In this document: in pieces, positions 1-64,000 of the stretch | Layout of the letters: each line of letters opens with the position of its first letter | Numbering within the stretch: position 1 is the first letter of the stretch | Source of the DNA: Planctomycetota bacterium | GTDB lineage: Bacteria; Planctomycetota; Planctomycetia; Gemmatales; Gemmataceae | Length of the DNA: 64,000 nucleotides | NCBI GenBank assembly: GCA_021413735.1 | Contig: JAIOPV010000169.1 | Location: forward strand, 12,365-76,364 | Direction: 5' to 3' | Translations under genes and position numbers: made by a program | The notes under the pieces: model-generated | The model's database searches: none | What the model was told of the DNA's origin: nothing | Seen by the model: the letters and a program-made list of their open reading frames with translations, nothing else

Positions 1-1
1 C

Positions 2-184
2 AACTGGTTGTCACTCGCACCCGAGGGGTATGTGATGTGAGCCGAGGCGACTCTGACGAAAGCCATGTGGAAGGTCGCAGGCAAACCCGTGATCGATGCG
101 AAGCTGCTGGCCCCGTTGCTGGACGCTACCCAAGTGGGGAAGGCCGCTCAGGGGCAGAAGTTGACGGAGCCTGTGTGGAAGTGA
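2..184 (+). pseudogene. 3' end of an unidentified protein gene, interrupted by an in-frame TGA
   Basis: The reading frame ending at TGA 182-184 gives a plausible protein tail (…TKAMWKVAGKPVIDAKLL…). Just upstream in the same frame is NWLSLAPEGYVM, with a TGA at 38-40 between the two. From memory, this resembles the C-terminal ends of large planctomycete WD40 or cytochrome-domain proteins, which would make the TGA fall inside a conserved stretch. The gene may be decayed, the base may be a sequencing error, or the true stop may be at 38-40. The window edge hides the rest, so the family is not identified with confidence. Confidence 0.4.
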
Positions 185-195
185 ACCCACCATCT

Positions 196-252
196 CGTTT
201 AGCGGTTGCCCCTGCGGGGCAACCGTCGCCGCGTTGCGGCGACCGCTAAACG
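196..252. repeat. Compound palindrome, TTTAGCGGT family copy 1
   Basis: Outer arms CGTTTAGCGGT and ACCGCTAAACG (196-206 and 242-252) enclose two smaller palindromes: one built on GGTTGCCCC / GGGGCAACC and one on GTCGCCGC / GCGGCGAC. It lies between a plus-strand gene end and a minus-strand gene end, where it could act as a bidirectional terminator. Related elements occur at 10211-10278 and 14264-14296. Confidence 0.75.
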
Positions 253-267
253 GGACTACCCTTTGCG

Positions 268-1395
268 TCAATACATCGGAATCTCGACCCGTTCGCCGCC
301 CTTCATGGCGCTCTCGTGAGCGCAAATCCCAACCAGCGTCCAGTTCGCACTCGTCGGGGCGTCCGGGAACGCGGGCTGCTTGCCCAATACCGCCATCAGG
401 AAATTGTGCGTCAGGTGCGGGTGACTGCCGCCGTGCCCGGCCCCTTGCAGGAAGCTCAGGTGCGTCGCGTCGTGAATCGCCCCCGTGAACTTGCGGATGC
501 CTTCTGGGAGCCGACCCGCGAAATCAGGCACCTTCACCCGTCGCGGGATCTGCGCTTCGGGCAACCCCCGCATGTGCAGCACAGGCTCCTCGCCTTCGAC
601 TTGCTGCCACTCGAAGCTCACGTTGCTCGCCGTCACGTCGAAACTCTCGCGATACTGCCGGGCTGTGTCGAACAAGCTGCGAGTCACCTCCGCGACCACA
701 TCGGAACCCTTGATCTTGAACGTCGCCGTTTCGATCGCGAACGAACTGTTGTACTTCGCAATCATCTCCTCGCGAATGCGGCCCGAGCCGTGACACACCA
801 CGCTCTCAGCGAGTGCGTTCTTGCCGTTCGCTGGGTCAGATAACACCGCAAGGCACGGGCTGACGCAGTGCGTCGCGTACCACATCGGCGGCAAGCCCGG
901 CCAGTAACCGGGCCAGCCGTCCATGTCCTGCTGATGACTGCCGCGAAGGAACTGGATTCGCCCCAACACGCCGCGGTCGTACAGGTCCTTCGCGAACAGG
1001 TACTCCCGGCTGTACACGACCGTTTCCATCATCATGTACGTCTTGCCGACCTTACGCTGAAGCTCAACGATCTCCTTGATTTCGTCCTTGGTCGTGGCCA
1101 TCGGCACCGTGCAGGCAACGTGTTTGCCCGCCTTCAGTGCCTTGATGGTCTGCGCCGCGTGATCGGGAATGGGACTGTTGATGTGGACCGCGTCGACGTT
1201 CGGGTCTTTGAGGAGTTCGTCGTAGCTGGTGTACGCGACGGGAATGGAGAACTGCTTCGCACAGCGGTCGAGTTCGGTCTTGTCGCGTCGGCAGATGGCG
1301 TACATCTCGGCGTTGGGGTGCGCCTGATAGATGGGGATGAACTCGGCCCCGAATCCGAGGCCGACAATAGCGACGCGAACTTTGCGATCCGACAT
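268..1395 (-). CDS. Gfo/Idh/MocA family oxidoreductase
   Basis: Predicted NAD(P)-dependent sugar or polyol dehydrogenase-like protein of 375 residues, a usual length for the family. The N-terminal Rossmann fold is visible as VAIVGLGFGAEF (residues 8-19), followed by the typical second half ending in CAHESAMKGGERVEIP. The family's EKP motif, which should follow KHVAC near residue 94, reads TVP here, so the usual lysine is absent; the substrate and even catalysis are therefore uncertain. The start is supported by GGAG about 7 bases upstream. There is no signal peptide, so a cytoplasmic protein is expected. It is transcribed away from the ccsBA gene's 3' end across a hairpin. Confidence 0.85.
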   Translation of the reverse strand: MSDRKVRVAIVGLGFGAEFIPIYQAHPNAEMYAICRRDKTELDRCAKQFSIPVAYTSYDELLKDPNVDAVHINSPIPDHAAQTIKALKAGKHVACTVPMATTKDEIKEIVELQRKVGKTYMMMETVVYSREYLFAKDLYDRGVLGRIQFLRGSHQQDMDGWPGYWPGLPPMWYATHCVSPCLAVLSDPANGKNALAESVVCHGSGRIREEMIAKYNSSFAIETATFKIKGSDVVAEVTRSLFDTARQYRESFDVTASNVSFEWQQVEGEEPVLHMRGLPEAQIPRRVKVPDFAGRLPEGIRKFTGAIHDATHLSFLQGAGHGGSHPHLTHNFLMAVLGKQPAFPDAPTSANWTLVGICAHESAMKGGERVEIPMY

Positions 1396-1449
1396 GGAAG
1401 AGGCTCCGTAACCGCGAGATTGATTGCTCGCAAGATACGGTTGAAGCGT

Positions 1450-1523
1450 GTGAGCGTCGAGACGTCAGTCCGACGGTCGCGGGAAGTGTCCAGCAACCGT
1501 CGGACTGATGTCTCGACGCTCAC
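1450..1523. repeat. 28-bp inverted repeat (hairpin)
   Basis: Arms 1450-1477 and 1496-1523 are complementary with one mismatch and an 18-base loop. The sequence starts GTGAGCGTCGAGAC. It sits between the ccsBA stop and the start of the oxidoreductase gene, both on the minus strand. There is no T-run, so a terminator role is possible but not shown. It is unrelated in sequence to the other hairpins here. Confidence 0.8.
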
Positions 1524-1540
1524 AGAATTCAGAGCGAGGT

Positions 1541-4500
1541 TCAGCGCTTCTTGCCTTGCTTCTTACCCTTGCCGGGGTTCGGGTGATTGCCGTTGGGATG
1601 CGCCCCGTTGGTGCCGTTCGCGGGCGGCGGCTCTGGCAAAGCCGTCACAGGCAACGTCGGTCCCTCAATCGGCACGGACACCGGAACCGCAACCGCCTCG
1701 GATCGCGGTTGAGCCTGATCCGCGAAACTCCGCCAATACCGGAGCGGAATCATTCCGAAGCCGATGAGGAACGTGTGGCCCACCCAGGTAACCATGCATC
1801 CCGTCGCAAGCGTGTTGCTGAAGCCATATGCATGCAGACCAACTCCGAGTTGGTTCGTCCCAAAGTAACTCCACGTCGTAATCATGTTGCCGACCAGCGT
1901 CAGCACGGCGACGCCGCGATCCTTTACCAAACCGCACCACCGGGCGTGCAGGATCAGCGCATTCCAAATGACAATCAGAACGGCCCCGTTCTCCTTCGGA
2001 TCCCAGCCCCAGAACCGTCCCCAACTCTGATCGGCCCAAATACCACCGAGAACCGTTCCGACGAAGCTCAGTAACGTCGCCAGACACAACACCCCGTACA
2101 TGAGTTGACCGAACACACGACCAACGCTGTCGCCACGGGATGTCCCGCCAGCCGCACCCACGCCAACGGTTCGCGTCAGCAACGGCGTGAACAACCCGAT
2201 CAAGATGTACAGAACACCTATGACCCCCGCGACATAAGTCGCAGCATATCCGGCGTTGATCGTGGTAACGTGCGTGGCTAACCAGAAATTGGTATCCAGA
2301 ACCGCCTGCATCATCTCCAGGGTGTCGCCGCTCGCAGCCAGATTGTGCGCGATGATGGCAGTGCCACCACCAACCACAGCCGCCGCCAAGTTTCCCAATC
2401 CGATCGGGGCAATTCGTTCCAGACACAATCCCAAACCGACCGCGGCCCAACCGATGAACACGGCAGTCGAGTACAGGTTCGTGATGAACACGAGCGGTCG
2501 ATCCATCAGGTACATTCGAGCGAACAGAGCGAACCCGTGAACCACGAATGTCGTGACGAGCAGCCAGAACGCGGACTTCTGCAACGCCTGAGCCAACGCG
2601 GGACGAAACGCAATCGCCACCCACCCCCACAGCGCGAGCATACCGGCAAACCCGTACAGGATGATGACCTGATACGCCGGGGCGAATTCATTCAGGAACA
2701 CCTCGAAGTCTGCCTTCGAGCGGTCCGCCGGTTTGACGCTCGACTCCGTGGCCTCGCGGTACGCAGTCAATGCCTTCGTGAGACGTTCCTGGTCGCCCTG
2801 GCCAATCGCGCCGCGAGACTTGTAAGCGAAGATCACATCGGCAAGCTTCATCGCGCTGGGATCGGCACGGATCAGGTCGAACATCCGATCCTCAATCTCG
2901 GCCTGAATCTCATCGACCTGCGCCTTGTCCAATTTCCCCGCGTCTCTCGGGAGTATCCCACGGCTCTGGAACGCCGCGAGAACGGCCTGTTGCTCCGCTT
3001 TGCGTTGGACCTCTCCGAGCGAACGCCACTCCACTCCCTCGGCTGGCGGCAGCGTGAGCGGAACTGCCCGGTTGCACAGTTTCATGAACAACTCAATGCG
3101 TTCGGCCGTCTCCATGACCTGCGCACCGAACACGTCGCGGTCGCCCGACTCGAACAATTGCTCGATTCGAGCACGGTCGATCTTCGCTTCCCCTTGCTGC
3201 TTTTGCGCGTCGTCGCGTGGCCGTGCTTTATCCATCGCGTACTGGAGTTCCGCGAGCTTTGTGTGTTTCGGGTCCGCCTCTTTTCCGAAGATCTCATTGA
3301 ACGAGTACCGATACCCTTCGCGGCGAGTCAGGCCCAGCAGCGATTGCACCTGCTCGTTCTCGATCCGAATGACCTTGTACTCCCACGCAGGACCGCCCGA
3401 CGGCCCCGGCGACGCCATCATGTCTATGATCCATTCGATGGCGGGGTGCATCTTGTTATCGTCGCCGACGAACTCTTCACGGGCGCTGATCTTGCGGAGA
3501 TACACACGAGCCACAGTGTCGAGTGGCTTCACTCGGCCCCCATCAACCACCGGAATCCGCGCAAGCGTCTCCAGATCCGGTTTGCCTGGTTTGGGTATCG
3601 CCATCGCGAGGAGCATCAGCGCACCCAAACCAACAACAGCCACTGGCATAAATCGTTCAAAAATCGTGGGCCGTTCGCCTTGAACCACGGCAGCGGCACG
3701 CGGTCCACGGTAGGCGTTGAGGAGGACATAGACTCCGACTGCCGGAATCACTGCGGTCGCGATGAAGAAAGGTGCCAGCGATCCCAGGATGCTTCCGCCA
3801 CCCACCGGGCCGAGAAGTCCATCCAACCAATTCGCCACCAGCCCGAAGCGAACCAGACACGCCATCACAGCGAAAATCGCCACCCACAAACCCAGAATCT
3901 CGACCGCGGAGGCTGGCTCGGTTCTGTTCTTCTGCCGACGGAGGTACTGCACCAACCCGAGAATGAAGTGGAACAGCAATCCCGTTCCAACCATCACGCA
4001 CGCGAGGTACGGCAACTGCCAGCCAGGATTGCGAACCACCTGCAACACGGTCGTCTTCTCGGTCGTCTTGTCGAAGTTCGACTGATAAAACGTCTCGCCA
4101 CGATAACGCATCGGGTCGTTCATCGAGACACGAACATCGCGATGTTGTTGGCGTTCGGGGTCGATGAGGGTCAGGTCGCTTGAGTAGTTCTTGGCATTCT
4201 GCGTGCCCGTGTAGCGGTCGAAGCTGAACTTGCGAAGGTACAGGCTGAATGGCTTGTAATATCGCTTGTATCGCAGAGCGAGATCGTAGTCGTGGCCATC
4301 CACCGTGACCGCCTGCTTCTGCTCAGTTTCGCGATCGAACGGGTTGAACGTGAACCACAGCGAGACGAGGTAGGTCCCGATTTTCTGGTCGGTTCCCTTG
4401 CGAAACAGCGTCACGTATGCAGCGGGCAAGTCGATCGTTTGTTCTCCGACGCCGGACACTTCGGGAGCGCTCTCCACAATGAAATCTTGCCCCAGCCCAG

Positions 4501-5269
4501 CCGTGACTGGGTTTTCAGGAACGGCTTTCCCCTCAGCTTTCAGCAGCGCGATTTGCCTCGGTGTCAGCCGTGATGAATTCACCATGTACGAATCAACCTT
4601 CACATCGACCGGCAGATCGGGATGGCTGATCGTCGTGTGGGTTTTCGCGGCCCTCGCGAGCATCGATCCGGGAATCACTGTCGTGCGGCGGGTACCGTCG
4701 GCATCGGGCGTGGTGAACGCGAACTCAACCGCGCGTGCATCCTCCGTGAAGTTGACGGCCTGCCCCTCGGGAATGGTCATACGCTGTTCGATCTGGCATT
4801 CGCGTGTGATCGCCTCGCCAACGAATAACAGCAGCAATCCGGAGTGCGCAACAATGATGCCGGTCCGTTTCCAGGTGAACTTGAACCGCAGCGCGTGCGC
4901 CGCCAGCAGGTTCACGAACATCAACCCGCCGATGAGCTTCCCGCCTGGGAACGGAATGTGAACCCAACTGGGAGCGACCGCTTGCTTATCCGGAACAAGG
5001 AAAGCGAAGAATATCTTCAAGAACTCCAGCGTCGGCTGGAGATCAATCATCACAATCCACGACCAGAAGTACTTATCGACGACGGTCCACATGCCGGCGG
5101 TCTTCTGGGCGAGCGTGCCGAAGAAAACCAGCCCGACTCCGAGCGCAAGAAGAACGACCGTGAGTTGCAGCGATGCCAACGGCTTCAGCACGCTTTTGAG
5201 GAGCACGCCAATCGGGTTCGGGCCCGTGGGTCGGAACGGATCGTGTGGATCGGGTTGTGAGAGGGACAT
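1541..5269 (-). CDS. ccsBA: Fused ResB/CcsA-type cytochrome c biogenesis protein (system II)
   Basis: System II haem delivery and ligation protein, in which the ResB (CcsB) and CcsA halves are one polypeptide of 1242 residues. The N-terminal half has membrane segments near residues 30-55 and 110-150, a long extracytoplasmic ResB loop and another membrane segment near 425. A soluble stretch begins IPVVDGGRVKPLDT, as in other long CcsBA fusions. The C-terminal third is polytopic and carries the tryptophan-rich haem motif WADQSWGRFWGWDPKE near residue 1085, diagnostic of CcsA/CcmC/CcmF proteins. The tail is Pro/Asn/Gly/Lys rich. AAGGA lies about 8 bases before the ATG. Its partners would be c-type cytochromes such as the one at 52235-52723. 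Confidence 0.93.
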   Translation of the reverse strand: MSLSQPDPHDPFRPTGPNPIGVLLKSVLKPLASLQLTVVLLALGVGLVFFGTLAQKTAGMWTVVDKYFWSWIVMIDLQPTLEFLKIFFAFLVPDKQAVAPSWVHIPFPGGKLIGGLMFVNLLAAHALRFKFTWKRTGIIVAHSGLLLLFVGEAITRECQIEQRMTIPEGQAVNFTEDARAVEFAFTTPDADGTRRTTVIPGSMLARAAKTHTTISHPDLPVDVKVDSYMVNSSRLTPRQIALLKAEGKAVPENPVTAGLGQDFIVESAPEVSGVGEQTIDLPAAYVTLFRKGTDQKIGTYLVSLWFTFNPFDRETEQKQAVTVDGHDYDLALRYKRYYKPFSLYLRKFSFDRYTGTQNAKNYSSDLTLIDPERQQHRDVRVSMNDPMRYRGETFYQSNFDKTTEKTTVLQVVRNPGWQLPYLACVMVGTGLLFHFILGLVQYLRRQKNRTEPASAVEILGLWVAIFAVMACLVRFGLVANWLDGLLGPVGGGSILGSLAPFFIATAVIPAVGVYVLLNAYRGPRAAAVVQGERPTIFERFMPVAVVGLGALMLLAMAIPKPGKPDLETLARIPVVDGGRVKPLDTVARVYLRKISAREEFVGDDNKMHPAIEWIIDMMASPGPSGGPAWEYKVIRIENEQVQSLLGLTRREGYRYSFNEIFGKEADPKHTKLAELQYAMDKARPRDDAQKQQGEAKIDRARIEQLFESGDRDVFGAQVMETAERIELFMKLCNRAVPLTLPPAEGVEWRSLGEVQRKAEQQAVLAAFQSRGILPRDAGKLDKAQVDEIQAEIEDRMFDLIRADPSAMKLADVIFAYKSRGAIGQGDQERLTKALTAYREATESSVKPADRSKADFEVFLNEFAPAYQVIILYGFAGMLALWGWVAIAFRPALAQALQKSAFWLLVTTFVVHGFALFARMYLMDRPLVFITNLYSTAVFIGWAAVGLGLCLERIAPIGLGNLAAAVVGGGTAIIAHNLAASGDTLEMMQAVLDTNFWLATHVTTINAGYAATYVAGVIGVLYILIGLFTPLLTRTVGVGAAGGTSRGDSVGRVFGQLMYGVLCLATLLSFVGTVLGGIWADQSWGRFWGWDPKENGAVLIVIWNALILHARWCGLVKDRGVAVLTLVGNMITTWSYFGTNQLGVGLHAYGFSNTLATGCMVTWVGHTFLIGFGMIPLRYWRSFADQAQPRSEAVAVPVSVPIEGPTLPVTALPEPPPANGTNGAHPNGNHPNPGKGKKQGKKR

Positions 5270-5334
5270 TCGACTGATCCTTATGAACCGGGCCGTTCGA
5301 CCCGGAGAGTTTTTGACACCGTCTCACGAAACTG

Positions 5335-5982
5335 TTACTTGCCCATGAATGGCGGCATCATGCCGCCCTTTCCGCCCGGACCGCGAAGATCGACTCGGTG
5401 AGCTTTGGTTGCGCCGAGTTGCACTTCCTTCGTCGAACTCGGCAAATCGGCCTCGGTCACTTCCGGAAGTCCGGCGTCGCCCTTCCGCCAGCGGTTGACG
5501 TTCTGCAACAGACCGCCACTGAACGGCTCGGAGATGTAGAGGTCTGGCACGCTGCCGTCGACTTTCTGGAGAGTCACGATTCGCATTGCGCGAGCCGGCG
5601 CTTCCTTCCAGCCAGCGGGAACTGTCCAACTGATCGGTTTCCCGCCCTCGCCCGGCACACGAATCGAGTTCAGGAATGCGTCGAAGTCCTTCTCACTCGC
5701 GTCGATCTTCTCAATTGGGCCGACGAACTTGACGAAGAAGCTGGTTTCCCCGCCCGTGGGGATGATCGCTCCCAGAAGCCGAACTTTCGCGGCACCGGGA
5801 TCGCCGCCGTTGCCAGCGTCGCCTGGACCTTTCTTGTCGTCCGGCTTTGCTTTGTCGTCGGGGTTGGCGACCTTATAGGTTTTGATGCCATCGTCGGCGT
5901 TGCCGCAACCCACGATGAATAGGCACGGGAGAACGAGAACCAACCAACCGCGACGGCTGGGACGGTGGATCAGAGAAAGCAT
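5335..5982 (-). CDS. Predicted lipoprotein of unknown function
   Basis: A protein of 215 residues. The start at 5982 was preferred over an upstream ATG at 6039 because it gives a clean lipoprotein signal: MLSLIHRPSRRGW, a hydrophobic stretch, then VGC as lipobox. After the cysteine comes an Asp/Lys/Pro/Gly linker (DDKAKPDDKKGPG) and a globular region of about 150 residues containing TSFFVKFVGP and WTVPAGWKE. The C-terminus is Gly/Met rich. I do not recognise the family. It lies 65 bases upstream of ccsBA on the same strand and is probably co-transcribed with it, so an envelope role linked to cytochrome maturation is possible but only inferred. Confidence 0.75.
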   Translation of the reverse strand: MLSLIHRPSRRGWLVLVLPCLFIVGCGNADDGIKTYKVANPDDKAKPDDKKGPGDAGNGGDPGAAKVRLLGAIIPTGGETSFFVKFVGPIEKIDASEKDFDAFLNSIRVPGEGGKPISWTVPAGWKEAPARAMRIVTLQKVDGSVPDLYISEPFSGGLLQNVNRWRKGDAGLPEVTEADLPSSTKEVQLGATKAHRVDLRGPGGKGGMMPPFMGK

Positions 5983-6181
5983 GTTGACGTCTCGGAAGGG
6001 GAGACACGGACCAGAGGCGAATCGGGGTGGGAGAAACATCCCCTATTCTTTCTATCGCGCGGCTGCGCGTCAAGCTGTAGAAGTGAGTTGTGAAAGTGAT
6101 TCCGGTCTTCGCCCCTTGCGGCAGAGCGATTTTGGTCAAGCGGAGCCGGCTGACGCCACCCCGCTCGCCAAGATTCACTCG

Positions 6182-7171
6182 CTACTTCTTTTCTTCCTTC
6201 TTGCGGAAATCTTCCTCGGCCTGAATGAAGATCGTCGGATGCAACACCACCACCCAAACCTTGTCCTTCGGGGCATACGCCAAGCGGAACGCCGTTCGGC
6301 TACCGTCGGCCACGACCGTCGAGCCTGTCGAACCGAGGTCTTCCGTTTCCAGCGATGTCAGCACGAATTTCTGGCCTTTGACCACCTCGCCAAAATCCTG
6401 TTTCTTGATGCCGATCACCGCCGTGGATTGTTCGGTCAACTTCAGTCGAACGAACCGCCGATCAGCCGACACCACTGGCAACCCGACGAGCTTGAATCCG
6501 TCCTTCACGAACATCGGTGGTGCGGTCGGTTTCTTGTTCACCTCCGTGTTGTTGAACGTCTGCACCGACAGCCGAGCCGAGAATGTGGACTCCACGCCGT
6601 TGCTAAATCGGGCGGATGACGTCTGCACCACCTTGCCTGTTTGAAGAATCGCATGGGCTGCGGCGTAAGCCTTCTTCTCCTCGCGGGTCAATTCACGCTC
6701 ATCCATTTCTGTTTCGCGTGCGAGAACCACCGGCGACCCTACCTTGCCTTTCCCTGAGTTCGGCAACGCTTTCTGCCATTTCTCGAATGTCGCGGGGTCG
6801 AGCTCAATCACGTCGGCCTTGATGTCAATGGCCAGATCCGTGAGACGCATCATCGCTTCAATCAGGTCGGCAATCTCTTGCTGCACCTTCGCAGTTGCTC
6901 GCACTTCGAGCTTGCCAGCATCTCGCTCGATGAGCTGCGGCCCTTCCGTGCCTGGCTTCAACTCGCCGACCTCAATCACCTCGAAGATCGCCTTGAAGAC
7001 AGCGTCGATTTCCGCGAAGCCGTTGACTTTCCCACGTTCGCCGAGGAGCGGCTTCAGGTCGTACACCTTCGTGACAAGCGTTTTGTCGTCGGCTTTCTTG
7101 GGGGCTGCTTGTGCAATTGCCGAACCGACGACCGCGAAAATCGCCACTGCCGCGAGCAGATTTCGGAGCAT
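6182..7171 (-). CDS. Secreted protein, possibly secretin-N/beta-domain-like
   Basis: A 329-residue protein. The start at 7171 gives a normal signal peptide (MLRNLLAAVAIFAVVGSAIAQA); the upstream ATG at 7231 would bury it. The mature N-terminus has VYDLKPLL, followed by LEVRATAKVQQEIADLIEAM, which resembles secretin N-domains. A later stretch (GFKLVGLPVVSADRRFVRLK) recalls the start of a secretin beta-domain. The pore-forming C-terminal core and any signature seen in true secretins are absent. The C-terminus is charged (EEDFRKKEEKK). It is divergent from the nuo operon and shares its upstream region. The secretin resemblance is inference; function unknown. Confidence 0.7.
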   Translation of the reverse strand: MLRNLLAAVAIFAVVGSAIAQAAPKKADDKTLVTKVYDLKPLLGERGKVNGFAEIDAVFKAIFEVIEVGELKPGTEGPQLIERDAGKLEVRATAKVQQEIADLIEAMMRLTDLAIDIKADVIELDPATFEKWQKALPNSGKGKVGSPVVLARETEMDERELTREEKKAYAAAHAILQTGKVVQTSSARFSNGVESTFSARLSVQTFNNTEVNKKPTAPPMFVKDGFKLVGLPVVSADRRFVRLKLTEQSTAVIGIKKQDFGEVVKGQKFVLTSLETEDLGSTGSTVVADGSRTAFRLAYAPKDKVWVVVLHPTIFIQAEEDFRKKEEKK

Positions 7172-7265
7172 GGCCGAGTCCTTGTGAGTCCGAGCATCAG
7201 GGTCCCGAATGCCAAACACCGGAGCGAGCATCCCGTTTGCGATCTTCGCTTATCCCGGCATTTCC

Positions 7266-7293
7266 TTGACGGCACAAGACCCTTTCGTAGTAT
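7266..7293 (+). promoter_or_regulatory. Sigma-70-like promoter of the nuo operon
   Basis: TTGACG at 7266-7271 and TAGTAT at 7288-7293 are separated by 16 bases, about 45 bases before the nuoA ATG. This is the best promoter match seen in the window. Transcription would start near 7300, inside the palindrome at 7295-7314. Confidence 0.5.
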
Positions 7294-7294
7294 G

Positions 7295-7314
7295 CTTGTG
7301 AAAGAATTCACAAG
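7295..7314. promoter_or_regulatory. CRP/FNR-type operator palindrome at the nuo promoter
   Basis: CTTGTGAAAGAATTCACAAG is a perfect 8+4+8 inverted repeat and contains TGTGA-N6-TCACA, the classic CRP half-site arrangement. It starts two bases after the -10 hexamer, so a bound regulator would block initiation. A Shine-Dalgarno-like GGGAGG lies between it and the nuoA start. Confidence 0.5.
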
Positions 7315-7337
7315 GAATCCGCGGGAGGGCAGCACCG

Positions 7338-7778
7338 ATGACCGTTCCCCCGGTGCGAACGCCAGCCGGACTTGAGCCAGCGTTCAGCCTGGAAGGCTAC
7401 TATCCAGCGTTGATTTTCGCTGTCGTCGTGGTTCTTTTCGCAATCGGCACCGTGGCCGCCACGCACCTGTTCCCGTTCAAGCCACGCAAACGCACCAAAG
7501 TCAAGCAGATGGTCTACGAGTCGGGCATGGACCCGGTCGGCTCGGCTCGCATGCAATTTGACATCAAGTTCTATCTGATCGCGATTCTATTTCTGGTCTT
7601 CGACGTGGAACTTTTGTTCCTCTACCCGTGGGCAGTGATCGCTTACGGCGAAGGCGGCGACCAACTCTGGCGCACCGTGTTCGGACGAGTCGCGTTCCTC
7701 GAAATCCTCGTGTTCATGGCGACGTTCGTGATCGCCTACATTTACTCGTGGAAGAGGGGGGTGTTCCAGTGGCGCTAA
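7338..7778 (+). CDS. nuoA: NADH-quinone oxidoreductase subunit A
   Basis: Small membrane-arm subunit of complex I, 146 residues with three predicted membrane helices. It carries the family core [24 protein letters not shown] (split here by recognition of YESGMDPVG and [18 protein letters not shown]), which includes conserved acidic residues at the interface with the Q-module. The N-terminus is slightly longer than in E. coli. It opens the operon and overlaps nuoB by 10 bases, which points to translational coupling. The start ATG follows CGGGAGGGCA by a normal distance. Confidence 0.96.
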
Positions 7779-8368
7779 CCGGCCTGCTGCCCGACTTCCT
7801 GGTCACGAAGATGGACGCGCTTGCGAGCATGCTTCGCAAGCACAGCCTGTGGCCGATGCCATTCGCGACCGCGTGCTGCGGCATCGAACTGATGGCGACT
7901 GCGAGCAGTCGCTACGACATCGCACGCTTCGGTTCGGAGGCAATGCGGTTCTCGCCGCGTCAGTGCGACTTGATGATCGTGGCGGGCCGCGTGGCGATGA
8001 AGATGGTGCCGGTGATGCAGCGAATCTGGCTGCAAATGCCAGAACCGAAGTGGTGTATCAGTATGGGAGCGTGTGCTTCCAGCGGCGGCGTGTTCGACAC
8101 CTACGCCGTGGTGCAAGGCATCGACCGCTTCATTCCGGTGGACGTGTATGTGCCCGGGTGCCCGCCGCGACCTGAACAGTTGATTCGCGCTGTGCTCGAC
8201 ATTCAGGAAAAGGTGCAGCGCACAGGAACCATCGACGCACGCGAATTCGCAGCACGCGATACCTACGCGGGGCCGACATCGCTGGCACGGGAACTCGGGC
8301 CGGATCAAACGATCGTCGCGCCTGGCGATTACAACACGGCAACACGCTTTCGTCGGCCGTTGAACTGA
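7769..8368 (+). CDS. nuoB: NADH-quinone oxidoreductase subunit B
   Basis: Q-module subunit that holds the terminal N2 [4Fe-4S] cluster. The chosen GTG start at 7769 overlaps the end of nuoA and is preceded by a strong purine run (GAGGGGGG), giving 199 residues; longer readings upstream have an Arg-rich tail from the nuoA frame and are rejected. Cluster ligands are visible as the tandem cysteines in [10 protein letters not shown], the cysteine in GACASSGG and that in VPGCPPRPE. The C-terminal tail after residue 160 is longer than the minimal family core. Confidence 0.95.
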
Positions 8369-8390
8369 ATTGGCGAGCCGGGAGATTTCG

Positions 8391-8897
8391 ATGCCCGCAT
8401 ACCTCGACACACTGAACGCGAAGTTTCCGAAGGCGTTCACGACGTCAACGTTCCGCGACAACCATCGCGTGGTTCTGTCGGGGGAGAATTCGTATGCCGT
8501 GCTGTTCCCGTTGCTGAAATGCCTGAAAACCGAGTGCGGCTTCGACATGCTCGGCGAAATCGGCGGTATCGACTATCTGAACTATCCCGGTGCAACTGAC
8601 CGTTATGGCGTTGTGTATGGCTTGACGAACACGACCACAGGCGAACGGCTCTTTGTGAAGGCGTTCACGAACGACCCAGAGCCGGAGTTGCCTTCGGTGT
8701 ACGAGATGTGGAAGTCGGCCGACTGGATGGAACGCGAAGTGTACGACATGTACGGAGTGAAGTTCGTCGGGCATCCGGATCTGCGGCGAATCCTGATGCC
8801 GCACGAGTTCGCGGCGTTCCCGTTGCGGAAGGATTACCCGCTGCGTGGCTACGGCGAACGCCACAACTTCCAGACCGTAACGCGGGCAGATAGTTAG
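8391..8897 (+). CDS. nuoC: NADH-quinone oxidoreductase subunit C
   Basis: Peripheral-arm 30-kDa subunit, 168 residues, not fused to NuoD. The signature is present around ADWMEREVYDMYGVKFVGHP, followed by RRILMPHEFAAFPLRKDYPL, both typical of NuoC. ATG 8391 was preferred over an in-frame TTG at 8370 because GGGAGA precedes it at the right distance. The stop codon overlaps the first base of a 29-bp perfect hairpin that fills the gap to nuoD. Confidence 0.95.
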   Translation: MPAYLDTLNAKFPKAFTTSTFRDNHRVVLSGENSYAVLFPLLKCLKTECGFDMLGEIGGIDYLNYPGATDRYGVVYGLTNTTTGERLFVKAFTNDPEPELPSVYEMWKSADWMEREVYDMYGVKFVGHPDLRRILMPHEFAAFPLRKDYPLRGYGERHNFQTVTRADS

Positions 8898-8965
8898 GCG
8901 AGCGGTGGGCGTCAGCCCACTGTTCTCGCAAGGTTTGAACAGTGGGCTGACGCCCACCGCTCGCC
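8897..8965. repeat. 29-bp perfect inverted repeat in the nuoC-nuoD gap
   Basis: Arms 8897-8925 and 8937-8965 are perfectly complementary with an 11-base loop; the arm begins GGCGAGCGGTGGGCGTCAGC. It occupies nearly the whole gap, ending 10 bases before the nuoD start, and overlaps the A of the AGGAG-type ribosome site. There is no T-run. It may stabilise or punctuate the operon mRNA. Confidence 0.9.
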
Positions 8966-8975
8966 AGGAGCGACG

Positions 8976-10205
8976 ATGCCAATTGAAGCTGCGACTCCCG
9001 TTGAAGACGTTGCCGGTGCAGACCGGGAGTACCTCTACACCCTCAACTTCGGTCCGCAGCACCCGGCGACCCACACGACGCTTCGCCTCATCCTCACGCT
9101 CGACGGCGAAACGATCGTCAAGGCTGTGCCCGACATCGGCTACCTGCACAGCGGCTTCGAGAAACTCGGCGAAGACCTCGACTTCAATCAGTATGTGACC
9201 GTCGTTGACCGGATGAACTACATCAGTCCGTTCGCGAACGAATGCGCCTGGTTCCACACAGTCGAGAAGCTGCTCGACATCGAAATCACGCCGCGGTGTA
9301 AGTACCTCCGCACGATCCTGTCGGAACTGGCTCGCATCAGCGATCACCTGCTGTGCATCGGCGCTGCCGCCCTCGACCTCGGGGCACTCACGGCGTTTCT
9401 GTACGCCTTCAATCAGCGCGAGATGGTGTATGACATCATGGAATTCGCGTCGGGCCAGCGATTCCACCCGAGCTATTGCCGCGTCGGTGGATTGATGGCC
9501 GACATCTCCGATGATGTGGTCGCCAAGATTCGCTCTTACGTGAAGACCTTCCCGAAAGCTCACGCCGATATCACGGGCTTGCTGAACCGCAATCGCATCT
9601 TCGTGGATCGCACGAAGGGCATCGGCGTGCTGTCGAAGGAAGAGGCGATCAACACGGGTTGTACGGGACCGGTGGCGCGTGCTGCAGGCGTGGTGCGTGA
9701 CCTGCGGAAAGATGAACCGTACCTGGCGTACAAGGATCTGGCGTCGTCTTTCAAGGTAGTTTGCGGCAAGGGCGGCGACTGCTTGAATCGTTATCTCGTG
9801 CGTATGGGCGAGATGGCGGAGTCGATGAAGATCATTCACGCGGCTGTGGAGAATATCCCCGGCGGCCCCGTGAATGTGAACCTCGAAGATAAGTTGACGA
9901 TCCCCGATAAGAACGCGACGTATCGAAGCATTGAAGGATTGATTCAACACTTCGAGTTGTTCATGTGGAACCGTCGGTGGGAAACGCCTGTCGAAGAAGT
10001 GTACGGGGCACAAGAAACGGCGAACGGCGAGTTGGGCTTCTACCTGGTTGCGGATGGCAGTGGGAAGGCGTTCCGGGCACGGACACGGCCACCGTCGTTC
10101 ATCCACTTTGCGGTGTTCCCGCAGATGATCGAGGGGCACCAGATATCGGACGTGCCCGCGGTGCTGGGCAGTTTGAACATCATCGCGGCAGAACTGGATC
10201 GATGA
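8976..10205 (+). CDS. nuoD: NADH-quinone oxidoreductase subunit D
   Basis: Q-module 49-kDa subunit, 409 residues, the usual length. It forms the quinone pocket with NuoB. Family landmarks are FGPQHPATH near residue 27, the PDIGYLHSGFEKL helix, DRMNYISPFANE, and GELGFYLVADGSGKAFRARTR near the C-terminus; the last residue is Arg, as is typical. CCAGGAGCG precedes the ATG. It is separated from nuoC and nuoE by large hairpins rather than by the overlaps seen elsewhere in the operon. Confidence 0.97.
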   Translation: MPIEAATPVEDVAGADREYLYTLNFGPQHPATHTTLRLILTLDGETIVKAVPDIGYLHSGFEKLGEDLDFNQYVTVVDRMNYISPFANECAWFHTVEKLLDIEITPRCKYLRTILSELARISDHLLCIGAAALDLGALTAFLYAFNQREMVYDIMEFASGQRFHPSYCRVGGLMADISDDVVAKIRSYVKTFPKAHADITGLLNRNRIFVDRTKGIGVLSKEEAINTGCTGPVARAAGVVRDLRKDEPYLAYKDLASSFKVVCGKGGDCLNRYLVRMGEMAESMKIIHAAVENIPGGPVNVNLEDKLTIPDKNATYRSIEGLIQHFELFMWNRRWETPVEEVYGAQETANGELGFYLVADGSGKAFRARTRPPSFIHFAVFPQMIEGHQISDVPAVLGSLNIIAAELDR

Positions 10206-10210
10206 CGTTT

Positions 10211-10278
10211 GTTTAGCGGTGGCCCCAGCGGGGTCACCTCAAGCTGAACCGGTGACCCCGCTGGGGCCACCGCTAAAC
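10211..10278. repeat. 28-bp perfect inverted repeat, TTTAGCGGT family copy 2
   Basis: Arms 10211-10238 and 10251-10278 are perfectly complementary around a 12-base loop; the outer sequence is GTTTAGCGGTGGCCCC. It fills the nuoD-nuoE gap and ends 12 bases before nuoE. The outer arms match those of the element at 196-252, so this is a dispersed family rather than a local terminator. Confidence 0.9.
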
Positions 10279-10289
10279 GGGATGGACCG

Positions 10290-10772
10290 ATGGGCGCTCT
10301 GACCGAAGACATGAAGAACCGCATTCGGGCGTTCCTCCCGAAGTACCCGCGTAAGCAGGCCGTAACGCTGCCAGCGTTGCACCTTGTTCACGACGAACTG
10401 CGGACCGTGTCGAACGAGGCCATCGTCGAGATCGCCGAGATTCTCGAACTGCACCCGTCCGAAGTGCAGGACACGATGACCTTCTACGAGTTCTACAAGG
10501 GCGAAGGTCAGAAGAACGGCAAGACGCGGTTGTGGGTGTGTCGCGGGCTGGCGTGCATGTTGCGGGGTGCTTACGAACTGATCGAGCACTGCGAATCGAA
10601 GCTCGGCGTTAAGTGCGGGCACACCACTGAAGACGGTACGATTACGCTGGAGTTCGCGGAGTGCATCGGTGCGTGCGACGGTGCCCCGGCCTGCATGCGT
10701 GAAGATGTGCATGTGATGAACGTGACGCCTGAGAAGGCCGACGCACTGATCACCGAATTGAAGCTGAAGTAA
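10290..10772 (+). CDS. nuoE: NADH-quinone oxidoreductase subunit E
   Basis: Electron-input subunit with a thioredoxin-like fold, 160 residues, a usual length. It binds the N1a [2Fe-2S] cluster through four cysteines, visible as CRGLAC (C-x4-C) and CIGAC (C-x3-C) in the second half. The N-terminal helical part includes the family pattern LHPSEVQDTMTFYEFY. It works with NuoF and NuoG in NADH oxidation. It ends four bases before the nuoF start, so translation of the two is probably coupled. Confidence 0.95.
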   Translation: MGALTEDMKNRIRAFLPKYPRKQAVTLPALHLVHDELRTVSNEAIVEIAEILELHPSEVQDTMTFYEFYKGEGQKNGKTRLWVCRGLACMLRGAYELIEHCESKLGVKCGHTTEDGTITLEFAECIGACDGAPACMREDVHVMNVTPEKADALITELKLK

Positions 10773-10775
10773 ACC

Positions 10776-12140
10776 ATGCCATACGAACCCGTACTCCTGG
10801 CTCGCATCGACAAGCCCAACAGCAGCAAGTTGGAGGGCTATCGCGCCGACGGTGGTTACGCCACGTTCGAGCGTGTTCTCAAGGAATTGCAGCCAGCACA
10901 GGTTATCGCTCAGGTGAAGGACTCGGGGCTTCGCGGTCGCGGCGGTGCGGGCTTCCCCACGGGGTTGAAGTGGACGTTCCTGCCACAGAACCACCCGGGG
11001 CCGATCTACCTGTGTGTCAATGCCGATGAGTCCGAGCCGTGTACGTACAACAACCGCATCTTGATGGAGAAGGATCCCCATCAGGTTATCGAAGGCATCA
11101 TGCTTTCGTGCTATGCGATCAAATCGAAGTGTGCGTACTTCTATATCCGTTATGAATATGGCGACGGCTTCCGCAGTATGCAGTCGGCGGTCGAAGAACT
11201 CTACGCCGCGAAGTTGCTCGGCAAAAACATCCTCGGCAGCGGTTTCGATCTCGATATCGTCGTACATCGCGGGGCCGGGGCGTACATCTGCGGCGAAGAA
11301 ACCGGCCTGATCGAATCGCTCGAAGGCAAGAGAGCGTGGCCGCGAATCAAGCCCCCGTTCCCGGCTGTCGAAGGAGCGTTCCGCAAGCCGACCATCGTAA
11401 ACAACGTCGAAACGATGGCGTGCGTCACGCAGATCATGAAGCTCGGCAACGCCTGGTTCAAGTCACTCGGCGTGCCGCCCGACCCGAAGAACCCACGCGA
11501 CGCCGGCAGCTACGGCCCGAAGCTCTACACGCTTGCGGGCCACGTCGAGAAACCGATTTGCGTTGAACTGCCGATGGGCGTGACGATCCGCGAACTGGTC
11601 GAGAAGCACGGCGGCGGCGTATGGAAGGGTCGCAAGGCGAAGGCCGTGAACCCCGGCGGGCTCAGCATGGGCTTCGTCGATGTGAACGCGAAGCTGAAAG
11701 ACAGCGACCTCACCGAATACGACATTCCCTTGGATTTCAACGGCCCCGGCCGCGTTGCGTGTCTGGGTCTTGGCACCGCGGCTGTCACCGTGATCGACGA
11801 CCAGACCAGCATGGTCGATGTGCTGCACAACGTCTGCCAGTTCTTCAGTCACGAGAGCTGTGGGCAGTGTACGCCGTGCCGTGAAGGCACCGGCTGGATG
11901 CTGAAGATTGTCGATCGCCTTCGCCGTGGCCAGGGTCGCAAGGAAGACCTCGATATTCTCGTAGATGTCGCTGACCGAATTGGCATCATGCCCGGCACGA
12001 CGATCTGTGGCCTCTCGGACGGCGCTGGTTGGCCCGTGAAGACGGCGATTCGCAAGTTCCGTGCGGAGTTTGAGGCTGCGATCAAGAGCGGCGCGAAGAG
12101 TCAGTACGCGAAGTCGCTGGAGGTCGTGGGGGCGCACTAA
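10776..12140 (+). CDS. nuoF: NADH-quinone oxidoreductase subunit F
   Basis: NADH- and FMN-binding subunit, 454 residues, the usual length. The glycine-rich nucleotide site is GRGGAGFPTGLKW near residue 53. A further conserved site is GAGAYICGEETGLIESLEG. The N3 [4Fe-4S] ligands are in CGQCTPCREGTGWM and in GTTICGL near the C-terminus. It is followed, two bases after its stop, by a small membrane protein that is not a known complex I subunit. Confidence 0.97.
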   Translation: MPYEPVLLARIDKPNSSKLEGYRADGGYATFERVLKELQPAQVIAQVKDSGLRGRGGAGFPTGLKWTFLPQNHPGPIYLCVNADESEPCTYNNRILMEKDPHQVIEGIMLSCYAIKSKCAYFYIRYEYGDGFRSMQSAVEELYAAKLLGKNILGSGFDLDIVVHRGAGAYICGEETGLIESLEGKRAWPRIKPPFPAVEGAFRKPTIVNNVETMACVTQIMKLGNAWFKSLGVPPDPKNPRDAGSYGPKLYTLAGHVEKPICVELPMGVTIRELVEKHGGGVWKGRKAKAVNPGGLSMGFVDVNAKLKDSDLTEYDIPLDFNGPGRVACLGLGTAAVTVIDDQTSMVDVLHNVCQFFSHESCGQCTPCREGTGWMLKIVDRLRRGQGRKEDLDILVDVADRIGIMPGTTICGLSDGAGWPVKTAIRKFRAEFEAAIKSGAKSQYAKSLEVVGAH

Positions 12141-12141
12141 G

Positions 12142-12507
12142 TTGAGTGAAACCGAGTCAACCAAGCCGAGAACACGCGGGTGGTTTGCTGTGACGTTTCC
12201 GGTGCTTGGCCCGTTGGTTGCGTGGCTGGCGGCTCTATTGGTTTTCCGAGGTGCCCCCTACGAAGCAAACGCAACAACCCTCATGGGGATGTTATTCCTC
12301 GTGATGAGTCTCATAGGCTGCATCGCTTGGTTGAGAACGACCGAGTTGTTGGCTTGGGAATTCGGTTCCCATCCAACACAAGGTAAGTGGTTCGTTCTTG
12401 CAGCGTATTGGGAGTTGTTTGGTGGCTTATTCGCCATGTTGAGTTTTGGCACGCTTGCGTTATGGGGTTTTCTGGTGGTGATGATTTCAGACGTGGGTGA
12501 TCGGTAA
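12142..12507 (+). CDS. Small integral membrane protein of unknown function inside the nuo operon
   Basis: About 121 residues if translation starts at TTG 12142, which follows GGGGGC and begins right after the nuoF stop; an in-frame reading further upstream overlaps nuoF and is Arg-rich, so it was rejected. Three hydrophobic stretches are clear: PVLGPLVAWLAALLVF, MGMLFLVMSLIGCIAWL, and a long one from WFVLAAYWELF to LWGFLVVMIS that could be two helices. I do not recognise it and it is not a standard Nuo subunit. Its DNA is visibly less GC-rich than the flanking nuo genes, suggesting a later insertion or relaxed constraint. The gene is in frame with operon transcription, so a late-acquired complex I accessory protein is possible. 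Confidence 0.65.
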   Translation: MSETESTKPRTRGWFAVTFPVLGPLVAWLAALLVFRGAPYEANATTLMGMLFLVMSLIGCIAWLRTTELLAWEFGSHPTQGKWFVLAAYWELFGGLFAMLSFGTLALWGFLVVMISDVGDR

Positions 12508-12551
12508 CGACTGCTTCGAGTTCGCTTTCGATATCAACGTGGGTTCGTCAT

Positions 12552-14261
12552 ATGCCGACGGTTTATGTGAACGACAAGCCGGTTGAGATCGGCACCAAGA
12601 AGCTGAACTGCATCCAGGCAGCCGAGCTTGCTGGGGTGTTCGTTCCGTCGTATTGCTGGCACGAAGCGCTCACCGTTGTCGCCAGTTGCCGAATGTGTCT
12701 CGTCGAAGTCGGCGACCTCAAAGACGGCAAACTCGCGATGCAACCGCGCGTGCTGCCGGGTTGCCAGACGCCCGTGAAAGATGGCACCGTCATCGTCACC
12801 GGCGAGTACGACAAACGCGACGCCAGCCTGCCCGCCCTGCCCTACGATCCGGGGTACGTGAAGGGCGGCGCACCCGGCGTGCGAGCCAAGAAATCCCAGG
12901 CTGACACGCTCGAAGGTTTGCTCATCAACCACCCGCTCGACTGCCCCGTCTGCGACAAGGCTGGCGAGTGCAAACTGCAAGACTTCTCGTTCAAGTACGG
13001 TCGGTCCGAATCGCGAATGGTGGACGTGAAGAACACGCCCGCCAACAAGCCGCAGTTGTCCAGCAAGATCACGCTGTTCACCGACCGCTGCATCATGTGT
13101 ACCCGCTGCGTGCGGTTCACTCGCGAGATCAGCGGCACCGCCGAACTGATGGTTCACGGTCGCGGGCATCACGAAGAGATCGACACGTTCCCCGGTAAGC
13201 CGCTCGAAAACAAACTCGCCGGCAACGTGGTTGATCTCTGTCCCGTGGGTGCCCTCGGCAGCAAGGACTTCCTGTACAAACAGCGGGTCTGGTATCTGAA
13301 GGAAAGCGACGGCGTCTGTTCGCGGTGCAGCACAGGTTGCAGCATCCACGTCGATTCGAACAAGGACATCGTCTATCGGCTGCGGGCACGCACGAACCCC
13401 GAAGCGCAAGGCTTCTTCATGTGCGACGAGGGCCGTTACGGCTACCACTTCGCCAACTCGACCGAGCGGTTCCTGCGTCCAGTGGCGAAAGTGGATGGTG
13501 CGTTGAAGCCGGCCGCGTGGAACGTCATCACGCCGCAACTCAAGCAGGCGTTCGCGAAGGCCGTCAGCGATAACGCGAAGTTGGTCGTGGGGGTGCTGTC
13601 GCCGTTTCTGACGGTCGAAGAAGCGTTCCTGTTCGCGACCTACTTCAAAGGCCTGTCGGCAGACGTGCGGCTCGCCATCGGGCCGGTTCCAGTGGTCGGG
13701 CAGGACGACAAGTATCCGAAGGACGTGAAGGGCAACGCGGTCGAGCCGACGAAGTTCGTGATTCATGCGGAGAAGTGCCCGAATCGTCGCGGCGTCGAGG
13801 CGGTGCTGAAGCACTTCCAGGGCAGCGTGATCTCGTTCGACAAGGTTGCGAAGGACTCAGTTTCGGCGATGTGGTTCGCGGGCGGCTACCCCGACAAGGT
13901 AGCCGTCGAAGCAAACATGGGCATGGACTGGAAGACGCCCGGTTTGCTCATCGCTCAGGATCTTTTCGCGAGTACGGTGACGGCGGCCGCAACGTTCATC
14001 CTGCCTGCAACGACGAGCTTCGAGAAAGACGGCACGTTCGTGAATCACGCGGGTCTGGCACAGACGTTCGCACGATCCGTGAAGCCCCCGACGGAGATTC
14101 GCACTGAGTTGCAACTGGCGTTCGACATGCTCGGCCGCCGTGGACTTGTCCAGGCTGCCGCGATTCGTGCGGAGCTGGCGAAGGCGATTCCGTTCTTCGC
14201 TGGCCTCGGTGCGACGAAACTGGCCGCGAACGGCGTGCGATTCGAGTTGCCGACGGTGTGA
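12552..14261 (+). CDS. nuoG: NADH-quinone oxidoreductase subunit G (short form)
   Basis: Iron-sulphur subunit of the N-module, 569 residues. The N-terminal third has all expected ligands: a [2Fe-2S] ferredoxin part (SYCWHEALTVVASCRMC … LPGCQ), a His/Cys cluster site in CPVCDKAGECKLQD, CIMCTRCVRF, and the N7-like set CSRCSTGC … FMCDEGRYGY. The rest is a molybdopterin-oxidoreductase-like domain. It is shorter than typical NuoG (about 680-900) and appears to lack the C-terminal dinucleotide-binding domain. No SD is obvious before the ATG. The gene is separated from nuoF by the extra membrane protein gene. Confidence 0.94.
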   Translation: MPTVYVNDKPVEIGTKKLNCIQAAELAGVFVPSYCWHEALTVVASCRMCLVEVGDLKDGKLAMQPRVLPGCQTPVKDGTVIVTGEYDKRDASLPALPYDPGYVKGGAPGVRAKKSQADTLEGLLINHPLDCPVCDKAGECKLQDFSFKYGRSESRMVDVKNTPANKPQLSSKITLFTDRCIMCTRCVRFTREISGTAELMVHGRGHHEEIDTFPGKPLENKLAGNVVDLCPVGALGSKDFLYKQRVWYLKESDGVCSRCSTGCSIHVDSNKDIVYRLRARTNPEAQGFFMCDEGRYGYHFANSTERFLRPVAKVDGALKPAAWNVITPQLKQAFAKAVSDNAKLVVGVLSPFLTVEEAFLFATYFKGLSADVRLAIGPVPVVGQDDKYPKDVKGNAVEPTKFVIHAEKCPNRRGVEAVLKHFQGSVISFDKVAKDSVSAMWFAGGYPDKVAVEANMGMDWKTPGLLIAQDLFASTVTAAATFILPATTSFEKDGTFVNHAGLAQTFARSVKPPTEIRTELQLAFDMLGRRGLVQAAAIRAELAKAIPFFAGLGATKLAANGVRFELPTV

Positions 14262-14263
14262 TG

Positions 14264-14296
14264 TGGCGGTGGCCCCGTTGGGACCACCGCTAAACG
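14264..14296. repeat. Short hairpin, TTTAGCGGT family copy 3 (shortened)
   Basis: GCGGTGGCCCC and a right arm ending ACCGCTAAACG form a short hairpin in the nuoG-nuoH gap. The right arm matches the outer arm of the elements at 196-252 and 10211-10278, but the left arm lacks the outermost bases, as in a deletion derivative. Confidence 0.65.
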
Positions 14297-14330
14297 TTAT
14301 TGTGGCGTGTGCGACGCGAGAACCGAGACA

Positions 14331-15560
14331 ATGCCCCCATTCGATCCCCTTTACACCGCGATCGTCATCGTCTGCCTGATTGGCGGCGTTCTCGGACTGT
14401 GCGCATTCTTGACCCTCGCCGAACGCAAGATCTCGGCGTGGATTCAGGATCGTGTTGGCCCGAATCGCGTCGGTCCTGGCGGTCTGCTTCAGCCGATGGC
14501 CGACGGCGGCAAGTTCTTCCTCAAGGAAGAAGTGATCCCGGACCACGTCGACAAGATTTTCTACCTCCTCGCACCCGCGGTGGCTGTCGGAACGGCCCTG
14601 CTGACGCTCGCAGTCGTGCCGTTCGGTTCGACCGTTCCGGCCCCCGAGCCAGCTTCGTCGCTCGCCGCATACGAACAGTCGCAGGCTGAATATCAGTCGC
14701 ACTTCTCGTTCGTGGTAAATCCGGGACTCGACATCGGCGTGCTGTACCTGTTCGCGATCGGCTCGCTCGCCGTGTACGGCGTCGTCCTCGCGGGTTGGAG
14801 TGCGAACAACAAGTATTCGTTGCTCGGCTCGCTGCGAGCGTCGGCACAGATCATCAGCTACGAAATCCCGCTCGGCATGTCGGTGCTTGGCGTGTTCCTG
14901 ATCTGCGGATCGTTGAACCCCGAGAAGATCGTCGCATGGCAAACGGATAACGGCCCGTACTGGCTGATCCTGTTCCAACCGCTCGCCCTCCTGCTGTTCA
15001 TGACGAGCAGCTACGCCGAGGCGAACCGGTTGCCGTTCGACCTTCCGGAAGCGGAACAGGAACTCGTCGGCGGCTACCACACCGAATACTCGGCCCTCAA
15101 GCTCGGGCTGATGTTGCTGTCGGAGTACGTTCACCTGATCGCGGGCAGCTTCATGTTGTCGGTGATGTTCCTCGGCGGCTGGAGTCTGTTCGGCCTCGAA
15201 ACGATCTCTGACGATCCGATTGTCGCGGCGGTCATCAAGCTGGTCATCCTGTGCGGGAAGATGTTCGCGTTGTGCATCTTCGCTCAACTGATTCGCTGGA
15301 CGATCCCGCGGTTCCGGTTCGACCAACTCATGAACATCGCGTGGAAGGTGCTGCTGCCGTTGGCGCTGCTGAACCTGATCTGCGTCATGGTCGTGAAACA
15401 GCTCGGTGCCCCGCTCCTCGTGCTTACCGTGACCTCGGCGGTGTTGGTGGTCGGCGCTGGTTTGTTCTCGGTCTGGACGGCGGGATCGGTGACGAACCCG
15501 AAGCGCAAGGTTGTGAAATTGCCAGCAGGCATCCCCGCAGGCGTGACATACGCGAGCTAA
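14331..15560 (+). CDS. nuoH: NADH-quinone oxidoreductase subunit H
   Basis: Membrane subunit that joins the Q-module to the proton-pumping arm and forms part of the quinone channel; 409 residues, eight predicted helices. The hallmark AERKISAWIQDRVGPNRVG is near residue 30. A second hallmark, ANRLPFDLPEAEQELVGGYH, is near residue 235. The loop after the second helix carries an extra hydrophilic stretch (PAPEPASSLAAYEQSQAEY) not seen in short NuoH. ATG 14331 was chosen over GTG 14307 because the extension is not hydrophobic or conserved-looking. nuoI starts two bases after its stop. Confidence 0.96.
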   Translation: MPPFDPLYTAIVIVCLIGGVLGLCAFLTLAERKISAWIQDRVGPNRVGPGGLLQPMADGGKFFLKEEVIPDHVDKIFYLLAPAVAVGTALLTLAVVPFGSTVPAPEPASSLAAYEQSQAEYQSHFSFVVNPGLDIGVLYLFAIGSLAVYGVVLAGWSANNKYSLLGSLRASAQIISYEIPLGMSVLGVFLICGSLNPEKIVAWQTDNGPYWLILFQPLALLLFMTSSYAEANRLPFDLPEAEQELVGGYHTEYSALKLGLMLLSEYVHLIAGSFMLSVMFLGGWSLFGLETISDDPIVAAVIKLVILCGKMFALCIFAQLIRWTIPRFRFDQLMNIAWKVLLPLALLNLICVMVVKQLGAPLLVLTVTSAVLVVGAGLFSVWTAGSVTNPKRKVVKLPAGIPAGVTYAS

Positions 15561-15562
15561 CA

Positions 15563-16126
15563 ATGCCGATCCCCGAAACCGATGTGCAGTGGGTCGAGAC
15601 AGCCCGTTTGGGCTTCTGGGAGCAACTGTACATTCCGTCGATGCTCGCGGGCCTGAAGACCACCATCGGTCACATCTTCAGCCCGCAGGTGAAGACGGAG
15701 CAGTACCCGGAACAAGAGCCGAAGATGCCCGCGAACTATCGCGGCGTCCATCGGCTCAACCGCGACCACAACGACCGCGTGAAGTGCGTCGCCTGCTACA
15801 TGTGCGCGACCGCGTGCCCAGCTCACTGCATCGACATCGTGGCCGCTCCCGCTCCTGCCGACTGGAAGGATCGCGAGAAGTACCCCGAGACGTTCGTGAT
15901 CGACGAGCTTCGCTGCATCTACTGCGGCATGTGCGAAGAAGCGTGCCCCGTGGACGCCATCGAACTGACGACGCTGTACGACCTCACCGGCTTGAGCCGC
16001 GAAGAGATGATCTTCGACAAGGAAAAGCTGCTCAGCGTCTTCGACCAGACCACGAAAGCCGGCACCGATCCCGTTCGAACTCGCGCCGGTCGATTGGGTG
16101 CCGCTTCGGATACGGCACCAGGGTAA
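15563..16126 (+). CDS. nuoI: NADH-quinone oxidoreductase subunit I
   Basis: Ferredoxin-type Q-module subunit that holds clusters N6a and N6b; 187 residues. Two C-x2-C-x2-C-x3-CP motifs are intact: CVACYMCATACP and CIYCGMCEEACP. Between them is the family stretch ETFVIDELR. The N-terminus contains the amphipathic region that sits on NuoH (LGFWEQLYIPSMLAGLKTTI). The C-terminal tail after residue 165 is Ala/Gly/Arg rich and probably disordered. The start is two bases after nuoH. Confidence 0.96.
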   Translation: MPIPETDVQWVETARLGFWEQLYIPSMLAGLKTTIGHIFSPQVKTEQYPEQEPKMPANYRGVHRLNRDHNDRVKCVACYMCATACPAHCIDIVAAPAPADWKDREKYPETFVIDELRCIYCGMCEEACPVDAIELTTLYDLTGLSREEMIFDKEKLLSVFDQTTKAGTDPVRTRAGRLGAASDTAPG

Positions 16127-16138
16127 AGATCTGGTTTT

Positions 16139-16150
16139 GCCGCTTGCGGC
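16139..16150. repeat. GCCGCTTGCGGC palindrome (CGCCGC-AAGC family)
   Basis: A short palindrome just after nuoI, followed by AT-richer sequence before nuoJ. The same core recurs at 26035-26052, 30629-30666, 42081-42096 and 56996-57015, each time just after a plus-strand gene. Confidence 0.55.
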
Positions 16151-16202
16151 GTTGCAGCATATACCTTCCGTGTCCGCTTGTGAAAAATTGCACGAGCCCT
16201 GA

Positions 16203-17375
16203 ATGAACCTGTTCGCACTCACGCCGATGCAAGAATCCGCTGGGCAAATCGCCCTCGCGGCGGTGCTTGCCATCGCCGGGTTCGGCTTCCTGTTGCCCCA
16301 ACCCAGAGGGCGACGTGTCGCACCCGGAATCGCCGCGTTGATCGCCGCTGCGGGCGTCTTCGTCGCGTGGCTCTACAGCACGTTCGGCCAACCGATGCCA
16401 GACATCATCGGCACCGTGCTGTTCTGCTTCTTCTCGGTTGGGGCACTCGGGTTCGGGTCCGTTCTCGTGGCACAAGTGAATCCGGGTCGTGGGGCCATCG
16501 CCTTCGCGTTCGTGATCCTCAGCACATGCGGGCTGTTCTTGCTGCTCGCCGCGCCATTCCTGATGGCCGCGACCATCATCATCTACGCAGGAGCGATCAT
16601 CGTGACGTTCCTGTTCGTGCTGATGTTGTCGCATGCGGGTGGTCCGTCCGACGAAAACAACCGTAGCCGCGAACCCTGGCTCGGATCGCTGGCGGGGTTC
16701 GCGTTCGTCGGGTTGGTGCTGTTCTCGCTGTATCTGTCGCACGGCGGTCCCGATTCGGCGAGCGCTGCCGAAAGCCTGAAGACCACGCAACGGCTACCGG
16801 CACAGGTTCTCACGGCAGACGAGCGAAACACGCTCCTCGCGGCAGTCGAAAAGCTGGACACGGTCGAGACGCAACTCGCAGGCGACAACGTGCCGTCAGC
16901 CAACAAGAACCGCGTGGCTGAGGATTTTGAGGGGATTCACGATCAGATCGGCACCGTGGTTGGCTCGACGACCCTGAGCCGCGACGGAAGCGTCCTCACG
17001 CGGTTGGAAAAGGTGCCGATGCGTCCGGGCGAAAAGCTCTCACCCCTCCGCACCGACCAACAGGCCAAGACGGTGATTCGGGACACACTGGAAATCCGAA
17101 AGCTAAACGAAGAAGCCTTCAAGGATCTGTCGAACAACCTGCTCGACGACAAAACCAAAAAGTCGTTGCCGACCGTCAAGGCCGAGTACCACAAACTTCG
17201 CGAGGAGTTGGTGCTGCTCGCCGGGGTGGGTCAACTGCCGGCTCGCAACGTCGGCAACCTCGGCTACATCCTCTACGCCGATCACCTGCTGGCCGTCGAA
17301 CTCGCCGGCACGCTGTTGCTGGTCGCCACCATCGGAGCCATCGCCATCGCTCAGCGGAAGGGAGCCGTCGCGTGA
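16203..17375 (+). CDS. nuoJ: NADH-quinone oxidoreductase subunit J with a large soluble insertion
   Basis: Proton-channel membrane subunit. Four helices occupy residues 1-185 and include the family core APFLMAATIIIYAGAIIVTFLFV with its pi-bulge region. Then about 160 hydrophilic residues (about 190-350) intervene, rich in Glu, Lys, Thr and Leu, before the last helix (HLLAVELAGTLLLVATIGAI). The total of 390 residues is about twice the usual 165-200. The insert replaces the short loop between helices 4 and 5. It ends by overlapping nuoK in GTGA. A weak TGTGA-like half-palindrome lies upstream at 16177-16196. Confidence 0.93.
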   Translation: MNLFALTPMQESAGQIALAAVLAIAGFGFLLPQPRGRRVAPGIAALIAAAGVFVAWLYSTFGQPMPDIIGTVLFCFFSVGALGFGSVLVAQVNPGRGAIAFAFVILSTCGLFLLLAAPFLMAATIIIYAGAIIVTFLFVLMLSHAGGPSDENNRSREPWLGSLAGFAFVGLVLFSLYLSHGGPDSASAAESLKTTQRLPAQVLTADERNTLLAAVEKLDTVETQLAGDNVPSANKNRVAEDFEGIHDQIGTVVGSTTLSRDGSVLTRLEKVPMRPGEKLSPLRTDQQAKTVIRDTLEIRKLNEEAFKDLSNNLLDDKTKKSLPTVKAEYHKLREELVLLAGVGQLPARNVGNLGYILYADHLLAVELAGTLLLVATIGAIAIAQRKGAVA

Positions 17376-17800
17376 TAACGCTGTGGCACTATCTCGCAGT
17401 TGCGGCCGCATTGTTCGGCATCGGTCTCGTCGGGTTCCTCACCCGGCGAAACATGATTACGATGTTCCTCTGCGCCGAAATGATGTTCCAGGGCGTCGCG
17501 ATCAATTTCGTCGCGTTCGCCCGCTATCACGGGAACCTGCAAGGGCAGGTCTTCGTGCTGTTCATCATCGCCGTTGCCGCGTGTGAGGCCGGCATCGCGC
17601 TCGCTCTCTTTCTGATGCTGTACCGACGCGGCAAGTCGCTCGACGCCTCGACATGGCAATCGCTGCGGGAAACCGGCGTGCCGCCTGCCGTGGATACCGA
17701 ACCGCTTGAGATCGAAGTGAAAGTGGAAGACGAACATCTGGCCCCTGCCGGCGTGCGTCCGAAGCACATTCCGACCGAGGAGGAGGCCGCCCGTGTCTGA
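17372..17800 (+). CDS. nuoK: NADH-quinone oxidoreductase subunit K with C-terminal extension
   Basis: Antiporter-like small subunit with three helices in residues 1-100, containing the membrane glutamates of the family in MFLCAEMMFQGVAINFVAF and AVAACEAGIALAL. Typical NuoK has about 100 residues; here 142, with a hydrophilic acidic/proline tail after residue 100 (EIEVKVEDEHLAP). The start is a GTG overlapping the nuoJ stop, and the end overlaps nuoL by 8 bases, so nuoJKL are translationally coupled. Confidence 0.95.
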   Translation: MITLWHYLAVAAALFGIGLVGFLTRRNMITMFLCAEMMFQGVAINFVAFARYHGNLQGQVFVLFIIAVAACEAGIALALFLMLYRRGKSLDASTWQSLRETGVPPAVDTEPLEIEVKVEDEHLAPAGVRPKHIPTEEEAARV

Positions 17801-19754
17801 CCCGATCGACCTCGCCTTAATCATCCTCGCGCTGCCGCTGCTGGCTTGCCTGAACGCTGCTGTAACTGCGGTCTTGAAGTCTTCCCTTTCGAAGGTTGCG
17901 CACGTTCCGTTGGTTCTCAGTTGTGCCATCGGCGCGGTCCTCGGAATCCTGTTGCTGTTGAAGGTGGCCGACGGAGAAACTCATCGGTGGATATCGAACC
18001 CGATAACGTGGTTCGCGGCCGGCAATCTGAAGGTGAGTTTCACCATCGCGGTCGATCCGCTATCGGCAATCATGCTCGCGATGGTGACGTTCATTTCGAC
18101 GTGGATCGCGATCTTCTCGTCTGGCTACATGCACGGCGAACGCGGTTACGGTCGTTTCTTCGCGATCATGAGCCTGTTCGTATTCAGCATGCTTGGGCTG
18201 GTGCTCGCGAACAACTTCCTGCTGCTGGTCGCGTTCTGGGAAGGGGTCGGCGTCTGCTCGTATCTGCTCGTCGGGTACTACTACGAGAAGCCCTCGGCTG
18301 CTGCGGCTGCTCGCAAAGCGTTCCTCGTTACCAGGCTCGGCGACGTCGGCTTTCTCCTCGGCATTTTCTTGCTGTGGAAGATGGGTGGATGGAACACGGA
18401 CCTGTCGGCACTGTTCGATTACATCGCAAAGACGCCGCCCGATCAGGGTGAACTGACACTGGCGTGCTTGCTGCTGTTCTGCGGTGCGGTCGGCAAGAGC
18501 GCGCAGTTCCCGCTTTATGTGTGGTTGCCGGACGCGATGGAAGGCCCAACGCCTGTGTCTGCCCTCATCCACGCGGCGACGATGGTGACCGCTGGTGTGT
18601 ATCTGCTGGCTCGCTGTGCCCCGCTGTTCGCGATGTGCCCCGCAGCACAAATCACAGTTGCCACGATTGGCGGCGTCACTGCGATTCTCGCGGCATTCAT
18701 CGCGCTGGCTCAGAACGACCTCAAGCGAGTGCTGGCGTACTCCACGGTGAGCCAACTCGGGTACATGTTCCTGGCCCTCGGCACCGGTGGTGCGATCAGC
18801 CCCGTGTTCGCAGTCACAGCCGCAATGTTCCACCTGTTCACGCACGCATTCTTCAAGGCTCTGCTGTTCTTGTCGGCCGGTAGTGTGATGCACTCAATGG
18901 GCGGCGTGATCGACATGCGGAAGTTCGGCGGCTTGCGAAAGCTGATGCCGGTGACGCATCTCGCATTCCTCTGCGGTGCGGCAGCTCTCGCGGGGCTTCC
19001 GTTGCTGTCCGGCTTCTGGTCGAAGGACATGATCCTCGAATCGCTGGAAATGGCGGCCGAGGGTGAGCGTTACACCGGCGGGTATTACGTCCTGCTGCTC
19101 GTGTCGCTCATCACGGTCTTCATGACGGCGTTTTACACCTTTCGGGCGTACTTCCTCACGTTCTGGGGTCCGGAACGCATTCCGGAGGAAGCAGGCCATC
19201 ACGCTCACGAGTCGCCATCTCGCATGACGATTCCGCTGATGATTCTCGCAGTCGGAGCGGTGGGCGTCGGCATTGCGGTTGAGCCTTTCAACCACAAGTT
19301 CAGCCACTTCCTCGACCACGCACCGACGCTGCAACTGGCGTTCGCGACGTCGCATGCACCAGTGCTCGAACATCACGGATTCAACTGGCTACTCGCAAGT
19401 ATTGGAACGGCTCTCGCACTCGGCGGCTTGGGGCTGGCGTTCATCATGTATCGCAAGGGAACGGAGACGCTGCCCGCGGCCATCGAACCGGTGTTCGCAC
19501 TGTCGCGGAACAAACTGTATGTGGACGAGATTTATGGAGCCGTGTTCGTGAAGCCGGCTGGCGTGTTGGCGTTCCTGTCGGGCGCGTTCGACGGATTCCT
19601 CGACGCGATGGCTAGGCTGATCTCGTCCCTTCCGCGGTTCGTGGGTTGGTGGGTGCGACCGATCCAGAACGGACTGGTGCAGTTCTACGCTTTGTCGATG
19701 GCGCTGGGTCTGACGGTGTTGCTGACGTTCGTGGCGTTCAAGATTGCACGCTGA
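17793..19754 (+). CDS. nuoL: NADH-quinone oxidoreductase subunit L
   Basis: Distal antiporter-like proton pump subunit, 653 residues, with about 16 helices and the lateral helix region at the C-terminus. Recognisable blocks are WEGVGVCSYLLVGYYYEKP, LPDAMEGPTPVSALIHAATM and FHLFTHAFFKALLFLSAGSV, which carry the conserved lysine, histidine and glutamate residues of the channel. The GTG start follows GAGGAGG inside the nuoK tail. It is separated from nuoM by a hairpin gap. Confidence 0.96.
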   Translation: MSDPIDLALIILALPLLACLNAAVTAVLKSSLSKVAHVPLVLSCAIGAVLGILLLLKVADGETHRWISNPITWFAAGNLKVSFTIAVDPLSAIMLAMVTFISTWIAIFSSGYMHGERGYGRFFAIMSLFVFSMLGLVLANNFLLLVAFWEGVGVCSYLLVGYYYEKPSAAAAARKAFLVTRLGDVGFLLGIFLLWKMGGWNTDLSALFDYIAKTPPDQGELTLACLLLFCGAVGKSAQFPLYVWLPDAMEGPTPVSALIHAATMVTAGVYLLARCAPLFAMCPAAQITVATIGGVTAILAAFIALAQNDLKRVLAYSTVSQLGYMFLALGTGGAISPVFAVTAAMFHLFTHAFFKALLFLSAGSVMHSMGGVIDMRKFGGLRKLMPVTHLAFLCGAAALAGLPLLSGFWSKDMILESLEMAAEGERYTGGYYVLLLVSLITVFMTAFYTFRAYFLTFWGPERIPEEAGHHAHESPSRMTIPLMILAVGAVGVGIAVEPFNHKFSHFLDHAPTLQLAFATSHAPVLEHHGFNWLLASIGTALALGGLGLAFIMYRKGTETLPAAIEPVFALSRNKLYVDEIYGAVFVKPAGVLAFLSGAFDGFLDAMARLISSLPRFVGWWVRPIQNGLVQFYALSMALGLTVLLTFVAFKIAR

Positions 19755-19765
19755 GGGTGAGCGGG

Positions 19766-19835
19766 AATGTAGTAGGCACACTCCGTGTGCCGTCGCTCGA
19801 CAGAAGAACGGCACACTCCGTGTGCCTACTACATT
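19766..19835. repeat. 28-bp compound inverted repeat in the nuoL-nuoM gap
   Basis: Arms 19766-19793 and 19808-19835 pair except for three central bases; each arm also contains its own small palindrome, GGCACACTCCGTGTGCC. The loop is 14 bases. It ends 21 bases before nuoM. It is unrelated to the other nuo hairpins. Confidence 0.85.
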
Positions 19836-19856
19836 GAATGAGCATCAAGGACTCGC

Positions 19857-21749
19857 ATGGAAAAGATCTCCGAGATCGTCGCATCCCCCGTAACCAACCG
19901 CACATTGCTGTTGTTGCTGGTGCTCGTTCCGTTCCTGTCGGCTTTCTTCGTCTCGTTGTTCGGTCGCAGCAGTCGTCGAATTGCTCTGACGCTCGCGTTT
20001 GTGCACCTCGGGCTCACGTTCTTCGTCGTGGTTCTCGGCACCATGCACTTGAACGTCCGAGCCGAAGGAACGTCCTCGCGAACTACCGATATTGTGCGGT
20101 TCCATCCGACGTTCATCCCAGGCGACACCGCCGGCAAGTCTGGCGAAGACGGACGCACCGGTTGGACGCTCATGCGTCTGACGGATGCACCGACCAGCGC
20201 GAACCGTTCAGGGCCGTATGTGCAGTTCTTCATCGGCATGGACGGCTTGAATCTCTGGCTCGTGGCCCTTTCCAGCATCATGCTGATCCCGGCGATCCTG
20301 GTTTCGTGGGAGTCCGTGAAGACGCGCCCCGGCGCGTTCTACGCGTGGATGTTCTTCCTCCAGGGGGCTGCAATCGGGGCGTTCCTCTCCTTCGACGTGA
20401 TTCTCTTCTACGTGTTCTTCGAGCTAACGCTGATCCCGGCGTTCTTCCTCATCGGGAGATGGGGCGAAGGTTCTGCTCGCCGCGACGCCGCCCGCAAGTT
20501 CTTCCTGTATACCCTCGCCGGAAGTTTGCTCACGCTCATTGGTGTCCTCGGCGTGGTCGTCACGAATCCCGACCCAACCACAGGGCAGATCACGTTCTCG
20601 CTGCCGGATCTGATGGCGAACGTGCAGCACTGGTTGAAGGTTGCCCACGACGAAGCGCTCGCCGGGAAGCCCGAGAAGCTGGCGTCGCTTCACACAACTC
20701 AGATGTGGCTGTTCATCGCGATGATGGCCGGATTCATGGTGAAGGTTCCGATCTGGCCGTTCCACACCTGGCAGCCCGCAGCCTACGGCGAAGCACCGAT
20801 TGGCGTCACGATTCTGCTGGCGGCTCTGCTCGCGAAGCTCGGCACGTTCGGCATCTTGCGGTTCGTGCTGACGCTCCTTCCCGACGCCGCGATCATGTAC
20901 GGCTTACCGGTGGTTGGCTCGTTCGCTGCGTTCGGCATCGTGTATGCCGCGCTGTGTGCATACGCCCAGCGTGACATGAAGTTGATGATCGCCTACAGTT
21001 CCGTGTCGCACCTCGGCTTCCTCGTGCTGGCGATCTTCGCCTTCAATGCCGAAGGGCTGAGCGGTTCAGTGTTGCACATGGTGAATCACGGTCTGAGTAC
21101 CGGTGCCGTGTTCGCACTGCTCGCGTTCCTGCTCGACCGCTATCGCACAACGCAGATGTCGCAGTACGGCGGCATGATGGGGCGGTTCCCGAACTTCGCC
21201 GTGCTGGCATTCATCCTGTGCCTCGCAAGCATCGGACTGCCGGGGTTGAACAACTTCGTGAGCGAAATGCTGATGCTCGCCGGATTGTTCCACGCCGACG
21301 TGCCGCACGGCCACCACTACACGCTCGCGTTCATCGCGGCATTCAGCATCTTCCTGAGTTCGTGGTACATCATGACCATGCTTCAGAAGGTGTTCTTCAG
21401 CCCATTGAAGGAACCGCTGCCGGCTGATCCCGAAACAACGGTCCCCGCAAGCGACGTGAGCCGTCGAGAGGTCTTCGCGTTCGGGTCGCTCGCCGGATTG
21501 TGTCTGCTACTGGGGTTGTATCCGCAGCCGATCCTCGACTCGCTGAAAACCGATGTGAAAGCACTCACGCAAATCGGCAACGGTGCCAGAGCGCGGGTGA
21601 AGGGCGAACCCGTGCCGGTGGAATCTGCTACCCCGCCAGTTTCGACAGCGAATCCGACCCCTCCGCCGAAGATTGTCCCGAAGAAGGGCGGAGGCGGCAA
21701 GAAGGACCGGAAGGATGCAAAGGGCGGAGGCGGCGAAGAAGAGGAATAG
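19857..21749 (+). CDS. nuoM: NADH-quinone oxidoreductase subunit M with charged C-terminal tail
   Basis: Middle antiporter-like proton pump subunit, 630 residues. Family blocks include FFELTLIPAFFLIGRWG, KVPIWPFHTWQPAAYGEAP and MVNHGLSTGAVFALLAFLLDR. The N-terminus has an extra soluble segment of about 60 residues between the first two helices. The last 45 residues are Pro/Thr then Gly/Lys/Glu rich (PKKGGGGKKDRKDAKGGGG), an extension not found in standard NuoM. The upstream gap holds a hairpin. Confidence 0.95.
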   Translation: MEKISEIVASPVTNRTLLLLLVLVPFLSAFFVSLFGRSSRRIALTLAFVHLGLTFFVVVLGTMHLNVRAEGTSSRTTDIVRFHPTFIPGDTAGKSGEDGRTGWTLMRLTDAPTSANRSGPYVQFFIGMDGLNLWLVALSSIMLIPAILVSWESVKTRPGAFYAWMFFLQGAAIGAFLSFDVILFYVFFELTLIPAFFLIGRWGEGSARRDAARKFFLYTLAGSLLTLIGVLGVVVTNPDPTTGQITFSLPDLMANVQHWLKVAHDEALAGKPEKLASLHTTQMWLFIAMMAGFMVKVPIWPFHTWQPAAYGEAPIGVTILLAALLAKLGTFGILRFVLTLLPDAAIMYGLPVVGSFAAFGIVYAALCAYAQRDMKLMIAYSSVSHLGFLVLAIFAFNAEGLSGSVLHMVNHGLSTGAVFALLAFLLDRYRTTQMSQYGGMMGRFPNFAVLAFILCLASIGLPGLNNFVSEMLMLAGLFHADVPHGHHYTLAFIAAFSIFLSSWYIMTMLQKVFFSPLKEPLPADPETTVPASDVSRREVFAFGSLAGLCLLLGLYPQPILDSLKTDVKALTQIGNGARARVKGEPVPVESATPPVSTANPTPPPKIVPKKGGGGKKDRKDAKGGGGEEEE

Positions 21750-21827
21750 TTCGCGAGTGTAGCGATCGCCCCAACGGGCGGCGTGACCGCGAGGCGACGG
21801 ATTGACCGTTTAAGAGGCGACCCAATC

Positions 21828-23438
21828 GTGAATCCGCTGTTCGATACGCAGTTGCAAGACACGCTCAAGGGCGTTTTCCGGCTTGTCGTCCCGGAGATCG
21901 CCCTCATTGGCACGGCTTGCGTCGTGTTCCTGTTCGGCTGCATCCTCAATCGCCGTTGGCTGTGGTTCACCGTCTCGTTCCTGGGCGTGATCCTCGCGAT
22001 GATCCTCGCGGGCACCGTGAAGACCCACACGCCGGAATTGCTCACTTCCGCCTCGATCGTTCCCGACGCCACTGCGAACTTCATTCGCTGGGTGGCCCTC
22101 ATCAGCGCGGCCGTGTTGCTGTTCATCTCGTGGCCCGAAGTGAGCCGTTCAACCGCCGCCGAGTATTACGGCTGTCTCCTCGTCGCAGTCGCGGGGGCGT
22201 CGCTGGTCGGTCGCGCGAATGACCTCATCACGCTCTTCCTCGCGCTCGAACTCATCAGCATCCCGACGTACATCCTGCTGTACCTGCCCGTTCGCACGAA
22301 GTTGAACCAGGAAGCGGCCGGCAAATACTTCCTGCTGAGTGTGATGTCGTCGGCCGTGATGCTCTTCGGTTTCAGCTACCTCTACGGCTTAACCGGCAGC
22401 ACGAACCTCGCGGTCATCACCGACACGCTCACGAAGGCGAATTCCGAAACGCTCTCGCCGATGGCGTTGGTTGGCATCGTGCTGTTCATCGGTGGCATCG
22501 GCTTCAAGATCACGGCAGTGCCGTTTCACTTCTACGCACCCGATGTGTACGAAGGCGGCCCAGGTGGCGTGGTGGCGATGCTCGCCGTACTGCCGAAGCT
22601 CGCGGGGTTCGTGGCGCTCGCTCGCGTGCTGGGGTTGGTGGGCGGCGACACGCGACACATTCCGTTCGACGCGAACACGCAACTTCCGCTGCTGTTGTGG
22701 ATTCTCGCCATCCTGACGATCACGCTCGGAAACGTCCTCGCGCTGCTGCAAGACAACATTCGCCGAATGCTGGCGTATTCCAGCGTCGCACACGGCGGCT
22801 ACATGCTCATCGGTATCGTGGTGGCTTGCTCGATACCCGACGCAACCGGAGTCATGACACGCAGCGACGGAGCGACCAAGGTGATTGGGCCATCCGTTGG
22901 CGGCATCGACGCTCTGTTCGTGTACATCGTGGCTTACGGACTCATGACGTTCGGTGCGTTCGCGGTAATCCTGTATCTGAGCACCCCCGAACGCCAGGTC
23001 GATTCGATTGACGACCTTGCGGGGATTGGTCAAACGCATCCGATCTCGGCCGGCACAATGGCGATATTTCTGTTCAGCCTGATCGGGTTGCCGCTGACGG
23101 CTGGCTTCGCCGGGAAGTTGATGCTGTTCATGGGAGCGTTCACCGCGCCCGCCGACACTGCCACCATGCGGAATCTGTACCGGTTGCTGGCGGTTGTCGC
23201 GGCGGTAAACGCTGCCATCGGAGCGTACTACTACCTCCGCGTGATAGGCGTGATGTATCTGCGAACAGCCCTGAAGCCGATTCAGAGTTCGCGTGCCGCC
23301 CCGACACTGATCGGTGCAATGGTACTCGCCGGTGCGACGCTGTTCTTCGGCTTCTATCCACAACCGCTCGTGAACGCTGCCCGCAAGGCGGCTCCTGTAC
23401 CCGAGATTCCAGTCACGATCACCGCCGACGCCAAGTAA
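21828..23438 (+). CDS. nuoN: NADH-quinone oxidoreductase subunit N
   Basis: Antiporter-like proton pump subunit nearest NuoA/J/K/H; 536 residues. Blocks include LFLALELISIPTYILLYLP, KITAVPFHFYAPDVYEGGP and MLAYSSVAHGGYMLIG. GTG 21828 was chosen because AAGAGG precedes it and an upstream GTG at 21783 would add an Arg-rich, non-hydrophobic extension. It is the last nuo gene, which completes all 14 bacterial complex I subunits with B, C and D as separate genes. No clear terminator hairpin follows. Confidence 0.96.
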   Translation: MNPLFDTQLQDTLKGVFRLVVPEIALIGTACVVFLFGCILNRRWLWFTVSFLGVILAMILAGTVKTHTPELLTSASIVPDATANFIRWVALISAAVLLFISWPEVSRSTAAEYYGCLLVAVAGASLVGRANDLITLFLALELISIPTYILLYLPVRTKLNQEAAGKYFLLSVMSSAVMLFGFSYLYGLTGSTNLAVITDTLTKANSETLSPMALVGIVLFIGGIGFKITAVPFHFYAPDVYEGGPGGVVAMLAVLPKLAGFVALARVLGLVGGDTRHIPFDANTQLPLLLWILAILTITLGNVLALLQDNIRRMLAYSSVAHGGYMLIGIVVACSIPDATGVMTRSDGATKVIGPSVGGIDALFVYIVAYGLMTFGAFAVILYLSTPERQVDSIDDLAGIGQTHPISAGTMAIFLFSLIGLPLTAGFAGKLMLFMGAFTAPADTATMRNLYRLLAVVAAVNAAIGAYYYLRVIGVMYLRTALKPIQSSRAAPTLIGAMVLAGATLFFGFYPQPLVNAARKAAPVPEIPVTITADAK

Positions 23439-23531
23439 CACACGCCGCCAAGACACCTGACGGACGCAGCCCGCGTAGAATGGGGTTGTGTCCGTCTTTC
23501 ATTACCTCGCCCATCGTTTAGCATCACGACA

Positions 23532-24575
23532 ATGGACCCTCTCCCCCGCACGCCGTTCGACGCCATTGTTGATCCCGAACCGCCCGAAGTCACCAGTGGC
23601 CGAGTTCCCTACGCCCCGCCCTCTGCCCAAGAGTACGCCAACCAAATCAGGGAAACGGCTGACAAACTCCTTCGCGATCACGCCAGCCGCGGCGACGTGA
23701 AGCTGATGGCCACGGCGTTGAGAGAACTGCGATATTGCTTCAAGGTGTTCGCAGCGTATCGGGGCACTCGCAAGGCGGTCGTGTTCGGTTCCGCACGCAC
23801 GAAGCCCGATCATCCCGCGTTCGCTGCCGCCGAGCAGTTCGGCAAGAAGATCGTTGACGCCGGCTGGATGGCGATCACCGGCGCGGGCAGCGGTATCATG
23901 GAAGCCGGCCACCGTGGAGCGGGGCGCGATCACAGCTTCGGGCTGAACATTCTGTTGCCGTTCGAGCAGTCGGCAAACTCCGTGGTGCATGGCGACCCGA
24001 AGCTCGTGACGCTACGGTACTTCTTCACTCGCAAGCTGATGTTCATCAAGGAATCGGATGCGGTCGTGCTGTTCCCCGGCGGCTTCGGCACGCACGACGA
24101 GGGCTTCGAGGCGCTCACGCTGGTGCAAACGGGCAAGTCACACATCTTCCCGATCGTAATGGTTGACGAACCCGGCGGCGACTACTGGAAGCTCTGGCAG
24201 CGTTTCGTGGAGGATGCGCTCCTGGCACGCGGGTACATTTCGCCACATGACACAAGCCTGTACAAAGTGACGGATTCGGTCGAGGAGGCCGTGAAGGAAG
24301 TGACCGGATTCTATCGCGTGTATCACAGCATGAGGTATGTTCGTGGCGATCTGGTGCTTCGACTTCGCACGCGGCTGAACGATCACCTGTTGGAGCGAAT
24401 CCGTTGGGGTTTCGGCGACATCCTCGCGGGTGGGAAGTTCGAGCAGGTGGATGCGCTGCCGGAAGAGTCGAACGAGCCTGAATTGGCGAAGTTGCCACGA
24501 TTGAAGTTCCGGTTCGACCGTCACGCGATTGGCCGATTGCGTCAGTTGATCGACACGATTAACGCTGAAGGCTAA
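23532..24575 (+). CDS. LOG family (lysine decarboxylase-like) nucleotide phosphoribohydrolase
   Basis: 347 residues. The Rossmann-like LOG domain occupies about residues 75-265: KAVVFGSART, TGAGSGIMEAGHRGA, and the defining PGGFGTHDEGFEAL motif with catalytic Glu and Arg context in YFFTRKLMF. Members of this family cleave nucleoside monophosphates at the N-glycosidic bond (LOG, PpnN). The N-terminal 70 residues and C-terminal 80 residues extend beyond the minimal domain, so it resembles the longer type more than minimal LOG. The exact substrate is not assignable from sequence. It follows nuoN in the same direction, but probably has its own promoter. Confidence 0.88.
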   Translation: MDPLPRTPFDAIVDPEPPEVTSGRVPYAPPSAQEYANQIRETADKLLRDHASRGDVKLMATALRELRYCFKVFAAYRGTRKAVVFGSARTKPDHPAFAAAEQFGKKIVDAGWMAITGAGSGIMEAGHRGAGRDHSFGLNILLPFEQSANSVVHGDPKLVTLRYFFTRKLMFIKESDAVVLFPGGFGTHDEGFEALTLVQTGKSHIFPIVMVDEPGGDYWKLWQRFVEDALLARGYISPHDTSLYKVTDSVEEAVKEVTGFYRVYHSMRYVRGDLVLRLRTRLNDHLLERIRWGFGDILAGGKFEQVDALPEESNEPELAKLPRLKFRFDRHAIGRLRQLIDTINAEG

Positions 24576-24584
24576 CAGGTTCGC

Positions 24585-24606
24585 GGGCCGCCCTCTGTGG
24601 CGGTCC
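24585..24606. repeat. Palindromic element, GGGCCGCCCTCTGTGG family copy 1
   Basis: A 22-base imperfect palindrome just after the LOG gene. The same sequence, inverted and with two base differences, occurs at 33320-33341 between the sulfatase and AAA+ genes. This marks a third dispersed palindrome family. Confidence 0.65.
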
Positions 24607-24773
24607 ACGCTCCCAGGCGACAGACCGCTAGACCATTTCCGAAACTGCTCGAGCCCTTCCAAAACTCCTCCAGGGCTCCGGCTGGTCGTAGGGCCGGCAG
24701 CACTCCGGCAGATGGGGCCGATTTTCTTCTGTCTTCCCCGGCTTCCCTGCGGCACCGTCGAAGCCATCGTCTC

Positions 24774-24779
24774 TACAAT
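24774..24779 (+). promoter_or_regulatory. TACAAT -10 box placing the transcript start at the ATG
   Basis: TACAAT lies exactly seven bases before the ATG at 24787. No Shine-Dalgarno is at a usable distance (AAAGG directly abuts the ATG). The same geometry is seen for aroC, so a leaderless transcript is likely. No convincing -35 box is seen. Confidence 0.4.
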
Positions 24780-24786
24780 TCAAAGG

Positions 24787-25245
24787 ATGCACACCTCAGT
24801 TTTCGCGCTGCTGGCTTTGGGAGCCGGTGCGTGCATTGCGATTCAGGCGTCTGCGAATGGGAAGTTCCGCCAGAATCTCGGCGATCACCCACAGTTCGCG
24901 CTGTGGGCGATGTACTTCTCCATCCTCGGCACAATCTCGACGGCAACCGCAGTGATGATCCTCATCCGACCTCCGATGCCCAGCATGGAGACGTTACGAG
25001 AAACCCCGTGGTGGAACTGGATCGGCGGACCACTGGGAGCGCTCATCGTGCTGGCTGGTGCGGCACTCACTCGCGAACTCGGCGCGGCGCTGTTCATCTC
25101 ACTGATTATCGGCGGTCAGCTCCTCTGCTCGCTGATTCTCGACCATTACGCCCTCATGGGACTCGCCGAACAACCCGTTACTTCGGGTCGGCTTCTTGGA
25201 GCGTTGCTCGTGGTCGCGGGAGCGTTGTGCATCAAGTATCTGTGA
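24787..25245 (+). CDS. YdcZ (DUF606)-type DMT superfamily membrane protein
   Basis: 152 residues, five predicted helices, matching the small single-domain YdcZ/DUF606 relatives of drug/metabolite exporters. Typical features are the N-terminal LALGAGACIAIQASANGKFRQ, PWWNWIGGPLGALIVL in the middle, and LIIGGQLLCSLILDHYALMG. The substrate is unknown; such small proteins usually act as homodimers or pairs. A longer upstream reading adds a Cys/Pro-rich stretch without signal features and was rejected. No SD; see the adjacent TACAAT. Confidence 0.82.
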   Translation: MHTSVFALLALGAGACIAIQASANGKFRQNLGDHPQFALWAMYFSILGTISTATAVMILIRPPMPSMETLRETPWWNWIGGPLGALIVLAGAALTRELGAALFISLIIGGQLLCSLILDHYALMGLAEQPVTSGRLLGALLVVAGALCIKYL

Positions 25246-25337
25246 TTCCGATTGAAACGCTGTTACTGTTGTCCGTGCCGGGGTGCGTAAACTACATTGT
25301 GGGTAGTCGTCTTGACCGCCGTTCGGGGAGTTCGGCC

Positions 25338-26024
25338 GTGTCAGCCTCATTATTAGTGGAGATGTTCGATCGGGTGCCCGAGTTGCAACCGGGCGACGAC
25401 GAAGACCTTTGGGCCGCGGGTGTCCACGACGCCATGCGTGACTTTCGCAACGGCGTTCGCAAGCGATACACGGAGGGCACGCTTCAGCGAATGCTACTGT
25501 CGCCAGATGTGAAGACTCGTCGGGCCGCGGCTCTGGCGCTCGGGCTCCTCGGCACAATGGACTCGAACCCGATCGTTGCGGCGTCGTTGGCCGATCACGA
25601 TTTTCTGGTGCAGAAGTTCGCGGCCGACGCTCTTTGGGAATTGTGGTTCCGTGCTGGCACTGCCGATCAGAACTGGCGATTGCGTGAAGCGACTCGCAAT
25701 CCTGACGCGACCAAAGCCCGGGCGGAACTCGACGAACTGATTCGGCAAGCACCGACCTTCGCGGAAGCCTACAATCAGCGGGCGATCTGGTTCTTCAAAC
25801 GCGGCGAGCTTGCACGCGCGGTCGATGATTGTGAAGCTGTGCTGCGTCTGAATCCCTTCCATTTCGGGGCCGCCGCTGGGCTTGGTCAGTGCCTCATGAA
25901 ACTCGGCAAGCCACGCGGTGCCATTCGCGCTTTCCGCACGGCGCTCGACATCAACCCGGCACTCGAACACCTCCACGACACCATCCTGCAACTCGAACGA
26001 TCCCTCGACCGCAGCGGCGAATAG
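25338..26024 (+). CDS. HEAT-like and tetratricopeptide repeat protein
   Basis: 228 residues from GTG 25338, preceded by GGGGAG at a good distance; the reading frame is open far upstream, but that part is Arg/Ser rich and overlaps the previous gene. The N-terminal half contains a HEAT-like pair (VKTRRAAALALGLLGTM … FLVQKFAADALWELWFRAG). The C-terminal half has two TPR units (AEAYNQRAIWFFKRGELARA, then HFGAAAGLGQCLMKLGKPRG). Such proteins are scaffolds for protein interaction; there is no catalytic motif. No signal peptide, so it is cytoplasmic. Confidence 0.8.
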   Translation: MSASLLVEMFDRVPELQPGDDEDLWAAGVHDAMRDFRNGVRKRYTEGTLQRMLLSPDVKTRRAAALALGLLGTMDSNPIVAASLADHDFLVQKFAADALWELWFRAGTADQNWRLREATRNPDATKARAELDELIRQAPTFAEAYNQRAIWFFKRGELARAVDDCEAVLRLNPFHFGAAAGLGQCLMKLGKPRGAIRAFRTALDINPALEHLHDTILQLERSLDRSGE

Positions 26025-26034
26025 CGTCTTGGTA

Positions 26035-26052
26035 TTCGCCGCTTGCGGCGAA
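26035..26052. repeat. TTCGCCGC-TT-GCGGCGAA palindrome (CGCCGC-AAGC family)
   Basis: Eight-base arms with a two-base centre, 11 bases after the HEAT/TPR gene stop. It is part of the same small dispersed family as 16139-16150. Confidence 0.6.
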
Positions 26053-26093
26053 ATCGCCGACCGAACTCCCCTCCGTGCTTGACCGTACATCCC

Positions 26094-29000
26094 ATGACAC
26101 CTAGCGTGTCTCCATCTCGCGCTCATGTCCGACATTCCGAGGTTGTCGTGAAGCTGTCTGCTCCTCCGCCACCGCCGCCACCGCCGGAACCGAATCAGGC
26201 CGTGCAACCCACCCCCAACGACAACCCTGAAGCCAGCAGCCCAACGCAACCCCCGCCGGAAGGCGTGCCCCCGGTTCCTCCCGTGGAGGCAGCGAAGACC
26301 GCCACCTGGCCTGTGTGGTTTTCTGGAGCCGACTTCGTCCTCGCTGTGGCCGCCGTCGTGCTCGCCTTCCTCGTTGCCTCATTCGTCGCGCGAAACTCCG
26401 ACATCTACCTGCATCTCGCGGCTGGTCAACGACTCCTCGCGGGCACATACACCCCCGGCAGCGATCCGTTCAGCTTCGCGGCCGCCGATCGTGCGTGGGT
26501 CAATCACAGCCTCCTGTTCGATGTCGGAACTTACCTGCTTTACTCGGGCAACGGCTCGACGCTCGGCGTTCTCAAAGCGATTGCCGTGGCCGCAGCATTC
26601 GGCCTGCTCATCGGCATCCGACGACCGGGTTACTCGCTGTGGCCGTGGGCCATGATTGCGGTCGTCGGCATTGTTGCGACGGCTCCATACGCGCACATGC
26701 GACCCGTTGTCGGTTCGATGCTACTGCTCGCTGTCACGCTGTTCCTGCTGTTCCGTCTGCCGCACCAGGCAGGGTCGTGGCGATTCCCGATCGCGATTGG
26801 CGTCACGTTCTGGGTGTGGTCGAACACGGATGAATGGTTCTTCCTCGGTCCGATGGCTCTGGCACTCGTGCTGATCGGTGAACTCATCCAGCGCTCGATG
26901 CGGAATGTCGAGACACAATCGACTTCGCCCCCGGAGGCAGAAACGCTGGGAGCGCTCCCGGACGTGAAGACTCTGACGCGAGCGCTCGGCATCGGGGTCG
27001 TGGTCTGCATGTTGAACCCGCACCATGTGCGAGTGTGGGAACTGCCGTTCGAGCTGGTTGGGGCAAAGGATGTCGCCGACGATATCCGCTTCAAGCAGTT
27101 GCTACTGACGCCGCTCGACTCGGATTACACGGACAAGCCGCATCTCGGGTACAACCAGAATGGCCTCGCGTTCGCGCTGCTGTTCGTTGGCGGTGGCGCT
27201 GCCCTTGGACTGGCGGGAGCGCGAATCCGAATCTCGCTCATCGCTCTCTGGGTAGGGTTCGCGGTGCTGACTCTCGGAACCATTCAAGCCATTCCGTTCC
27301 TGGCGATGGTGGCCGTCCCGATCATCGCATCGCAACTGAACGCCATCTCGTCGCGCATCAGTTTGAAATCGAGGAGCGAGCCGAAAACACAGATCTTGCT
27401 GCTTGGCTCGTCGCTCGGGCGCGTTGTCTCGTTGATTGCCGTCCTCGGTGCGTGTGTGGTGGCGTGGCCCGGCTGGATCCATCCGCCGAATAGTAACCCG
27501 GCGTTTGTTCGGCGTGTCGCGTGGGGCATCGAACCGGACGCTGGGATGGTGAAGGGTGCCGAGCAGTTACAGGCGATGCGGAAGAGCGGACAGCTTCCCG
27601 CCGATTCGCACGGGTTCATCACGCTCCTCGATTTCGCGAACTATTGTGCGTGGTTCGCTCCGGATGAAAAGGTGTACGCGAACACGCGATACAACCATCA
27701 CCGTCCCGAGTTGCCGGGTTACATGACTGTCCGCAGGGGACTGCAACTCATCCTGCCGGCCGAACCACGAAGCACCCAGGAGACGAGAGCACTGAACAAC
27801 GCCGCTCTCGAAACGCTCTTGAGCACAGGTTCCGAATACGTCGTTCTGAACGTCTCTCCCGGCGACTCCACCTACATCCGGCCTCCAGGTGGACCACTCG
27901 ACTGGGAGGTTCGGGGTTATACTTCGATCGCTGCGGTCTTGCATTGGCTCAACCCAGATCAGTGGTCGCCGTGGTACATCGACGGGCGGACAGCAATTAG
28001 CGGCTGGCGACCCAAACCCGGAAGTGAGAAACCGACGTTCGCGGCGTTGCGGTTGCGTCCGTCAGTGTTGGCGTTTGCTCCGGGCGGGGAACAACTGCCT
28101 GCGGGAGCGGTTCAACAAATTCGCCCGCAGGGCGGCTGGGAAGATGCGTTCATTCGGTCGCCGGGATTGCCTCCGCCGTCCGCTGACGAGTCGCTGATCT
28201 GGCACGCCTACCGCAAGATCGGCGAAGAACTTCAACAGCAGCGAGTGATCGCGGTTCGTGTGCTCGCGGCAATCACCGAGCGTGTAGTTGGCACTGCCGG
28301 TGTGATTTCGCAAGTGATTCCGCTGCCGCCGGCAAACACCGATCTGCGAGCGAGCGCGTTCCTCGCGCTCCGAGCGGCTCGACGAGCGATCGCTGCCGAC
28401 CCACAGCACCCAGACGGATATTTCGCACTGTTCCGAGCGCTCGACGCCCGCGAACTGTCGATCCCCGATGACGAACGAACGATCGCTCAGATCACGGCCT
28501 TGCGGCAGTGTCTGGAGCGAATGCCGCCGCCAGAGGAATACAAACCCGGAGTGTACGCGGCGATTCCTTCCAACGTCGCCATGAACTTGGCGGCGCTGTA
28601 TCTCGGTCCGCAGCAAAACCAGAACGGTGCCATCGTGGGGATCACGGGTATCCCGGTAAATGTTCCGGCGCTCGGACTTCTCACCCGCTTTGGGGCAACA
28701 ATCTCTCTCGTTGTGGAGGGGAACCGGATTGCTCGCAAGCCTACCATTCTCGTGATACAGAGCGGCCAAGGAGCCCGCGGCCCGTTTCTTCTTCCGCTCG
28801 ATCTCGCTCGTGAGGTGGTTCTGAAAGCTCAGGAGTACGCGAAGGTTGATTCAGGTAGCACCGAGGCGGCAGACCGGATCGTCACGCACCTCAAGGGTTT
28901 TCAGAAGGTCTTCGAGACGGATCTCGCACAGGCGAACAATGCCTACGAATCGCGTCGTGCCGCACAGAAGCCACCATTGCCTGGGCAGATTCAAATGGCT

Positions 29001-29735
29001 CTCCAGAACAACCTCACGGGCGAAGCTCTCCGGCTTCTGAAGTCGCCTGACCTGAGTGAAAAGGAGAAAGAGTTCGGCCCAGCTCTGCTGGATTTCCTTC
29101 TGCTGCGGGTCTCTCTGGAACTGGCCATCGGCGCGCTCGAAGATGCGGCTGCGGACCTGGAGGTTCTTCAAACGAACTCGGGAATCCAACAGCGGCTCGC
29201 CGATCCGAATTACCGAACGCTTTTCCAGTTGCTCGTGTACCAGAAGCTGCTTCTGGAGGGGAACTACGCTGATGCTGGCCGTGTGCTGGAAGAACTCGAC
29301 GGACCGGTAATCGGGAAAGATCCACTCAAAGCAACCCGAGATCAGTTCGACACGAAGTTCTACCTCGGGCTTGGCGACAAGCTCTCAATGTGGGCGGAAT
29401 TCGCCCCGCTGACCGGATTGCTTGCGCCGACACCATTCGACCTGCTTGCTCGGATTCGTGGGCCGGGTGCGGCACTTGGGGGAGAAGAACGCGGCCTCGG
29501 CTACTTGCAACTGCGAAACGACCTCGCGAATCGCCGCAATCAGGATGCCGATTTCTACTTCCGCCGTGGATTGCTTTTCCTGTACGAAGGCGACATGGTC
29601 GCTGCACGCAAGCGATTCCTGCAAACGCGATTGCCGGCCGTGAAAGAATGGGGATTGCTCGAGTATCGGAACGGGACAGCCGAACTCTACATCCGCCTGA
29701 TTGATGAAGCCGAGAAAGCTGCCCCCGCGAAGTGA
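26094..29735 (+). CDS. Large polytopic membrane protein, GT-C-like, with long C-terminal domain
   Basis: 1213 residues from ATG 26094. A short Pro-rich N-terminus (PPPPPPPPEPNQ) is followed by about ten hydrophobic helices in residues 80-460. The first outer loop has the pattern NSDIYLHLAAGQRLL … GSDPFSFAAADRAWVNHSLL, reminiscent of GT-C-fold polyprenyl-phosphate-dependent glycosyltransferases and their relatives (D-x-x-x-H-L, DPFS, W-x-N-H). From about residue 480 it is soluble with many helical, TPR-like segments (for example LAQANNAYESRRAAQK). The glycosyltransferase role is inferred from the loop pattern only. The stop is 13 bases before the next gene, suggesting an operon. Confidence 0.75.
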   Translation: MTPSVSPSRAHVRHSEVVVKLSAPPPPPPPPEPNQAVQPTPNDNPEASSPTQPPPEGVPPVPPVEAAKTATWPVWFSGADFVLAVAAVVLAFLVASFVARNSDIYLHLAAGQRLLAGTYTPGSDPFSFAAADRAWVNHSLLFDVGTYLLYSGNGSTLGVLKAIAVAAAFGLLIGIRRPGYSLWPWAMIAVVGIVATAPYAHMRPVVGSMLLLAVTLFLLFRLPHQAGSWRFPIAIGVTFWVWSNTDEWFFLGPMALALVLIGELIQRSMRNVETQSTSPPEAETLGALPDVKTLTRALGIGVVVCMLNPHHVRVWELPFELVGAKDVADDIRFKQLLLTPLDSDYTDKPHLGYNQNGLAFALLFVGGGAALGLAGARIRISLIALWVGFAVLTLGTIQAIPFLAMVAVPIIASQLNAISSRISLKSRSEPKTQILLLGSSLGRVVSLIAVLGACVVAWPGWIHPPNSNPAFVRRVAWGIEPDAGMVKGAEQLQAMRKSGQLPADSHGFITLLDFANYCAWFAPDEKVYANTRYNHHRPELPGYMTVRRGLQLILPAEPRSTQETRALNNAALETLLSTGSEYVVLNVSPGDSTYIRPPGGPLDWEVRGYTSIAAVLHWLNPDQWSPWYIDGRTAISGWRPKPGSEKPTFAALRLRPSVLAFAPGGEQLPAGAVQQIRPQGGWEDAFIRSPGLPPPSADESLIWHAYRKIGEELQQQRVIAVRVLAAITERVVGTAGVISQVIPLPPANTDLRASAFLALRAARRAIAADPQHPDGYFALFRALDARELSIPDDERTIAQITALRQCLERMPPPEEYKPGVYAAIPSNVAMNLAALYLGPQQNQNGAIVGITGIPVNVPALGLLTRFGATISLVVEGNRIARKPTILVIQSGQGARGPFLLPLDLAREVVLKAQEYAKVDSGSTEAADRIVTHLKGFQKVFETDLAQANNAYESRRAAQKPPLPGQIQMALQNNLTGEALRLLKSPDLSEKEKEFGPALLDFLLLRVSLELAIGALEDAAADLEVLQTNSGIQQRLADPNYRTLFQLLVYQKLLLEGNYADAGRVLEELDGPVIGKDPLKATRDQFDTKFYLGLGDKLSMWAEFAPLTGLLAPTPFDLLARIRGPGAALGGEERGLGYLQLRNDLANRRNQDADFYFRRGLLFLYEGDMVAARKRFLQTRLPAVKEWGLLEYRNGTAELYIRLIDEAEKAAPAK

Positions 29736-29748
29736 ATGGAGTTGTGCC

Positions 29749-30615
29749 ATGTCCGAGAAATGGACCGTCGCGGGAGTGCAGATGGACTGCACCCTCGCCA
29801 ACAAAGCCGAGAACCTCGCCGCGATCATCCGCAAGCTGAACGAAGCGGCCGACCGCGGCGCAAAGCTCGTCATCTTCCCGGAGTGCATCCTCACAGGCTA
29901 CGGCTTCGAGAACCGTGCCCACGCAATGGTCTCAGCGGAATCATTGCCTGGACCGAGTACCGATGCTGTCGCGAAAGAGTGTGCCCGTCGCGGTGTGTGG
30001 GCCGTGTACGGGCTTCTCGAATCGACCGCCGACGGGAAGTTGTTCAACGCAGTCGCGCTCGTGGGGCCGTCGGGGTTCGTCGCGAGTTATCGCAAACTTC
30101 ATCTGCCGTGTCTGGGTGCGGATCGCTTCACCGATCCGGGCGACCGACCGTATGCGGTACACGATCTCGGCGGGTTGAAGCTCGGCATGGGAATCTGCTT
30201 CGACGGCAGCTTCCCGGAGACGGCGCGAATTCTGACGCTGCTCGGTACGGATCTCGTGGTGTTGCCGACGAACTGGGCCACGAACGCTCGCAAGATGGCG
30301 GAATTGGTGTCGGCGGCACGAGCGTGGGAGAACCACATCTATCACCTCGCCGTGAACCGCGTCGGCGACGAGACCGGCTTCCACTACATCGGTCTGAGTT
30401 CCGCAGCGGATTACTTCGGGAATGTGCTGCACTTCGCCCGCGAGGACGCGGAAGAGATTTTCACCATCGAAGTCGATCCGGCTGCGGCACGTCAGAAGCG
30501 AGTAGTGGTTTGTCATGGTGAGTACGAGATTGACCGCGTGAACTGGCGACGACCTGAGATGTATGGGCCGCTCGTCGAGAAACCCGGCCAGTTCACGGGC
30601 CACTTCAACAAGTGA
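29749..30615 (+). CDS. Carbon-nitrogen hydrolase (nitrilase superfamily)
   Basis: 288 residues. The Glu-Lys-Cys catalytic triad is visible: Glu in VIFPECILTGYGF, Lys in SYRKLHLPCLG, and Cys in GMGICFDGSFPE. The Cys is followed by Phe-Asp rather than Tyr-Asp or Trp-Glu, as in several amidase branches. Proteins of this family hydrolyse amides, carbamoyl compounds or nitriles; the substrate cannot be named. ATG 29749 was chosen over the upstream 29701 because GGAG lies eight bases before it and the extra residues would overlap the preceding gene. Cytoplasmic. Confidence 0.9.
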   Translation: MSEKWTVAGVQMDCTLANKAENLAAIIRKLNEAADRGAKLVIFPECILTGYGFENRAHAMVSAESLPGPSTDAVAKECARRGVWAVYGLLESTADGKLFNAVALVGPSGFVASYRKLHLPCLGADRFTDPGDRPYAVHDLGGLKLGMGICFDGSFPETARILTLLGTDLVVLPTNWATNARKMAELVSAARAWENHIYHLAVNRVGDETGFHYIGLSSAADYFGNVLHFAREDAEEIFTIEVDPAAARQKRVVVCHGEYEIDRVNWRRPEMYGPLVEKPGQFTGHFNK

Positions 30616-30628
30616 TCGTGGATTTTCT

Positions 30629-30666
30629 CGCCGCTTGCAGCCGTGCCTCCAACGCCGCAAGCGGCG
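30629..30666. repeat. Hairpin of two CGCCGC-AAGC family halves
   Basis: Arms CGCCGCTTGC (30629-30638) and GCAAGCGGCG (30657-30666) form a 10-bp stem with an 18-base loop after the amidohydrolase gene. The right arm itself overlaps a second smaller palindrome, GCCGCAAGCGGC. The rest of the gap to 30765 holds nothing recognised. Confidence 0.65.
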
Positions 30667-30764
30667 AAACACATCCCTACCCCATTGACCGGCGCGTTCG
30701 CCGGTTCACAATAGGCGTGCCGCCCGTGCGGTGCCCACCGAACCCTTTCCCTCCAGGAATCACC

Positions 30765-31781
30765 ATGTTCCGTTCGTTGCTTGCTGGCGCATTCGTCGCC
30801 TGTCTCGTGGTTGGTGCCGGCTTCGCCGAAGACAAAAAAGTCGAGAAAAAGGAACCGCCGAAGAAAAAGGAACGCATCGCCCTCAATGAACCGAAGGACG
30901 TCGCCAAAGACCCGGACTTCGCCATTCAGGGCGAATACGCGGGGAACCCCGAGTACAAGGTTGGCGTGCAAGTGGTCGCGAAGGGGTTGGGCGAGTTCGA
31001 TCTGAAGATCTTCCAGGGTGGTTTGCCCGGCGACGGTTGGGACGGCAAGGCCACGACCAAGGCCACCGCAAAGCGTAACGACGACGGCGGCGCAACGATC
31101 GTCGGGAAAGACCTGACCGGCAGCATCGCGGGTAAAACGCTCAGCCTCAAGAGTGACGGAAAGGAGTCTGCCATGACGAAGGTGGAGCGCAAATCCGAGA
31201 CGATCGGAAAGGCACCGCCGGAAGGTGCGGTCGTGTTGTTCGGCAAGGAGGGCGACGAGAAGAACTGGGACGGCGGCAAGATCGTGGAACTGTCGGACGG
31301 CAAGTTCCTCGGCGTGGGCGTGAAGAGCAAGCAGAAGTTCCAGGGCTTCACGGCTCACATCGAGTTCCGTCTGCCGTGGATGCCGAACAGCACGGGCCAG
31401 CAGCGCGGCAATAGCGGCGTGTATCTGCAAGATCGCTACGAGTGCCAGGTTCTCGATAGCTTCGGGCTCAACGGCGAGAACAACGAATGCGGCGGCATCT
31501 ACACGCAGCACAAGCCCTCGGTGAATATGTGCTACCCGCCGATGTCGTGGCAGACCTACGACATCGAGTTCGCGCCAGCACAGTTCGGCGAAGACGGCAA
31601 GAAGGCGAAGAATGGCCGCGCGACGATCTACCACAACGGCGTGAAGATTCACGACAACATCGAGTTCCCGAAGGAATGTCCAGGTGGTCAGCCTGAGAAG
31701 GCGGAAGCTGGTCCGTTCCAGTTCCAGAACCACGGCGACCCGGTCGTGTATCGGAACGTGTGGGTTCTCCCCGCAAAGTGA
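30765..31781 (+). CDS. Secreted DUF1080 (3-keto-disaccharide hydrolase) domain protein
   Basis: 338 residues with a signal peptide (MFRSLLAGAFVACLVVGAGF), then a Lys/Glu-rich linker. Residues about 30-140 form a separate beta-rich part, and the DUF1080 domain occupies about 145-338: VVLFGKEG near its start, then GNSGVYLQDRYECQVLDSFG and NECGGIYTQHKPSVNM, all typical of this jelly-roll fold. The family includes enzymes that hydrolyse 3-keto-glycosides and is greatly expanded in Planctomycetota. CCAGGAA precedes the ATG. It lies just upstream of a sulfatase, a pairing suggestive of sulfated-polysaccharide breakdown. Confidence 0.9.
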   Translation: MFRSLLAGAFVACLVVGAGFAEDKKVEKKEPPKKKERIALNEPKDVAKDPDFAIQGEYAGNPEYKVGVQVVAKGLGEFDLKIFQGGLPGDGWDGKATTKATAKRNDDGGATIVGKDLTGSIAGKTLSLKSDGKESAMTKVERKSETIGKAPPEGAVVLFGKEGDEKNWDGGKIVELSDGKFLGVGVKSKQKFQGFTAHIEFRLPWMPNSTGQQRGNSGVYLQDRYECQVLDSFGLNGENNECGGIYTQHKPSVNMCYPPMSWQTYDIEFAPAQFGEDGKKAKNGRATIYHNGVKIHDNIEFPKECPGGQPEKAEAGPFQFQNHGDPVVYRNVWVLPAK

Positions 31782-31782
31782 C

Positions 31783-31818
31783 GGAACCGCTCACGGTTCC
31801 AGGGGTTTACACCCCTGG
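31783..31818 (+). terminator. Twin hairpin after the DUF1080 gene
   Basis: Two adjacent hairpins start two bases after the stop codon: GGAACC-6-GGTTCC and CCAGGGGT-4-ACCCCTGG, followed by TCTTTCG. They could terminate or attenuate transcription between the DUF1080 and sulfatase genes. Confidence 0.55.
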
Positions 31819-31846
31819 TCTTTCGCATTCGCACCCGGAGTGAACC

Positions 31847-33283
31847 ATGTCCCGCACGTTCTCCATTGCGGTTTGTGTTCTCCTCGCCTCGCTTTCTCCC
31901 TCGTTCGCCGCGGAGAAGATGAACGTGCTGTTCATCGTCTCCGACGACCTCACAAACAACACCCTTAGTTGCTACGGCAGTCCCGTCAGCAAGTCGCCGA
32001 ACATCGACAAACTCGCCGCGAAGGGCGTGCGATTCGATCGTGCGTATTGCCAGTTCCCGCTGTGCAATCCGAGCCGTGCATCGTTCCTGACCGGCCTTCG
32101 ACCAGACACCACGAAGGTCTACGAGAACGCCACGCAGTTCCGCAAGAACATCCCCGATGCCCAGAGCGTCGGCCAGACATTCCAGAAGGGCGGTTACTTC
32201 GTCGCTCGCGTCGGCAAGCTCTATCACTACGGCGTGCCCGGTCAGATTGGCACTGATGGCCTCGACGACAAACCAAGCTGGCAACTCGTCGTGAACCCCA
32301 GGGGCCGCGACAAGGACGACGAGGAGAAGGATCTGATCTTCACGCTGACGCCGAATGGCAAAGGCTCCGGACGCTACGGCGGCACACTGAGTTGGCTCGC
32401 GGCTGAAGGCACCGACGCCGAGCAAACGGATGGCAAGATCGCGGCCGAGGTCGTGAAGCAACTCGAAGCGAACAAGGATAAGCCGTTCTTCTTGGCGTGC
32501 GGCTTCTTCCGACCGCACACGCCGTATGTGTCGCCGAAGAAGTATTTCGAGATGTATCCGGCCGACAAATTGAAGCTCGCGGATGTGCCGCCGAAGCATC
32601 GCGAGAGCGCTCCGGCTCCTGCGTTTGGCAGCGCGAAGGCCGAGCAAGAAAAGATGACAGACGCCCAGCGTCAGCAGGCGTTGCAGGCGTATTACGCTTC
32701 AACCACGTTCATGGACGCGCAGGTTGGAATCGTGCTCGACGCACTGGAGCAGTTGAAACTCGCCGACAAGACGATCGTGGTGTTCATCAGCGATCACGGG
32801 TACCACCTCGGCGAACATGGTCTGTGGCAGAAGATGAGCCTGTTCGAGAACTCGTGTCGTGTGCCGTTGGTGATCTACGACCCACGCTCGAAGGGCAACG
32901 GCAAGGCGTCTTCGCGCACGGTGGAACTGGTCGATCTGCACGCCACGCTCGCGGAGCTGGCGGGCCTGCCTGCTCCCAAGAACGACGGCACAAGCCTGAA
33001 GCCATTGCTGGACGATCCGAGTGCGAAGTGGGATCTGCCGGCGATCACGCAGGTGAGTCGTGGCACGCCGACCGCAACGGGCGAGCCGATTGGGAAGAAT
33101 CCGTGGTTCCTGGGTGCTTCGGTGCGGAACGAGCGTTACCGCTACACGGAGTGGGACGGCGGCAAGAAGGGCGTGCAGCTTTACGACTACGAGAAGGATC
33201 CGGGCGAGTTGAAGAACCTCGCGGAAGACCCGATGCACGCCGACGTCGTGAAGCAGATGAAGGCACTGTTGCCGAAGAAGTGA
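31847..33283 (+). CDS. Secreted sulfatase (iduronate-2-sulfatase-like)
   Basis: 478 residues with a signal peptide (MSRTFSIAVCVLLASLSPSFA). The catalytic motif CNPSRASFLTG near residue 75 fits C-x-P-x-R, in which the cysteine would be converted to formylglycine. Metal ligands appear in VLFIVSDDLTNN and FISDHGYHLGEHG. The overall pattern (SDDL, SPNIDKLAAKGVRFDRAYCQ, GYFVARVGKLYH) is that of the iduronate-2-sulfatase-like branch common in Planctomycetota. GGAGTG precedes the ATG. No dedicated maturation enzyme (FGE or anSME) is in the window. Confidence 0.94.
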   Translation: MSRTFSIAVCVLLASLSPSFAAEKMNVLFIVSDDLTNNTLSCYGSPVSKSPNIDKLAAKGVRFDRAYCQFPLCNPSRASFLTGLRPDTTKVYENATQFRKNIPDAQSVGQTFQKGGYFVARVGKLYHYGVPGQIGTDGLDDKPSWQLVVNPRGRDKDDEEKDLIFTLTPNGKGSGRYGGTLSWLAAEGTDAEQTDGKIAAEVVKQLEANKDKPFFLACGFFRPHTPYVSPKKYFEMYPADKLKLADVPPKHRESAPAPAFGSAKAEQEKMTDAQRQQALQAYYASTTFMDAQVGIVLDALEQLKLADKTIVVFISDHGYHLGEHGLWQKMSLFENSCRVPLVIYDPRSKGNGKASSRTVELVDLHATLAELAGLPAPKNDGTSLKPLLDDPSAKWDLPAITQVSRGTPTATGEPIGKNPWFLGASVRNERYRYTEWDGGKKGVQLYDYEKDPGELKNLAEDPMHADVVKQMKALLPKK

Positions 33284-33316
33284 CCTCAAGACTGCATCGG
33301 CTAGAAATGAGTTCAG

Positions 33317-33344
33317 CTTGGGCCACCACAGAGGGCGGCCCAAG
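33317..33344. terminator. Hairpin between convergent genes (GGGCCGCCCTCTGTGG family copy 2)
   Basis: Arms CTTGGGCC and GGCCCAAG with a 12-base loop sit between the convergent sulfatase and AAA+ genes, consistent with a bidirectional terminator. The centre is an inverted copy of the element at 24585-24606. Confidence 0.6.
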
Positions 33345-33357
33345 CCTTCCCAGGGTT

Positions 33358-36300
33358 TCAACAAAGCACCACATCTTCCAACAGAATCCGGCCGCGGGTC
33401 GAGTCGCCGACAATCTTCACCCGCCGTGGTTGCTTCCGTCGGCGGTGCCAGCCACGGTCGTACTGCTCCTCCGTGAACTGACGAACGGATTCGCCAGCCA
33501 GTTGCTCGAACGCCCGACTGACGTGCCGCATGTCGAAGAACAATTCCGTGTCCTTCGCGAGTTCCGCTGCCGTCAAGACACACACTCCTGGCTCGGACCC
33601 GAAACCGATCCCACGCCCACGCCATTCCCCCTCGCTGTAAGCACACACTTCCCGCGATGCCTTGTAGAGCAGATCGACGGCGCTGTCGTCCACTCCGACG
33701 AGTCGCAGGTTCGCGTTGATGAATCCGAATCGTTTGCCAAGCGTCTGAAGACCCGAGCGGAGCACTTCCACGAAATGCTCCCTCGCGAGAGCGAGCATCG
33801 GGATCGCCTCGAATCGCCGCACCAACTCCGGCCGCTTGTTGCCGTAGCGGTCGGTGAACGCTTCCGCGAGGATGTCCTTCACCTCACGCTCGCTCATGTG
33901 CCGGTGCAGTCGGTCCGCACCAGCGTTCGCAGCGCCGACGATGACGTGCCCAGGCCGCCGCACGGTTTCGCCGTTGCCCGCAGTGAGGATGCCAGCGTCG
34001 AAGTAGTTCATCAGCGCCGTGTACACGTCTGGGTGCATCTTCTCGATCTCGTCGAAGAACACAATCGCCGAAGCATTCTCCTCCGCGAACACATACAGAA
34101 TGCCCTTGTCCGGACCGACATAGCCACTCGGCGAACCAATCAGTCTGGCGACCGTGTGCGACTCCGAAAACTGTGCCCCCTCAACGTGGAAGAACGGCAT
34201 ATTCATCGCCAGCGCGAACTTCATCATCAACTCGGTCTTGCCGACACCCGTGGGGCCAGGAAGCAACAACGCGAGTGGCCGATCCACGTCTCGCACGCCG
34301 AGGATGTGGCTCTTCATGCGTGCCCCAACTGTGCGGATTGCTTGCTCCTGACCCAGCACCTCGAACGGAGCGTGAACGAGAAACTTGTCCACGGCCGTCT
34401 TGCGGTGACGGATCTGTTCGCCGTCGGGCAAGTGGAAGATGGACGGCGCCGCAGCGGCAACATCCTGTTCAGTGAGTCCACGGAAGCCCTCCATGCGGGC
34501 GTGCTGTGCGGCTCCGTTCAGGGTGTGCAGCACGAGGTTCAGGTTGTCCTGCTCCGGGCGGCGAGTGCGTTTCACGAGTGCCGCGGCGAACGCGAAAATC
34601 TCGCGCTCGATCGGCTCTTCCAGGCCGAGTTTGCGGCGCAGCGCTGGCTCCTCCGCCAGTAACCGATCGGGGATTTCGTCGTCGGTGAACGGCTGAATGA
34701 GCACCTGCGGCAACCCCGGAAGCGGCTCACGCATTCGCAGGATCACCTTGATGCGGTATCGCTCCAGAAGGCCGACAAACTGCCGGTACTGCTCCAGGTC
34801 CTTCACCGAGTCGGCGTCCACAACGAGCATCACGTTCTCGTCGTGCAGCGTCAGGTCGGAGAGCACCTTGTTAATCAACCCGAGGTCGGGGGTCAGGTTG
34901 AGGTCGATGCCGAGGAACTTGCGGATCAGCCGCTCCCAAATCTTGTCCATCTTGTCAGGCTTGTTGACGCACACGAGCGAGTAATCGCGCAGCCGTTCCC
35001 CGGCAGTGCCCTCCATCAATCGCCGAGCGAACGACCGCACAAGCCGCTCGTGCGGTCGAACGTAGTCTCCCCACACTTCGCGGGTCTTCTCGACGTCCTC
35101 CTTGATCTTCTCTTCCGCGACGACCGCCCCAAGTTCAGGGTGAAAGCTCGTCGTGTCCACGATGCACACGATGCCACGGTCGAGCAGATGCCGCTCCAAC
35201 TCCGCAACCTCCGCGGACATGCCGAAGGCATCGAGGTGAAGCGTTCGGTAGTCGTCGAGGGTGGCAATGTCCTTGAACACGACCGGCAACGCCCCGAGCT
35301 TGTTCGGACGGTACGACCCAGCGTAAACGCGGAACTGATTGAGGATCGCCGGCGCGTGGTTGAAGCGCTCAGCAGAAAGCTCCCGACACCGCTCAGGGAC
35401 ATCGGAGAAACCGAGTTCCCGAAGCACGAGCAGGATGGCTTGCAGGTCTGGCTCGCTGAGGTACGCAGCGTGCTCGAACGCATAGCACAGGTAGTCGTGA
35501 GGCTTCGGCTCCTTACGCCCGCACCACACACGGACGAGGTACGTGAAGTGCTTGCGATCCGACGCGCCGGCGATGCGAACCCGCGTCCGCAGGGCGTCGA
35601 TGAGCATGCCGATCTTCGGGTCGATCTTCTCGGGAAGGATTCGTTCCAGAATGAATCGGAGGGTTGGACCCATCTGCGACGGCACAACAGGGAAGTCCCG
35701 CAGTTGTTGCTCGGCGACGCTGCCAAACCCCTGCACCCGATGGTCGCGAACGTGCTTGGCCGCGATCGGCGACAGCAAGAACGACGCCGACCGCAGCAGT
35801 TTCACGCCCTGACGCCCGCGTGCGGGACCAGTGGAGAAAGCACGGTCGAGGTACTGACAGAACACCGCACCATCGGAACCAGAGAGCAGGCTGAAGACGA
35901 GCTGCTTTCCGGCGCGACGAGCCTTGGCGATCTCGTCGCGGAACTTGCGGACACGCGCTCGCCCGGCCTCGGCGTCGTCGAGTTGCCGCAGAATCGTCTT
36001 TCGCTTCGCCCGGTCCTGGTCGGCTTGCTTGATCTTCTTTTCGCAGTCCTCGATCGACTTCGCCAGCTTCGTGTCTTCACGCTCCCAAACCGACATCGTC
36101 TTCTTGTTGTCCTGATCCGGGGAATCCAGCAAGTGCTTCTTTCGCTTGGCCCTCGACAGCCGCAGTTCGCGTTTCGTCTTGCGGTAGTCGCGTTCGGCCT
36201 CGACGCTCAGTGCCTTGCGGCGCAACAATTCCCCATCGCGATTTCCGATCAGGAACCAATCAATGAACTCAGCCGCGAGCTGTGCTTGCTCCTTCTTCTC

Positions 36301-37203
36301 GATGTGGTCGGTGGCGAAGGTCGGCAGGTCCGGCACCTTGATGCACGCGAACGGCCTTGGGATCGCCGGGTCGTGGTCAATCACGAAATCGTGAGCGGAG
36401 TTAATCGTCGCGTGCAGTAAATCCGCAGCCTCCTTGTCGAGAGCTTGCGTCGCGGGCTGGGCGGGCTGATTCGGAGCGCCAGCCGGCGCAGGCTCCTCCT
36501 TTTCCATCTCCACGTAGTCCTTCGCGGCGCCGATGCCCTGAATGACCAAGAACCGGAAACGGTCGTTGGACAAGCCTTCCAACAGCGTGCGGATGCGAAC
36601 GAAGAACGGCGTGCAGAGGCGAAGGTAGCGGACCGCCTTGCGTGGGTCGTCGCAGCCGCCAGCCACAAACCGGCCGAAGAAGTTGAGGCTCGTGACCGGG
36701 AACGGGAACTGTGCGGCGAGGTCGCGTAAGTCTGCCCCGTCGAGCGCGAGTTGATGGCGAAGGATGGACTTCAACAGGTCGAGTTGCGAGCGAGTGACGC
36801 CCGTGAACTCCTGATACGCCTCGGCGTCGCCGGCATCGGGGAACGTCTCGGGGTTGAACGGGCAGTGAGCGATCTCATACAGCAGTTGTGGCAGCGCCTC
36901 ATTGATGGCGTCGCGGCTGCGTTCGGCGCTGGCGACGACCTTCCGATCGCTGGGCAGGTAGCCCATGATGTCGAGGTAAGTTCGGAGGTGTTCGCGATCG
37001 CGCGCATTGGTGGACGGCCGGAGCAAGACGGCCCAGGTCATGACCGCCTCCAACGCCGAGAGCTGCGGACGACTCAGGCCCAGCCGTGCGGCGAGTTCCT
37101 GGACTCGCTGCCGTTCGGCAGTCACCGCTCCGGGCACGGGTGCCACGGGGGTGAACAGCGTGACTGTTTCCGTCGCGTTCGCGATCTGGGTGCGTGCTTG
37201 CAT
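33358..37203 (-). CDS. Very large Clp-like AAA+ ATPase with an atypical N-terminal two-thirds
   Basis: 1281 residues. The AAA-2 (Clp D2-like) module is in the C-terminal quarter: Walker A GPTGVGKTEL near residue 983, pore-loop-like GYVGPDKG, Walker B IVFFDEIEK near 1048, and a lid region starting RPELVRRFEAIP. No second P-loop was found. Around residues 760-950 a segment ending in LLAEEPALRRKLGLEEP looks like the remnant of a D1 lid. A highly charged coiled coil spans about 325-435. The first 320 residues are helical and unrecognised. No Clp N-domain, signal peptide or membrane segment. A protein remodelling or unfolding role follows from the family; the target is unknown. Confidence 0.85.
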   Translation of the reverse strand: MQARTQIANATETVTLFTPVAPVPGAVTAERQRVQELAARLGLSRPQLSALEAVMTWAVLLRPSTNARDREHLRTYLDIMGYLPSDRKVVASAERSRDAINEALPQLLYEIAHCPFNPETFPDAGDAEAYQEFTGVTRSQLDLLKSILRHQLALDGADLRDLAAQFPFPVTSLNFFGRFVAGGCDDPRKAVRYLRLCTPFFVRIRTLLEGLSNDRFRFLVIQGIGAAKDYVEMEKEEPAPAGAPNQPAQPATQALDKEAADLLHATINSAHDFVIDHDPAIPRPFACIKVPDLPTFATDHIEKKEQAQLAAEFIDWFLIGNRDGELLRRKALSVEAERDYRKTKRELRLSRAKRKKHLLDSPDQDNKKTMSVWEREDTKLAKSIEDCEKKIKQADQDRAKRKTILRQLDDAEAGRARVRKFRDEIAKARRAGKQLVFSLLSGSDGAVFCQYLDRAFSTGPARGRQGVKLLRSASFLLSPIAAKHVRDHRVQGFGSVAEQQLRDFPVVPSQMGPTLRFILERILPEKIDPKIGMLIDALRTRVRIAGASDRKHFTYLVRVWCGRKEPKPHDYLCYAFEHAAYLSEPDLQAILLVLRELGFSDVPERCRELSAERFNHAPAILNQFRVYAGSYRPNKLGALPVVFKDIATLDDYRTLHLDAFGMSAEVAELERHLLDRGIVCIVDTTSFHPELGAVVAEEKIKEDVEKTREVWGDYVRPHERLVRSFARRLMEGTAGERLRDYSLVCVNKPDKMDKIWERLIRKFLGIDLNLTPDLGLINKVLSDLTLHDENVMLVVDADSVKDLEQYRQFVGLLERYRIKVILRMREPLPGLPQVLIQPFTDDEIPDRLLAEEPALRRKLGLEEPIEREIFAFAAALVKRTRRPEQDNLNLVLHTLNGAAQHARMEGFRGLTEQDVAAAAPSIFHLPDGEQIRHRKTAVDKFLVHAPFEVLGQEQAIRTVGARMKSHILGVRDVDRPLALLLPGPTGVGKTELMMKFALAMNMPFFHVEGAQFSESHTVARLIGSPSGYVGPDKGILYVFAEENASAIVFFDEIEKMHPDVYTALMNYFDAGILTAGNGETVRRPGHVIVGAANAGADRLHRHMSEREVKDILAEAFTDRYGNKRPELVRRFEAIPMLALAREHFVEVLRSGLQTLGKRFGFINANLRLVGVDDSAVDLLYKASREVCAYSEGEWRGRGIGFGSEPGVCVLTAAELAKDTELFFDMRHVSRAFEQLAGESVRQFTEEQYDRGWHRRRKQPRRVKIVGDSTRGRILLEDVVLC

Positions 37204-37330
37204 CGGATGCTCATGGCGTCAGGGATGTGTGTCTGACAGAAATGAGACGTGCAAGGCCGGAGAGGTTCGCCCGGCGTGGGTCGTCGTGACGCTGGAGCGA
37301 GAGCGAGGCAAGCCACGGCTGGGTTGTCCG

Positions 37331-38356
37331 TCAGCCCGCGAGCTTTCGGATGGCGGCCGCTGCCTTCACGCACTGCTCGCGTGTAACGTCGAGATGTGTC
37401 ACGGCTCGGATCACTTTTTCGCCCAGCGCCGCGACCAACACGCCATCCGCCTTCAACCGATTCGCCACATCTTTCGCAGTGCCCAACTTCCCGCCAACCT
37501 CGAACCACACGAGATTCGTTTCCACCTTCGCCGGCGTCAGCGTCAAGCCGGGGACTTCTCCTACAGCCTCGGCGACGAGCTTCGCGTTCGCATGATCTTC
37601 TGCGAGGCGGTCGATGTTGTGATCGAGTGCATACAGGCACGCACCCGCGAGGAAGCCCGCTTGCCGCATCGCACCGCCAAACAGTTTCCGGATGCGTCGG
37701 GCGTGTGCGATCAGATCCTTCGGCCCGAGTAGCGCCGACCCGACAGGCGTTCCAAGTCCCTTGCTGAAACAGACGCTCACGGTGTCAAACATCTGGCCCC
37801 AGATCTTCGCGGGAACACCAGTCACCACCATCGCGTTCCAGATGCGGGCACCATCGAGATGCGTTGCCAATCCGTTGGAACGTGCCCACTTCGAGATGCC
37901 GTTGATGGCTTCCGGCGAGTAGACCGTGCCGCCGCCGCGATTGTGCGTGTTCTCCAGCGACACCAGCCTGGTGCGAACAGCGTGCATGTCGTTGGGGCGG
38001 ATCTTCCCGGCGAAATCGCTTTCGTTCAGCAAGCCGAACTGCCCGTCGATGGTTCGGCACGTCACGCCGCTGAGAGCCGCCGCGCCGCCTGCTTCCCACA
38101 GGTAGATGTGGCTCGTCGTTTCGAGGAGGATTTCGTCTTGCGGTCGGCAGTGGATGCGCACCGCAATCTGATTCGACATGGTGCCGCTGGGTACGAACAA
38201 ACCCGCTTCGTGGCCGAACATCGCGGCTGTGCGGCGTTCGAGTTCGTTGATGGTGGGGTCTTCGCCGAAGACATCGTCGCCGACGGCCGCGGCGGACATG
38301 GCCGCGAGCATTCCGGGGGTGGGCTTCGTCACGGTGTCGCTGCGAAGGTCAATCAT
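37331..38356 (-). CDS. ltaE: Low-specificity L-threonine aldolase
   Basis: Pyridoxal-phosphate enzyme that splits L-threonine or L-allo-threonine to glycine and acetaldehyde; 341 residues from ATG 38356, which starts MIDLRSDTVTKPT, the classical N-terminus of the family. The cofactor-binding lysine lies in VSVCFSKGLGTPVGS. Other family marks are GDDVFGEDPT and LATHLDGARIWNA. An upstream in-frame start at 38407 would add a hydrophobic stretch derived from the neighbouring AT-rich palindrome and was rejected. Cytoplasmic. It is followed by the AAA+ gene on the same strand after 127 bases. Confidence 0.92.
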   Translation of the reverse strand: MIDLRSDTVTKPTPGMLAAMSAAAVGDDVFGEDPTINELERRTAAMFGHEAGLFVPSGTMSNQIAVRIHCRPQDEILLETTSHIYLWEAGGAAALSGVTCRTIDGQFGLLNESDFAGKIRPNDMHAVRTRLVSLENTHNRGGGTVYSPEAINGISKWARSNGLATHLDGARIWNAMVVTGVPAKIWGQMFDTVSVCFSKGLGTPVGSALLGPKDLIAHARRIRKLFGGAMRQAGFLAGACLYALDHNIDRLAEDHANAKLVAEAVGEVPGLTLTPAKVETNLVWFEVGGKLGTAKDVANRLKADGVLVAALGEKVIRAVTHLDVTREQCVKAAAAIRKLAG

Positions 38357-38377
38357 GGAGCAACCCAAAAACAAAGA

Positions 38378-38489
38378 AATTAGCCGCACGATAAACAACA
38401 CGATCAAAGCAGGATCAAAGCAGAAGCCTGAGCTTAACTCTGTTTTCTGTCTGAATCGTGTCTTTATCGTTTTTATCGTGCGGCTAATT
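38378..38489. repeat. AT-rich inverted repeat, about 110 bases
   Basis: Arms AATTAGCCGCACGATAAA (38378-38395) and its complement at 38472-38489 match over 18 bp, with further partial pairing outside and inside (ATCGTGT/ACACGAT). It is clearly more AT-rich than its surroundings, separates the threonine aldolase start from the next gene's stop, and resembles a small non-autonomous mobile element. Confidence 0.75.
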
Positions 38490-38506
38490 ATTTTGTCTGC
38501 GTTTGC

Positions 38507-39154
38507 CTACATTCCCTCTTTTTTCGGCGGCGGAACAACCGGAGCAGGAATGTCTTCATGGCGGTTTTCGAGGAACCAGCGATCGTCGATCTTGCGGAAG
38601 TACAACGCACGATCTTTCACATCCATGTGCGTCAACTTCGCCCCGGTTTCCGTGTCGGTGGGCATCCCATCGCGAAGTAACTTCTTCAGGTCTTTCAACG
38701 CCTGCGGGTCATCGATCAGTTTGGCTTCCATATCCTGGACGATCTGGCGGAAGGCTCGTTCCCGACTGCGTTCGATAATGAGCGCCCTGAACTTCACGCG
38801 ATCCACGGGCAAGCGGGTCTCGGGTGCGTATTTGTCTGGGTTGCGAATCTGAAGATCCCGCAATCGAGAAAGCTCGATCTCGACCGCTGCCTCGTACTGC
38901 TTCGACCGGTCAGCCACACGCAGTTCCACGAAGCCCGGATCGAGCAAGTGAGCCACGATGTACGGGGTGTCGCCCTTTTCGATGGCCTCGATTGTCGAGT
39001 TGAGCGCTTTCTTGGCGCTGTCCTGGGGATACGCCTTGACCTTGTATTGGATGCCGAAACGGGGCGGCACGTCCTTCGGCAATTCGCCTTCTTTCGGTGG
39101 CTGGGCGAAGGCCACGGACCCTGAAACGAGCACAATCGCGAAAAGGAGCCTCAT
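38507..39154 (-). CDS. Secreted protein of unknown function
   Basis: 215 residues from ATG 39154, preceded by GGGAGG, with a signal peptide ([17 protein letters not shown]). The mature protein is hydrophilic: Pro/Glu/Lys-rich start, then helical stretches ([36 protein letters not shown]) and an end DDRWFLENR typical of NTF2/SnoaL-like or lumazine-type secreted domains, though that is weak. No cysteines or catalytic motif are evident. It is divergent from aroC with 44 bases between the starts. Confidence 0.7.
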
Positions 39155-39185
39155 CGGGAACCTCCCGGAACCCAGCGACACGGCC

Positions 39186-39191
39186 TATAAT
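39186..39191 (+). promoter_or_regulatory. TATAAT -10 box placing the transcript start at the aroC ATG
   Basis: A perfect TATAAT lies seven bases before the aroC ATG with no Shine-Dalgarno between or just upstream. A -10 element this close would start transcription at the ATG, giving a leaderless mRNA. No TTGACA-like -35 is seen. Confidence 0.5.
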
Positions 39192-39198
39192 CAGCCGC

Positions 39199-40371
39199 AT
39201 GGCAGGTAACACGTTCGGTAAGCTGTTTCGGGTCACCACGGCAGGCGTCAGCCACGGCCCTGGGTATCTTTGTATTATCGACGGATGCCCCGCGGGACTT
39301 GAACTGTCCCTCGCGGATTTGCTTCCCGATCTCGCTCGGCGCAAACCTGGGCAGAGCAAACTCACTACCCAGCGAGACGAAGCCGACACTCCGGAGATCT
39401 GGTCTGGCGTCTTCGAGGGCAAAACCGACGGCACCCCCATCGGCATCTTATTCCGCAACAGTGACCAACGCAGCGGCGACTACGGCGACATCAAAGACAA
39501 GTATCGGCCCGGTCACGCCGACTTCACGTTCGACGCGAAGTACGGCTTCCGAGATTATCGCGGCGGCGGTCGCAGTAGTGCGCGAGAAACCGTGTGTCGG
39601 GTTGCGGCGGGTGCCGTGGCGAAGAAGCTCCTTGCACGGGAAGGCATCCGCGTTCTGGGTTATGTCACGCAAGTCGGCGACGTAAAGGCCGAGATCGCAG
39701 ATCCCACGGCGGTCACACTCGATCAAGTTGAAGCGACGCCGATTCGCTGTCCCCTGCCCGACCGTGCAGCCGCGATGATTGAGCTGATCGACGCCGTACG
39801 GAAAGATCGCGATTCCATCGGCGGCGTCTGCGAACTGGTTGCAGTCGGCGTTCCGCCCGGGCTTGGCGAACCCGTGTTCGACAAGCTAAAGGCCGATCTC
39901 GGGAAGGCGTTGTTGTCGTTGCCTGCTGTGCTCGGATTCGAGTACGGAGCCGGGTTCGCTGTTGCGAACATGCGGGGCAGTGAGAACAACGACGTATACG
40001 TGCCTGATGAGCGACCGGCCCCTGAACCCGAAGCTCCGGGTGCTGCGGATCTGTCGCCGGACTGCAACGAAGCGGTGTGGAAGCCGCACCCGACCGCACG
40101 CATCCGCACGGAAACGAACCGCCACGGTGGCATGCTCGGCGGCATCTCGTCGGGCGAACCGGTCGTCTGTCGCGTCGCGATCAAGCCGACGAGTTCGATT
40201 CCGCGATCGCAACGAACCGTGACCCGCACCGGCGACCCAACCGACATTCTGGTGAAGGGGCGACACGATCCGTGTTTGTTGCCGCGGTTCGTGCCGATGG
40301 GCGAGGCGATGGTCGCGCTCGTGCTGGTCGATCATCTGTTGCGTGCCAAGGTTAGTCGACTCCGAGGCTGA
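39199..40371 (+). CDS. aroC: Chorismate synthase
   Basis: Last shared step of aromatic amino-acid synthesis: converts 5-enolpyruvylshikimate 3-phosphate to chorismate using reduced FMN. 390 residues. Diagnostic regions are [20 protein letters not shown] at the start, [20 protein letters not shown] and [40 protein letters not shown], and [13 protein letters not shown]. The ATG at 39199 is fixed by the N-terminal motif; upstream in-frame codons do not resemble the family. Cytoplasmic. Confidence 0.97.
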
Positions 40372-40392
40372 GACGCGAACCGTTCAACTGGA

Positions 40393-40923
40393 ATGCTGAT
40401 GCAAGCCCTTGCAATTTTTTCGGCAGTCGAACCACAGGGGACGCGACGCAGGGAGTACGAACTGCTGCCAGATGTTATCCGGCTCCGTGCGATTGGCCGC
40501 TGGGAAACTGTCGAAACAAGCATCCCATTGAAGACGTTCACAGGAGAGGAAATCCGGCGGAGCTTTCAGCTACCATTTTTCCCCCGGACAGATCTCGTTG
40601 TTGGTTCGTTTACCTGCGGTTGCCTCCTGCTTGTATTCTGGTTAACAATCGAGACCAGCGGGCAACTGATGGGGGTCAGGGAGCGAGTTTTGTTTGGTGC
40701 ATTCGGGTTCGGGCTCATGCTTTGTTCCGGACTCCTTGTTGGACTGCGGTACCTGCGACACGATTGGCGACAATGGCGTGAGTTCGAGTTTTGGTATCTT
40801 CGCGAAGGTGAACCGACAACCGTAGGAATACTCAGCGACGAGACGTTGTTCACGGAACAGGAGCAGTTTCTGGAACGGTTACGTTCCCAAATCCAGCGAT
40901 GCCGAGCGCAGCACAAGAGTTGA
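40393..40923 (+). CDS. Membrane protein of unknown function
   Basis: 176 residues with two adjacent hydrophobic segments (LVVGSFTCGCLLLVFWLTI and LFGAFGFGLMLCSGLLVGL) between soluble ends. The N-terminal part contains WETVETSIPLKTFTGEEIR. The C-terminal part has a Trp-rich stretch, RHDWRQWREFEFWYLREGE. I do not recognise the family. The DNA is less GC-rich than in the flanking aroC and cysK genes, like the orphan gene at 12142-12507. The start is uncertain: ATG 40393 or 40399, no strong SD. Confidence 0.6.
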   Translation: MLMQALAIFSAVEPQGTRRREYELLPDVIRLRAIGRWETVETSIPLKTFTGEEIRRSFQLPFFPRTDLVVGSFTCGCLLLVFWLTIETSGQLMGVRERVLFGAFGFGLMLCSGLLVGLRYLRHDWRQWREFEFWYLREGEPTTVGILSDETLFTEQEQFLERLRSQIQRCRAQHKS

Positions 40924-40950
40924 TGTAATAGTCGCCAAACAGGAATTGCC

Positions 40951-41013
40951 ATGAATCGAGCCGCGGCGGCGGCTCTTGTCCGGTTCGAGGCTTCACACTA
41001 CCTTGTCGAGTAA
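40951..41013 (+). other. Possible 20-codon leader reading frame before cysK
   Basis: ATG 40951, preceded by AGGA, opens a 20-codon frame (MNRAAAAALVRFEASHYLVE) ending TAA at 41011-41013, 33 bases before cysK. The alanine run overlaps a short GC-rich hairpin (GAGCCGC-4-GCGGCTC). No cysteine codons, so a simple cysteine attenuator is not supported. It may be chance. Confidence 0.2.
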
Positions 41014-41046
41014 CTTTCCCGGAATGCTGCTGAAAGGCAATTTCCC

Positions 41047-42039
41047 ATGTCCACCGACACGACGTTTCGCGGGCACGTTTACGACAACATCACGCAGTGC
41101 ATCGGCCACACGCCGTTGATTAAGCTCCATCGAATCGTTGGACCGGACTGCAAAGCGACAGTGATTGCAAAGCTCGAAAACTTCAATCCGCTGTGGTCGG
41201 TCAAGGACCGCATCGGGGTCGCGATGATCGACGCAGCCGAGAAGGCCGGCAAGATCAAGCCCGAGACAATGATCGTGGAACCGACCAGCGGCAACACCGG
41301 CATCGGGCTGGCGTTCACATGCGCCGCACGCGGCTACAAGCTCACGATCACCATGCCCGATAGCATGTCGCTCGAACGCCAGCGGTTATTGAAAGCACTC
41401 GGCGCAACGCTCGTGCTGACGCCGCGTGAACTCGGCATGAAAGGCGCGATTGCCGAAGCCACGAAGATTGTCGCGAGCCTGGGTGGGGAGCCGAAGGCGT
41501 TCATGCCGCAGCAGTTCAAGAACCCAGCGAACCCCGAGATTCACCGCAAGACGACCGCTGAAGAAATCTGGCGTGCGACCAACGGTCAGATCGACATCCT
41601 GGTGTCCGGTGTTGGTACGGGCGGCACCATCACGGGCTGCGGCGAAGTGCTGAAGGCTCGCAAGCCATCGGTGAAGTGCATCGCGGTTGAGCCGGCCGCA
41701 AGCCCAGTGTTGACGCAGCATCTCACGCAGGGCGTGCCGAAGGATCAGGTGAAGCCCGGCCCGCACAAGATTCAAGGCATCGGCGCTGGCTTCATTCCGG
41801 ATGTGCTGAACACCGCGGTCATTGATGAAGTGGTGACGGTCACCGACGACGAATCGTTCGAGATGGGGCGGCGGTTGGCGAAGGAAGAGGGGATGCTGTG
41901 CGGCATCTCTTGCGGAGCGGCCGCAGCGGCTGCAGTGAAGGTTGCGAAGCGGCCCGAAAACGCCGGCAAGGTGATCGTGGTGATCCTGCCGGACCTCGGC
42001 GAACGCTACCTCAGCACGGCCCTCTACCCACAGGACTGA
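41047..42039 (+). CDS. cysK: Cysteine synthase (O-acetylserine sulfhydrylase)
   Basis: PLP enzyme making L-cysteine from O-acetylserine and sulfide; 330 residues, usual length. The cofactor lysine is in [15 protein letters not shown] near residue 47. The substrate loop is [13 protein letters not shown]. The phosphate-binding glycine loop is [16 protein letters not shown]. The end shows [16 protein letters not shown] and [11 protein letters not shown], as in CysK. GAAAGG is upstream of the ATG at a good distance. Cystathionine beta-synthase-like enzymes share the fold, but length and lack of a regulatory domain favour CysK. Confidence 0.94.
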
Positions 42040-42052
42040 TAGTTGTTGCCCT

Positions 42053-42096
42053 TTGCGGCGTAGCGTTCGAGGAAGCGCTACGCCGCAAGCGGCGAA
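42053..42096. repeat. Hairpin after cysK, ending in a CGCCGC-AAGC family element
   Basis: Arms TTGCGGCGTAGCG (42053-42065) and CGCTACGCCGCAA (42076-42088) make a perfect 13-bp stem with a 10-base loop. The right arm overlaps the palindrome CGCCGCAAGCGGCG at 42081-42094. It lies between the convergent cysK and zinc-ribbon genes, so it is probably also a terminator. Confidence 0.7.
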
Positions 42097-42101
42097 GACC
42101 T

Positions 42102-42533
42102 TCACATCACACGTCCCATCGGTGCCTCGATCTCCAACGATGATCGGGCTTCTCGTTCTCGCTTCAGGTACAGCATGTACCCGAGAACGCACATCACGAT
42201 GAGCAGCACCGTGAGGATCGCGTAACGAATCCATGAGTTTCGGTACGACCATTCCTGCTCTTCGTCGCGCTTCTTCTTTTTCTTCTTCTTTTTGGGTCGC
42301 TCTTCTTCATCTTCTCCCGCCTCGTCCTCTCCGACAGCCTTCACCGGTTTCTTGGCGACTGTACTTGGGGCGGCCTTCCCCTTCTTGGGTTCCTCGACTT
42401 CCTCTTCAGCCGGTTCTTCGACCTCGAACTCCGCTCCGCACTTGGTGCATTCGACCGTCTTGCCGAGTTTGAACCCGGTTGCTGATTTCATTCCAGCTCC
42501 GCATTCGGGGCAGGAGATGCGATTGATCGCCAC
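42102..42533 (-). CDS. Zinc-ribbon membrane protein with Lys-rich linker
   Basis: 143 residues from GTG 42533, supported by GGAG five bases upstream; this puts the zinc ribbon at the very N-terminus. Two pairs of cysteines, CPECGAG and CTKCGAE, form an MJ0042-like zinc ribbon. The middle is acidic then Lys-rich, with a run of eight lysines (EERPKKKKKKKKRDEEQE). One membrane helix (YAILTVLLIVMCVLGYMLYL) follows near residue 115 and a short outer tail ends the protein. The function is unknown; the pattern of zinc ribbon, charged linker and single helix recurs at 54784-56214. Confidence 0.75.
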   Translation of the reverse strand: MAINRISCPECGAGMKSATGFKLGKTVECTKCGAEFEVEEPAEEEVEEPKKGKAAPSTVAKKPVKAVGEDEAGEDEEERPKKKKKKKKRDEEQEWSYRNSWIRYAILTVLLIVMCVLGYMLYLKREREARSSLEIEAPMGRVM

Positions 42534-42743
42534 ACGAAACTCCGAGAGGGAAATAACGAAGGGATTGGGATACAGTGTACCCGCTGCATCACCAGGAGCA
42601 ATCGCGTCGGCGAAACAGGTTGAGAAACGTGGCAACTCATCAATCTGCAAGCTGCAATTCTTGCTCTCCGGGTCCAACCGGTGTTACAGTTTAGTCTGCG
42701 GCGGTCGGGCGTCTGACCGCGTCGGTTCAGCGATGGAGCGTGC

Positions 42744-45700
42744 ATGTCCGGCATTTCGCCTTCGGCACTCGAAACCAGGCAGGTCGCGACCGCCCGAGTT
42801 CGCCGGATGCGGGCCGCTCGCGGTGCGTGCTGGCTGATCGTGATCGGTCTGCTTTCCGTCACGAGTGTGGCGATACTCGACGCGATCGTTCGGCTTCCCC
42901 CTTGGTCTCGCGGATTGACGCTCGCCATCTGGCTCACAAGCGTCGGCGTTCTCGCATGGCGGCTCGTCTTCCGGGCACTGCGTGACGAACCCATCGCACA
43001 GCCGACACGAGAGGCGAGAAGGGAACTGCCCGGAAACCTTCGAGCTGCCGCCGCCGCGACTCTCGCACTTGGGGCGTGTCTGCTCGCAGGTGCGTTCGTG
43101 CCGGGGGCCGTCGATCAACTCCGTCGCGTTGCTGTGCCGTGGCATCGGGCCGCTTCCTCGCCATATCGGATTGTCGTCACTTCGAATAACCCGGTCGTGC
43201 GTCGTGGAGGCACCGTCACGCTCACGGCGTATTTGAAGACCGATACGGGTGCGTCATCGGCGATCACGGCAACGCTGTTTTGTCGCGAAGTTGGCGGCAC
43301 TGTCGAGCGACCGTTTCACATGATCGACGACGGGAACGCGGCGTTTCATTTCACGCGAGTTGTGTCTGCCGATTTCGATTACCGCATTGAGGCCGGCGGC
43401 GCGACGAGCGACTGGTTCACGGTGTCGGCCGTTGATCCGATCGAACTCACCGACGGCACAGTCACAGAAACCCTCCCGCCGAAGTACGTCTCGAACACGG
43501 CGAAATCCGTGCGACAGGGGTTCGCGCCGCTCGAAGGATACCAGCATTCGACGGCTGAGTTTCGGCTGCGGTTCACGCGAGCACCGAAAGCCGCATGGCT
43601 CGAATTCCGTGCCGAGGGCACCACACCCGAGACCCGCCCCGTCTCGCTTTCCGACGAAGGACTGAGCGGCACCGCGACATTTCGCCTGAAGCAAGATGGC
43701 ACGTTGAAACTGGTCATGGTGGTCGATCAGAACGGCCGCGAACTTCGGCTCGACGACCCTGCCGTGACTGTGCGAGTGAAGCCGGACACGCCGCCGCGTT
43801 TCGAGCAGGTCAGCGGGTTGTCGCCACGACCGATGGTGGCTCGCCCCGGCGAACGGCTCACTCTCGCGATCACTGCGACCGACGATATCGCGATCAGTTC
43901 GGCGGTGCTGGAATACGCTGTCGGAGCCGCCGATGCTCCATCGGTTTCGGTGCCGATTCCGATCACGGGAACCGGCACGGCGAAGGCAACCGGTCGGCTG
44001 GAGTTCGATCTCGCCGATAAGGTCAAGCTCGGCGAAACGCTCCGGTTCCGGGTTCGTGTGTTGGATTCTCGCCGTCTCGATGACGTTGCATTGAAGCCGC
44101 AGGAGACGACGTACCCCGAATCGGGCTGGGCGACGGTGCGGATTGACGCGGATGCTCTGCCCAGCGAAGTGCAGGAGATTCAAGGCCGCCGTGAGTACGT
44201 GCGGCTGGCGCTGGAGCGGGCACTGAAAGAGATTCGCGAGGAAATGCTGCCGGCGGTCGATCATGTCATCGAGGCCGCGGACAAGCAAGTGTTGCCGCCC
44301 GAACAGATCTTCAGACTGAACAACTCCCGCGAGAGCAACAAGACCGCCGTTGGTTTGCTTCACGATGCGGCGCGCGAAAATGCTCTGTGCCTGGAGTTGC
44401 GACCGCTCGCCGCGGCACTACGAACCGTCGCCGACAGTTCGCTGAAAGAAGCCGAGGAAGCACTGCGACAAGCCGCGATTGCGTCGTCACTGGAACGCGG
44501 GATGCTGCTCGCGAGCGGACGAAAGCATCTCGTCGAGGCCGGCGAAAGAGTTGAAGCCTGTATCGCACGCAACGAGCAACTGGCACGGGATCGCCTCGAT
44601 ACGCGGGCACTTGCGGGATTCGCAGCGGAACAGGCTTCGCTCAGTCAGCGAGTGACGAACACCACGCCCGCGGAACTTGCGAAGCTTCAGCAGGAATTGC
44701 TCGCCAAGTTCGACAAGTTGCTTCAGGAAAGTGCGACGCTGCGGAATGCAACCGAAGCCGCGAAGCAGCAAGAATTCGTGCGGCTCGCGACACACGCCAC
44801 CGACCTCGCCGAGATGATCCACGAGTTCAACGACGCCGTGCAGAAGTTCCAGGCCGACGCAAAAAGCCAGGCGTTCGCCGCGATCACGACCGATCAGAAG
44901 GTACTCGCCGCGAACGCTGTGGTCTTGCTCGCACGCATTGAAACTGCCGCACGCCTCGCGAATGTCGTGCTGCCGAAAGCCGAGGAGTTTCGCCGCGTGG
45001 CTGAGTTGGTCGCCGACGGAAAGAACGTCGAAGCGCTGGTCGAGATGGCACAACTCACGCTCGCGCTGGATGCCGTCGCCGCGACGTTTGACAAGCTCGC
45101 AACCGATCGGCTCGACTCGAAAGCCGCGGCTCGACAACTCACGCTCTGGCAAGACGATCTCCGCACGAGGTTCCGCACGGCGACAGCCGCGAACCCCGCG
45201 AACTTCGCTACGCTTCCTGCCGCAACTCAGGCGAGTTTCCGCACGGAACAAGCTGCGATTAAGGCCGCCGCAACTGCTCTGCGAGTGCCGGCTGGTGAAA
45301 GTTCCACGGCTCGCGACACGGCAGTCGAGCACATCACAAGCGTCTGTAATTTCTTGAACGGCACCGGAGCGAATGCTGATCGTGCAATGGAAATCGCCGT
45401 CGCGGAGTTGACTCGCCTTGCGATGAAGCTGCCCACGATTCCCGAACGCCTCGCAAAGACTCGCCCGGAGTTCGAGAAGCTATTTCGCGAACAGGAGTCT
45501 ATTCAGGTGGGCGTCGAGGCGGTGTTCCGCAACGACCCCCCGGCCACGTTCCCGATGAAGCTCATGCCGTTCGCACTGCGACAACGGAAACAGATCGCCG
45601 GGTTCGCTGCTCTCGATCTGCCGGGGTTCGACGGTCGCCGGGAACGCACGCTGGCCGCTCTCACGGCCGCGACGAACGACCTGCAAGCATCGCTCGCCCA

Positions 45701-47336
45701 AGATGCTCCGGCGTCGCAGGCGTGGGTGAAACGCGAGTTCGAGCGATGGCGAAATGTTCTGTTCGATAATGTGCCGCCGCCCGACGACAAGACCGACGAA
45801 CTCGCTCGCCGTCTGGAAGAGACCGCGAAGACCCTTCAGGCAACGGGTTCAACACCGACCCTCGCGGCCAACGTGCAGGATGTCTTCAAGCAACTCGGGA
45901 AGTTGACGCGAACGCCGGAGGCGAGCGCTCTCTTGTACGATGCGTTGGCATCGACAACCACGGCTGATCTGGCGTTTCGCAACAACAACACGAAGCCGGC
46001 TGAATTGCTTCGCAAGGTCCGCACCGCCGCCGAGGATTTGGCACGCCTCTCGGATCGCCTCAACGGGTTGGAGTCCGATCTTGACCGCGTTCGTCGGCTG
46101 TCAGCGAACCGTCGGCTGGGGGCGGCTCGGGCGAAGGACGTTCCACCGAATTCGCAGGTGAATGCCGAGGTGGGGCGAGAGCTTGGCCGCGAACTCGAAG
46201 AGTTGTCGCTCACTCGTGTCGGCTTCGTGGCACAGCTTCACAAGCAGCGTTTGCTCGCTGAGTACGCACGCCTTCGCGACAAACCCGGTGCGGATCGACA
46301 GGCCGGAGCGCATGCAGCTCTCGCAACTTCGCTCGATGAACTGGCCGCCCTCATGGCCGACATCGACGAACTGACCGCGACCTTCGAGCGAAACCCGCCA
46401 GCCAGCGAACCGGGCGAAGCAGATGCTTACTTGCCTTCAAAGCTGTTCGCTGATGCAGTTCGCGATTTGGCTCGTCGGCACCGCATTGCTCGCGAACGGA
46501 TCACGAACATTCCCGCTGAACTCGCGAAGTGGACGAAGCCCGCAAAAACGAATCCGTTGGTTCAGATCGAGAACTCGCAGCGGGAACTCGCGGCGGAAGT
46601 GTCGAAGTTGGCCGAGGGGCTTTCGGCGTATGTCGGCAAGTTGCCGACCGATCCGGGCTTCGCAGAGTCGGAATCGTTTCTGATGGCGGATCGTCTTCGG
46701 AATGGGTTGGTGCGTGAAGCGAGGGAGAACGGCGAGCGCACTGCGAGGCTTCTTCGCAAGCTCGCGGGTTCGGAACATGCGAAGGGTTCCACGGCACTGG
46801 CTGAACGGCAGGATCGCATTCTCGCGGAGTTGGCAAAAGTGGCGACGCTGCCCGGCGTGATCGCCGCTCGTCAGCGTGTGCGCTCTGAGGAACTCGCCAT
46901 CGCGACCGAAGATCTCGTGAAGGCGTTGGAAGCAGCGGCTCGCGACGTGGGACCAGAAAGCCCTGCGGGGAAGTCGCTACTGGAGGCTGCGAACATCGCG
47001 AGCGGTACGGGGAAGTTGTTGCGTGAGGCCGAAACGAAACTGAGTACAGGCAAAGTGGAGGACGCGGCGTCGCTGCGAGAGGATGCCGAGGCTCAGATTC
47101 GGGCCGCGGCAACGAAGGTGAGTGGCGTTGGCCCGATGCTCACGACGTTCGACGCAGAGACCGCCGCGCTGGGGGAAACGCTTCGTCGGACGGAACTGGC
47201 GATGCGGCATCTGGCGCGCGAGTTAGTGGGGAAGTACGACCCTGTTGCGATGGCGAAGGTGATGCGAACCGTGGCGGATGGATTGGGGCATGCTGCGAAG
47301 GTGATTCGTGAACGCGTCGCGAACGACGGGAAGTGA
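42744..47336 (+). CDS. Giant DUF4175-like membrane-anchored coiled-coil protein
   Basis: 1530 residues. Three hydrophobic helices in the first 120 residues (WLIVIGLLSVTSVAILDAI, LTLAIWLTSVGVLAWRLVF, AATLALGACLLAGAFVPGA) anchor the protein. Then come two or three beta-rich, Ig-like domains (to about residue 460; SSPYRIVVTSNNPVVRRGG, PPRFEQVSGLSPR). The remaining 1000 residues are long alanine/leucine/glutamate helices. This layout is the DUF4175-like type often found near MoxR/von Willebrand loci in Planctomycetota. There is no catalytic motif. Role probably structural in the envelope; this is inferred. GGAG precedes the ATG. Confidence 0.8.
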   Translation: MSGISPSALETRQVATARVRRMRAARGACWLIVIGLLSVTSVAILDAIVRLPPWSRGLTLAIWLTSVGVLAWRLVFRALRDEPIAQPTREARRELPGNLRAAAAATLALGACLLAGAFVPGAVDQLRRVAVPWHRAASSPYRIVVTSNNPVVRRGGTVTLTAYLKTDTGASSAITATLFCREVGGTVERPFHMIDDGNAAFHFTRVVSADFDYRIEAGGATSDWFTVSAVDPIELTDGTVTETLPPKYVSNTAKSVRQGFAPLEGYQHSTAEFRLRFTRAPKAAWLEFRAEGTTPETRPVSLSDEGLSGTATFRLKQDGTLKLVMVVDQNGRELRLDDPAVTVRVKPDTPPRFEQVSGLSPRPMVARPGERLTLAITATDDIAISSAVLEYAVGAADAPSVSVPIPITGTGTAKATGRLEFDLADKVKLGETLRFRVRVLDSRRLDDVALKPQETTYPESGWATVRIDADALPSEVQEIQGRREYVRLALERALKEIREEMLPAVDHVIEAADKQVLPPEQIFRLNNSRESNKTAVGLLHDAARENALCLELRPLAAALRTVADSSLKEAEEALRQAAIASSLERGMLLASGRKHLVEAGERVEACIARNEQLARDRLDTRALAGFAAEQASLSQRVTNTTPAELAKLQQELLAKFDKLLQESATLRNATEAAKQQEFVRLATHATDLAEMIHEFNDAVQKFQADAKSQAFAAITTDQKVLAANAVVLLARIETAARLANVVLPKAEEFRRVAELVADGKNVEALVEMAQLTLALDAVAATFDKLATDRLDSKAAARQLTLWQDDLRTRFRTATAANPANFATLPAATQASFRTEQAAIKAAATALRVPAGESSTARDTAVEHITSVCNFLNGTGANADRAMEIAVAELTRLAMKLPTIPERLAKTRPEFEKLFREQESIQVGVEAVFRNDPPATFPMKLMPFALRQRKQIAGFAALDLPGFDGRRERTLAALTAATNDLQASLAQDAPASQAWVKREFERWRNVLFDNVPPPDDKTDELARRLEETAKTLQATGSTPTLAANVQDVFKQLGKLTRTPEASALLYDALASTTTADLAFRNNNTKPAELLRKVRTAAEDLARLSDRLNGLESDLDRVRRLSANRRLGAARAKDVPPNSQVNAEVGRELGRELEELSLTRVGFVAQLHKQRLLAEYARLRDKPGADRQAGAHAALATSLDELAALMADIDELTATFERNPPASEPGEADAYLPSKLFADAVRDLARRHRIARERITNIPAELAKWTKPAKTNPLVQIENSQRELAAEVSKLAEGLSAYVGKLPTDPGFAESESFLMADRLRNGLVREARENGERTARLLRKLAGSEHAKGSTALAERQDRILAELAKVATLPGVIAARQRVRSEELAIATEDLVKALEAAARDVGPESPAGKSLLEAANIASGTGKLLREAETKLSTGKVEDAASLREDAEAQIRAAATKVSGVGPMLTTFDAETAALGETLRRTELAMRHLARELVGKYDPVAMAKVMRTVADGLGHAAKVIRERVANDGK

Positions 47337-47392
47337 AGCTGCTTGGCGAGCGTGCGACCGAATTGGTTCTGATCACGACTTTGTTTTGCCCT

Positions 47393-47513
47393 CTCCCCTT
47401 GCGGGAGAGGGTGGCCGCGCTTCGCGGCCGGGTGAGGGGCAAAGCCTGAACAACTGCAACGCTCTTACCCCTCACCCGCTCGCTTCGCGAGCTGCCCTCT
47501 CCCGCAAGGGGAG
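47393..47513. repeat. Compound inverted repeat, CCCTCTCCC type
   Basis: Left block 47393-47439 and right block 47468-47513 are inverted copies of each other with differences only in the middle. Each block contains nested hairpins, for example CTCCCCTTGCGGGAGAGGG on the left and GCTCGCTTCGCGAGC on the right. Similar CCCTCTCCCGCAAGGGGAG-like intergenic elements are known from many bacterial genomes, so this is probably a widespread REP-type element. It occupies most of the gap between convergent genes. Confidence 0.85.
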
Positions 47514-47558
47514 TGGGCGAAGACAAGACACGTTTCGCGTTCACGGGGAAAACCAACA

Positions 47559-48023
47559 TCACCCCTGCCACGGGAACCAGCCCTTTTTGCCCGCCGTGCA
47601 AGGCTTCGCCATCACAGCAAGGATCAACACTTCGCCCGCCTTCGTGCGATGCGGCGTCACCACAGGAAAGAACTTGTCGCACGCGCAGCCGTAGGTCACG
47701 TTCTCCAACCCCGGCGGTTTGATCGTCAAACTGATGCGGCCGTTCGCGTCCTTTTGTCGCGTCACGGTCACCTTCAGTTCTTCCTTGTCCACCAACTCGA
47801 ACGTGTGCGAATCGCCGACCGGAATCGACTTCGCTTCGGTCGCCACGATTCGGAATCCCGTCAGCTTCTTGTCGCGTTTCTGAACCTGCGCGGCAAGCGC
47901 CGCCAGCTTCGGATCAACGTCGGTATTGGCGTCCGTCGCAAGTACGACGACGACTGTAACCCGAACGGGGTCTTCGGTCGGACAGAGAATCAGAAATAAC
48001 AGCGGCGCAATCGCACCGGCCAT
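47559..48023 (-). CDS. Small secreted or membrane-anchored protein of unknown function
   Basis: 154 residues with a short N-terminal hydrophobic stretch (MAGAIAPLLFLILCP) that looks like a signal peptide or lipobox-like sequence. The mature part contains VRVTVVVVLATDANTDVD, then LAALAAQVQKRDKKLTGF, and a C-terminal part with CACDKFFPVVTP and a Gly/Trp end. The gene follows the anti-sigma factor gene after seven bases, so it is probably the third gene of that operon and may be a regulated or regulatory envelope partner. No known family recognised. Confidence 0.65.
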   Translation of the reverse strand: MAGAIAPLLFLILCPTEDPVRVTVVVVLATDANTDVDPKLAALAAQVQKRDKKLTGFRIVATEAKSIPVGDSHTFELVDKEELKVTVTRQKDANGRISLTIKPPGLENVTYGCACDKFFPVVTPHRTKAGEVLILAVMAKPCTAGKKGWFPWQG

Positions 48024-48030
48024 GGGTCAC

Positions 48031-48750
48031 CTATCTGGGCTTTGCGGCGAAAATCATTGGAGCCTGACCGGGAGCCGTCGTCATCTTCGGAGCACTCGCC
48101 GGCCAAATCGGGCTGAGGTCCACTTCCTGTAAGTGTACTTCTTCGAACGATGCCAGCACCAACGTCTCCGACAGCGGATGCCGACCAATCGGCAACCAAC
48201 CCGCACGCGTGTCCGGCACTCGGTCGAGAATCACTTCTTCATCAGATGCAATCGGAAGAACCGCGAACGCTGCCAGCAGGTCCGGCTTCATCGACGTCAC
48301 AACCGCTCGCGGTTCAGGAGCAATCTCGGGTCTTGACACCACTTCCACGGGCTTCCGAATAGCGTCGGTTGGTCGCTGCGGGGCCACAGGCCCGAATGCG
48401 ATCCACGCCACACTCGCCGCGGCAGCAACGCTTGCGATGCCGCCCAACGCCCATGCTGCGATCTTCCAACGATCCGCGTGCCTCGGTGTCGGCGGTTTCA
48501 GCCCCAGTTCGATCCGATGGCGAACGGTCGTCCACGCTGCCGACGGCGGTTCCGGTACCTCGGCACGTTCCCACAAGCCCGCGTTTGTTGGTCCGAACTC
48601 ACGCTGTGCGTTCAGGTCGGCGCTCGCGTCGGGGTTGTCGGCCAACCATCGTTCCACCGCGGCGTGCGCCTCCGGATCGAGTTCGCCGTCGGCGTAAGCC
48701 GCGAGCCACTCAGGCGAGATATCGTCGGGTGTCGTGTCTTCGGGCATCAT
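48031..48750 (-). CDS. Transmembrane anti-sigma factor
   Basis: 239 residues. The N-terminal region (ISPEWLAAYADGELDPEAHAA … RWLADNPDA) matches the sigma-binding part of anti-sigma factors, but the His-x3-Cys-x2-Cys zinc motif is absent. A single helix near residue 100 (WALGGIASVAAAASVAWIAFG) separates it from an outer domain. ATG overlaps the sigma-factor stop in ATGA, the classic arrangement for a sigma/anti-sigma pair and good evidence of coupled translation and function. Confidence 0.85.
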   Translation of the reverse strand: MMPEDTTPDDISPEWLAAYADGELDPEAHAAVERWLADNPDASADLNAQREFGPTNAGLWERAEVPEPPSAAWTTVRHRIELGLKPPTPRHADRWKIAAWALGGIASVAAAASVAWIAFGPVAPQRPTDAIRKPVEVVSRPEIAPEPRAVVTSMKPDLLAAFAVLPIASDEEVILDRVPDTRAGWLPIGRHPLSETLVLASFEEVHLQEVDLSPIWPASAPKMTTAPGQAPMIFAAKPR

Positions 48751-49346
48751 GGCGAAACCTGGTCGGCAAGCAGTGTCTTCAGTTTCTGGCGCGCGTAAAA
48801 TAGCCTGCTCATTACCGTTCCGATAGAGATTCCAAGCGAATCCGCGACCTCTCGATAAGACAATCCACCCTCGACGTGCAAGACGAATGTCTGTCGCTGC
48901 GTGTCGGGCAACCGGGCCAAGGCCGCGTCGATCTTCATGCGAACATCGGCTCGGCTCAACTCGGCGTCCGCCGGCGGATGATCGTCTGGTCCGAAACGGT
49001 CTGGCGGATCATCTCGCGGTGCCTGCGGAACTCGGGCGTCGCGTTTCCGGTGCCGGCCGACATCAAGAGCGGCGTTGCTGACGATTCGAAGCAACCACGT
49101 CTTGAACGAACTGTGCCCACGGAACTTGTCGAGGTTCGTGAGCAGCTTGACGAACGCATCCTGAACCGCGTCGAGAGCGTCCGCCTCTCGACCGAGCAAC
49201 CGATAGGCGACCCGATACGCAACCGCACGGTGACGGTGGAACAGGTCGTCGAGAGCGGTGCGATCCCCTGCCGCGAACCGCTCAAGCAGAGCGACATCGG
49301 TCGGCACGGAGACAACAGGCTTGTGAAGAACCGAGACAGCAGGCAT
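48747..49346 (-). CDS. ECF-type RNA polymerase sigma factor
   Basis: 199 residues from ATG 49346; a longer reading upstream is Arg/Ser rich and non-homologous. Region 2 is visible as HRAVAYRVAYRLLGREADAL … DAFVKLLTNLDKFRGHSSFK; region 4 as ALARLPDTQRQTFVLHVEGG and LSYREVADSLGISIGTVMSR with a helix-turn-helix. No SD is evident. It would direct RNA polymerase to a dedicated promoter set and be held by the overlapping anti-sigma factor. Its own target promoter was not identified here. Confidence 0.92.
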   Translation of the reverse strand: MPAVSVLHKPVVSVPTDVALLERFAAGDRTALDDLFHRHRAVAYRVAYRLLGREADALDAVQDAFVKLLTNLDKFRGHSSFKTWLLRIVSNAALDVGRHRKRDARVPQAPRDDPPDRFGPDDHPPADAELSRADVRMKIDAALARLPDTQRQTFVLHVEGGLSYREVADSLGISIGTVMSRLFYARQKLKTLLADQVSP

Positions 49347-49471
49347 GGGGTGGGGTAAACTCCGAACTCCTGCGGGTCCGCCCGACGCACCGCATTCTAC
49401 CGCCCTGAATGGGTAGACGCGACAGGTCCCGAAAGAATTCGACCCAAGTCCGTGAGCCGAGAGACTATCGC

Positions 49472-50527
49472 ATGATCGCTGTGCATCACTGGGACGCAAC
49501 GAAGAAGACTTGCCACTCCGATTGTCACGATAAGTTGCCCGCAAGTGCGACTGAAATCGCTCCGGACGACGTCTGGTGGGTCGATCTCTGCGATCCGACT
49601 CCAGAAGAAGAAGCACAGATCTTCAGCAAATTCTTCCCAATCCACAGCCTCACGCGCGAGGATATCACCCGTCAGCGAGTGAATGAGGATAAAGGAACGC
49701 ACCTGCCGAAAGTCGAAGAGTTCCCGGATTACCTCTTCGTGGTCGTCAACCCGCTGACGCCCGGACTCGGCGAAATGCTGAAGGCACCAGCGAAGGGCAC
49801 GCCATTGCCCAGCGCCGCGGACGTTCGAGCCAAGCGGAATCGGCGACCACAACTCAGTGCCGTGCTGAGCGAACGTGTACTCATCACGCACCACTACGAA
49901 CCACTGGAATGCGTAACCACCGCGACAGCGTATCTTCACCGGCACGCCCAAGCCGCGGAGCGAGGCCCAGACTTTTTGTTTCACCACATCCTCGACGCGA
50001 TGGTGGATGAGTATTCGCCGGTTGTGGAGCGCATTGCGTCCCGGCTCGACGCCCTCGAATCGCACATCTTCCGCGATCCGTCGCCCCGATTGCTCGCTCG
50101 CCTGCTCAGGATCAAACGAATCGTAACGGGGCTGCGAAAGACGCTGATTCTCGAACGCGAAGTGCTGGCCCGCCTGATTCGCGGCGAATTCGCACTCGTG
50201 GAGGACCGCGAGGTGGTCTACTACCGCAACGTGTACGATCATCTCGTGCGATACACGGAACTCATCGAGTCCGCTCGCGAAATGGTCAGCGATTTGATGG
50301 AAACGCATCTGTCGGCGGTTTCGACCAAACTCAATCAGGTGATGAAAGTTCTCACGCTGATCTCGACTATCGGCATGGTATGCGCCGTCATCGCTGGCAT
50401 CTACGGAATGAACTTCGAGCACATGCCGGAGCTAAAATGGGAATACGGCTATCCGATGGCACTCGGCTTGATGCTGACGGCATCGTTGTCGGTTGTCGCC
50501 ATCGCCCGCTGGAAGAAGTGGATTTGA
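49472..50527 (+). CDS. corA: CorA-type magnesium/divalent cation channel
   Basis: 351 residues from ATG 49472 (MIAVHHWDATKKTC); an ATG at 49409 would add a basic, unconserved stretch. The N-terminal domain is cytoplasmic and acidic. Two C-terminal helices carry the hallmark selectivity loop YGMNFEHMPELKWEYGYP, with the GMN motif at the end of the first helix (STIGMVCAVIAGI). Homopentamers of this family transport Mg2+ or Co2+. The gene is divergent from the sigma factor with 125 bases between them. Confidence 0.93.
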   Translation: MIAVHHWDATKKTCHSDCHDKLPASATEIAPDDVWWVDLCDPTPEEEAQIFSKFFPIHSLTREDITRQRVNEDKGTHLPKVEEFPDYLFVVVNPLTPGLGEMLKAPAKGTPLPSAADVRAKRNRRPQLSAVLSERVLITHHYEPLECVTTATAYLHRHAQAAERGPDFLFHHILDAMVDEYSPVVERIASRLDALESHIFRDPSPRLLARLLRIKRIVTGLRKTLILEREVLARLIRGEFALVEDREVVYYRNVYDHLVRYTELIESAREMVSDLMETHLSAVSTKLNQVMKVLTLISTIGMVCAVIAGIYGMNFEHMPELKWEYGYPMALGLMLTASLSVVAIARWKKWI

Positions 50528-50620
50528 CGGCGTGGCGGGCAGGGTGCGGACTTGTCGGTTATGCAGTCAGAAGGTAGTTTAACTGCTGCGAGAATTCCGA
50601 GTCACGACGGAGGCAGAGTC

Positions 50621-51052
50621 ATGGCGAAGGGGCGTGGGGGCCGTGGGCCAACCCGGTTGGATAAGCGACGCGAGAACGAAGCGGCAGAGGCCCAAGAACG
50701 CGATAAGGCGTCCGAGGAGCCGGAAGAAGCCGAAGAAGAAGAGGCTGATGCCGGGGCAGACGACGGCGACGGTGAGGGCGACGACGATGCCCCGAAAAAG
50801 AAGCCGAAGAAGGCGGCGAAGAAGCCCGCCGCGGCGAAGAAGCCCGCGGTGAAGCGAACCCGTGTCGCGAAGGAAGTTCGTCGCCGGGCGGTGTGGGTTG
50901 TGTGCGACAACGGCAGCAAAGAAGTCGGCGAGTTCCCCTTCAATCAGAAGGCCGAAGCCGAGGAACTGCTCGCCAAAAAGATTCTGGAGAAGGAAGGCAA
51001 AGCGACCTTCTACATGAACCTCGTCAAGAAAGAGATGAAAGAAGAGAAGTAG
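50621..51052 (+). CDS. Small basic/acidic protein, histone H1-like in its centre
   Basis: 143 residues from ATG 50621, with GGAGG eight bases upstream. N-terminal Lys/Arg part, then an acidic stretch (EEPEEAEEEEADAG), then a Lys/Ala/Pro repeat (KKPKKAAKKPAAAKKPAVKR) like the tail of histone H1 or bacterial Hc1-type proteins. The last 55 residues form a small compact domain (RRAVWVVCDNGSKEVGEF). It may bind nucleic acid, but this rests on composition only. Ends before a 26-bp hairpin that separates it from a convergent gene. Confidence 0.7.
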   Translation: MAKGRGGRGPTRLDKRRENEAAEAQERDKASEEPEEAEEEEADAGADDGDGEGDDDAPKKKPKKAAKKPAAAKKPAVKRTRVAKEVRRRAVWVVCDNGSKEVGEFPFNQKAEAEELLAKKILEKEGKATFYMNLVKKEMKEEK

Positions 51053-51069
51053 GCCGACTTCCGGAATTT

Positions 51070-51132
51070 GGAACGCGGAGTGAAGACCAAAGACCAGCCA
51101 TGCTTGGGTCTTTGGTCTTCACTCCGCGTTCC
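51070..51132. terminator. 26-bp perfect hairpin between convergent genes
   Basis: Arms 51070-51095 and 51107-51132 are perfectly complementary around an 11-base loop; the arm starts GGAACGCGGAGTGAAGACCA. It fills the gap between the convergent genes ending at 51052 and 51145, as expected of a bidirectional terminator, and is one of the longest perfect hairpins in the window. Confidence 0.85.
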
Positions 51133-51144
51133 GCGTTTATTCCC

Positions 51145-52032
51145 TTAGCTGCTCACGGTCGATTTCTCGCGGATCAATCGTTGCACTTGCTCGATACGCC
51201 AGCCAATCCACAGCACATTCGGCAAGCGAATCTCTTCCTTCGAGTCCGTCAGCTTGATAACGATGTCGCCGGAGAAGAATCCGAGCAGCCAGTGACGGAA
51301 CATATCGTCACGCTTCTTCTCGAGTTCCACTCGGCTGCCGTCGATGTCCCGGATCGACGCGCCAATGTGTTCGCAGATCGCGATGTGGCCTGGGGTCACC
51401 CGCATGTACGTCCGCTGATCGAAGATGAACACCGACACCACCCAGAGGACCAGAACGGTGGTAGCGATGAACAGGTAACCCGCCAAGTTAATGTAGATGT
51501 GCAGGTTTCCGACCGCAGCGAGCAAGTTATCCCACCCGTTCGGCACCAGCGTAATTCCCAACGCCAGCACCAGAACCAACAGGAGTACCACGAACGACCA
51601 CACGCCACGCAAGGGGACGTTCGTGATAAGCACCGTCAGCAACAAAACCACGCAGAACACCGGCCCAAGCCAGGCCTTCTGCGAAACTCGCGTCTTGAAC
51701 GTGGGGCCTTCACCGGGAACGGACGTCGAGCGTTCGGCCTGGTCGAGCAACTTGGTCGGCGGATTTGTGACGACAACGCTGTATGCCGTGTGCGTCTGAT
51801 CGGAGTTGCCTTTATCGACAACAACGCGGGTGTCGGCGGGCACGATCGCGAGGCGGTGATCCTCGGCATAGGTGACCAGAGCAACGATGTAGCCCAGAAC
51901 CCAGATTGGCCACCAGTAGAACAGCATGGAATGGCTAATCAGCGTGATTTCACGCTTCTGCGGATCGACCGCTTTTGGCGGGGTCACAGGCGGTGCCGGC
52001 GTGTGCCCTGGAGGTGGTGGCGTGGTTGACAT
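51145..52032 (-). CDS. Membrane protein with C-terminal PH-like domain
   Basis: 295 residues. Pro-rich cytoplasmic start (PPPPGHTPAPPVTPPKA), then hydrophobic segments near residues 35-55 (MLFYWWPIWVLGYIVALVTY), 120-175 (FCVVLLLTVLITNV, FVVLLLVLVLALGITLV) and 190-215 (AGYLFIATTVLVLWVVSVFIF). The last 85 residues (TYMRVTPGHIAICEHIGASI … LPNVLWIGWRIEQVQRLI) resemble bacterial PH domains. No catalytic residues. Function unknown. Confidence 0.7.
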   Translation of the reverse strand: MSTTPPPPGHTPAPPVTPPKAVDPQKREITLISHSMLFYWWPIWVLGYIVALVTYAEDHRLAIVPADTRVVVDKGNSDQTHTAYSVVVTNPPTKLLDQAERSTSVPGEGPTFKTRVSQKAWLGPVFCVVLLLTVLITNVPLRGVWSFVVLLLVLVLALGITLVPNGWDNLLAAVGNLHIYINLAGYLFIATTVLVLWVVSVFIFDQRTYMRVTPGHIAICEHIGASIRDIDGSRVELEKKRDDMFRHWLLGFFSGDIVIKLTDSKEEIRLPNVLWIGWRIEQVQRLIREKSTVSS

Positions 52033-52183
52033 TGGGTGGGTTTACTCGGTTGAGGGTATGAACATTCCGACCGGGCGACTCGGTGCGGTTACCGGGTACT
52101 TCGGATGCCCGGCCCGGTTCTTTCCGGGAAAGCGCGAGTAAACCTAGACGTAGATGTGAGACAACTCAATGTCAAGCGCCATA

Positions 52184-52219
52184 ACGAAAGGCCACGGAGA
52201 AGACTCCGTGGCCTTTCGT
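52184..52219. terminator. 16-bp perfect hairpin after the cytochrome gene
   Basis: Arms ACGAAAGGCCACGGAG (52184-52199) and its complement (52204-52219) with a four-base loop lie just beyond the 3' end of the minus-strand cytochrome gene. The run of A on one strand and T on the other within the stem gives partial resemblance to a factor-independent terminator. Confidence 0.75.
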
Positions 52220-52234
52220 GCAATTTCAACAAAC

Positions 52235-52723
52235 TCATTCATCGGCGAACGGATCGACGCGGGTCGGCACCTGGAACGATTGATGGCAACGGTTACAGAC
52301 ATTCGCGAGGTTGGCCAGCCCCGCACGCGATTTGGCGTAATCCTTCGCAACGGCCGCACGAGCGAGTTTGTCGGCTGCGTCTCGCATATCCCCGGCGTGT
52401 CCGAGCCAGAGGTCTGCTCCGCTGCCGGTTCGCGGTGGGCGAATCAGGAGCAGATTCCCGGTTTCGGCAATGATCAGAGCCTGTCCCCGTGCGAAAGTCC
52501 AGGCTTCCGCCTCGGTCGGCTTCTCACGAAGCAGTTTGCCGAGCCCGCGAAGGTTTGTCGAAGCCAAACCCTGCATGAGCAATTTCGTGTCAGCGATCGG
52601 CTCCGGAGGAGCGGCCTTCCCCTTGATGACGACACCGCCGCCCGGCTGCGACTGTGCGACCGGAACGAACAGACAGACCGTGCCGAAAAGTCCGAGCACT
52701 GCCCAGAACCGAACCCGTGACAT
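52235..52723 (-). CDS. Small exported cytochrome c
   Basis: 162 residues with a signal peptide (MSRVRFWAVLGLFGTVCLFV). One haem-attachment site, CNRCH, lies near the C-terminus, the position seen in class II cytochromes (c', c556), which are four-helix bundles; the preceding residues (AEAWTFARGQALIIAETG, DMRDAADKLARAAVAKDY) fit helices. The start at 52723 is supported by GGAGG eight bases upstream; a longer reading starts at 52756. Haem would be attached by the CcsBA pathway. Redox role; partner unknown. Confidence 0.85.
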   Translation of the reverse strand: MSRVRFWAVLGLFGTVCLFVPVAQSQPGGGVVIKGKAAPPEPIADTKLLMQGLASTNLRGLGKLLREKPTEAEAWTFARGQALIIAETGNLLLIRPPRTGSGADLWLGHAGDMRDAADKLARAAVAKDYAKSRAGLANLANVCNRCHQSFQVPTRVDPFADE

Positions 52724-52786
52724 GGTGCGAACCTCCAGGTGCGTGCCGATCTGCAATTGAACGACCGGAAAGGCGAAGTTTGCGCC

Positions 52787-53098
52787 TCACTCGGGCATTT
52801 CCAGTTGCACGTCATCCCCCACGACGTGAACCGGATACCACCCCGTCTTCACTCGTGGGCTGTCGGCCCACGCTCCATCCGAGAGCCTGAATCGCCAGTA
52901 GTGCCATGGGCAAGTAATGCAGCCATCATCGACGTGGCCGCCGGAAAGCGATGCGCCCATGTGTGGGCACAAATCATCAACGGCGAACAACTCACCCTTC
53001 ACGTTGAACACCGCCACGTCCTTCTTGCCGATCGTGACGACGATGTTTCCACCAACGGGAATGTCCGCCAGTTTCCCGACCGCAATCCGCTGACCCAC
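52787..53098 (-). CDS. Small Rieske [2Fe-2S] protein
   Basis: 103 residues from GTG 53098, supported by GGAGG seven bases upstream; longer in-frame readings run into the antisense of the neighbouring gene. Cluster ligands are in CPHMG and CPWHYWRF (C-x-H … C-x2-H). Size and pattern match the single-domain ferredoxin-like Rieske proteins (NirD-like or dioxygenase ferredoxin). No signal peptide or helix, so a soluble cytoplasmic electron carrier. Divergent from the CYTH gene with 81 bases between. Confidence 0.9.
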   Translation of the reverse strand: MGQRIAVGKLADIPVGGNIVVTIGKKDVAVFNVKGELFAVDDLCPHMGASLSGGHVDDGCITCPWHYWRFRLSDGAWADSPRVKTGWYPVHVVGDDVQLEMPE

Positions 53099-53179
53099 GC
53101 CGAATCCTCCGAAAGCCCCGATGCGTGCCCGCCCTTCACAGCTATTGTACCAACACCATTCGCACGAGGGATCACAGCC

Positions 53180-53737
53180 ATGCTGGAAGTTGAAGTTCGC
53201 TACCGTACCGACGACCGACCCGGAGTGATTGCCCGATTGAAGGCGATGGGAGCGGAGTTGGCTCAGGATCGCACCGACATCGACCAGTATTACAACGCGC
53301 CTGATCGCGATTTGAAATCCACCGACGAAGCGTTCCGTTTGCGTCGGATCGGGGAAACAAACTACCTGACCTACAAGGGTCCAAAAATCGACCCCGAAAC
53401 GAAAGCTCGCCTCGAAATCGAGATTCCCCTCGGGGATGGTGGCGAAGTCGCAACCGATACGCAGCGACTTCTCACGGCACTCGGATTCAAACCCGTCGTG
53501 CTCGTCCAGAAGAAGCGAAGCGTGTATCGCTTCACGCGTGGCGGGTTCGCGATGGAAGCCTGTTTCGATGATGTCGAGCGAGTAGGGCCGTTCGTGGAAC
53601 TGGAAATTCTGGCTCCGGAGGATCAGTACGAAGCGGCGAAAGCTGTGCTGTTGCAAACGGCAACGCACATCGGACTGACGGAAAAAGAAACGCGGTCGTA
53701 TCTGGGGATGGTGCTGGCAGCGCAGGGACGTGAGTAG
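53180..53737 (+). CDS. CYTH domain protein (class IV adenylate cyclase/CyaB-like)
   Basis: 185 residues from ATG 53180. CYTH fold features: N-terminal E-x-E-x-R (LEVEVRYR), where most members have E-x-E-x-K; DQYYNAPDRDL; FRLRRIGETNYLTYKGPK; and the later FVELEILAP. Family members bind triphosphates and Mg2+ in an eight-strand tunnel and include CyaB adenylate cyclases and thiamine triphosphatases. The exact activity cannot be told from sequence. GAGGGA lies before the start. It is the only possible cAMP-related protein seen in the window. Confidence 0.85.
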   Translation: MLEVEVRYRTDDRPGVIARLKAMGAELAQDRTDIDQYYNAPDRDLKSTDEAFRLRRIGETNYLTYKGPKIDPETKARLEIEIPLGDGGEVATDTQRLLTALGFKPVVLVQKKRSVYRFTRGGFAMEACFDDVERVGPFVELEILAPEDQYEAAKAVLLQTATHIGLTEKETRSYLGMVLAAQGRE

Positions 53738-53752
53738 TGGCTGTTCGTCTGA

Positions 53753-53792
53753 GAGCGCCAAGCGAGGGTAACATTTCCCTCGCTTGGCGCTC
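53753..53792. terminator. 16-bp perfect hairpin between convergent genes
   Basis: Arms GAGCGCCAAGCGAGGG (53753-53768) and its complement (53777-53792) with an eight-base loop lie between the convergent CYTH gene and the next minus-strand gene, as expected of a bidirectional terminator. Confidence 0.8.
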
Positions 53793-53809
53793 GGGCTCGG
53801 ACCGGACCA

Positions 53810-54610
53810 TCACTTCTGGTGCAGGAATGCCTTCTCCGCTGCCTTCAGAATCTCGGCTACCTTTTCATCGGTGAGGTCGGCAGCCTTCTCGAATGTCCAG
53901 GCCATGCCGACACGCCGCATGCGGTAGTAGACGATCACCGTTACCTCGTCGGTGTCCTTCACGCCCCAAGCCGTGTTCGCCTTCGACTTCTTCGGAGCCA
54001 GCCCAAACGGCACATTCGGCACATTCAACCCAGCCGCCAGCGCCCCGATGTTCTCCGAGAACTCATCCCGCTTCTTGTCATCCTCGTCCGGGTACTCCAT
54101 GTCTTGCTCGATCTTCTCCTCGAATTCCGTGCCGTCGGGCCGCTTCGACTTCACGGTCACCACCTTCGGGCCGCTCTCCAGTTGAAGAAAGGCAACGAAG
54201 CCCGAGAGTTTGTCGGCACGGTACTTGGGGACAAGAGCATTCAACCCCTTGGCCAGTTTCCCGACGCCGCTGTCTGGCCCGAGATCCTTGGCGTCGGTTC
54301 GCACGAACGCGGCAACCATCGGAGCCAATCCGTTCTCGCACACGAGGCAGTGAATCTTTCCTTCGCGATTCTTTGGGCTTTGGATGTCTTTGCCGGTTGG
54401 CCCCTTGAGCAGTTTCCCCTCAATATCCTTGAGCGGTTCGTAACGGCCGTCCTTCACGAGAAACATGCGGAACGTACCAGGCACGACGTCCGGCGGCAGT
54501 TCCAGTTTCAGGTCGGGAACCGTTTTCGGTTCCTGTGCCGTGGAGGGTTGAGAAATGAGACCAGCCAGGGCGAGAAACCCAGCCGCCACGAACAATCTGC
54601 GGGTGCGCAT
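53810..54610 (-). CDS. Exported protein of unknown function with a C-x2-C site
   Basis: 266 residues from ATG 54610, giving a signal peptide (RRLFVAAGFLALAGLISQPS); an ATG at 54742 would precede it by 44 unlikely residues. The mature part has PDVVPGTFRMFLVKDGRYEP, then HCLVCENGLAPMVAAFVR, whose C-x2-C and surrounding strand-helix order are thioredoxin-like. A Lys/Asp/Glu-rich middle and a C-terminal helical end follow. A periplasmic redox or structural role is possible; no firm family call. Confidence 0.7.
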   Translation of the reverse strand: MRTRRLFVAAGFLALAGLISQPSTAQEPKTVPDLKLELPPDVVPGTFRMFLVKDGRYEPLKDIEGKLLKGPTGKDIQSPKNREGKIHCLVCENGLAPMVAAFVRTDAKDLGPDSGVGKLAKGLNALVPKYRADKLSGFVAFLQLESGPKVVTVKSKRPDGTEFEEKIEQDMEYPDEDDKKRDEFSENIGALAAGLNVPNVPFGLAPKKSKANTAWGVKDTDEVTVIVYYRMRRVGMAWTFEKAADLTDEKVAEILKAAEKAFLHQK

Positions 54611-54783
54611 CGGAGACACCTTTCGCTGAGACGAGATATCCTTTAGCGTGACTGGTATCTGTGCAAAGGTCAAGAGGGTCGCTCGGTTAACGCTTGCCCA
54701 ATGCTGCTCCGACCCGGTAGGATCGTCAAGTCGGACTCGCACAGTCTTCCTCCGTCGTCCCGAGTTTAAGAGTTCATCCCGTC

Positions 54784-56214
54784 ATGGCTGTTGAATTGCG
54801 TTGTCCGAAATGCAAATCCAAACTCCGTCTCCAAGAAGAGCCGGATGCGGATGCTGAAATCGAATGCCCCAAGTGCGAACACGTCTTCGGTGCCGAAGAT
54901 AACGTCGTGAACGCCGGGGACGACGACGACAAGCCCAAGAAGAAAAAGAAGCCCGCGGCGGATCAGGACGATAAGCCGAAGCAGCCCGAAAAGAAGGAGG
55001 CGGAGAAGAAACCCGCCGCACCACCACAGCCGAAGAAACGCAAGAAAAAGAAAAGCAAGGCGAGAAAGACGTCGCCCGTTGTTCTCGTGGGTATCATCGT
55101 CACGGGGGTCATGGTAATCGGCACGGTGCTCGGCGCGATGGTCTGGTTCTTCACGAAGAAGTCTGCTTCGCAAGAGATGATGACCTACCTGCCGGACGAC
55201 TGCGACGAAATCTTCGGCCTGAACCTCGGGCATCTCCAGAAATACCCCGAGTTCTACAAGTCGTGTGAATCGGCATTCACCAATGCCGGGTTCCGAAAAG
55301 CGGGTCAACTCTTCGCCACCGCGAAGGGAGCCGAGTTCAACGACACGTTCGATTACATGATCTACGGCGTCGGAAAGGTCGGCGGCAAACAGGATGGGCA
55401 ACTCGTCGAAGCGACGGTTCTTCGCACCAAGGTGGAGTTCGACCCCGGTGTTGTCGGGAAGATTCCAGGCGCGAAGGAAGGCACGCTCAACGGCGTCAAA
55501 TACTACGCAATCCCGGAGGTTCCCGAACTCGGATATCCTGGCTTGCGCGTCTTCGCCCCGACAAACCGGATCGTCGTTTTCTGTCGTGGCGACATTCCCG
55601 ACGCCAAATTCAAGGCGATGCTGGGTGGGAACAAGGAGAACCCGGACGCGACACCCTTCGTTCGCGCCGGCGCCATTGGCAAGTACGCGATTCGCGGTAC
55701 GGTATGGCGGATCAACCTCTACGACCGCAGTTTCCCTCGACCGGTCGCACCAGTTCAGGCCATGAAGCCTAACCCAGTCGCCGGTGGTCCTCCAGTTCCT
55801 GCGGGCGAGCCCACGAACGAGGACGCCATCAAGAAAGAAATCGCTGATCTCGCAGGGTCAGCGAAGGCATCCGCGTTCAAGGCGAGCGTGGGATCGCGCG
55901 AGGTTCGGGGCGAGTGGACGCTCTGGTACAAGAGTTCCGACGCTGCCAGCGAAGTGCGGAAGAAGTGGAAGGAGAAGGAGTGGGTCAAGGATGACGAGAA
56001 AGATCCGCCACGATGGTGGAAGACGGTCGCCGACAAGAGCGGCGGCGGGAAAACTGCACCGAACGTCCTCAAGGACAATCTGAAGTTCCTCGCATCCGGG
56101 GAGTTGTTCACCGTCCGCACGACGATGGATACGAATATGATCAAACAAGGCGTCAGCAGTCTTGTCTCGACGTTCTCGCCACCCGCACCGACGCCACCCG
56201 CTGGGACACAGTAG
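54784..56214 (+). CDS. Zinc-ribbon, Lys-rich, single-pass membrane protein
   Basis: 476 residues. N-terminal zinc ribbon with CPKCKSK and CPKCEHV, then a Lys/Pro/Glu-rich linker (KKKKKPAADQDDKPKQPEKK), one membrane helix near residue 105 (VVLVGIIVTGVMVIGTVLGAMV) and an outer domain of about 350 residues containing DDCDEIFGLNLGHLQKYPEF. The same N-terminal architecture is found in the smaller protein at 42102-42533. Function unknown. The inside-out order (metal site in the cytoplasm, sensor-like domain outside) would suit a signalling or scaffold protein, but that is inference. Confidence 0.8.
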   Translation: MAVELRCPKCKSKLRLQEEPDADAEIECPKCEHVFGAEDNVVNAGDDDDKPKKKKKPAADQDDKPKQPEKKEAEKKPAAPPQPKKRKKKKSKARKTSPVVLVGIIVTGVMVIGTVLGAMVWFFTKKSASQEMMTYLPDDCDEIFGLNLGHLQKYPEFYKSCESAFTNAGFRKAGQLFATAKGAEFNDTFDYMIYGVGKVGGKQDGQLVEATVLRTKVEFDPGVVGKIPGAKEGTLNGVKYYAIPEVPELGYPGLRVFAPTNRIVVFCRGDIPDAKFKAMLGGNKENPDATPFVRAGAIGKYAIRGTVWRINLYDRSFPRPVAPVQAMKPNPVAGGPPVPAGEPTNEDAIKKEIADLAGSAKASAFKASVGSREVRGEWTLWYKSSDAASEVRKKWKEKEWVKDDEKDPPRWWKTVADKSGGGKTAPNVLKDNLKFLASGELFTVRTTMDTNMIKQGVSSLVSTFSPPAPTPPAGTQ

Positions 56215-56268
56215 CCCCTGGTTCGGCCGCGTCGTCGCTGATTGCTCGCCCGTCGGCGACGAGCGCGC

Positions 56269-56274
56269 TACAAT
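56269..56274 (+). promoter_or_regulatory. TACAAT -10 box placing the transcript start at queC GTG
   Basis: TACAAT ends six bases before GTG 56281, with no Shine-Dalgarno nearby. This matches the arrangement before aroC and the YdcZ-like gene, and argues for a leaderless queC transcript starting at the GTG. Confidence 0.4.
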
Positions 56275-56280
56275 GTCCGC

Positions 56281-56982
56281 GTGATGAATCCAACACTTCC
56301 AGCGTGGCCGCCGACCACATCAACCGCGCCGCTCGCCGTGCTTGTCAGCGGCGGGCTTGATAGCGCCGTTCTCCTCGCGGAAGCGGCGAGAACCTATCCA
56401 GCAGTCTTTCCCGTCTACATCCGCACCGGAATTGCCTGGGAATCAGTCGAACGAATCTACCTCGACCGCTTCCTGTTAGCCGTTCGCACGCCAGCATTGC
56501 GTCCCATCGTGGTTCTCGAACAGCCCGTGACCGATTTGTATGGTCGCCACTGGAGCCTGACGGGAGTGGGCGTGCCTGCTGCCGGCACGCCAGACGAAGA
56601 TGTGTTTCTTCCCGGTCGCAACGTCTTGCTGCTCGTCAAGCCGTTGCTGTGGTGCCACTTGAATGGCGTGCCCGAGATCGCGATGGCACCGCTTGCCGTG
56701 AATCCATTCCCGGACGCGACGCCTGAGTTTTTCAGCGAGTTCACGGCTTCGGTGAACCGTTCCGTCGGCGGAAGCGTTCGTGTGATCCGTCCGTATGCGA
56801 CGCTGCACAAAACCGACGTGATCCAACGTGGCGCGAAGTTTCCGCTGCAACACACGTTCTCGTGCATCCGACCGGCGGGCGAATTGCATTGCGGCGTGTG
56901 CAGCAAGTGCCACGAACGACGGGTTGCGTTTCGCAAGGCGAACGTGGCTGATCCGACCGAATACGCTTCCGGTGGGGAGTAA
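56281..56982 (+). CDS. queC: 7-cyano-7-deazaguanine synthase
   Basis: Converts 7-carboxy-7-deazaguanine to preQ0 with ATP and ammonia in queuosine synthesis; about 233 residues. The PP-loop SGGLDSAVLLAEAA is near residue 25. Three cysteines of the zinc site appear in CGVCSKCHERR near the C-terminus, with a further Cys in HTFSCIRP. The start is either GTG 56281 or ATG 56284; the GTG fits the -10 box spacing. queD follows within 80 bases, but queE and queF are not in this window. Confidence 0.92.
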   Translation: MMNPTLPAWPPTTSTAPLAVLVSGGLDSAVLLAEAARTYPAVFPVYIRTGIAWESVERIYLDRFLLAVRTPALRPIVVLEQPVTDLYGRHWSLTGVGVPAAGTPDEDVFLPGRNVLLLVKPLLWCHLNGVPEIAMAPLAVNPFPDATPEFFSEFTASVNRSVGGSVRVIRPYATLHKTDVIQRGAKFPLQHTFSCIRPAGELHCGVCSKCHERRVAFRKANVADPTEYASGGE

Positions 56983-56995
56983 GACTGTGTTCGAT

Positions 56996-57015
56996 CTTCG
57001 CAGCTTGCGGCGAAG
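56996..57015. repeat. CTTCGC-GC-TT palindrome, variant of the CGCCGC-AAGC family
   Basis: A short imperfect palindrome, one mismatch in nine-base arms, in the queC-queD gap. It shares the GCTTGCGGCGAA core with the copies at 26035-26052 and others. Confidence 0.45.
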
Positions 57016-57059
57016 ACAAAACTCCATCACCACCCACCAACAACCCTCGAACGATCCCG

Positions 57060-57473
57060 ATGTTCAAAGTCACCAAAGAAATCAACTTCTGTTATGGGCA
57101 TCGGCTGTTGAACTACGCCGGGAAGTGCCGGAACCTCCACGGACACAACGGAAAAGCCGTCATTACCGTCGAAACCCCGGAACTCGATTCCCTCGGCATG
57201 GTCATCGACTTCACCGAGATCAAGCGGGTCATCGGGGCGTGGATCGACGAATCCCTCGATCACCGGATGATCCTGCACCGCGATGACCCGGCGCTCCCGG
57301 AACTGCGGCGGCTCGGCGAGCCTGTCGTCGTGCTGGACGTGAATCCGACCGCCGAAAACCTCGCGAAACTCATCTTCGACCACGCCATCAATCACGGTCT
57401 GCAGGTTACCGAGGTCACGCTTTGGGAAACCGAAACTTCATTCGCGACCTACGGATTGGCACGCAATTCTTGA
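57060..57473 (+). CDS. queD: 6-carboxytetrahydropterin synthase
   Basis: Zinc enzyme that converts 7,8-dihydroneopterin triphosphate to 6-carboxytetrahydropterin, the step before QueE and QueC; 137 residues. The zinc ligands are in CYGHRLLNY and CRNLHGHNG (with the catalytic Cys near GKC). DFTEIKRVI and PTAENLAKLIFD are also typical. It is in the same direction as queC, so the pair forms a small queuosine cluster. Its C-terminal WETETSFATYG matches the family. Confidence 0.94.
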   Translation: MFKVTKEINFCYGHRLLNYAGKCRNLHGHNGKAVITVETPELDSLGMVIDFTEIKRVIGAWIDESLDHRMILHRDDPALPELRRLGEPVVVLDVNPTAENLAKLIFDHAINHGLQVTEVTLWETETSFATYGLARNS

Positions 57474-57590
57474 CGGCGAGTGGCAACGCACGGGCCGGCA
57501 GTCGGTTTCCCCGATTTCCTGCCCACATCCCACAACCCACAATCAACGCTGCAGGACGCCAACATTTCGTCCCGTCGGGTGTTGTGTTCG

Positions 57591-57618
57591 TTGACAGCCG
57601 TAGTTCCGGGATGATACC
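57591..57618 (+). promoter_or_regulatory. Weak promoter candidate in the 342-base gap before the PilM-like gene
   Basis: The gap 57474-57815 carries no gene. It has TTGACA at 57591-57596 followed, 16 bases later, by GATACC at 57613-57618. The -35 is perfect but the -10 is poor. GGAG lies shortly before the ATG of the following gene. Nothing else recognised in the gap. Confidence 0.25.
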
Positions 57619-57815
57619 GTGAATCCTGCGGCACGCCCAAACACTCGAATTGAGTAGCGCATTCGTCTCCCGGAAGACTCAATTTCCGGTCCGAATCCGC
57701 TGCGTGAGCACATCGCACACCACGACGAGGGAGTTTCAAGTAACGAGTTGAGCGTTTTGAGCTAACACCACTCGAAACACGAAACCTGGAACTCAAACCA
57801 CCCGGAGACTCCGAT

Positions 57816-60407
57816 ATGGCAGTACCGAAAGGCGTCTGGGGCATCGACATCGGTCAATGCGCCCTCAAAGCTATCCGACTCGAAATGATCGGCGGAAAGC
57901 CCACCGCCACAGCGTTCGACTACGTCGAGCACACGAAAATCCTCTCCCAGCCCGACGCGGACCCAGACGCCCTCATTCGCGAGGCGCTCGAGAAATTCCT
58001 CTCTCGCAACCAGCTCAAACTCGACGACGTCGCGATCGGCATCGCTGGCCAGTCGGGCCTCGCTCGCTTCGTGAAACTGCCGCCGGTCGAAGAAAAGAAG
58101 ATCGCCGAGATCGTGAAGTTCGAGGCGAAACAGCAGATTCCGTTCCCGCTCGACGAAGTCGTCTGGGACTTCCAGAAGATCGCCGGCGGTGAGTCAGTCG
58201 ATGGCTTCGCGCTGGAAACCGAAATCGGCCTCTTCGCGATGAAGCGAGACATCATTGCCCGCTATCTGAACTACTTCTCTGGCTCGAAGGTCGAAGTTCA
58301 CACGGTGCAGATGTCGCCGCTGGCACTCGTGAACTTCGCCACCTACGAGATTCTGAAGAAGGGCGGCGCGACCCCCGTGCCCGAGGAAGTTGAAGCTGAC
58401 GACGAGACGCCCAAAGGCAAGAAACGCTGTGCCGTTGTCATGGACATTGGCACCGATGCCTCGAACCTCATCATCACCGACGGCGGCAAAATCATCTGGC
58501 AACGGCCGATTCCGCTCGGTGGCAACAACTTCACACGGGCACTCACGAAGGAACTCAAGCTCACGTTCGCGAAGGCCGAACACTTGAAGCGGAACGCCGC
58601 CAAGAGCCCGGAAATGGCGAACATCCTCAAGGCCATCAAGCCGGTACTCACCGACTTCGTCGGCGAAGTGCAGCGATCCCTCGGGTACTTCACCAACACG
58701 CACCGCGATGCTCACGTCGCGTACCTCGTTGGTCTGGGCAGCGCGTTCAAGTTGCCCGGCTTGCAGAAGTACCTCGGCGATAAACTCTCGCTGGAAGTTC
58801 GCAAGCCCGCGAAGTTCGCGCGACTCGAAGGCGAGAGCGTCCTGGCCGACCCGCTGTTCCAGGAAAACCTGCTGACGTTCCCGGTCGCTTACGGCTTGGC
58901 GCTCCAGGGTCTCGGCGAAGCCCGACTCACGACCAACCTGCTGCCGTCGGAGATTCGGTTCGATCGTCTCATTCGAGCGAAGAAGCCATACGCGGTCGCT
59001 GCCGCTGCGATGCTCCTCATCGGTACCGTCGGCCTCGCCCTCGGTTTCGCCTCGGATCTTCAGTCCGTCTCTGACAAGCGAATCGCCGCCGCACAAACGA
59101 AGGTCACAGCGGCGGTCAGTGCATTCAGTGGTCAGGAGACGAAGTACACCGAAGCTGTCAAAACGTCCCTGGATGCACAGGCACGCGGGAAGACCGTGAT
59201 CGCCGGTCAGGAAGAACGGCTCAACTGGCCGCGCTTCTATGAAGTGCAGACGCTCGCCATGCCGCGTCCGGGCGACGTCAACAGCAGCGATCCCAAATCC
59301 GGCGGCAACGTGACGGATTTCAACTGGAAGGGGCCAAGCGACGTCGGCATCGAGGCCCTCAAATGGTTCAAGGATCGGATGGCGCGTGGAGTTCCCATCG
59401 AGCAAGCTCTGGAAGATGATCGCTCGGATCACCCCAAGAACCTGGCGACCGTCAACGTCGAGGCTGTTCACGCTCGTTGGGTGACCGACCCAGCCGCGTT
59501 CCTCGCGGCAGCCGATGCAGCGGTCTACGGCGACCCGGATAAGAAGATCGGCTTCGGCAAATACATTGCCGACACCATGCTCCCAGGCGAGCGTGAAGAG
59601 CGCGCACCCGATGTGAAGGACCACTTCAAGCCGCTGTGGAAAGGGGCGACCCCGCCAGCAGGCGCGGCGCCCGCGGCCCCAGGTGCAACCGATAAACCGG
59701 CCGAGCAACAAGGGGCATGGGTCGTCGAAATTCGCGGCTACACCGATCACCAGAACGCGCCGGCCTTCCTCCGGGACGCGCTGCTCAAGAACCTTCAGAA
59801 GTTCGATACCTTCGCGTCGCAGAACGATGTCAAGTTCCGCAACGAGAAGGGCGAGGTCAAGATCAAGAGTGAGGACAAGGTCGGCCAGTTCATCGTGGGC
59901 GTTCAGGATCCCGTGAAGGGCAAGGTCTCGCACGCCTTCATCTACAACTGGTGGAAGGTCGACGACGCGCTGCCGAACTCATTCACGTACATCCCGGTCT
60001 CCTATCTCGACAAGTTGCTCGATGAAAGCGGCGGCAACGCGGGTGGCCCTGGCAATCCGGGTGTCCAACCCATTGGACCGCCTGGCGGTCAGCCGCCGGT
60101 TGGCCCAGGAGGTTCCGAAGCTGGTGCCCCTGTCGCGCCCGTTACAATTGGGCCGAAGTGGACGCCACTGATTCCGCTCACGACCGGCGGCACCACTGGC
60201 GGCGTCGGAGGAGTTCCTGGGGGTCCTGGTGGCGTCGTTGTGGCCCCTCCGGTCGGTGGAACCGGCGACAAGAAAGAAGGCGTTGAACGCCGACGCTACG
60301 AGTTCGTCGTCATGTTCATCTGGCGTGAGCCGATTCCGTCAGGAAGCGGTGAAAATGCGCCGCCCCCGGAAGCCGCTCCCGTCGGCCCTGGTGGCCCCGG
60401 CAGGTGA
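57816..60407 (+). CDS. PilM/GspL-like protein with transmembrane and outer domain
   Basis: 863 residues. The N-terminal ~380 residues are an actin-like PilM domain: VWGIDIGQCALKAIRLEM with its phosphate loop, then CAVVMDIGTDASNLIITDGG, and a nucleotide-site GLGSAFKLPGLQKYLGDKL. One helix near residues 393-412 (PYAVAAAAMLLIGTVGLALG) leads to a long outer part, ending in Gly/Pro-rich repeats (VGGTGDKKE, PGGPGG). PilM is usually a soluble protein of about 350; the membrane-spanning fusion resembles GspL of type II secretion or a PilM-PilN fusion. Such proteins build the inner-membrane platform of type IV pilus and related machines. Confidence 0.85.
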   Translation: MAVPKGVWGIDIGQCALKAIRLEMIGGKPTATAFDYVEHTKILSQPDADPDALIREALEKFLSRNQLKLDDVAIGIAGQSGLARFVKLPPVEEKKIAEIVKFEAKQQIPFPLDEVVWDFQKIAGGESVDGFALETEIGLFAMKRDIIARYLNYFSGSKVEVHTVQMSPLALVNFATYEILKKGGATPVPEEVEADDETPKGKKRCAVVMDIGTDASNLIITDGGKIIWQRPIPLGGNNFTRALTKELKLTFAKAEHLKRNAAKSPEMANILKAIKPVLTDFVGEVQRSLGYFTNTHRDAHVAYLVGLGSAFKLPGLQKYLGDKLSLEVRKPAKFARLEGESVLADPLFQENLLTFPVAYGLALQGLGEARLTTNLLPSEIRFDRLIRAKKPYAVAAAAMLLIGTVGLALGFASDLQSVSDKRIAAAQTKVTAAVSAFSGQETKYTEAVKTSLDAQARGKTVIAGQEERLNWPRFYEVQTLAMPRPGDVNSSDPKSGGNVTDFNWKGPSDVGIEALKWFKDRMARGVPIEQALEDDRSDHPKNLATVNVEAVHARWVTDPAAFLAAADAAVYGDPDKKIGFGKYIADTMLPGEREERAPDVKDHFKPLWKGATPPAGAAPAAPGATDKPAEQQGAWVVEIRGYTDHQNAPAFLRDALLKNLQKFDTFASQNDVKFRNEKGEVKIKSEDKVGQFIVGVQDPVKGKVSHAFIYNWWKVDDALPNSFTYIPVSYLDKLLDESGGNAGGPGNPGVQPIGPPGGQPPVGPGGSEAGAPVAPVTIGPKWTPLIPLTTGGTTGGVGGVPGGPGGVVVAPPVGGTGDKKEGVERRRYEFVVMFIWREPIPSGSGENAPPPEAAPVGPGGPGR

Positions 60408-60482
60408 CCGGAACACGACGATCTCGCGACAACACGCAACCCAACCCGACTCGCTCGCCTTCAATGTGGCAGCCAGTCGAAG

Positions 60483-60502
60483 ACCCCTCCAACGGGAGGG
60501 GT
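60483..60502 (+). terminator. Short hairpin in the gap after the PilM-like gene
   Basis: ACCCCTCC and GGAGGGGT pair around a four-base loop at 60483-60502. No T-run follows and the next gene is in the same direction 50 bases on, so an attenuator or processing site is as likely as a terminator. Confidence 0.4.
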
Positions 60503-60552
60503 AACCGGGTGGATCCAACGCTCCACCATTAAACCACCGCCGGACGACCACA

Positions 60553-62553
60553 ATGAAAAAGAAGGACGTCTTCAAAAAGCATCACTTCTGGATACTCCTC
60601 GGAATCGTTCCCCTGTTCGTGATGCTCGCTGCCATCATGATCAGCTCCAACGTCGGAGCCGCCGTTGACAAGAAGCTCGACGAATACAAGAAAGCCACAG
60701 ATTCCCTGAACGGAAAGACAAATCCGAAGCAGGATGAGCTGATCAAGAAGATCCAGGAGCAGAGCAGCAAAGTGCAGGTCAAGCGGGAAGAACTGCACAG
60801 ACTTAACTGGGAACGGCAGAAGGATATGTACGTGTGGCCGAAGGATGTCAACGGACACCTCAAAGACATCGAACGCAAGAACCTCAAGTTCGGGGACACC
60901 ATCCCGTTCGCCAATTCCCAGTACGACGAGTTCAAGAAGCCCGAGGTTTACCTCGCGGAGTTCTCCACGGTGTACCCGAACAAGAAGGGCAGCGTTCCGA
61001 CGACTGGAATGGCAGATACCCTCGCGCCGACGCAGTTCAAGGGCGGCTGGCAATCGGTTCTGCGGCACGTCAACGCCTTCGATGACCGAGCGCTGACGTC
61101 CGAGCAGATCTGGCTGATGATGGAGGACATCTGGATTCAACGTTCGCTGTTGGAGGCGGTGCGGACGGTGAATGCGCAAATGGCCGAGTTTCATCGCGTC
61201 AAATATGAGAAGAACGGCGTCGTCATCGACGATCCGGACAAGAAAACAGCTGAAGATCCGCTTCGGCGAAAGTTCCACAGCCGCATCTGGGATATCGAAC
61301 TGGAAGTGAACACCAAGGACAACAAGAGGGTTCTCGGTGGTCGGCTCATCAACCACACGGATCGCCTCCAGTTGATGGGTCTGAACAACACGATGATCCT
61401 CAAGGTGTGGCTCCAGAACGGTAAGGATCTGCCGCCGTTCGAGTTCAAGATCGGTGGCGAATTCGTCCCCGGTCGGGGAGCGTTGAAGTCTGACGGAAAG
61501 ACGCCGGCGAACGTTCTCGACATCGTGCCGACTGACGACCACGCCATCCCTGTTTCGTTCACCGTGGCCGAGATCGCCAAGGTCGAGCAGGTGTTTGACA
61601 CTCGCACCGTTCCGGTTCGTCGCATCGAGGCAATGGGTCTCGGCTTCCGAGATGCCCGATCCGCTACGAAGCAGTTGTTCATGCCGGAGTTCACGGCCTT
61701 CAAGCCGAAAGCGGATGTGGTCCCAAAGGATGATGCAAAGGCACCGGGAGGCCCACCGATTGGCCCGATTGGGCCTCCGTTTGGTACAGGTCCGGGGGGT
61801 GTTGGTCCCGCTACCGGGGCGTCCGGGGGTGGAACGGTCGATACTGTGGTGAACGCGAACAAGAAACGCTACCTCCAGATCACGCAAGAAGTCCGACGAA
61901 TGCCCGTCGCGATCGCCCTGATCGTCGATCAGGCGTACATGCAGGACGTGTTGCTTGCGTTTGCCAACTCGAAGCTCAAGCTCCAAATCACGCAGGTGGA
62001 CTGGGCACGTTTCCGCCCGGATCCCAGTGACAGACTCGGCGGCACTGGCAGCACAGGGGATCCCAGCAATCCCGAGCAACCGCAAAGCATTATCGTGGGC
62101 GGTGTCCCTGGGTCGGGTGGCGGGCTCGGTTCCGAATTTGGTAAACCTCTTGGCCCGCCGGTTGGTCCTCGACCAATCGGGCCGATTGGCCCCACTGGCC
62201 CTGGGGGTTTCCCTGGCGGAACCTCCACCGCGACCGTGTCGGAATCTCAGTTGACATCCGGCCTGATCCAACTTCAGGTCTACGGCGTCGCCTCGCTTTA
62301 CGAGAAGTACGTCCCACCGGGCGAAACCCCGAAGGAAACGCCAAAGGAAACGGCGGTTGAGCCCAAGAAGACGGACCCGAAGCCCAAGGATACGAAGGCC
62401 GATCCAAAGGCGACGGACCCCAAAAAAGATCCTGCAGTCACCGATGCGAAGACGGGCAAGGAACCGCCTGTTCCCGATCCGAAGACGCCGAAGGAGAAAG
62501 AGCCAGCGGTTCCAGACCCGAAGACGCCGAAAATGCGCCGCCGTCGTCAATGA
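60553..62553 (+). CDS. Large single-pass membrane protein, PilO-like in layout
   Basis: 666 residues. A short basic start (MKKKDVFKKH), one helix at residues 11-31 (FWILLGIVPLFVMLAAIMIS), then a coiled coil (KKLDEYKKATDSLNGKTNPK … KIQEQSSKVQVKREELHRLN), then a mixed outer domain. Two Pro/Gly-rich segments (GGPPIGPIGPPFGTGPGG; GPRPIGPIGPTGPGGFPGG) separate domains. The C-terminus is a long Lys/Pro/Asp repeat (PKKTDPKPKDTKADPKATDP). TM followed by coiled coil fits PilO/GspM proteins, but these are about 200 residues, so this is a strongly enlarged relative or an analogue. Position right after a PilM-like gene supports this reading. Confidence 0.75.
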   Translation: MKKKDVFKKHHFWILLGIVPLFVMLAAIMISSNVGAAVDKKLDEYKKATDSLNGKTNPKQDELIKKIQEQSSKVQVKREELHRLNWERQKDMYVWPKDVNGHLKDIERKNLKFGDTIPFANSQYDEFKKPEVYLAEFSTVYPNKKGSVPTTGMADTLAPTQFKGGWQSVLRHVNAFDDRALTSEQIWLMMEDIWIQRSLLEAVRTVNAQMAEFHRVKYEKNGVVIDDPDKKTAEDPLRRKFHSRIWDIELEVNTKDNKRVLGGRLINHTDRLQLMGLNNTMILKVWLQNGKDLPPFEFKIGGEFVPGRGALKSDGKTPANVLDIVPTDDHAIPVSFTVAEIAKVEQVFDTRTVPVRRIEAMGLGFRDARSATKQLFMPEFTAFKPKADVVPKDDAKAPGGPPIGPIGPPFGTGPGGVGPATGASGGGTVDTVVNANKKRYLQITQEVRRMPVAIALIVDQAYMQDVLLAFANSKLKLQITQVDWARFRPDPSDRLGGTGSTGDPSNPEQPQSIIVGGVPGSGGGLGSEFGKPLGPPVGPRPIGPIGPTGPGGFPGGTSTATVSESQLTSGLIQLQVYGVASLYEKYVPPGETPKETPKETAVEPKKTDPKPKDTKADPKATDPKKDPAVTDAKTGKEPPVPDPKTPKEKEPAVPDPKTPKMRRRRQ

Positions 62554-62574
62554 CGCATGACTGATGACCAACGA

Positions 62575-62612
62575 GACCCGCCACTGCCGTGTTCTACCTG
62601 CAGTGGCGGGTC
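62575..62612. terminator. 13-bp hairpin in the gap after the PilO-like gene
   Basis: Arms GACCCGCCACTGC (62575-62587) and its complement (62600-62612) around a 12-base loop, followed by CCAAAATATCC. It could attenuate transcription into the next gene. Confidence 0.55.
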
Positions 62613-62674
62613 CAAAATATCCAAGACAAAGACCCAAGACAGGTAACAATCACACACCTCGGAGGTGCCGTGTC

Positions 62675-64000
62675 ATGGCCAACAAGTCGAGATCCAAAGC
62701 CGATCTGAAACAAATGCTCGTCGCGAAGGGCGAATTCCTCGCGATGGGCATCGCCGGGTTGTTCCTCCTGATCTTCCTGATCTGGGGTGCCTCGCGGTGG
62801 TCGGGAGCCAAGAATCCCGTCGAAATGGCGGAGAAACTGGACAGACAAGCTGCTGCCGTCCACGCGAAGATCGCGAACCCGCAGGTTTCCGATGAAGAAT
62901 TTAACCGGGACGCCAAGCTCCCTGATTGGCTCACCAAGCCGTTCAAGACGCCGACTGTTTCAATCAATTGGTTTGACGTGACGGGGCCGCAGTTCGACCC
63001 AATTGCGAAGCCCGATACCAAGCGTGAGAACCCGACGGTCCTCACCATCGGCGAGTATCAGGTCGATCTCGTTCGCGCTCCGATGAAGGGCTACGACATC
63101 ACCTTCGACAACGCTGGTAACGCCCGAATCGGCGTCATCATCTCGAAGGCCGTCAGCGAGCAAGACAAAGAGAAACGCAAGACGCTCGGGCAGACGATTG
63201 TCCGCCGCGGAAACAGGGGGTTTCACAACCCAATGGGTCCGATGCCGATGCCGATGGGGCCAATGGGGATGGGACAGCCTCCGATGGGAATGGGGCAGCC
63301 TCCGGTTGGCCCTGGTGGCAAGATGATCTCGGGTATCAACCCCTACGGCAACCTCGGAGGATCTTTCGAGGCCAATGGGCAGCGGATGGAGAAGGCGTTG
63401 AAGTATGTTCCGCTTGAGGAACTCGACAAGGCTCTGGAAGCGGGCGAAGTTCCCGCGATGACGGTGATCCCGCTCCGGATGGTCATTATCAACGCCGAGA
63501 TCCCGTACAAGAAGCAAGTCGATGAGATCAAGCGTGCGTTGCGTCTGCCGACTTCGGCCGAAGCGCAGAAGTGGGGTCCACTCTACGACGGCTACGAGGT
63601 TCAACGTCGCGTTTCGCGCATTCTGCCTGGTGGCAACGTGGACGTGTTCCAGGACTGGTCCGACTACAAGTTCGAGGACAAGTACTCCGAGTTGATTAAC
63701 GCCCGCAAGCTGGCCGACCACTTCGAGGACGGCTACCTGTCGCACTTCATCCGGTACGACATGGCGCTGGCGTTGCCGTTGCCGCAACTGGTGGACGAAC
63801 TTGGGAAGTACCCAAACATCCGCCTGAAAGAGATCAACGAAACCATCGTGAAGCTGAAGAATGCGAACCGCAAGCCAGAAACGCCGTCGGATCTCTTGAA
63901 CCGGCTCGGCGGGCGACCGGCACGCAACGACCTGTACCACCCGCAGACCGGAGAAGCTACTGGCGCGGCGGGCATCTTCGGACAGGATCAGGTCGGTGGT
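62675..64000 (+). CDS. Large single-pass membrane protein, 3' end outside the window
   Basis: Open from ATG 62675 (GGAGG ten bases upstream) to the window end, 442 codons with no stop. Short cytoplasmic start, one helix near residues 22-38 (MGIAGLFLLIFLIWGA), then an outer part with SINWFDVTGPQFDPIAKPD and a Met/Pro/Gly repeat (MPMPMGPMGMGQPPMGMGQP). No catalytic motif. It is the third gene in a row of PilM-like, PilO-like and this protein, all with low-complexity Pro/Gly segments, so it probably belongs to the same envelope complex. Confidence 0.8.
   Translation, partial: MANKSRSKADLKQMLVAKGEFLAMGIAGLFLLIFLIWGASRWSGAKNPVEMAEKLDRQAAAVHAKIANPQVSDEEFNRDAKLPDWLTKPFKTPTVSINWFDVTGPQFDPIAKPDTKRENPTVLTIGEYQVDLVRAPMKGYDITFDNAGNARIGVIISKAVSEQDKEKRKTLGQTIVRRGNRGFHNPMGPMPMPMGPMGMGQPPMGMGQPPVGPGGKMISGINPYGNLGGSFEANGQRMEKALKYVPLEELDKALEAGEVPAMTVIPLRMVIINAEIPYKKQVDEIKRALRLPTSAEAQKWGPLYDGYEVQRRVSRILPGGNVDVFQDWSDYKFEDKYSELINARKLADHFEDGYLSHFIRYDMALALPLPQLVDELGKYPNIRLKEINETIVKLKNANRKPETPSDLLNRLGGRPARNDLYHPQTGEATGAAGIFGQDQVGG

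Follow-up and report, generated by a model that had tools for sequence, protein, structure and literature searches.

A Clp-type AAA+ protein of Gemmataceae with a single recognisable motor, a possible D1 remnant and an unfamiliar N-terminal region

The window analysed, a 64,000-nucleotide stretch of a Gemmataceae contig, carries on its reverse strand an open reading frame that starts with ATG and encodes a protein of 1281 amino acids (Table 1). Its immediate flanks encode metabolic enzymes, a sulfatase and a threonine-aldolase-like enzyme (Pfam). The ORF listing of the window gave exactly the length and limits reported by a first-pass annotation of this DNA. A full-length homologue (L009; genome G069, contig C121) was found in another Gemmataceae genus, with 78% identity over 1275 aligned codons. 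Between the two genes 52% of 527 four-fold degenerate sites were changed, versus 58% in chorismate synthase, the one core gene taken as reference for this genome pair. Protein identity that stays high despite silent change near saturation is the pattern of purifying selection, and the frame is not a chance ORF. Identity to L009 was 86% over residues 641-1281 and 70% over residues 1-640 at equal four-fold change; both halves are constrained, the motor half more strongly.

Table 1. Features of the gene and its product, in order of residues
Feature	Residues	Positions	Strand	Basis
Whole gene, Clp-like AAA+ protein		33358..37203	(-)	ORF; full-length homologue 78% identical; purifying-selection pattern
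Unfamiliar region, predicted helical	1-240	36484..37203	(-)	no reliable Pfam/PHROGs match; pLDDT blocks all <50
Basic long helix, candidate coiled coil	324-431	35911..36234	(-)	composition; helices in poor model
Unfamiliar, mostly helical in poor model	432-640	35284..35910	(-)	well conserved in three homologues
Proposed decayed D1 core; Walker-B-like MLVVDA (792-797) without catalytic Glu	640-836	34696..35286	(-)	motif scan; low-confidence model
D1 lid-like helical bundle	837-925	34429..34695	(-)	AlphaFold2 model; VIA
Clp D2 AAA+ motor	945-1168	33700..34371	(-)	Pfam AAA_2; hhalign; VIA
Walker A, GPTGVGKT	983-990	34234..34257	(-)	alignment; motif scan
Pore loop, GSPSGYVG	1023-1030	34114..34137	(-)	alignment; homologue; motif scan
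Walker B, VFFDE	1048-1052	34048..34062	(-)	alignment; motif scan
PELVRR, candidate arginine finger R1130		33814..33831	(-)	aligned to PEF(L/I)NR of five Clp rows
Divergent D2 small domain and C-terminal extension; R1226 proposed sensor 2	1169-1281	33361..33699	(-)	inferred; poorly aligned

The C-terminal motor was recognised by profile and structural comparison. Pfam AAA_2 matched residues 979-1133 (81 bits), and the NCBIfam models of ClpA and ClpB spanned approximately residues 911-1181 (119 and 117 bits), ranges that bear out the earlier claim that a Clp D2 motor can be recognised in the last quarter alone. hhalign against a Clp alignment gave 99.6% probability over residues 910-1160, VIA superposed D2 on 6oax_E (Z 24.1, rmsd 2.9, 233 residues), and the top matches of a PDB sequence search were the CLPB/Skd3 motor and ClpB. 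An alignment of 55 Clp D2 rows was used, and motifs were read against five of them. The core features of Clp/Hsp100 proteins were present, namely Walker A and B, the sensor-1 Asn and the aromatic GYVG pore loop, with the arginine finger assigned by alignment only. Residues ~945-1168 are a Clp/Hsp100 D2-type motor in which the arginine finger is a candidate. In Clp/Hsp100 proteins the small domain of D2 carries the sensor-2 Arg within a GAR motif; R1226 is the candidate here, and the region around it was misaligned and of low pLDDT (<50 at 1160-1171 and from 1184 onward).

In ClpC-type relatives the ClpP-docking motif sits in the D2 loop that follows sensor 1. This loop was short by ~14 residues, which bear the GF motif in all five Clp rows compared, and the shortened loop had no GF or GL motif in either intact copy (the 1281-residue protein and L009). 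An unfoldase coupled to ClpP in the manner of ClpA/ClpC, by means of a divergent docking element, would agree with the Clp type of the D2 and with ClpA as the best-scoring NCBIfam model; the short loop in both copies sets the protein apart from ClpA/ClpC and makes such coupling very improbable.

A motif scan of the protein found a single P-loop, at residue 983, and none upstream of it. The AlphaFold2 model of the C-terminal part had a mean pLDDT of 60, its input alignment containing no D1 rows. Model strands 153-157 and 180-184, which are residues 792-796 and 819-823, lay in blocks of low confidence (pLDDT 39-58), and the lid-like bundle had block values of 56-86 from residue 840. Thirty-nine of the 50 VIA rows shown started at model residue 202 or earlier, that is, with the bundle aligned together with D2 (e.g. 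ClpB chain 6oay_B at 339-795 and ClpA chain 6w20_A at 348-683). The other 11 covered D2 alone; ten were ClpB C-terminal/NBD2 constructs or CLPB/Skd3, and the eleventh was the two-ring ClpB chain 6oax_E. Superpositions taking in the bundle had an rmsd of ~8-14, and VIA ranges mark the first and last aligned residues only. The model supports the placement of residues ~840-925 at the D1-lid position of two-ring Clp chains when superposed with D2. Sequence profiles of D1 gave no such signal. A two-row profile reached an hhalign probability of 0.2%, with residues 640-925 at noise level; nor did these residues rise above noise with an HMM built from 88 Clp D1 regions, which scored the query at -1.2 bits (at 374-430, in the long helix) and the best domain of the reversed sequence at 6.8 bits, and gave a score to 445 of 1000 shuffles, the highest being 3.5 bits. 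The D1 lid remnant without P-loop that had been proposed earlier was undetectable by sequence but gained support from one model for residues ~840-925, the sole P-loop being at 983.

The N-terminal residues had been said to match nothing familiar, and this held for residues 1-640 in Pfam, where HTH_3 (E = 0.12) was the sole match up to E = 1, and for residues 1-931 in PHROGs (0 families). The structure model of residues 1-700, made from a two-row alignment, had a pLDDT of 38 and was best at residues 341-400 (52-70). Residues 324-431 consist of 32% K+R, 19% D+E and 3% P+G, and helices were placed at 324-360 and 366-431 in this low-confidence model (block pLDDT 32-70). Of the long charged coiled coil suggested by the first-pass annotation, the charge and, tentatively, the helix were retained; a simple heptad score lent no support to supercoiling, as it did not single out 324-431 and was higher in windows near 1142.

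Against the NCBIfam equivalogs, the protein fell far below every Clp cut-off listed (ClpB, 117 bits vs 1232; TssH, TIGR03345, 107 bits vs 885), and no characterised long AAA+ family gave a strong match. In the D2 tree it paired with L009 on a branch of 3.25 changes, and therefore its place among Clp classes is not settled by the tree. It grouped neither with TssH nor with a Weissella row annotated as a Clp ATP-binding subunit, which we take to be ClpL. These results bear on whether the protein is dedicated to remodelling a single protein complex, recycling a specific assembly rather than aggregates as TssH/ClpV does for type VI sheaths. Rarity and an N-terminal region that is both very large and conserved suit a narrow client over general proteostasis, and the genome already holds other Clp-like proteins, but the TssH score and the tree speak against this role, as does the lack of any conserved neighbour as possible client at three loci, and we regard it as rather unlikely.

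Like ClpB/Hsp104, the protein has a D2 with a GYVG loop, a long helical stretch and, as modelled, a candidate D1 lid at the corresponding position. It differs in having one P-loop instead of two, a putative D1 invisible to sequence profiles, and a long helix that precedes this D1, whereas that of ClpB is inserted within D1. A precedent for a single ATPase domain in an Hsp100 is human CLPB, where it follows an unrelated N-terminal domain; ankyrin repeats and a linker helix come before the single NBD (PMC9934407). The present protein resembles CLPB/Skd3, which was among its best PDB sequence and fold matches, in that a C-terminal Clp-type motor follows an unrelated N-terminal module, but it has ~640 unfamiliar residues and a putative D1 lid-like remnant, and no ankyrin family was among its Pfam matches. 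ClpI of Actinomycetota, according to PMC10149685, is likewise a lineage-restricted Clp class, some members of which have no ClpP motif, but it has intact ATPase modules and a double ring. ClpL is a precedent for a AAA+ disaggregase that acts autonomously (PMC11006417).

The family was found in 3 of 95 Gemmataceae genomes, its own included, belonging to three genera. Two intact copies are known; the third, in G066, is broken, with pieces on either side of a type I restriction-modification operon. Neither a protease nor a conserved partner or operon was found at the three loci, where neighbours differed save for two matches of distant similarity, well away from the gene; an earlier suggestion to look in relatives for a protease or conserved partner yielded neither. 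In the three congeners with both flanking genes located, these genes were on separate contigs (G008) or separated by ~1.09 Mb (G013) and ~2.46 Mb (G016). The gene appears to stand alone and to occur sporadically. The candidate for an undescribed system that the first-pass annotation saw here was supported more weakly than its protein-remodelling machine.

Patchy spread, the broken gene around the restriction-modification operon and PADLOC matches to PDC-M37B (55 bits) and DolB (39 bits) would suit a protein that belongs to an anti-phage or other conflict system of sporadic occurrence. However, the operon may simply have inserted, and both matches spanned only about residues 937-1104, the AAA+ core; a match beyond this core was the criterion set here, PADLOC giving no cut-off for either model. 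Other Clp-like proteins of the genome (L005-L007) scored higher on M37B (69-95 bits), no PADLOC match at 1e-4 was obtained among 8 window neighbours, and among the 5 neighbours at the L009 locus just a WD40 protein was matched, weakly, by HEAT-ARM. We consider a conflict role improbable. The PADLOC row RT_UG14, weak at E 0.055 over residues 738-821, was set aside.

Scans with the 1281-residue family found no relatives in viral contigs; a viral-contig search with an ordinary Clp protein (L010) served only to gather D2 rows. tblastn against phage and plasmid records gave identities <60% and 0 records at 80% coverage; in the 20 of 140 and 20 of 2112 records that were listed, the matches were confined to residues from 710 on. 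A mobile or viral origin was rejected because the viral searches were null and the phage and plasmid matches partial and <60% identical. Recent transfer, as judged by low synonymous divergence, was unsupported (four-fold 0.52 vs 0.58 for chorismate synthase), in a comparison with one reference gene, near saturation, that an older transfer could escape. On the upstream side a contaminant contig was rejected because, in 4 of 4 congeners compared, the threonine-aldolase-like gene was followed in the same order by the adjacent ORF and by chorismate synthase. Weak matches in G072 (17.8 bits, internal stops) and in G047 and G408 (16-17 bits) were judged to be chance. Literature searches gave, among the matches listed, no paper recognisable as describing this protein.

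Unfamiliar domains are thus attached to a motor that has catalytic and pore motifs, and a specialised protein-remodelling machine, as first proposed, is therefore favoured as the best reading. More probably than not, the protein is a stand-alone Hsp100/Clp-type unfoldase that works independently of ClpP: a single ATPase ring would be active, D1 would be a dead collar, and a front end specific to this lineage would serve recognition. It would assemble as a ring in which the D2 domains hydrolyse ATP and the GYVG loops pull polypeptide through the centre, and D1, its ATP binding lost, would be a collar without catalytic function. A particular substrate or complex may be chosen or positioned by the basic long helix together with the ~640 unfamiliar N-terminal residues. 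Since the docking loop for ClpP is shortened, the substrate would not be degraded but would leave in remodelled or disaggregated form. Against this reading stand the absence of a D1 sequence signal, the D1 remnant coming from one AlphaFold2 model, and the sensor 2 and C-terminal small domain, which were not placed confidently; the searches found no substrate, partner or stress linkage, and the intact copies known number only two.

Possibly, though we think it doubtful, the protein represents a separate Hsp100 class, sporadic in Gemmataceae and dedicated to one cellular or mobile-element assembly, with one live ring, a pseudo-ATPase D1 collar and a recognition module of ~640 residues with a new fold. 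Both rings are normally at work in two-ring Clp machines. A natural protein in which the D1 position was kept and its ATP site lost would readily test what D1 contributes besides ATP. The N-terminal region is a conserved module of considerable size for which no family is recognised. One further protein, WP_233943174.1 (P0003) from a Rhizobium plasmid, also has one Clp motor, one P-loop and an unrecognised front of ~300 residues, in which hhalign detected no similarity to residues 640-935 (0.4%); its gene adjoins those for a 4Fe-4S protein and a large AAA-domain protein.

The open reading frame that the first-pass annotation had reported as a Clp-like gene was found on the minus strand of the window, starting with ATG and encoding 1281 residues. 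The genome_contigs collection, which by the tool's description holds one genome per species for 84,980 species, was scanned with six exact 8-residue patterns, a scan that reaches close relatives only. The sole full-length relative returned was L009, a locus in a Gemmataceae MAG (G069, contig C121), with 78% identity over residues 1-1278. The second locus, L010, was an ordinary Clp protein whose match was limited to residues 910-1110. Over 1275 aligned codons the AAA+ protein and its L009 homologue had 78% protein identity and changes at 52% of four-fold sites. By half, identity was 70% for residues 1-640 and 86% for residues 641-1281, four-fold change being equal in the two. Chorismate synthase, the one comparison gene from this genome pair (its G069 match has one stop), gave 78% identity and 58% four-fold change. 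The AAA+ coding sequence shows the pattern of purifying selection over its full length, strongest in the motor half.

Carriers were rare. The counts, which include the window's own genome, were made with a limited number of candidates scored per genome and with genomes searched within the phylum. Of 95 genomes from the family, 3 matched in a protein search with residues 1-931, as did 1 of the 392 from the phylum; an HMM of residues 1-640 matched 3 of 397 class genomes. With the HMM of residues 640-935, matches came from 4 genomes in the order (102 searched) and 3 in the phylum (392 searched); the fourth order-level match and two of the three phylum-level matches were judged to be chance. The whole protein at E <= 1e-40 was found in 1 of 59 genomes, namely its own, and in 0 of 18 congeners. 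The carriers were the window's own genome, G069 and a further Gemmataceae genome, G066, each from another genus (three genera).

By its second AAA+ module (D2), the protein belongs to the Clp/Hsp100 AAA+ superfamily. Pfam AAA_2 matched at residues 979-1133 (81 bits), and profile comparison with five Clp proteins gave 99.6% probability over residues 910-1160. NCBIfam models over residues ~911-1181 scored 119 bits for ClpA, 117 for ClpB and 107 for TssH, far under the equivalog cut-offs of 993, 1232 and 885, and the protein differed from ClpB, ClpA/ClpC, Skd3 and TssH in at least one defining feature tested for each. Motifs were compared with five rows of an alignment of 55 Clp D2 sequences; the table gives them their usual names. 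The loop after sensor 1 was ~14 residues shorter than in the five Clp rows and lacked their GF motif, and the L009 homologue had the same shortened, motif-less loop, from which we infer that the protein would not dock ClpP.

Features of the AAA+ gene, its D2 motor and other window genes
Feature	Position	Strand	Remarks
Long ORF	window 26043-29735		1230 aa
Sulfatase	window 31847-33283	+	one flank of AAA+ gene
AAA+ gene	window 33358-37203	-	
Threonine-aldolase-like enzyme	window 37331-38407	-	Pfam Beta_elim_lyase; other flank of AAA+ gene
Long ORF	window 42744-47336		1530 aa
Walker A	residues 983-990		GPTGVGKT; kept in D2 alignment and motif scan
Pore loop	residues 1023-1030		GSPSGYVG; kept in D2 alignment and motif scan
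Walker B	residues 1048-1052		VFFDE; kept in D2 alignment and motif scan
Sensor 1	Asn1093		kept in D2 alignment and motif scan
Arg finger	R1130		PELVRR; R1130 taken as candidate Arg finger from D2 alignment, letters and position from motif scan

A lid remnant of the first AAA+ module (D1), without a P-loop, had also been proposed. The motif scan found no P-loop ahead of residue 983. Close to where the Walker B of D1 would be expected, it found a single similar string, MLVVDA (residues 792-797), which lacks the Glu. D1 was not detected by hhalign (0.2% probability) or by an HMM built from 88 Clp D1 regions (query -1.2 bits, reversed sequence 6.8, best shuffle 3.5). Residues 640-1281 were modelled with AlphaFold2 from an alignment of 57 rows, 55 of which contain no D1 because they start ~45 residues ahead of the D2 P-loop. 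Mean pLDDT was 60, with block values of 82-94 in the D2 core (residues 950-1109), lower values in later D2, down to 46 at the end, and 56-86 in a helical bundle at residues 840-925; the D1 core (residues 640-836) was predicted only at low confidence. Foldseek's top chains were re-examined with VIA-align. Among the 50 rows listed, 39 include the bundle together with D2, since they begin at model residue 202 or earlier (protein residue <=841). These alignments were exemplified by 6w20_A (ClpA 348-683; Z 24.1, rmsd 9.8, 307 aligned) and 6oay_B (ClpB 339-795; Z 23.3, rmsd 9.7, 310 aligned), both taking in bundle and D2. The other 11 aligned D2 only; 10 were ClpB C-terminal/NBD2 constructs or CLPB/Skd3, and the remaining one was a two-ring ClpB chain, 6oax_E (Z 24.1, rmsd 2.9, 233 aligned). 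In these superpositions the modelled bundle falls at the D1 lid position of ClpA and ClpB, with the two parts placed differently relative to each other, given the high rmsd. The lid remnant was favored by structure but not by sequence.

Toward the N-terminus, Pfam gave nothing reliable for residues 1-640, where HTH_3 scored best (E = 0.12), and nothing for residues 602-931; residues 1-931 had no match among PHROG families. The best 60 of 147 matches in the PDB sequence search all covered residues from 901 on. The N-terminal model (pLDDT 38) was mostly helical, its best part, residues 341-400, lying inside a basic helix. We read the protein as probably working like a threading unfoldase of the Clp/Hsp100 kind in which a single ring is live; it would act without ClpP and carry a putative front end that selects substrates.

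A role in defence is possible but of low probability. PADLOC at 1e-4 matched none of 8 window neighbours, and among 5 L009 neighbours gave only a weak HEAT-ARM match, on a WD40 protein. When 25 window genes were tested against L009 and L015, the G066 locus, the AAA+ gene itself was the only match. Wider ORF comparisons left two distant pairings: L015:19270-19998 with window 48765-49343, ~12 kb from the AAA+ gene (31% identity), and L009:2646-4391, a DUF1549/DUF1553 protein, with a G066 stretch (28%). The G066 copy was broken: residues ~45 to 250 were missing with a frame change, the sequence passed from residue ~807 straight into the C-terminal tail, and another C-terminal fragment lay >8 kb off. 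Between the pieces was a type I R-M operon encoding HsdM, HsdS, a Schlafen-AlbA protein and HsdR; this region, L015:1856-13045, carried the gene's C-terminal tail at both ends.

The AAA+ gene lay at the join of two syntenic blocks, one with the sulfatase and the other with the threonine-aldolase-like and chorismate synthase genes. Its flanking genes were members of separate blocks in three congeners, on different contigs in G008 and ~1.09 Mb and ~2.46 Mb apart in G013 and G016, respectively. Window 31847-38407 was thus a synteny breakpoint relative to these congeners, marked by the AAA+ gene. The two other long ORFs in the table had no Pfam match at E limits of 0.01 and 0.001.

Three other Clp-like proteins of the same genome (L005, L006 and L007, contigs C113 and C84; open frames of 1105, 875 and 1218 aa) each had two P-loops, and a GYVG-type pore motif was not found in them by the pattern used. 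In the D2 tree they grouped as a single supported clade, and the L005 and L006 matches were <=~4 kb apart on C113. On a Rhizobium leguminosarum plasmid, L019:5479-13293 encoded a Clp-motor protein with a single P-loop and unrecognised first ~300 residues, adjoining a 4Fe-4S single-cluster protein and a large AAA-domain protein.
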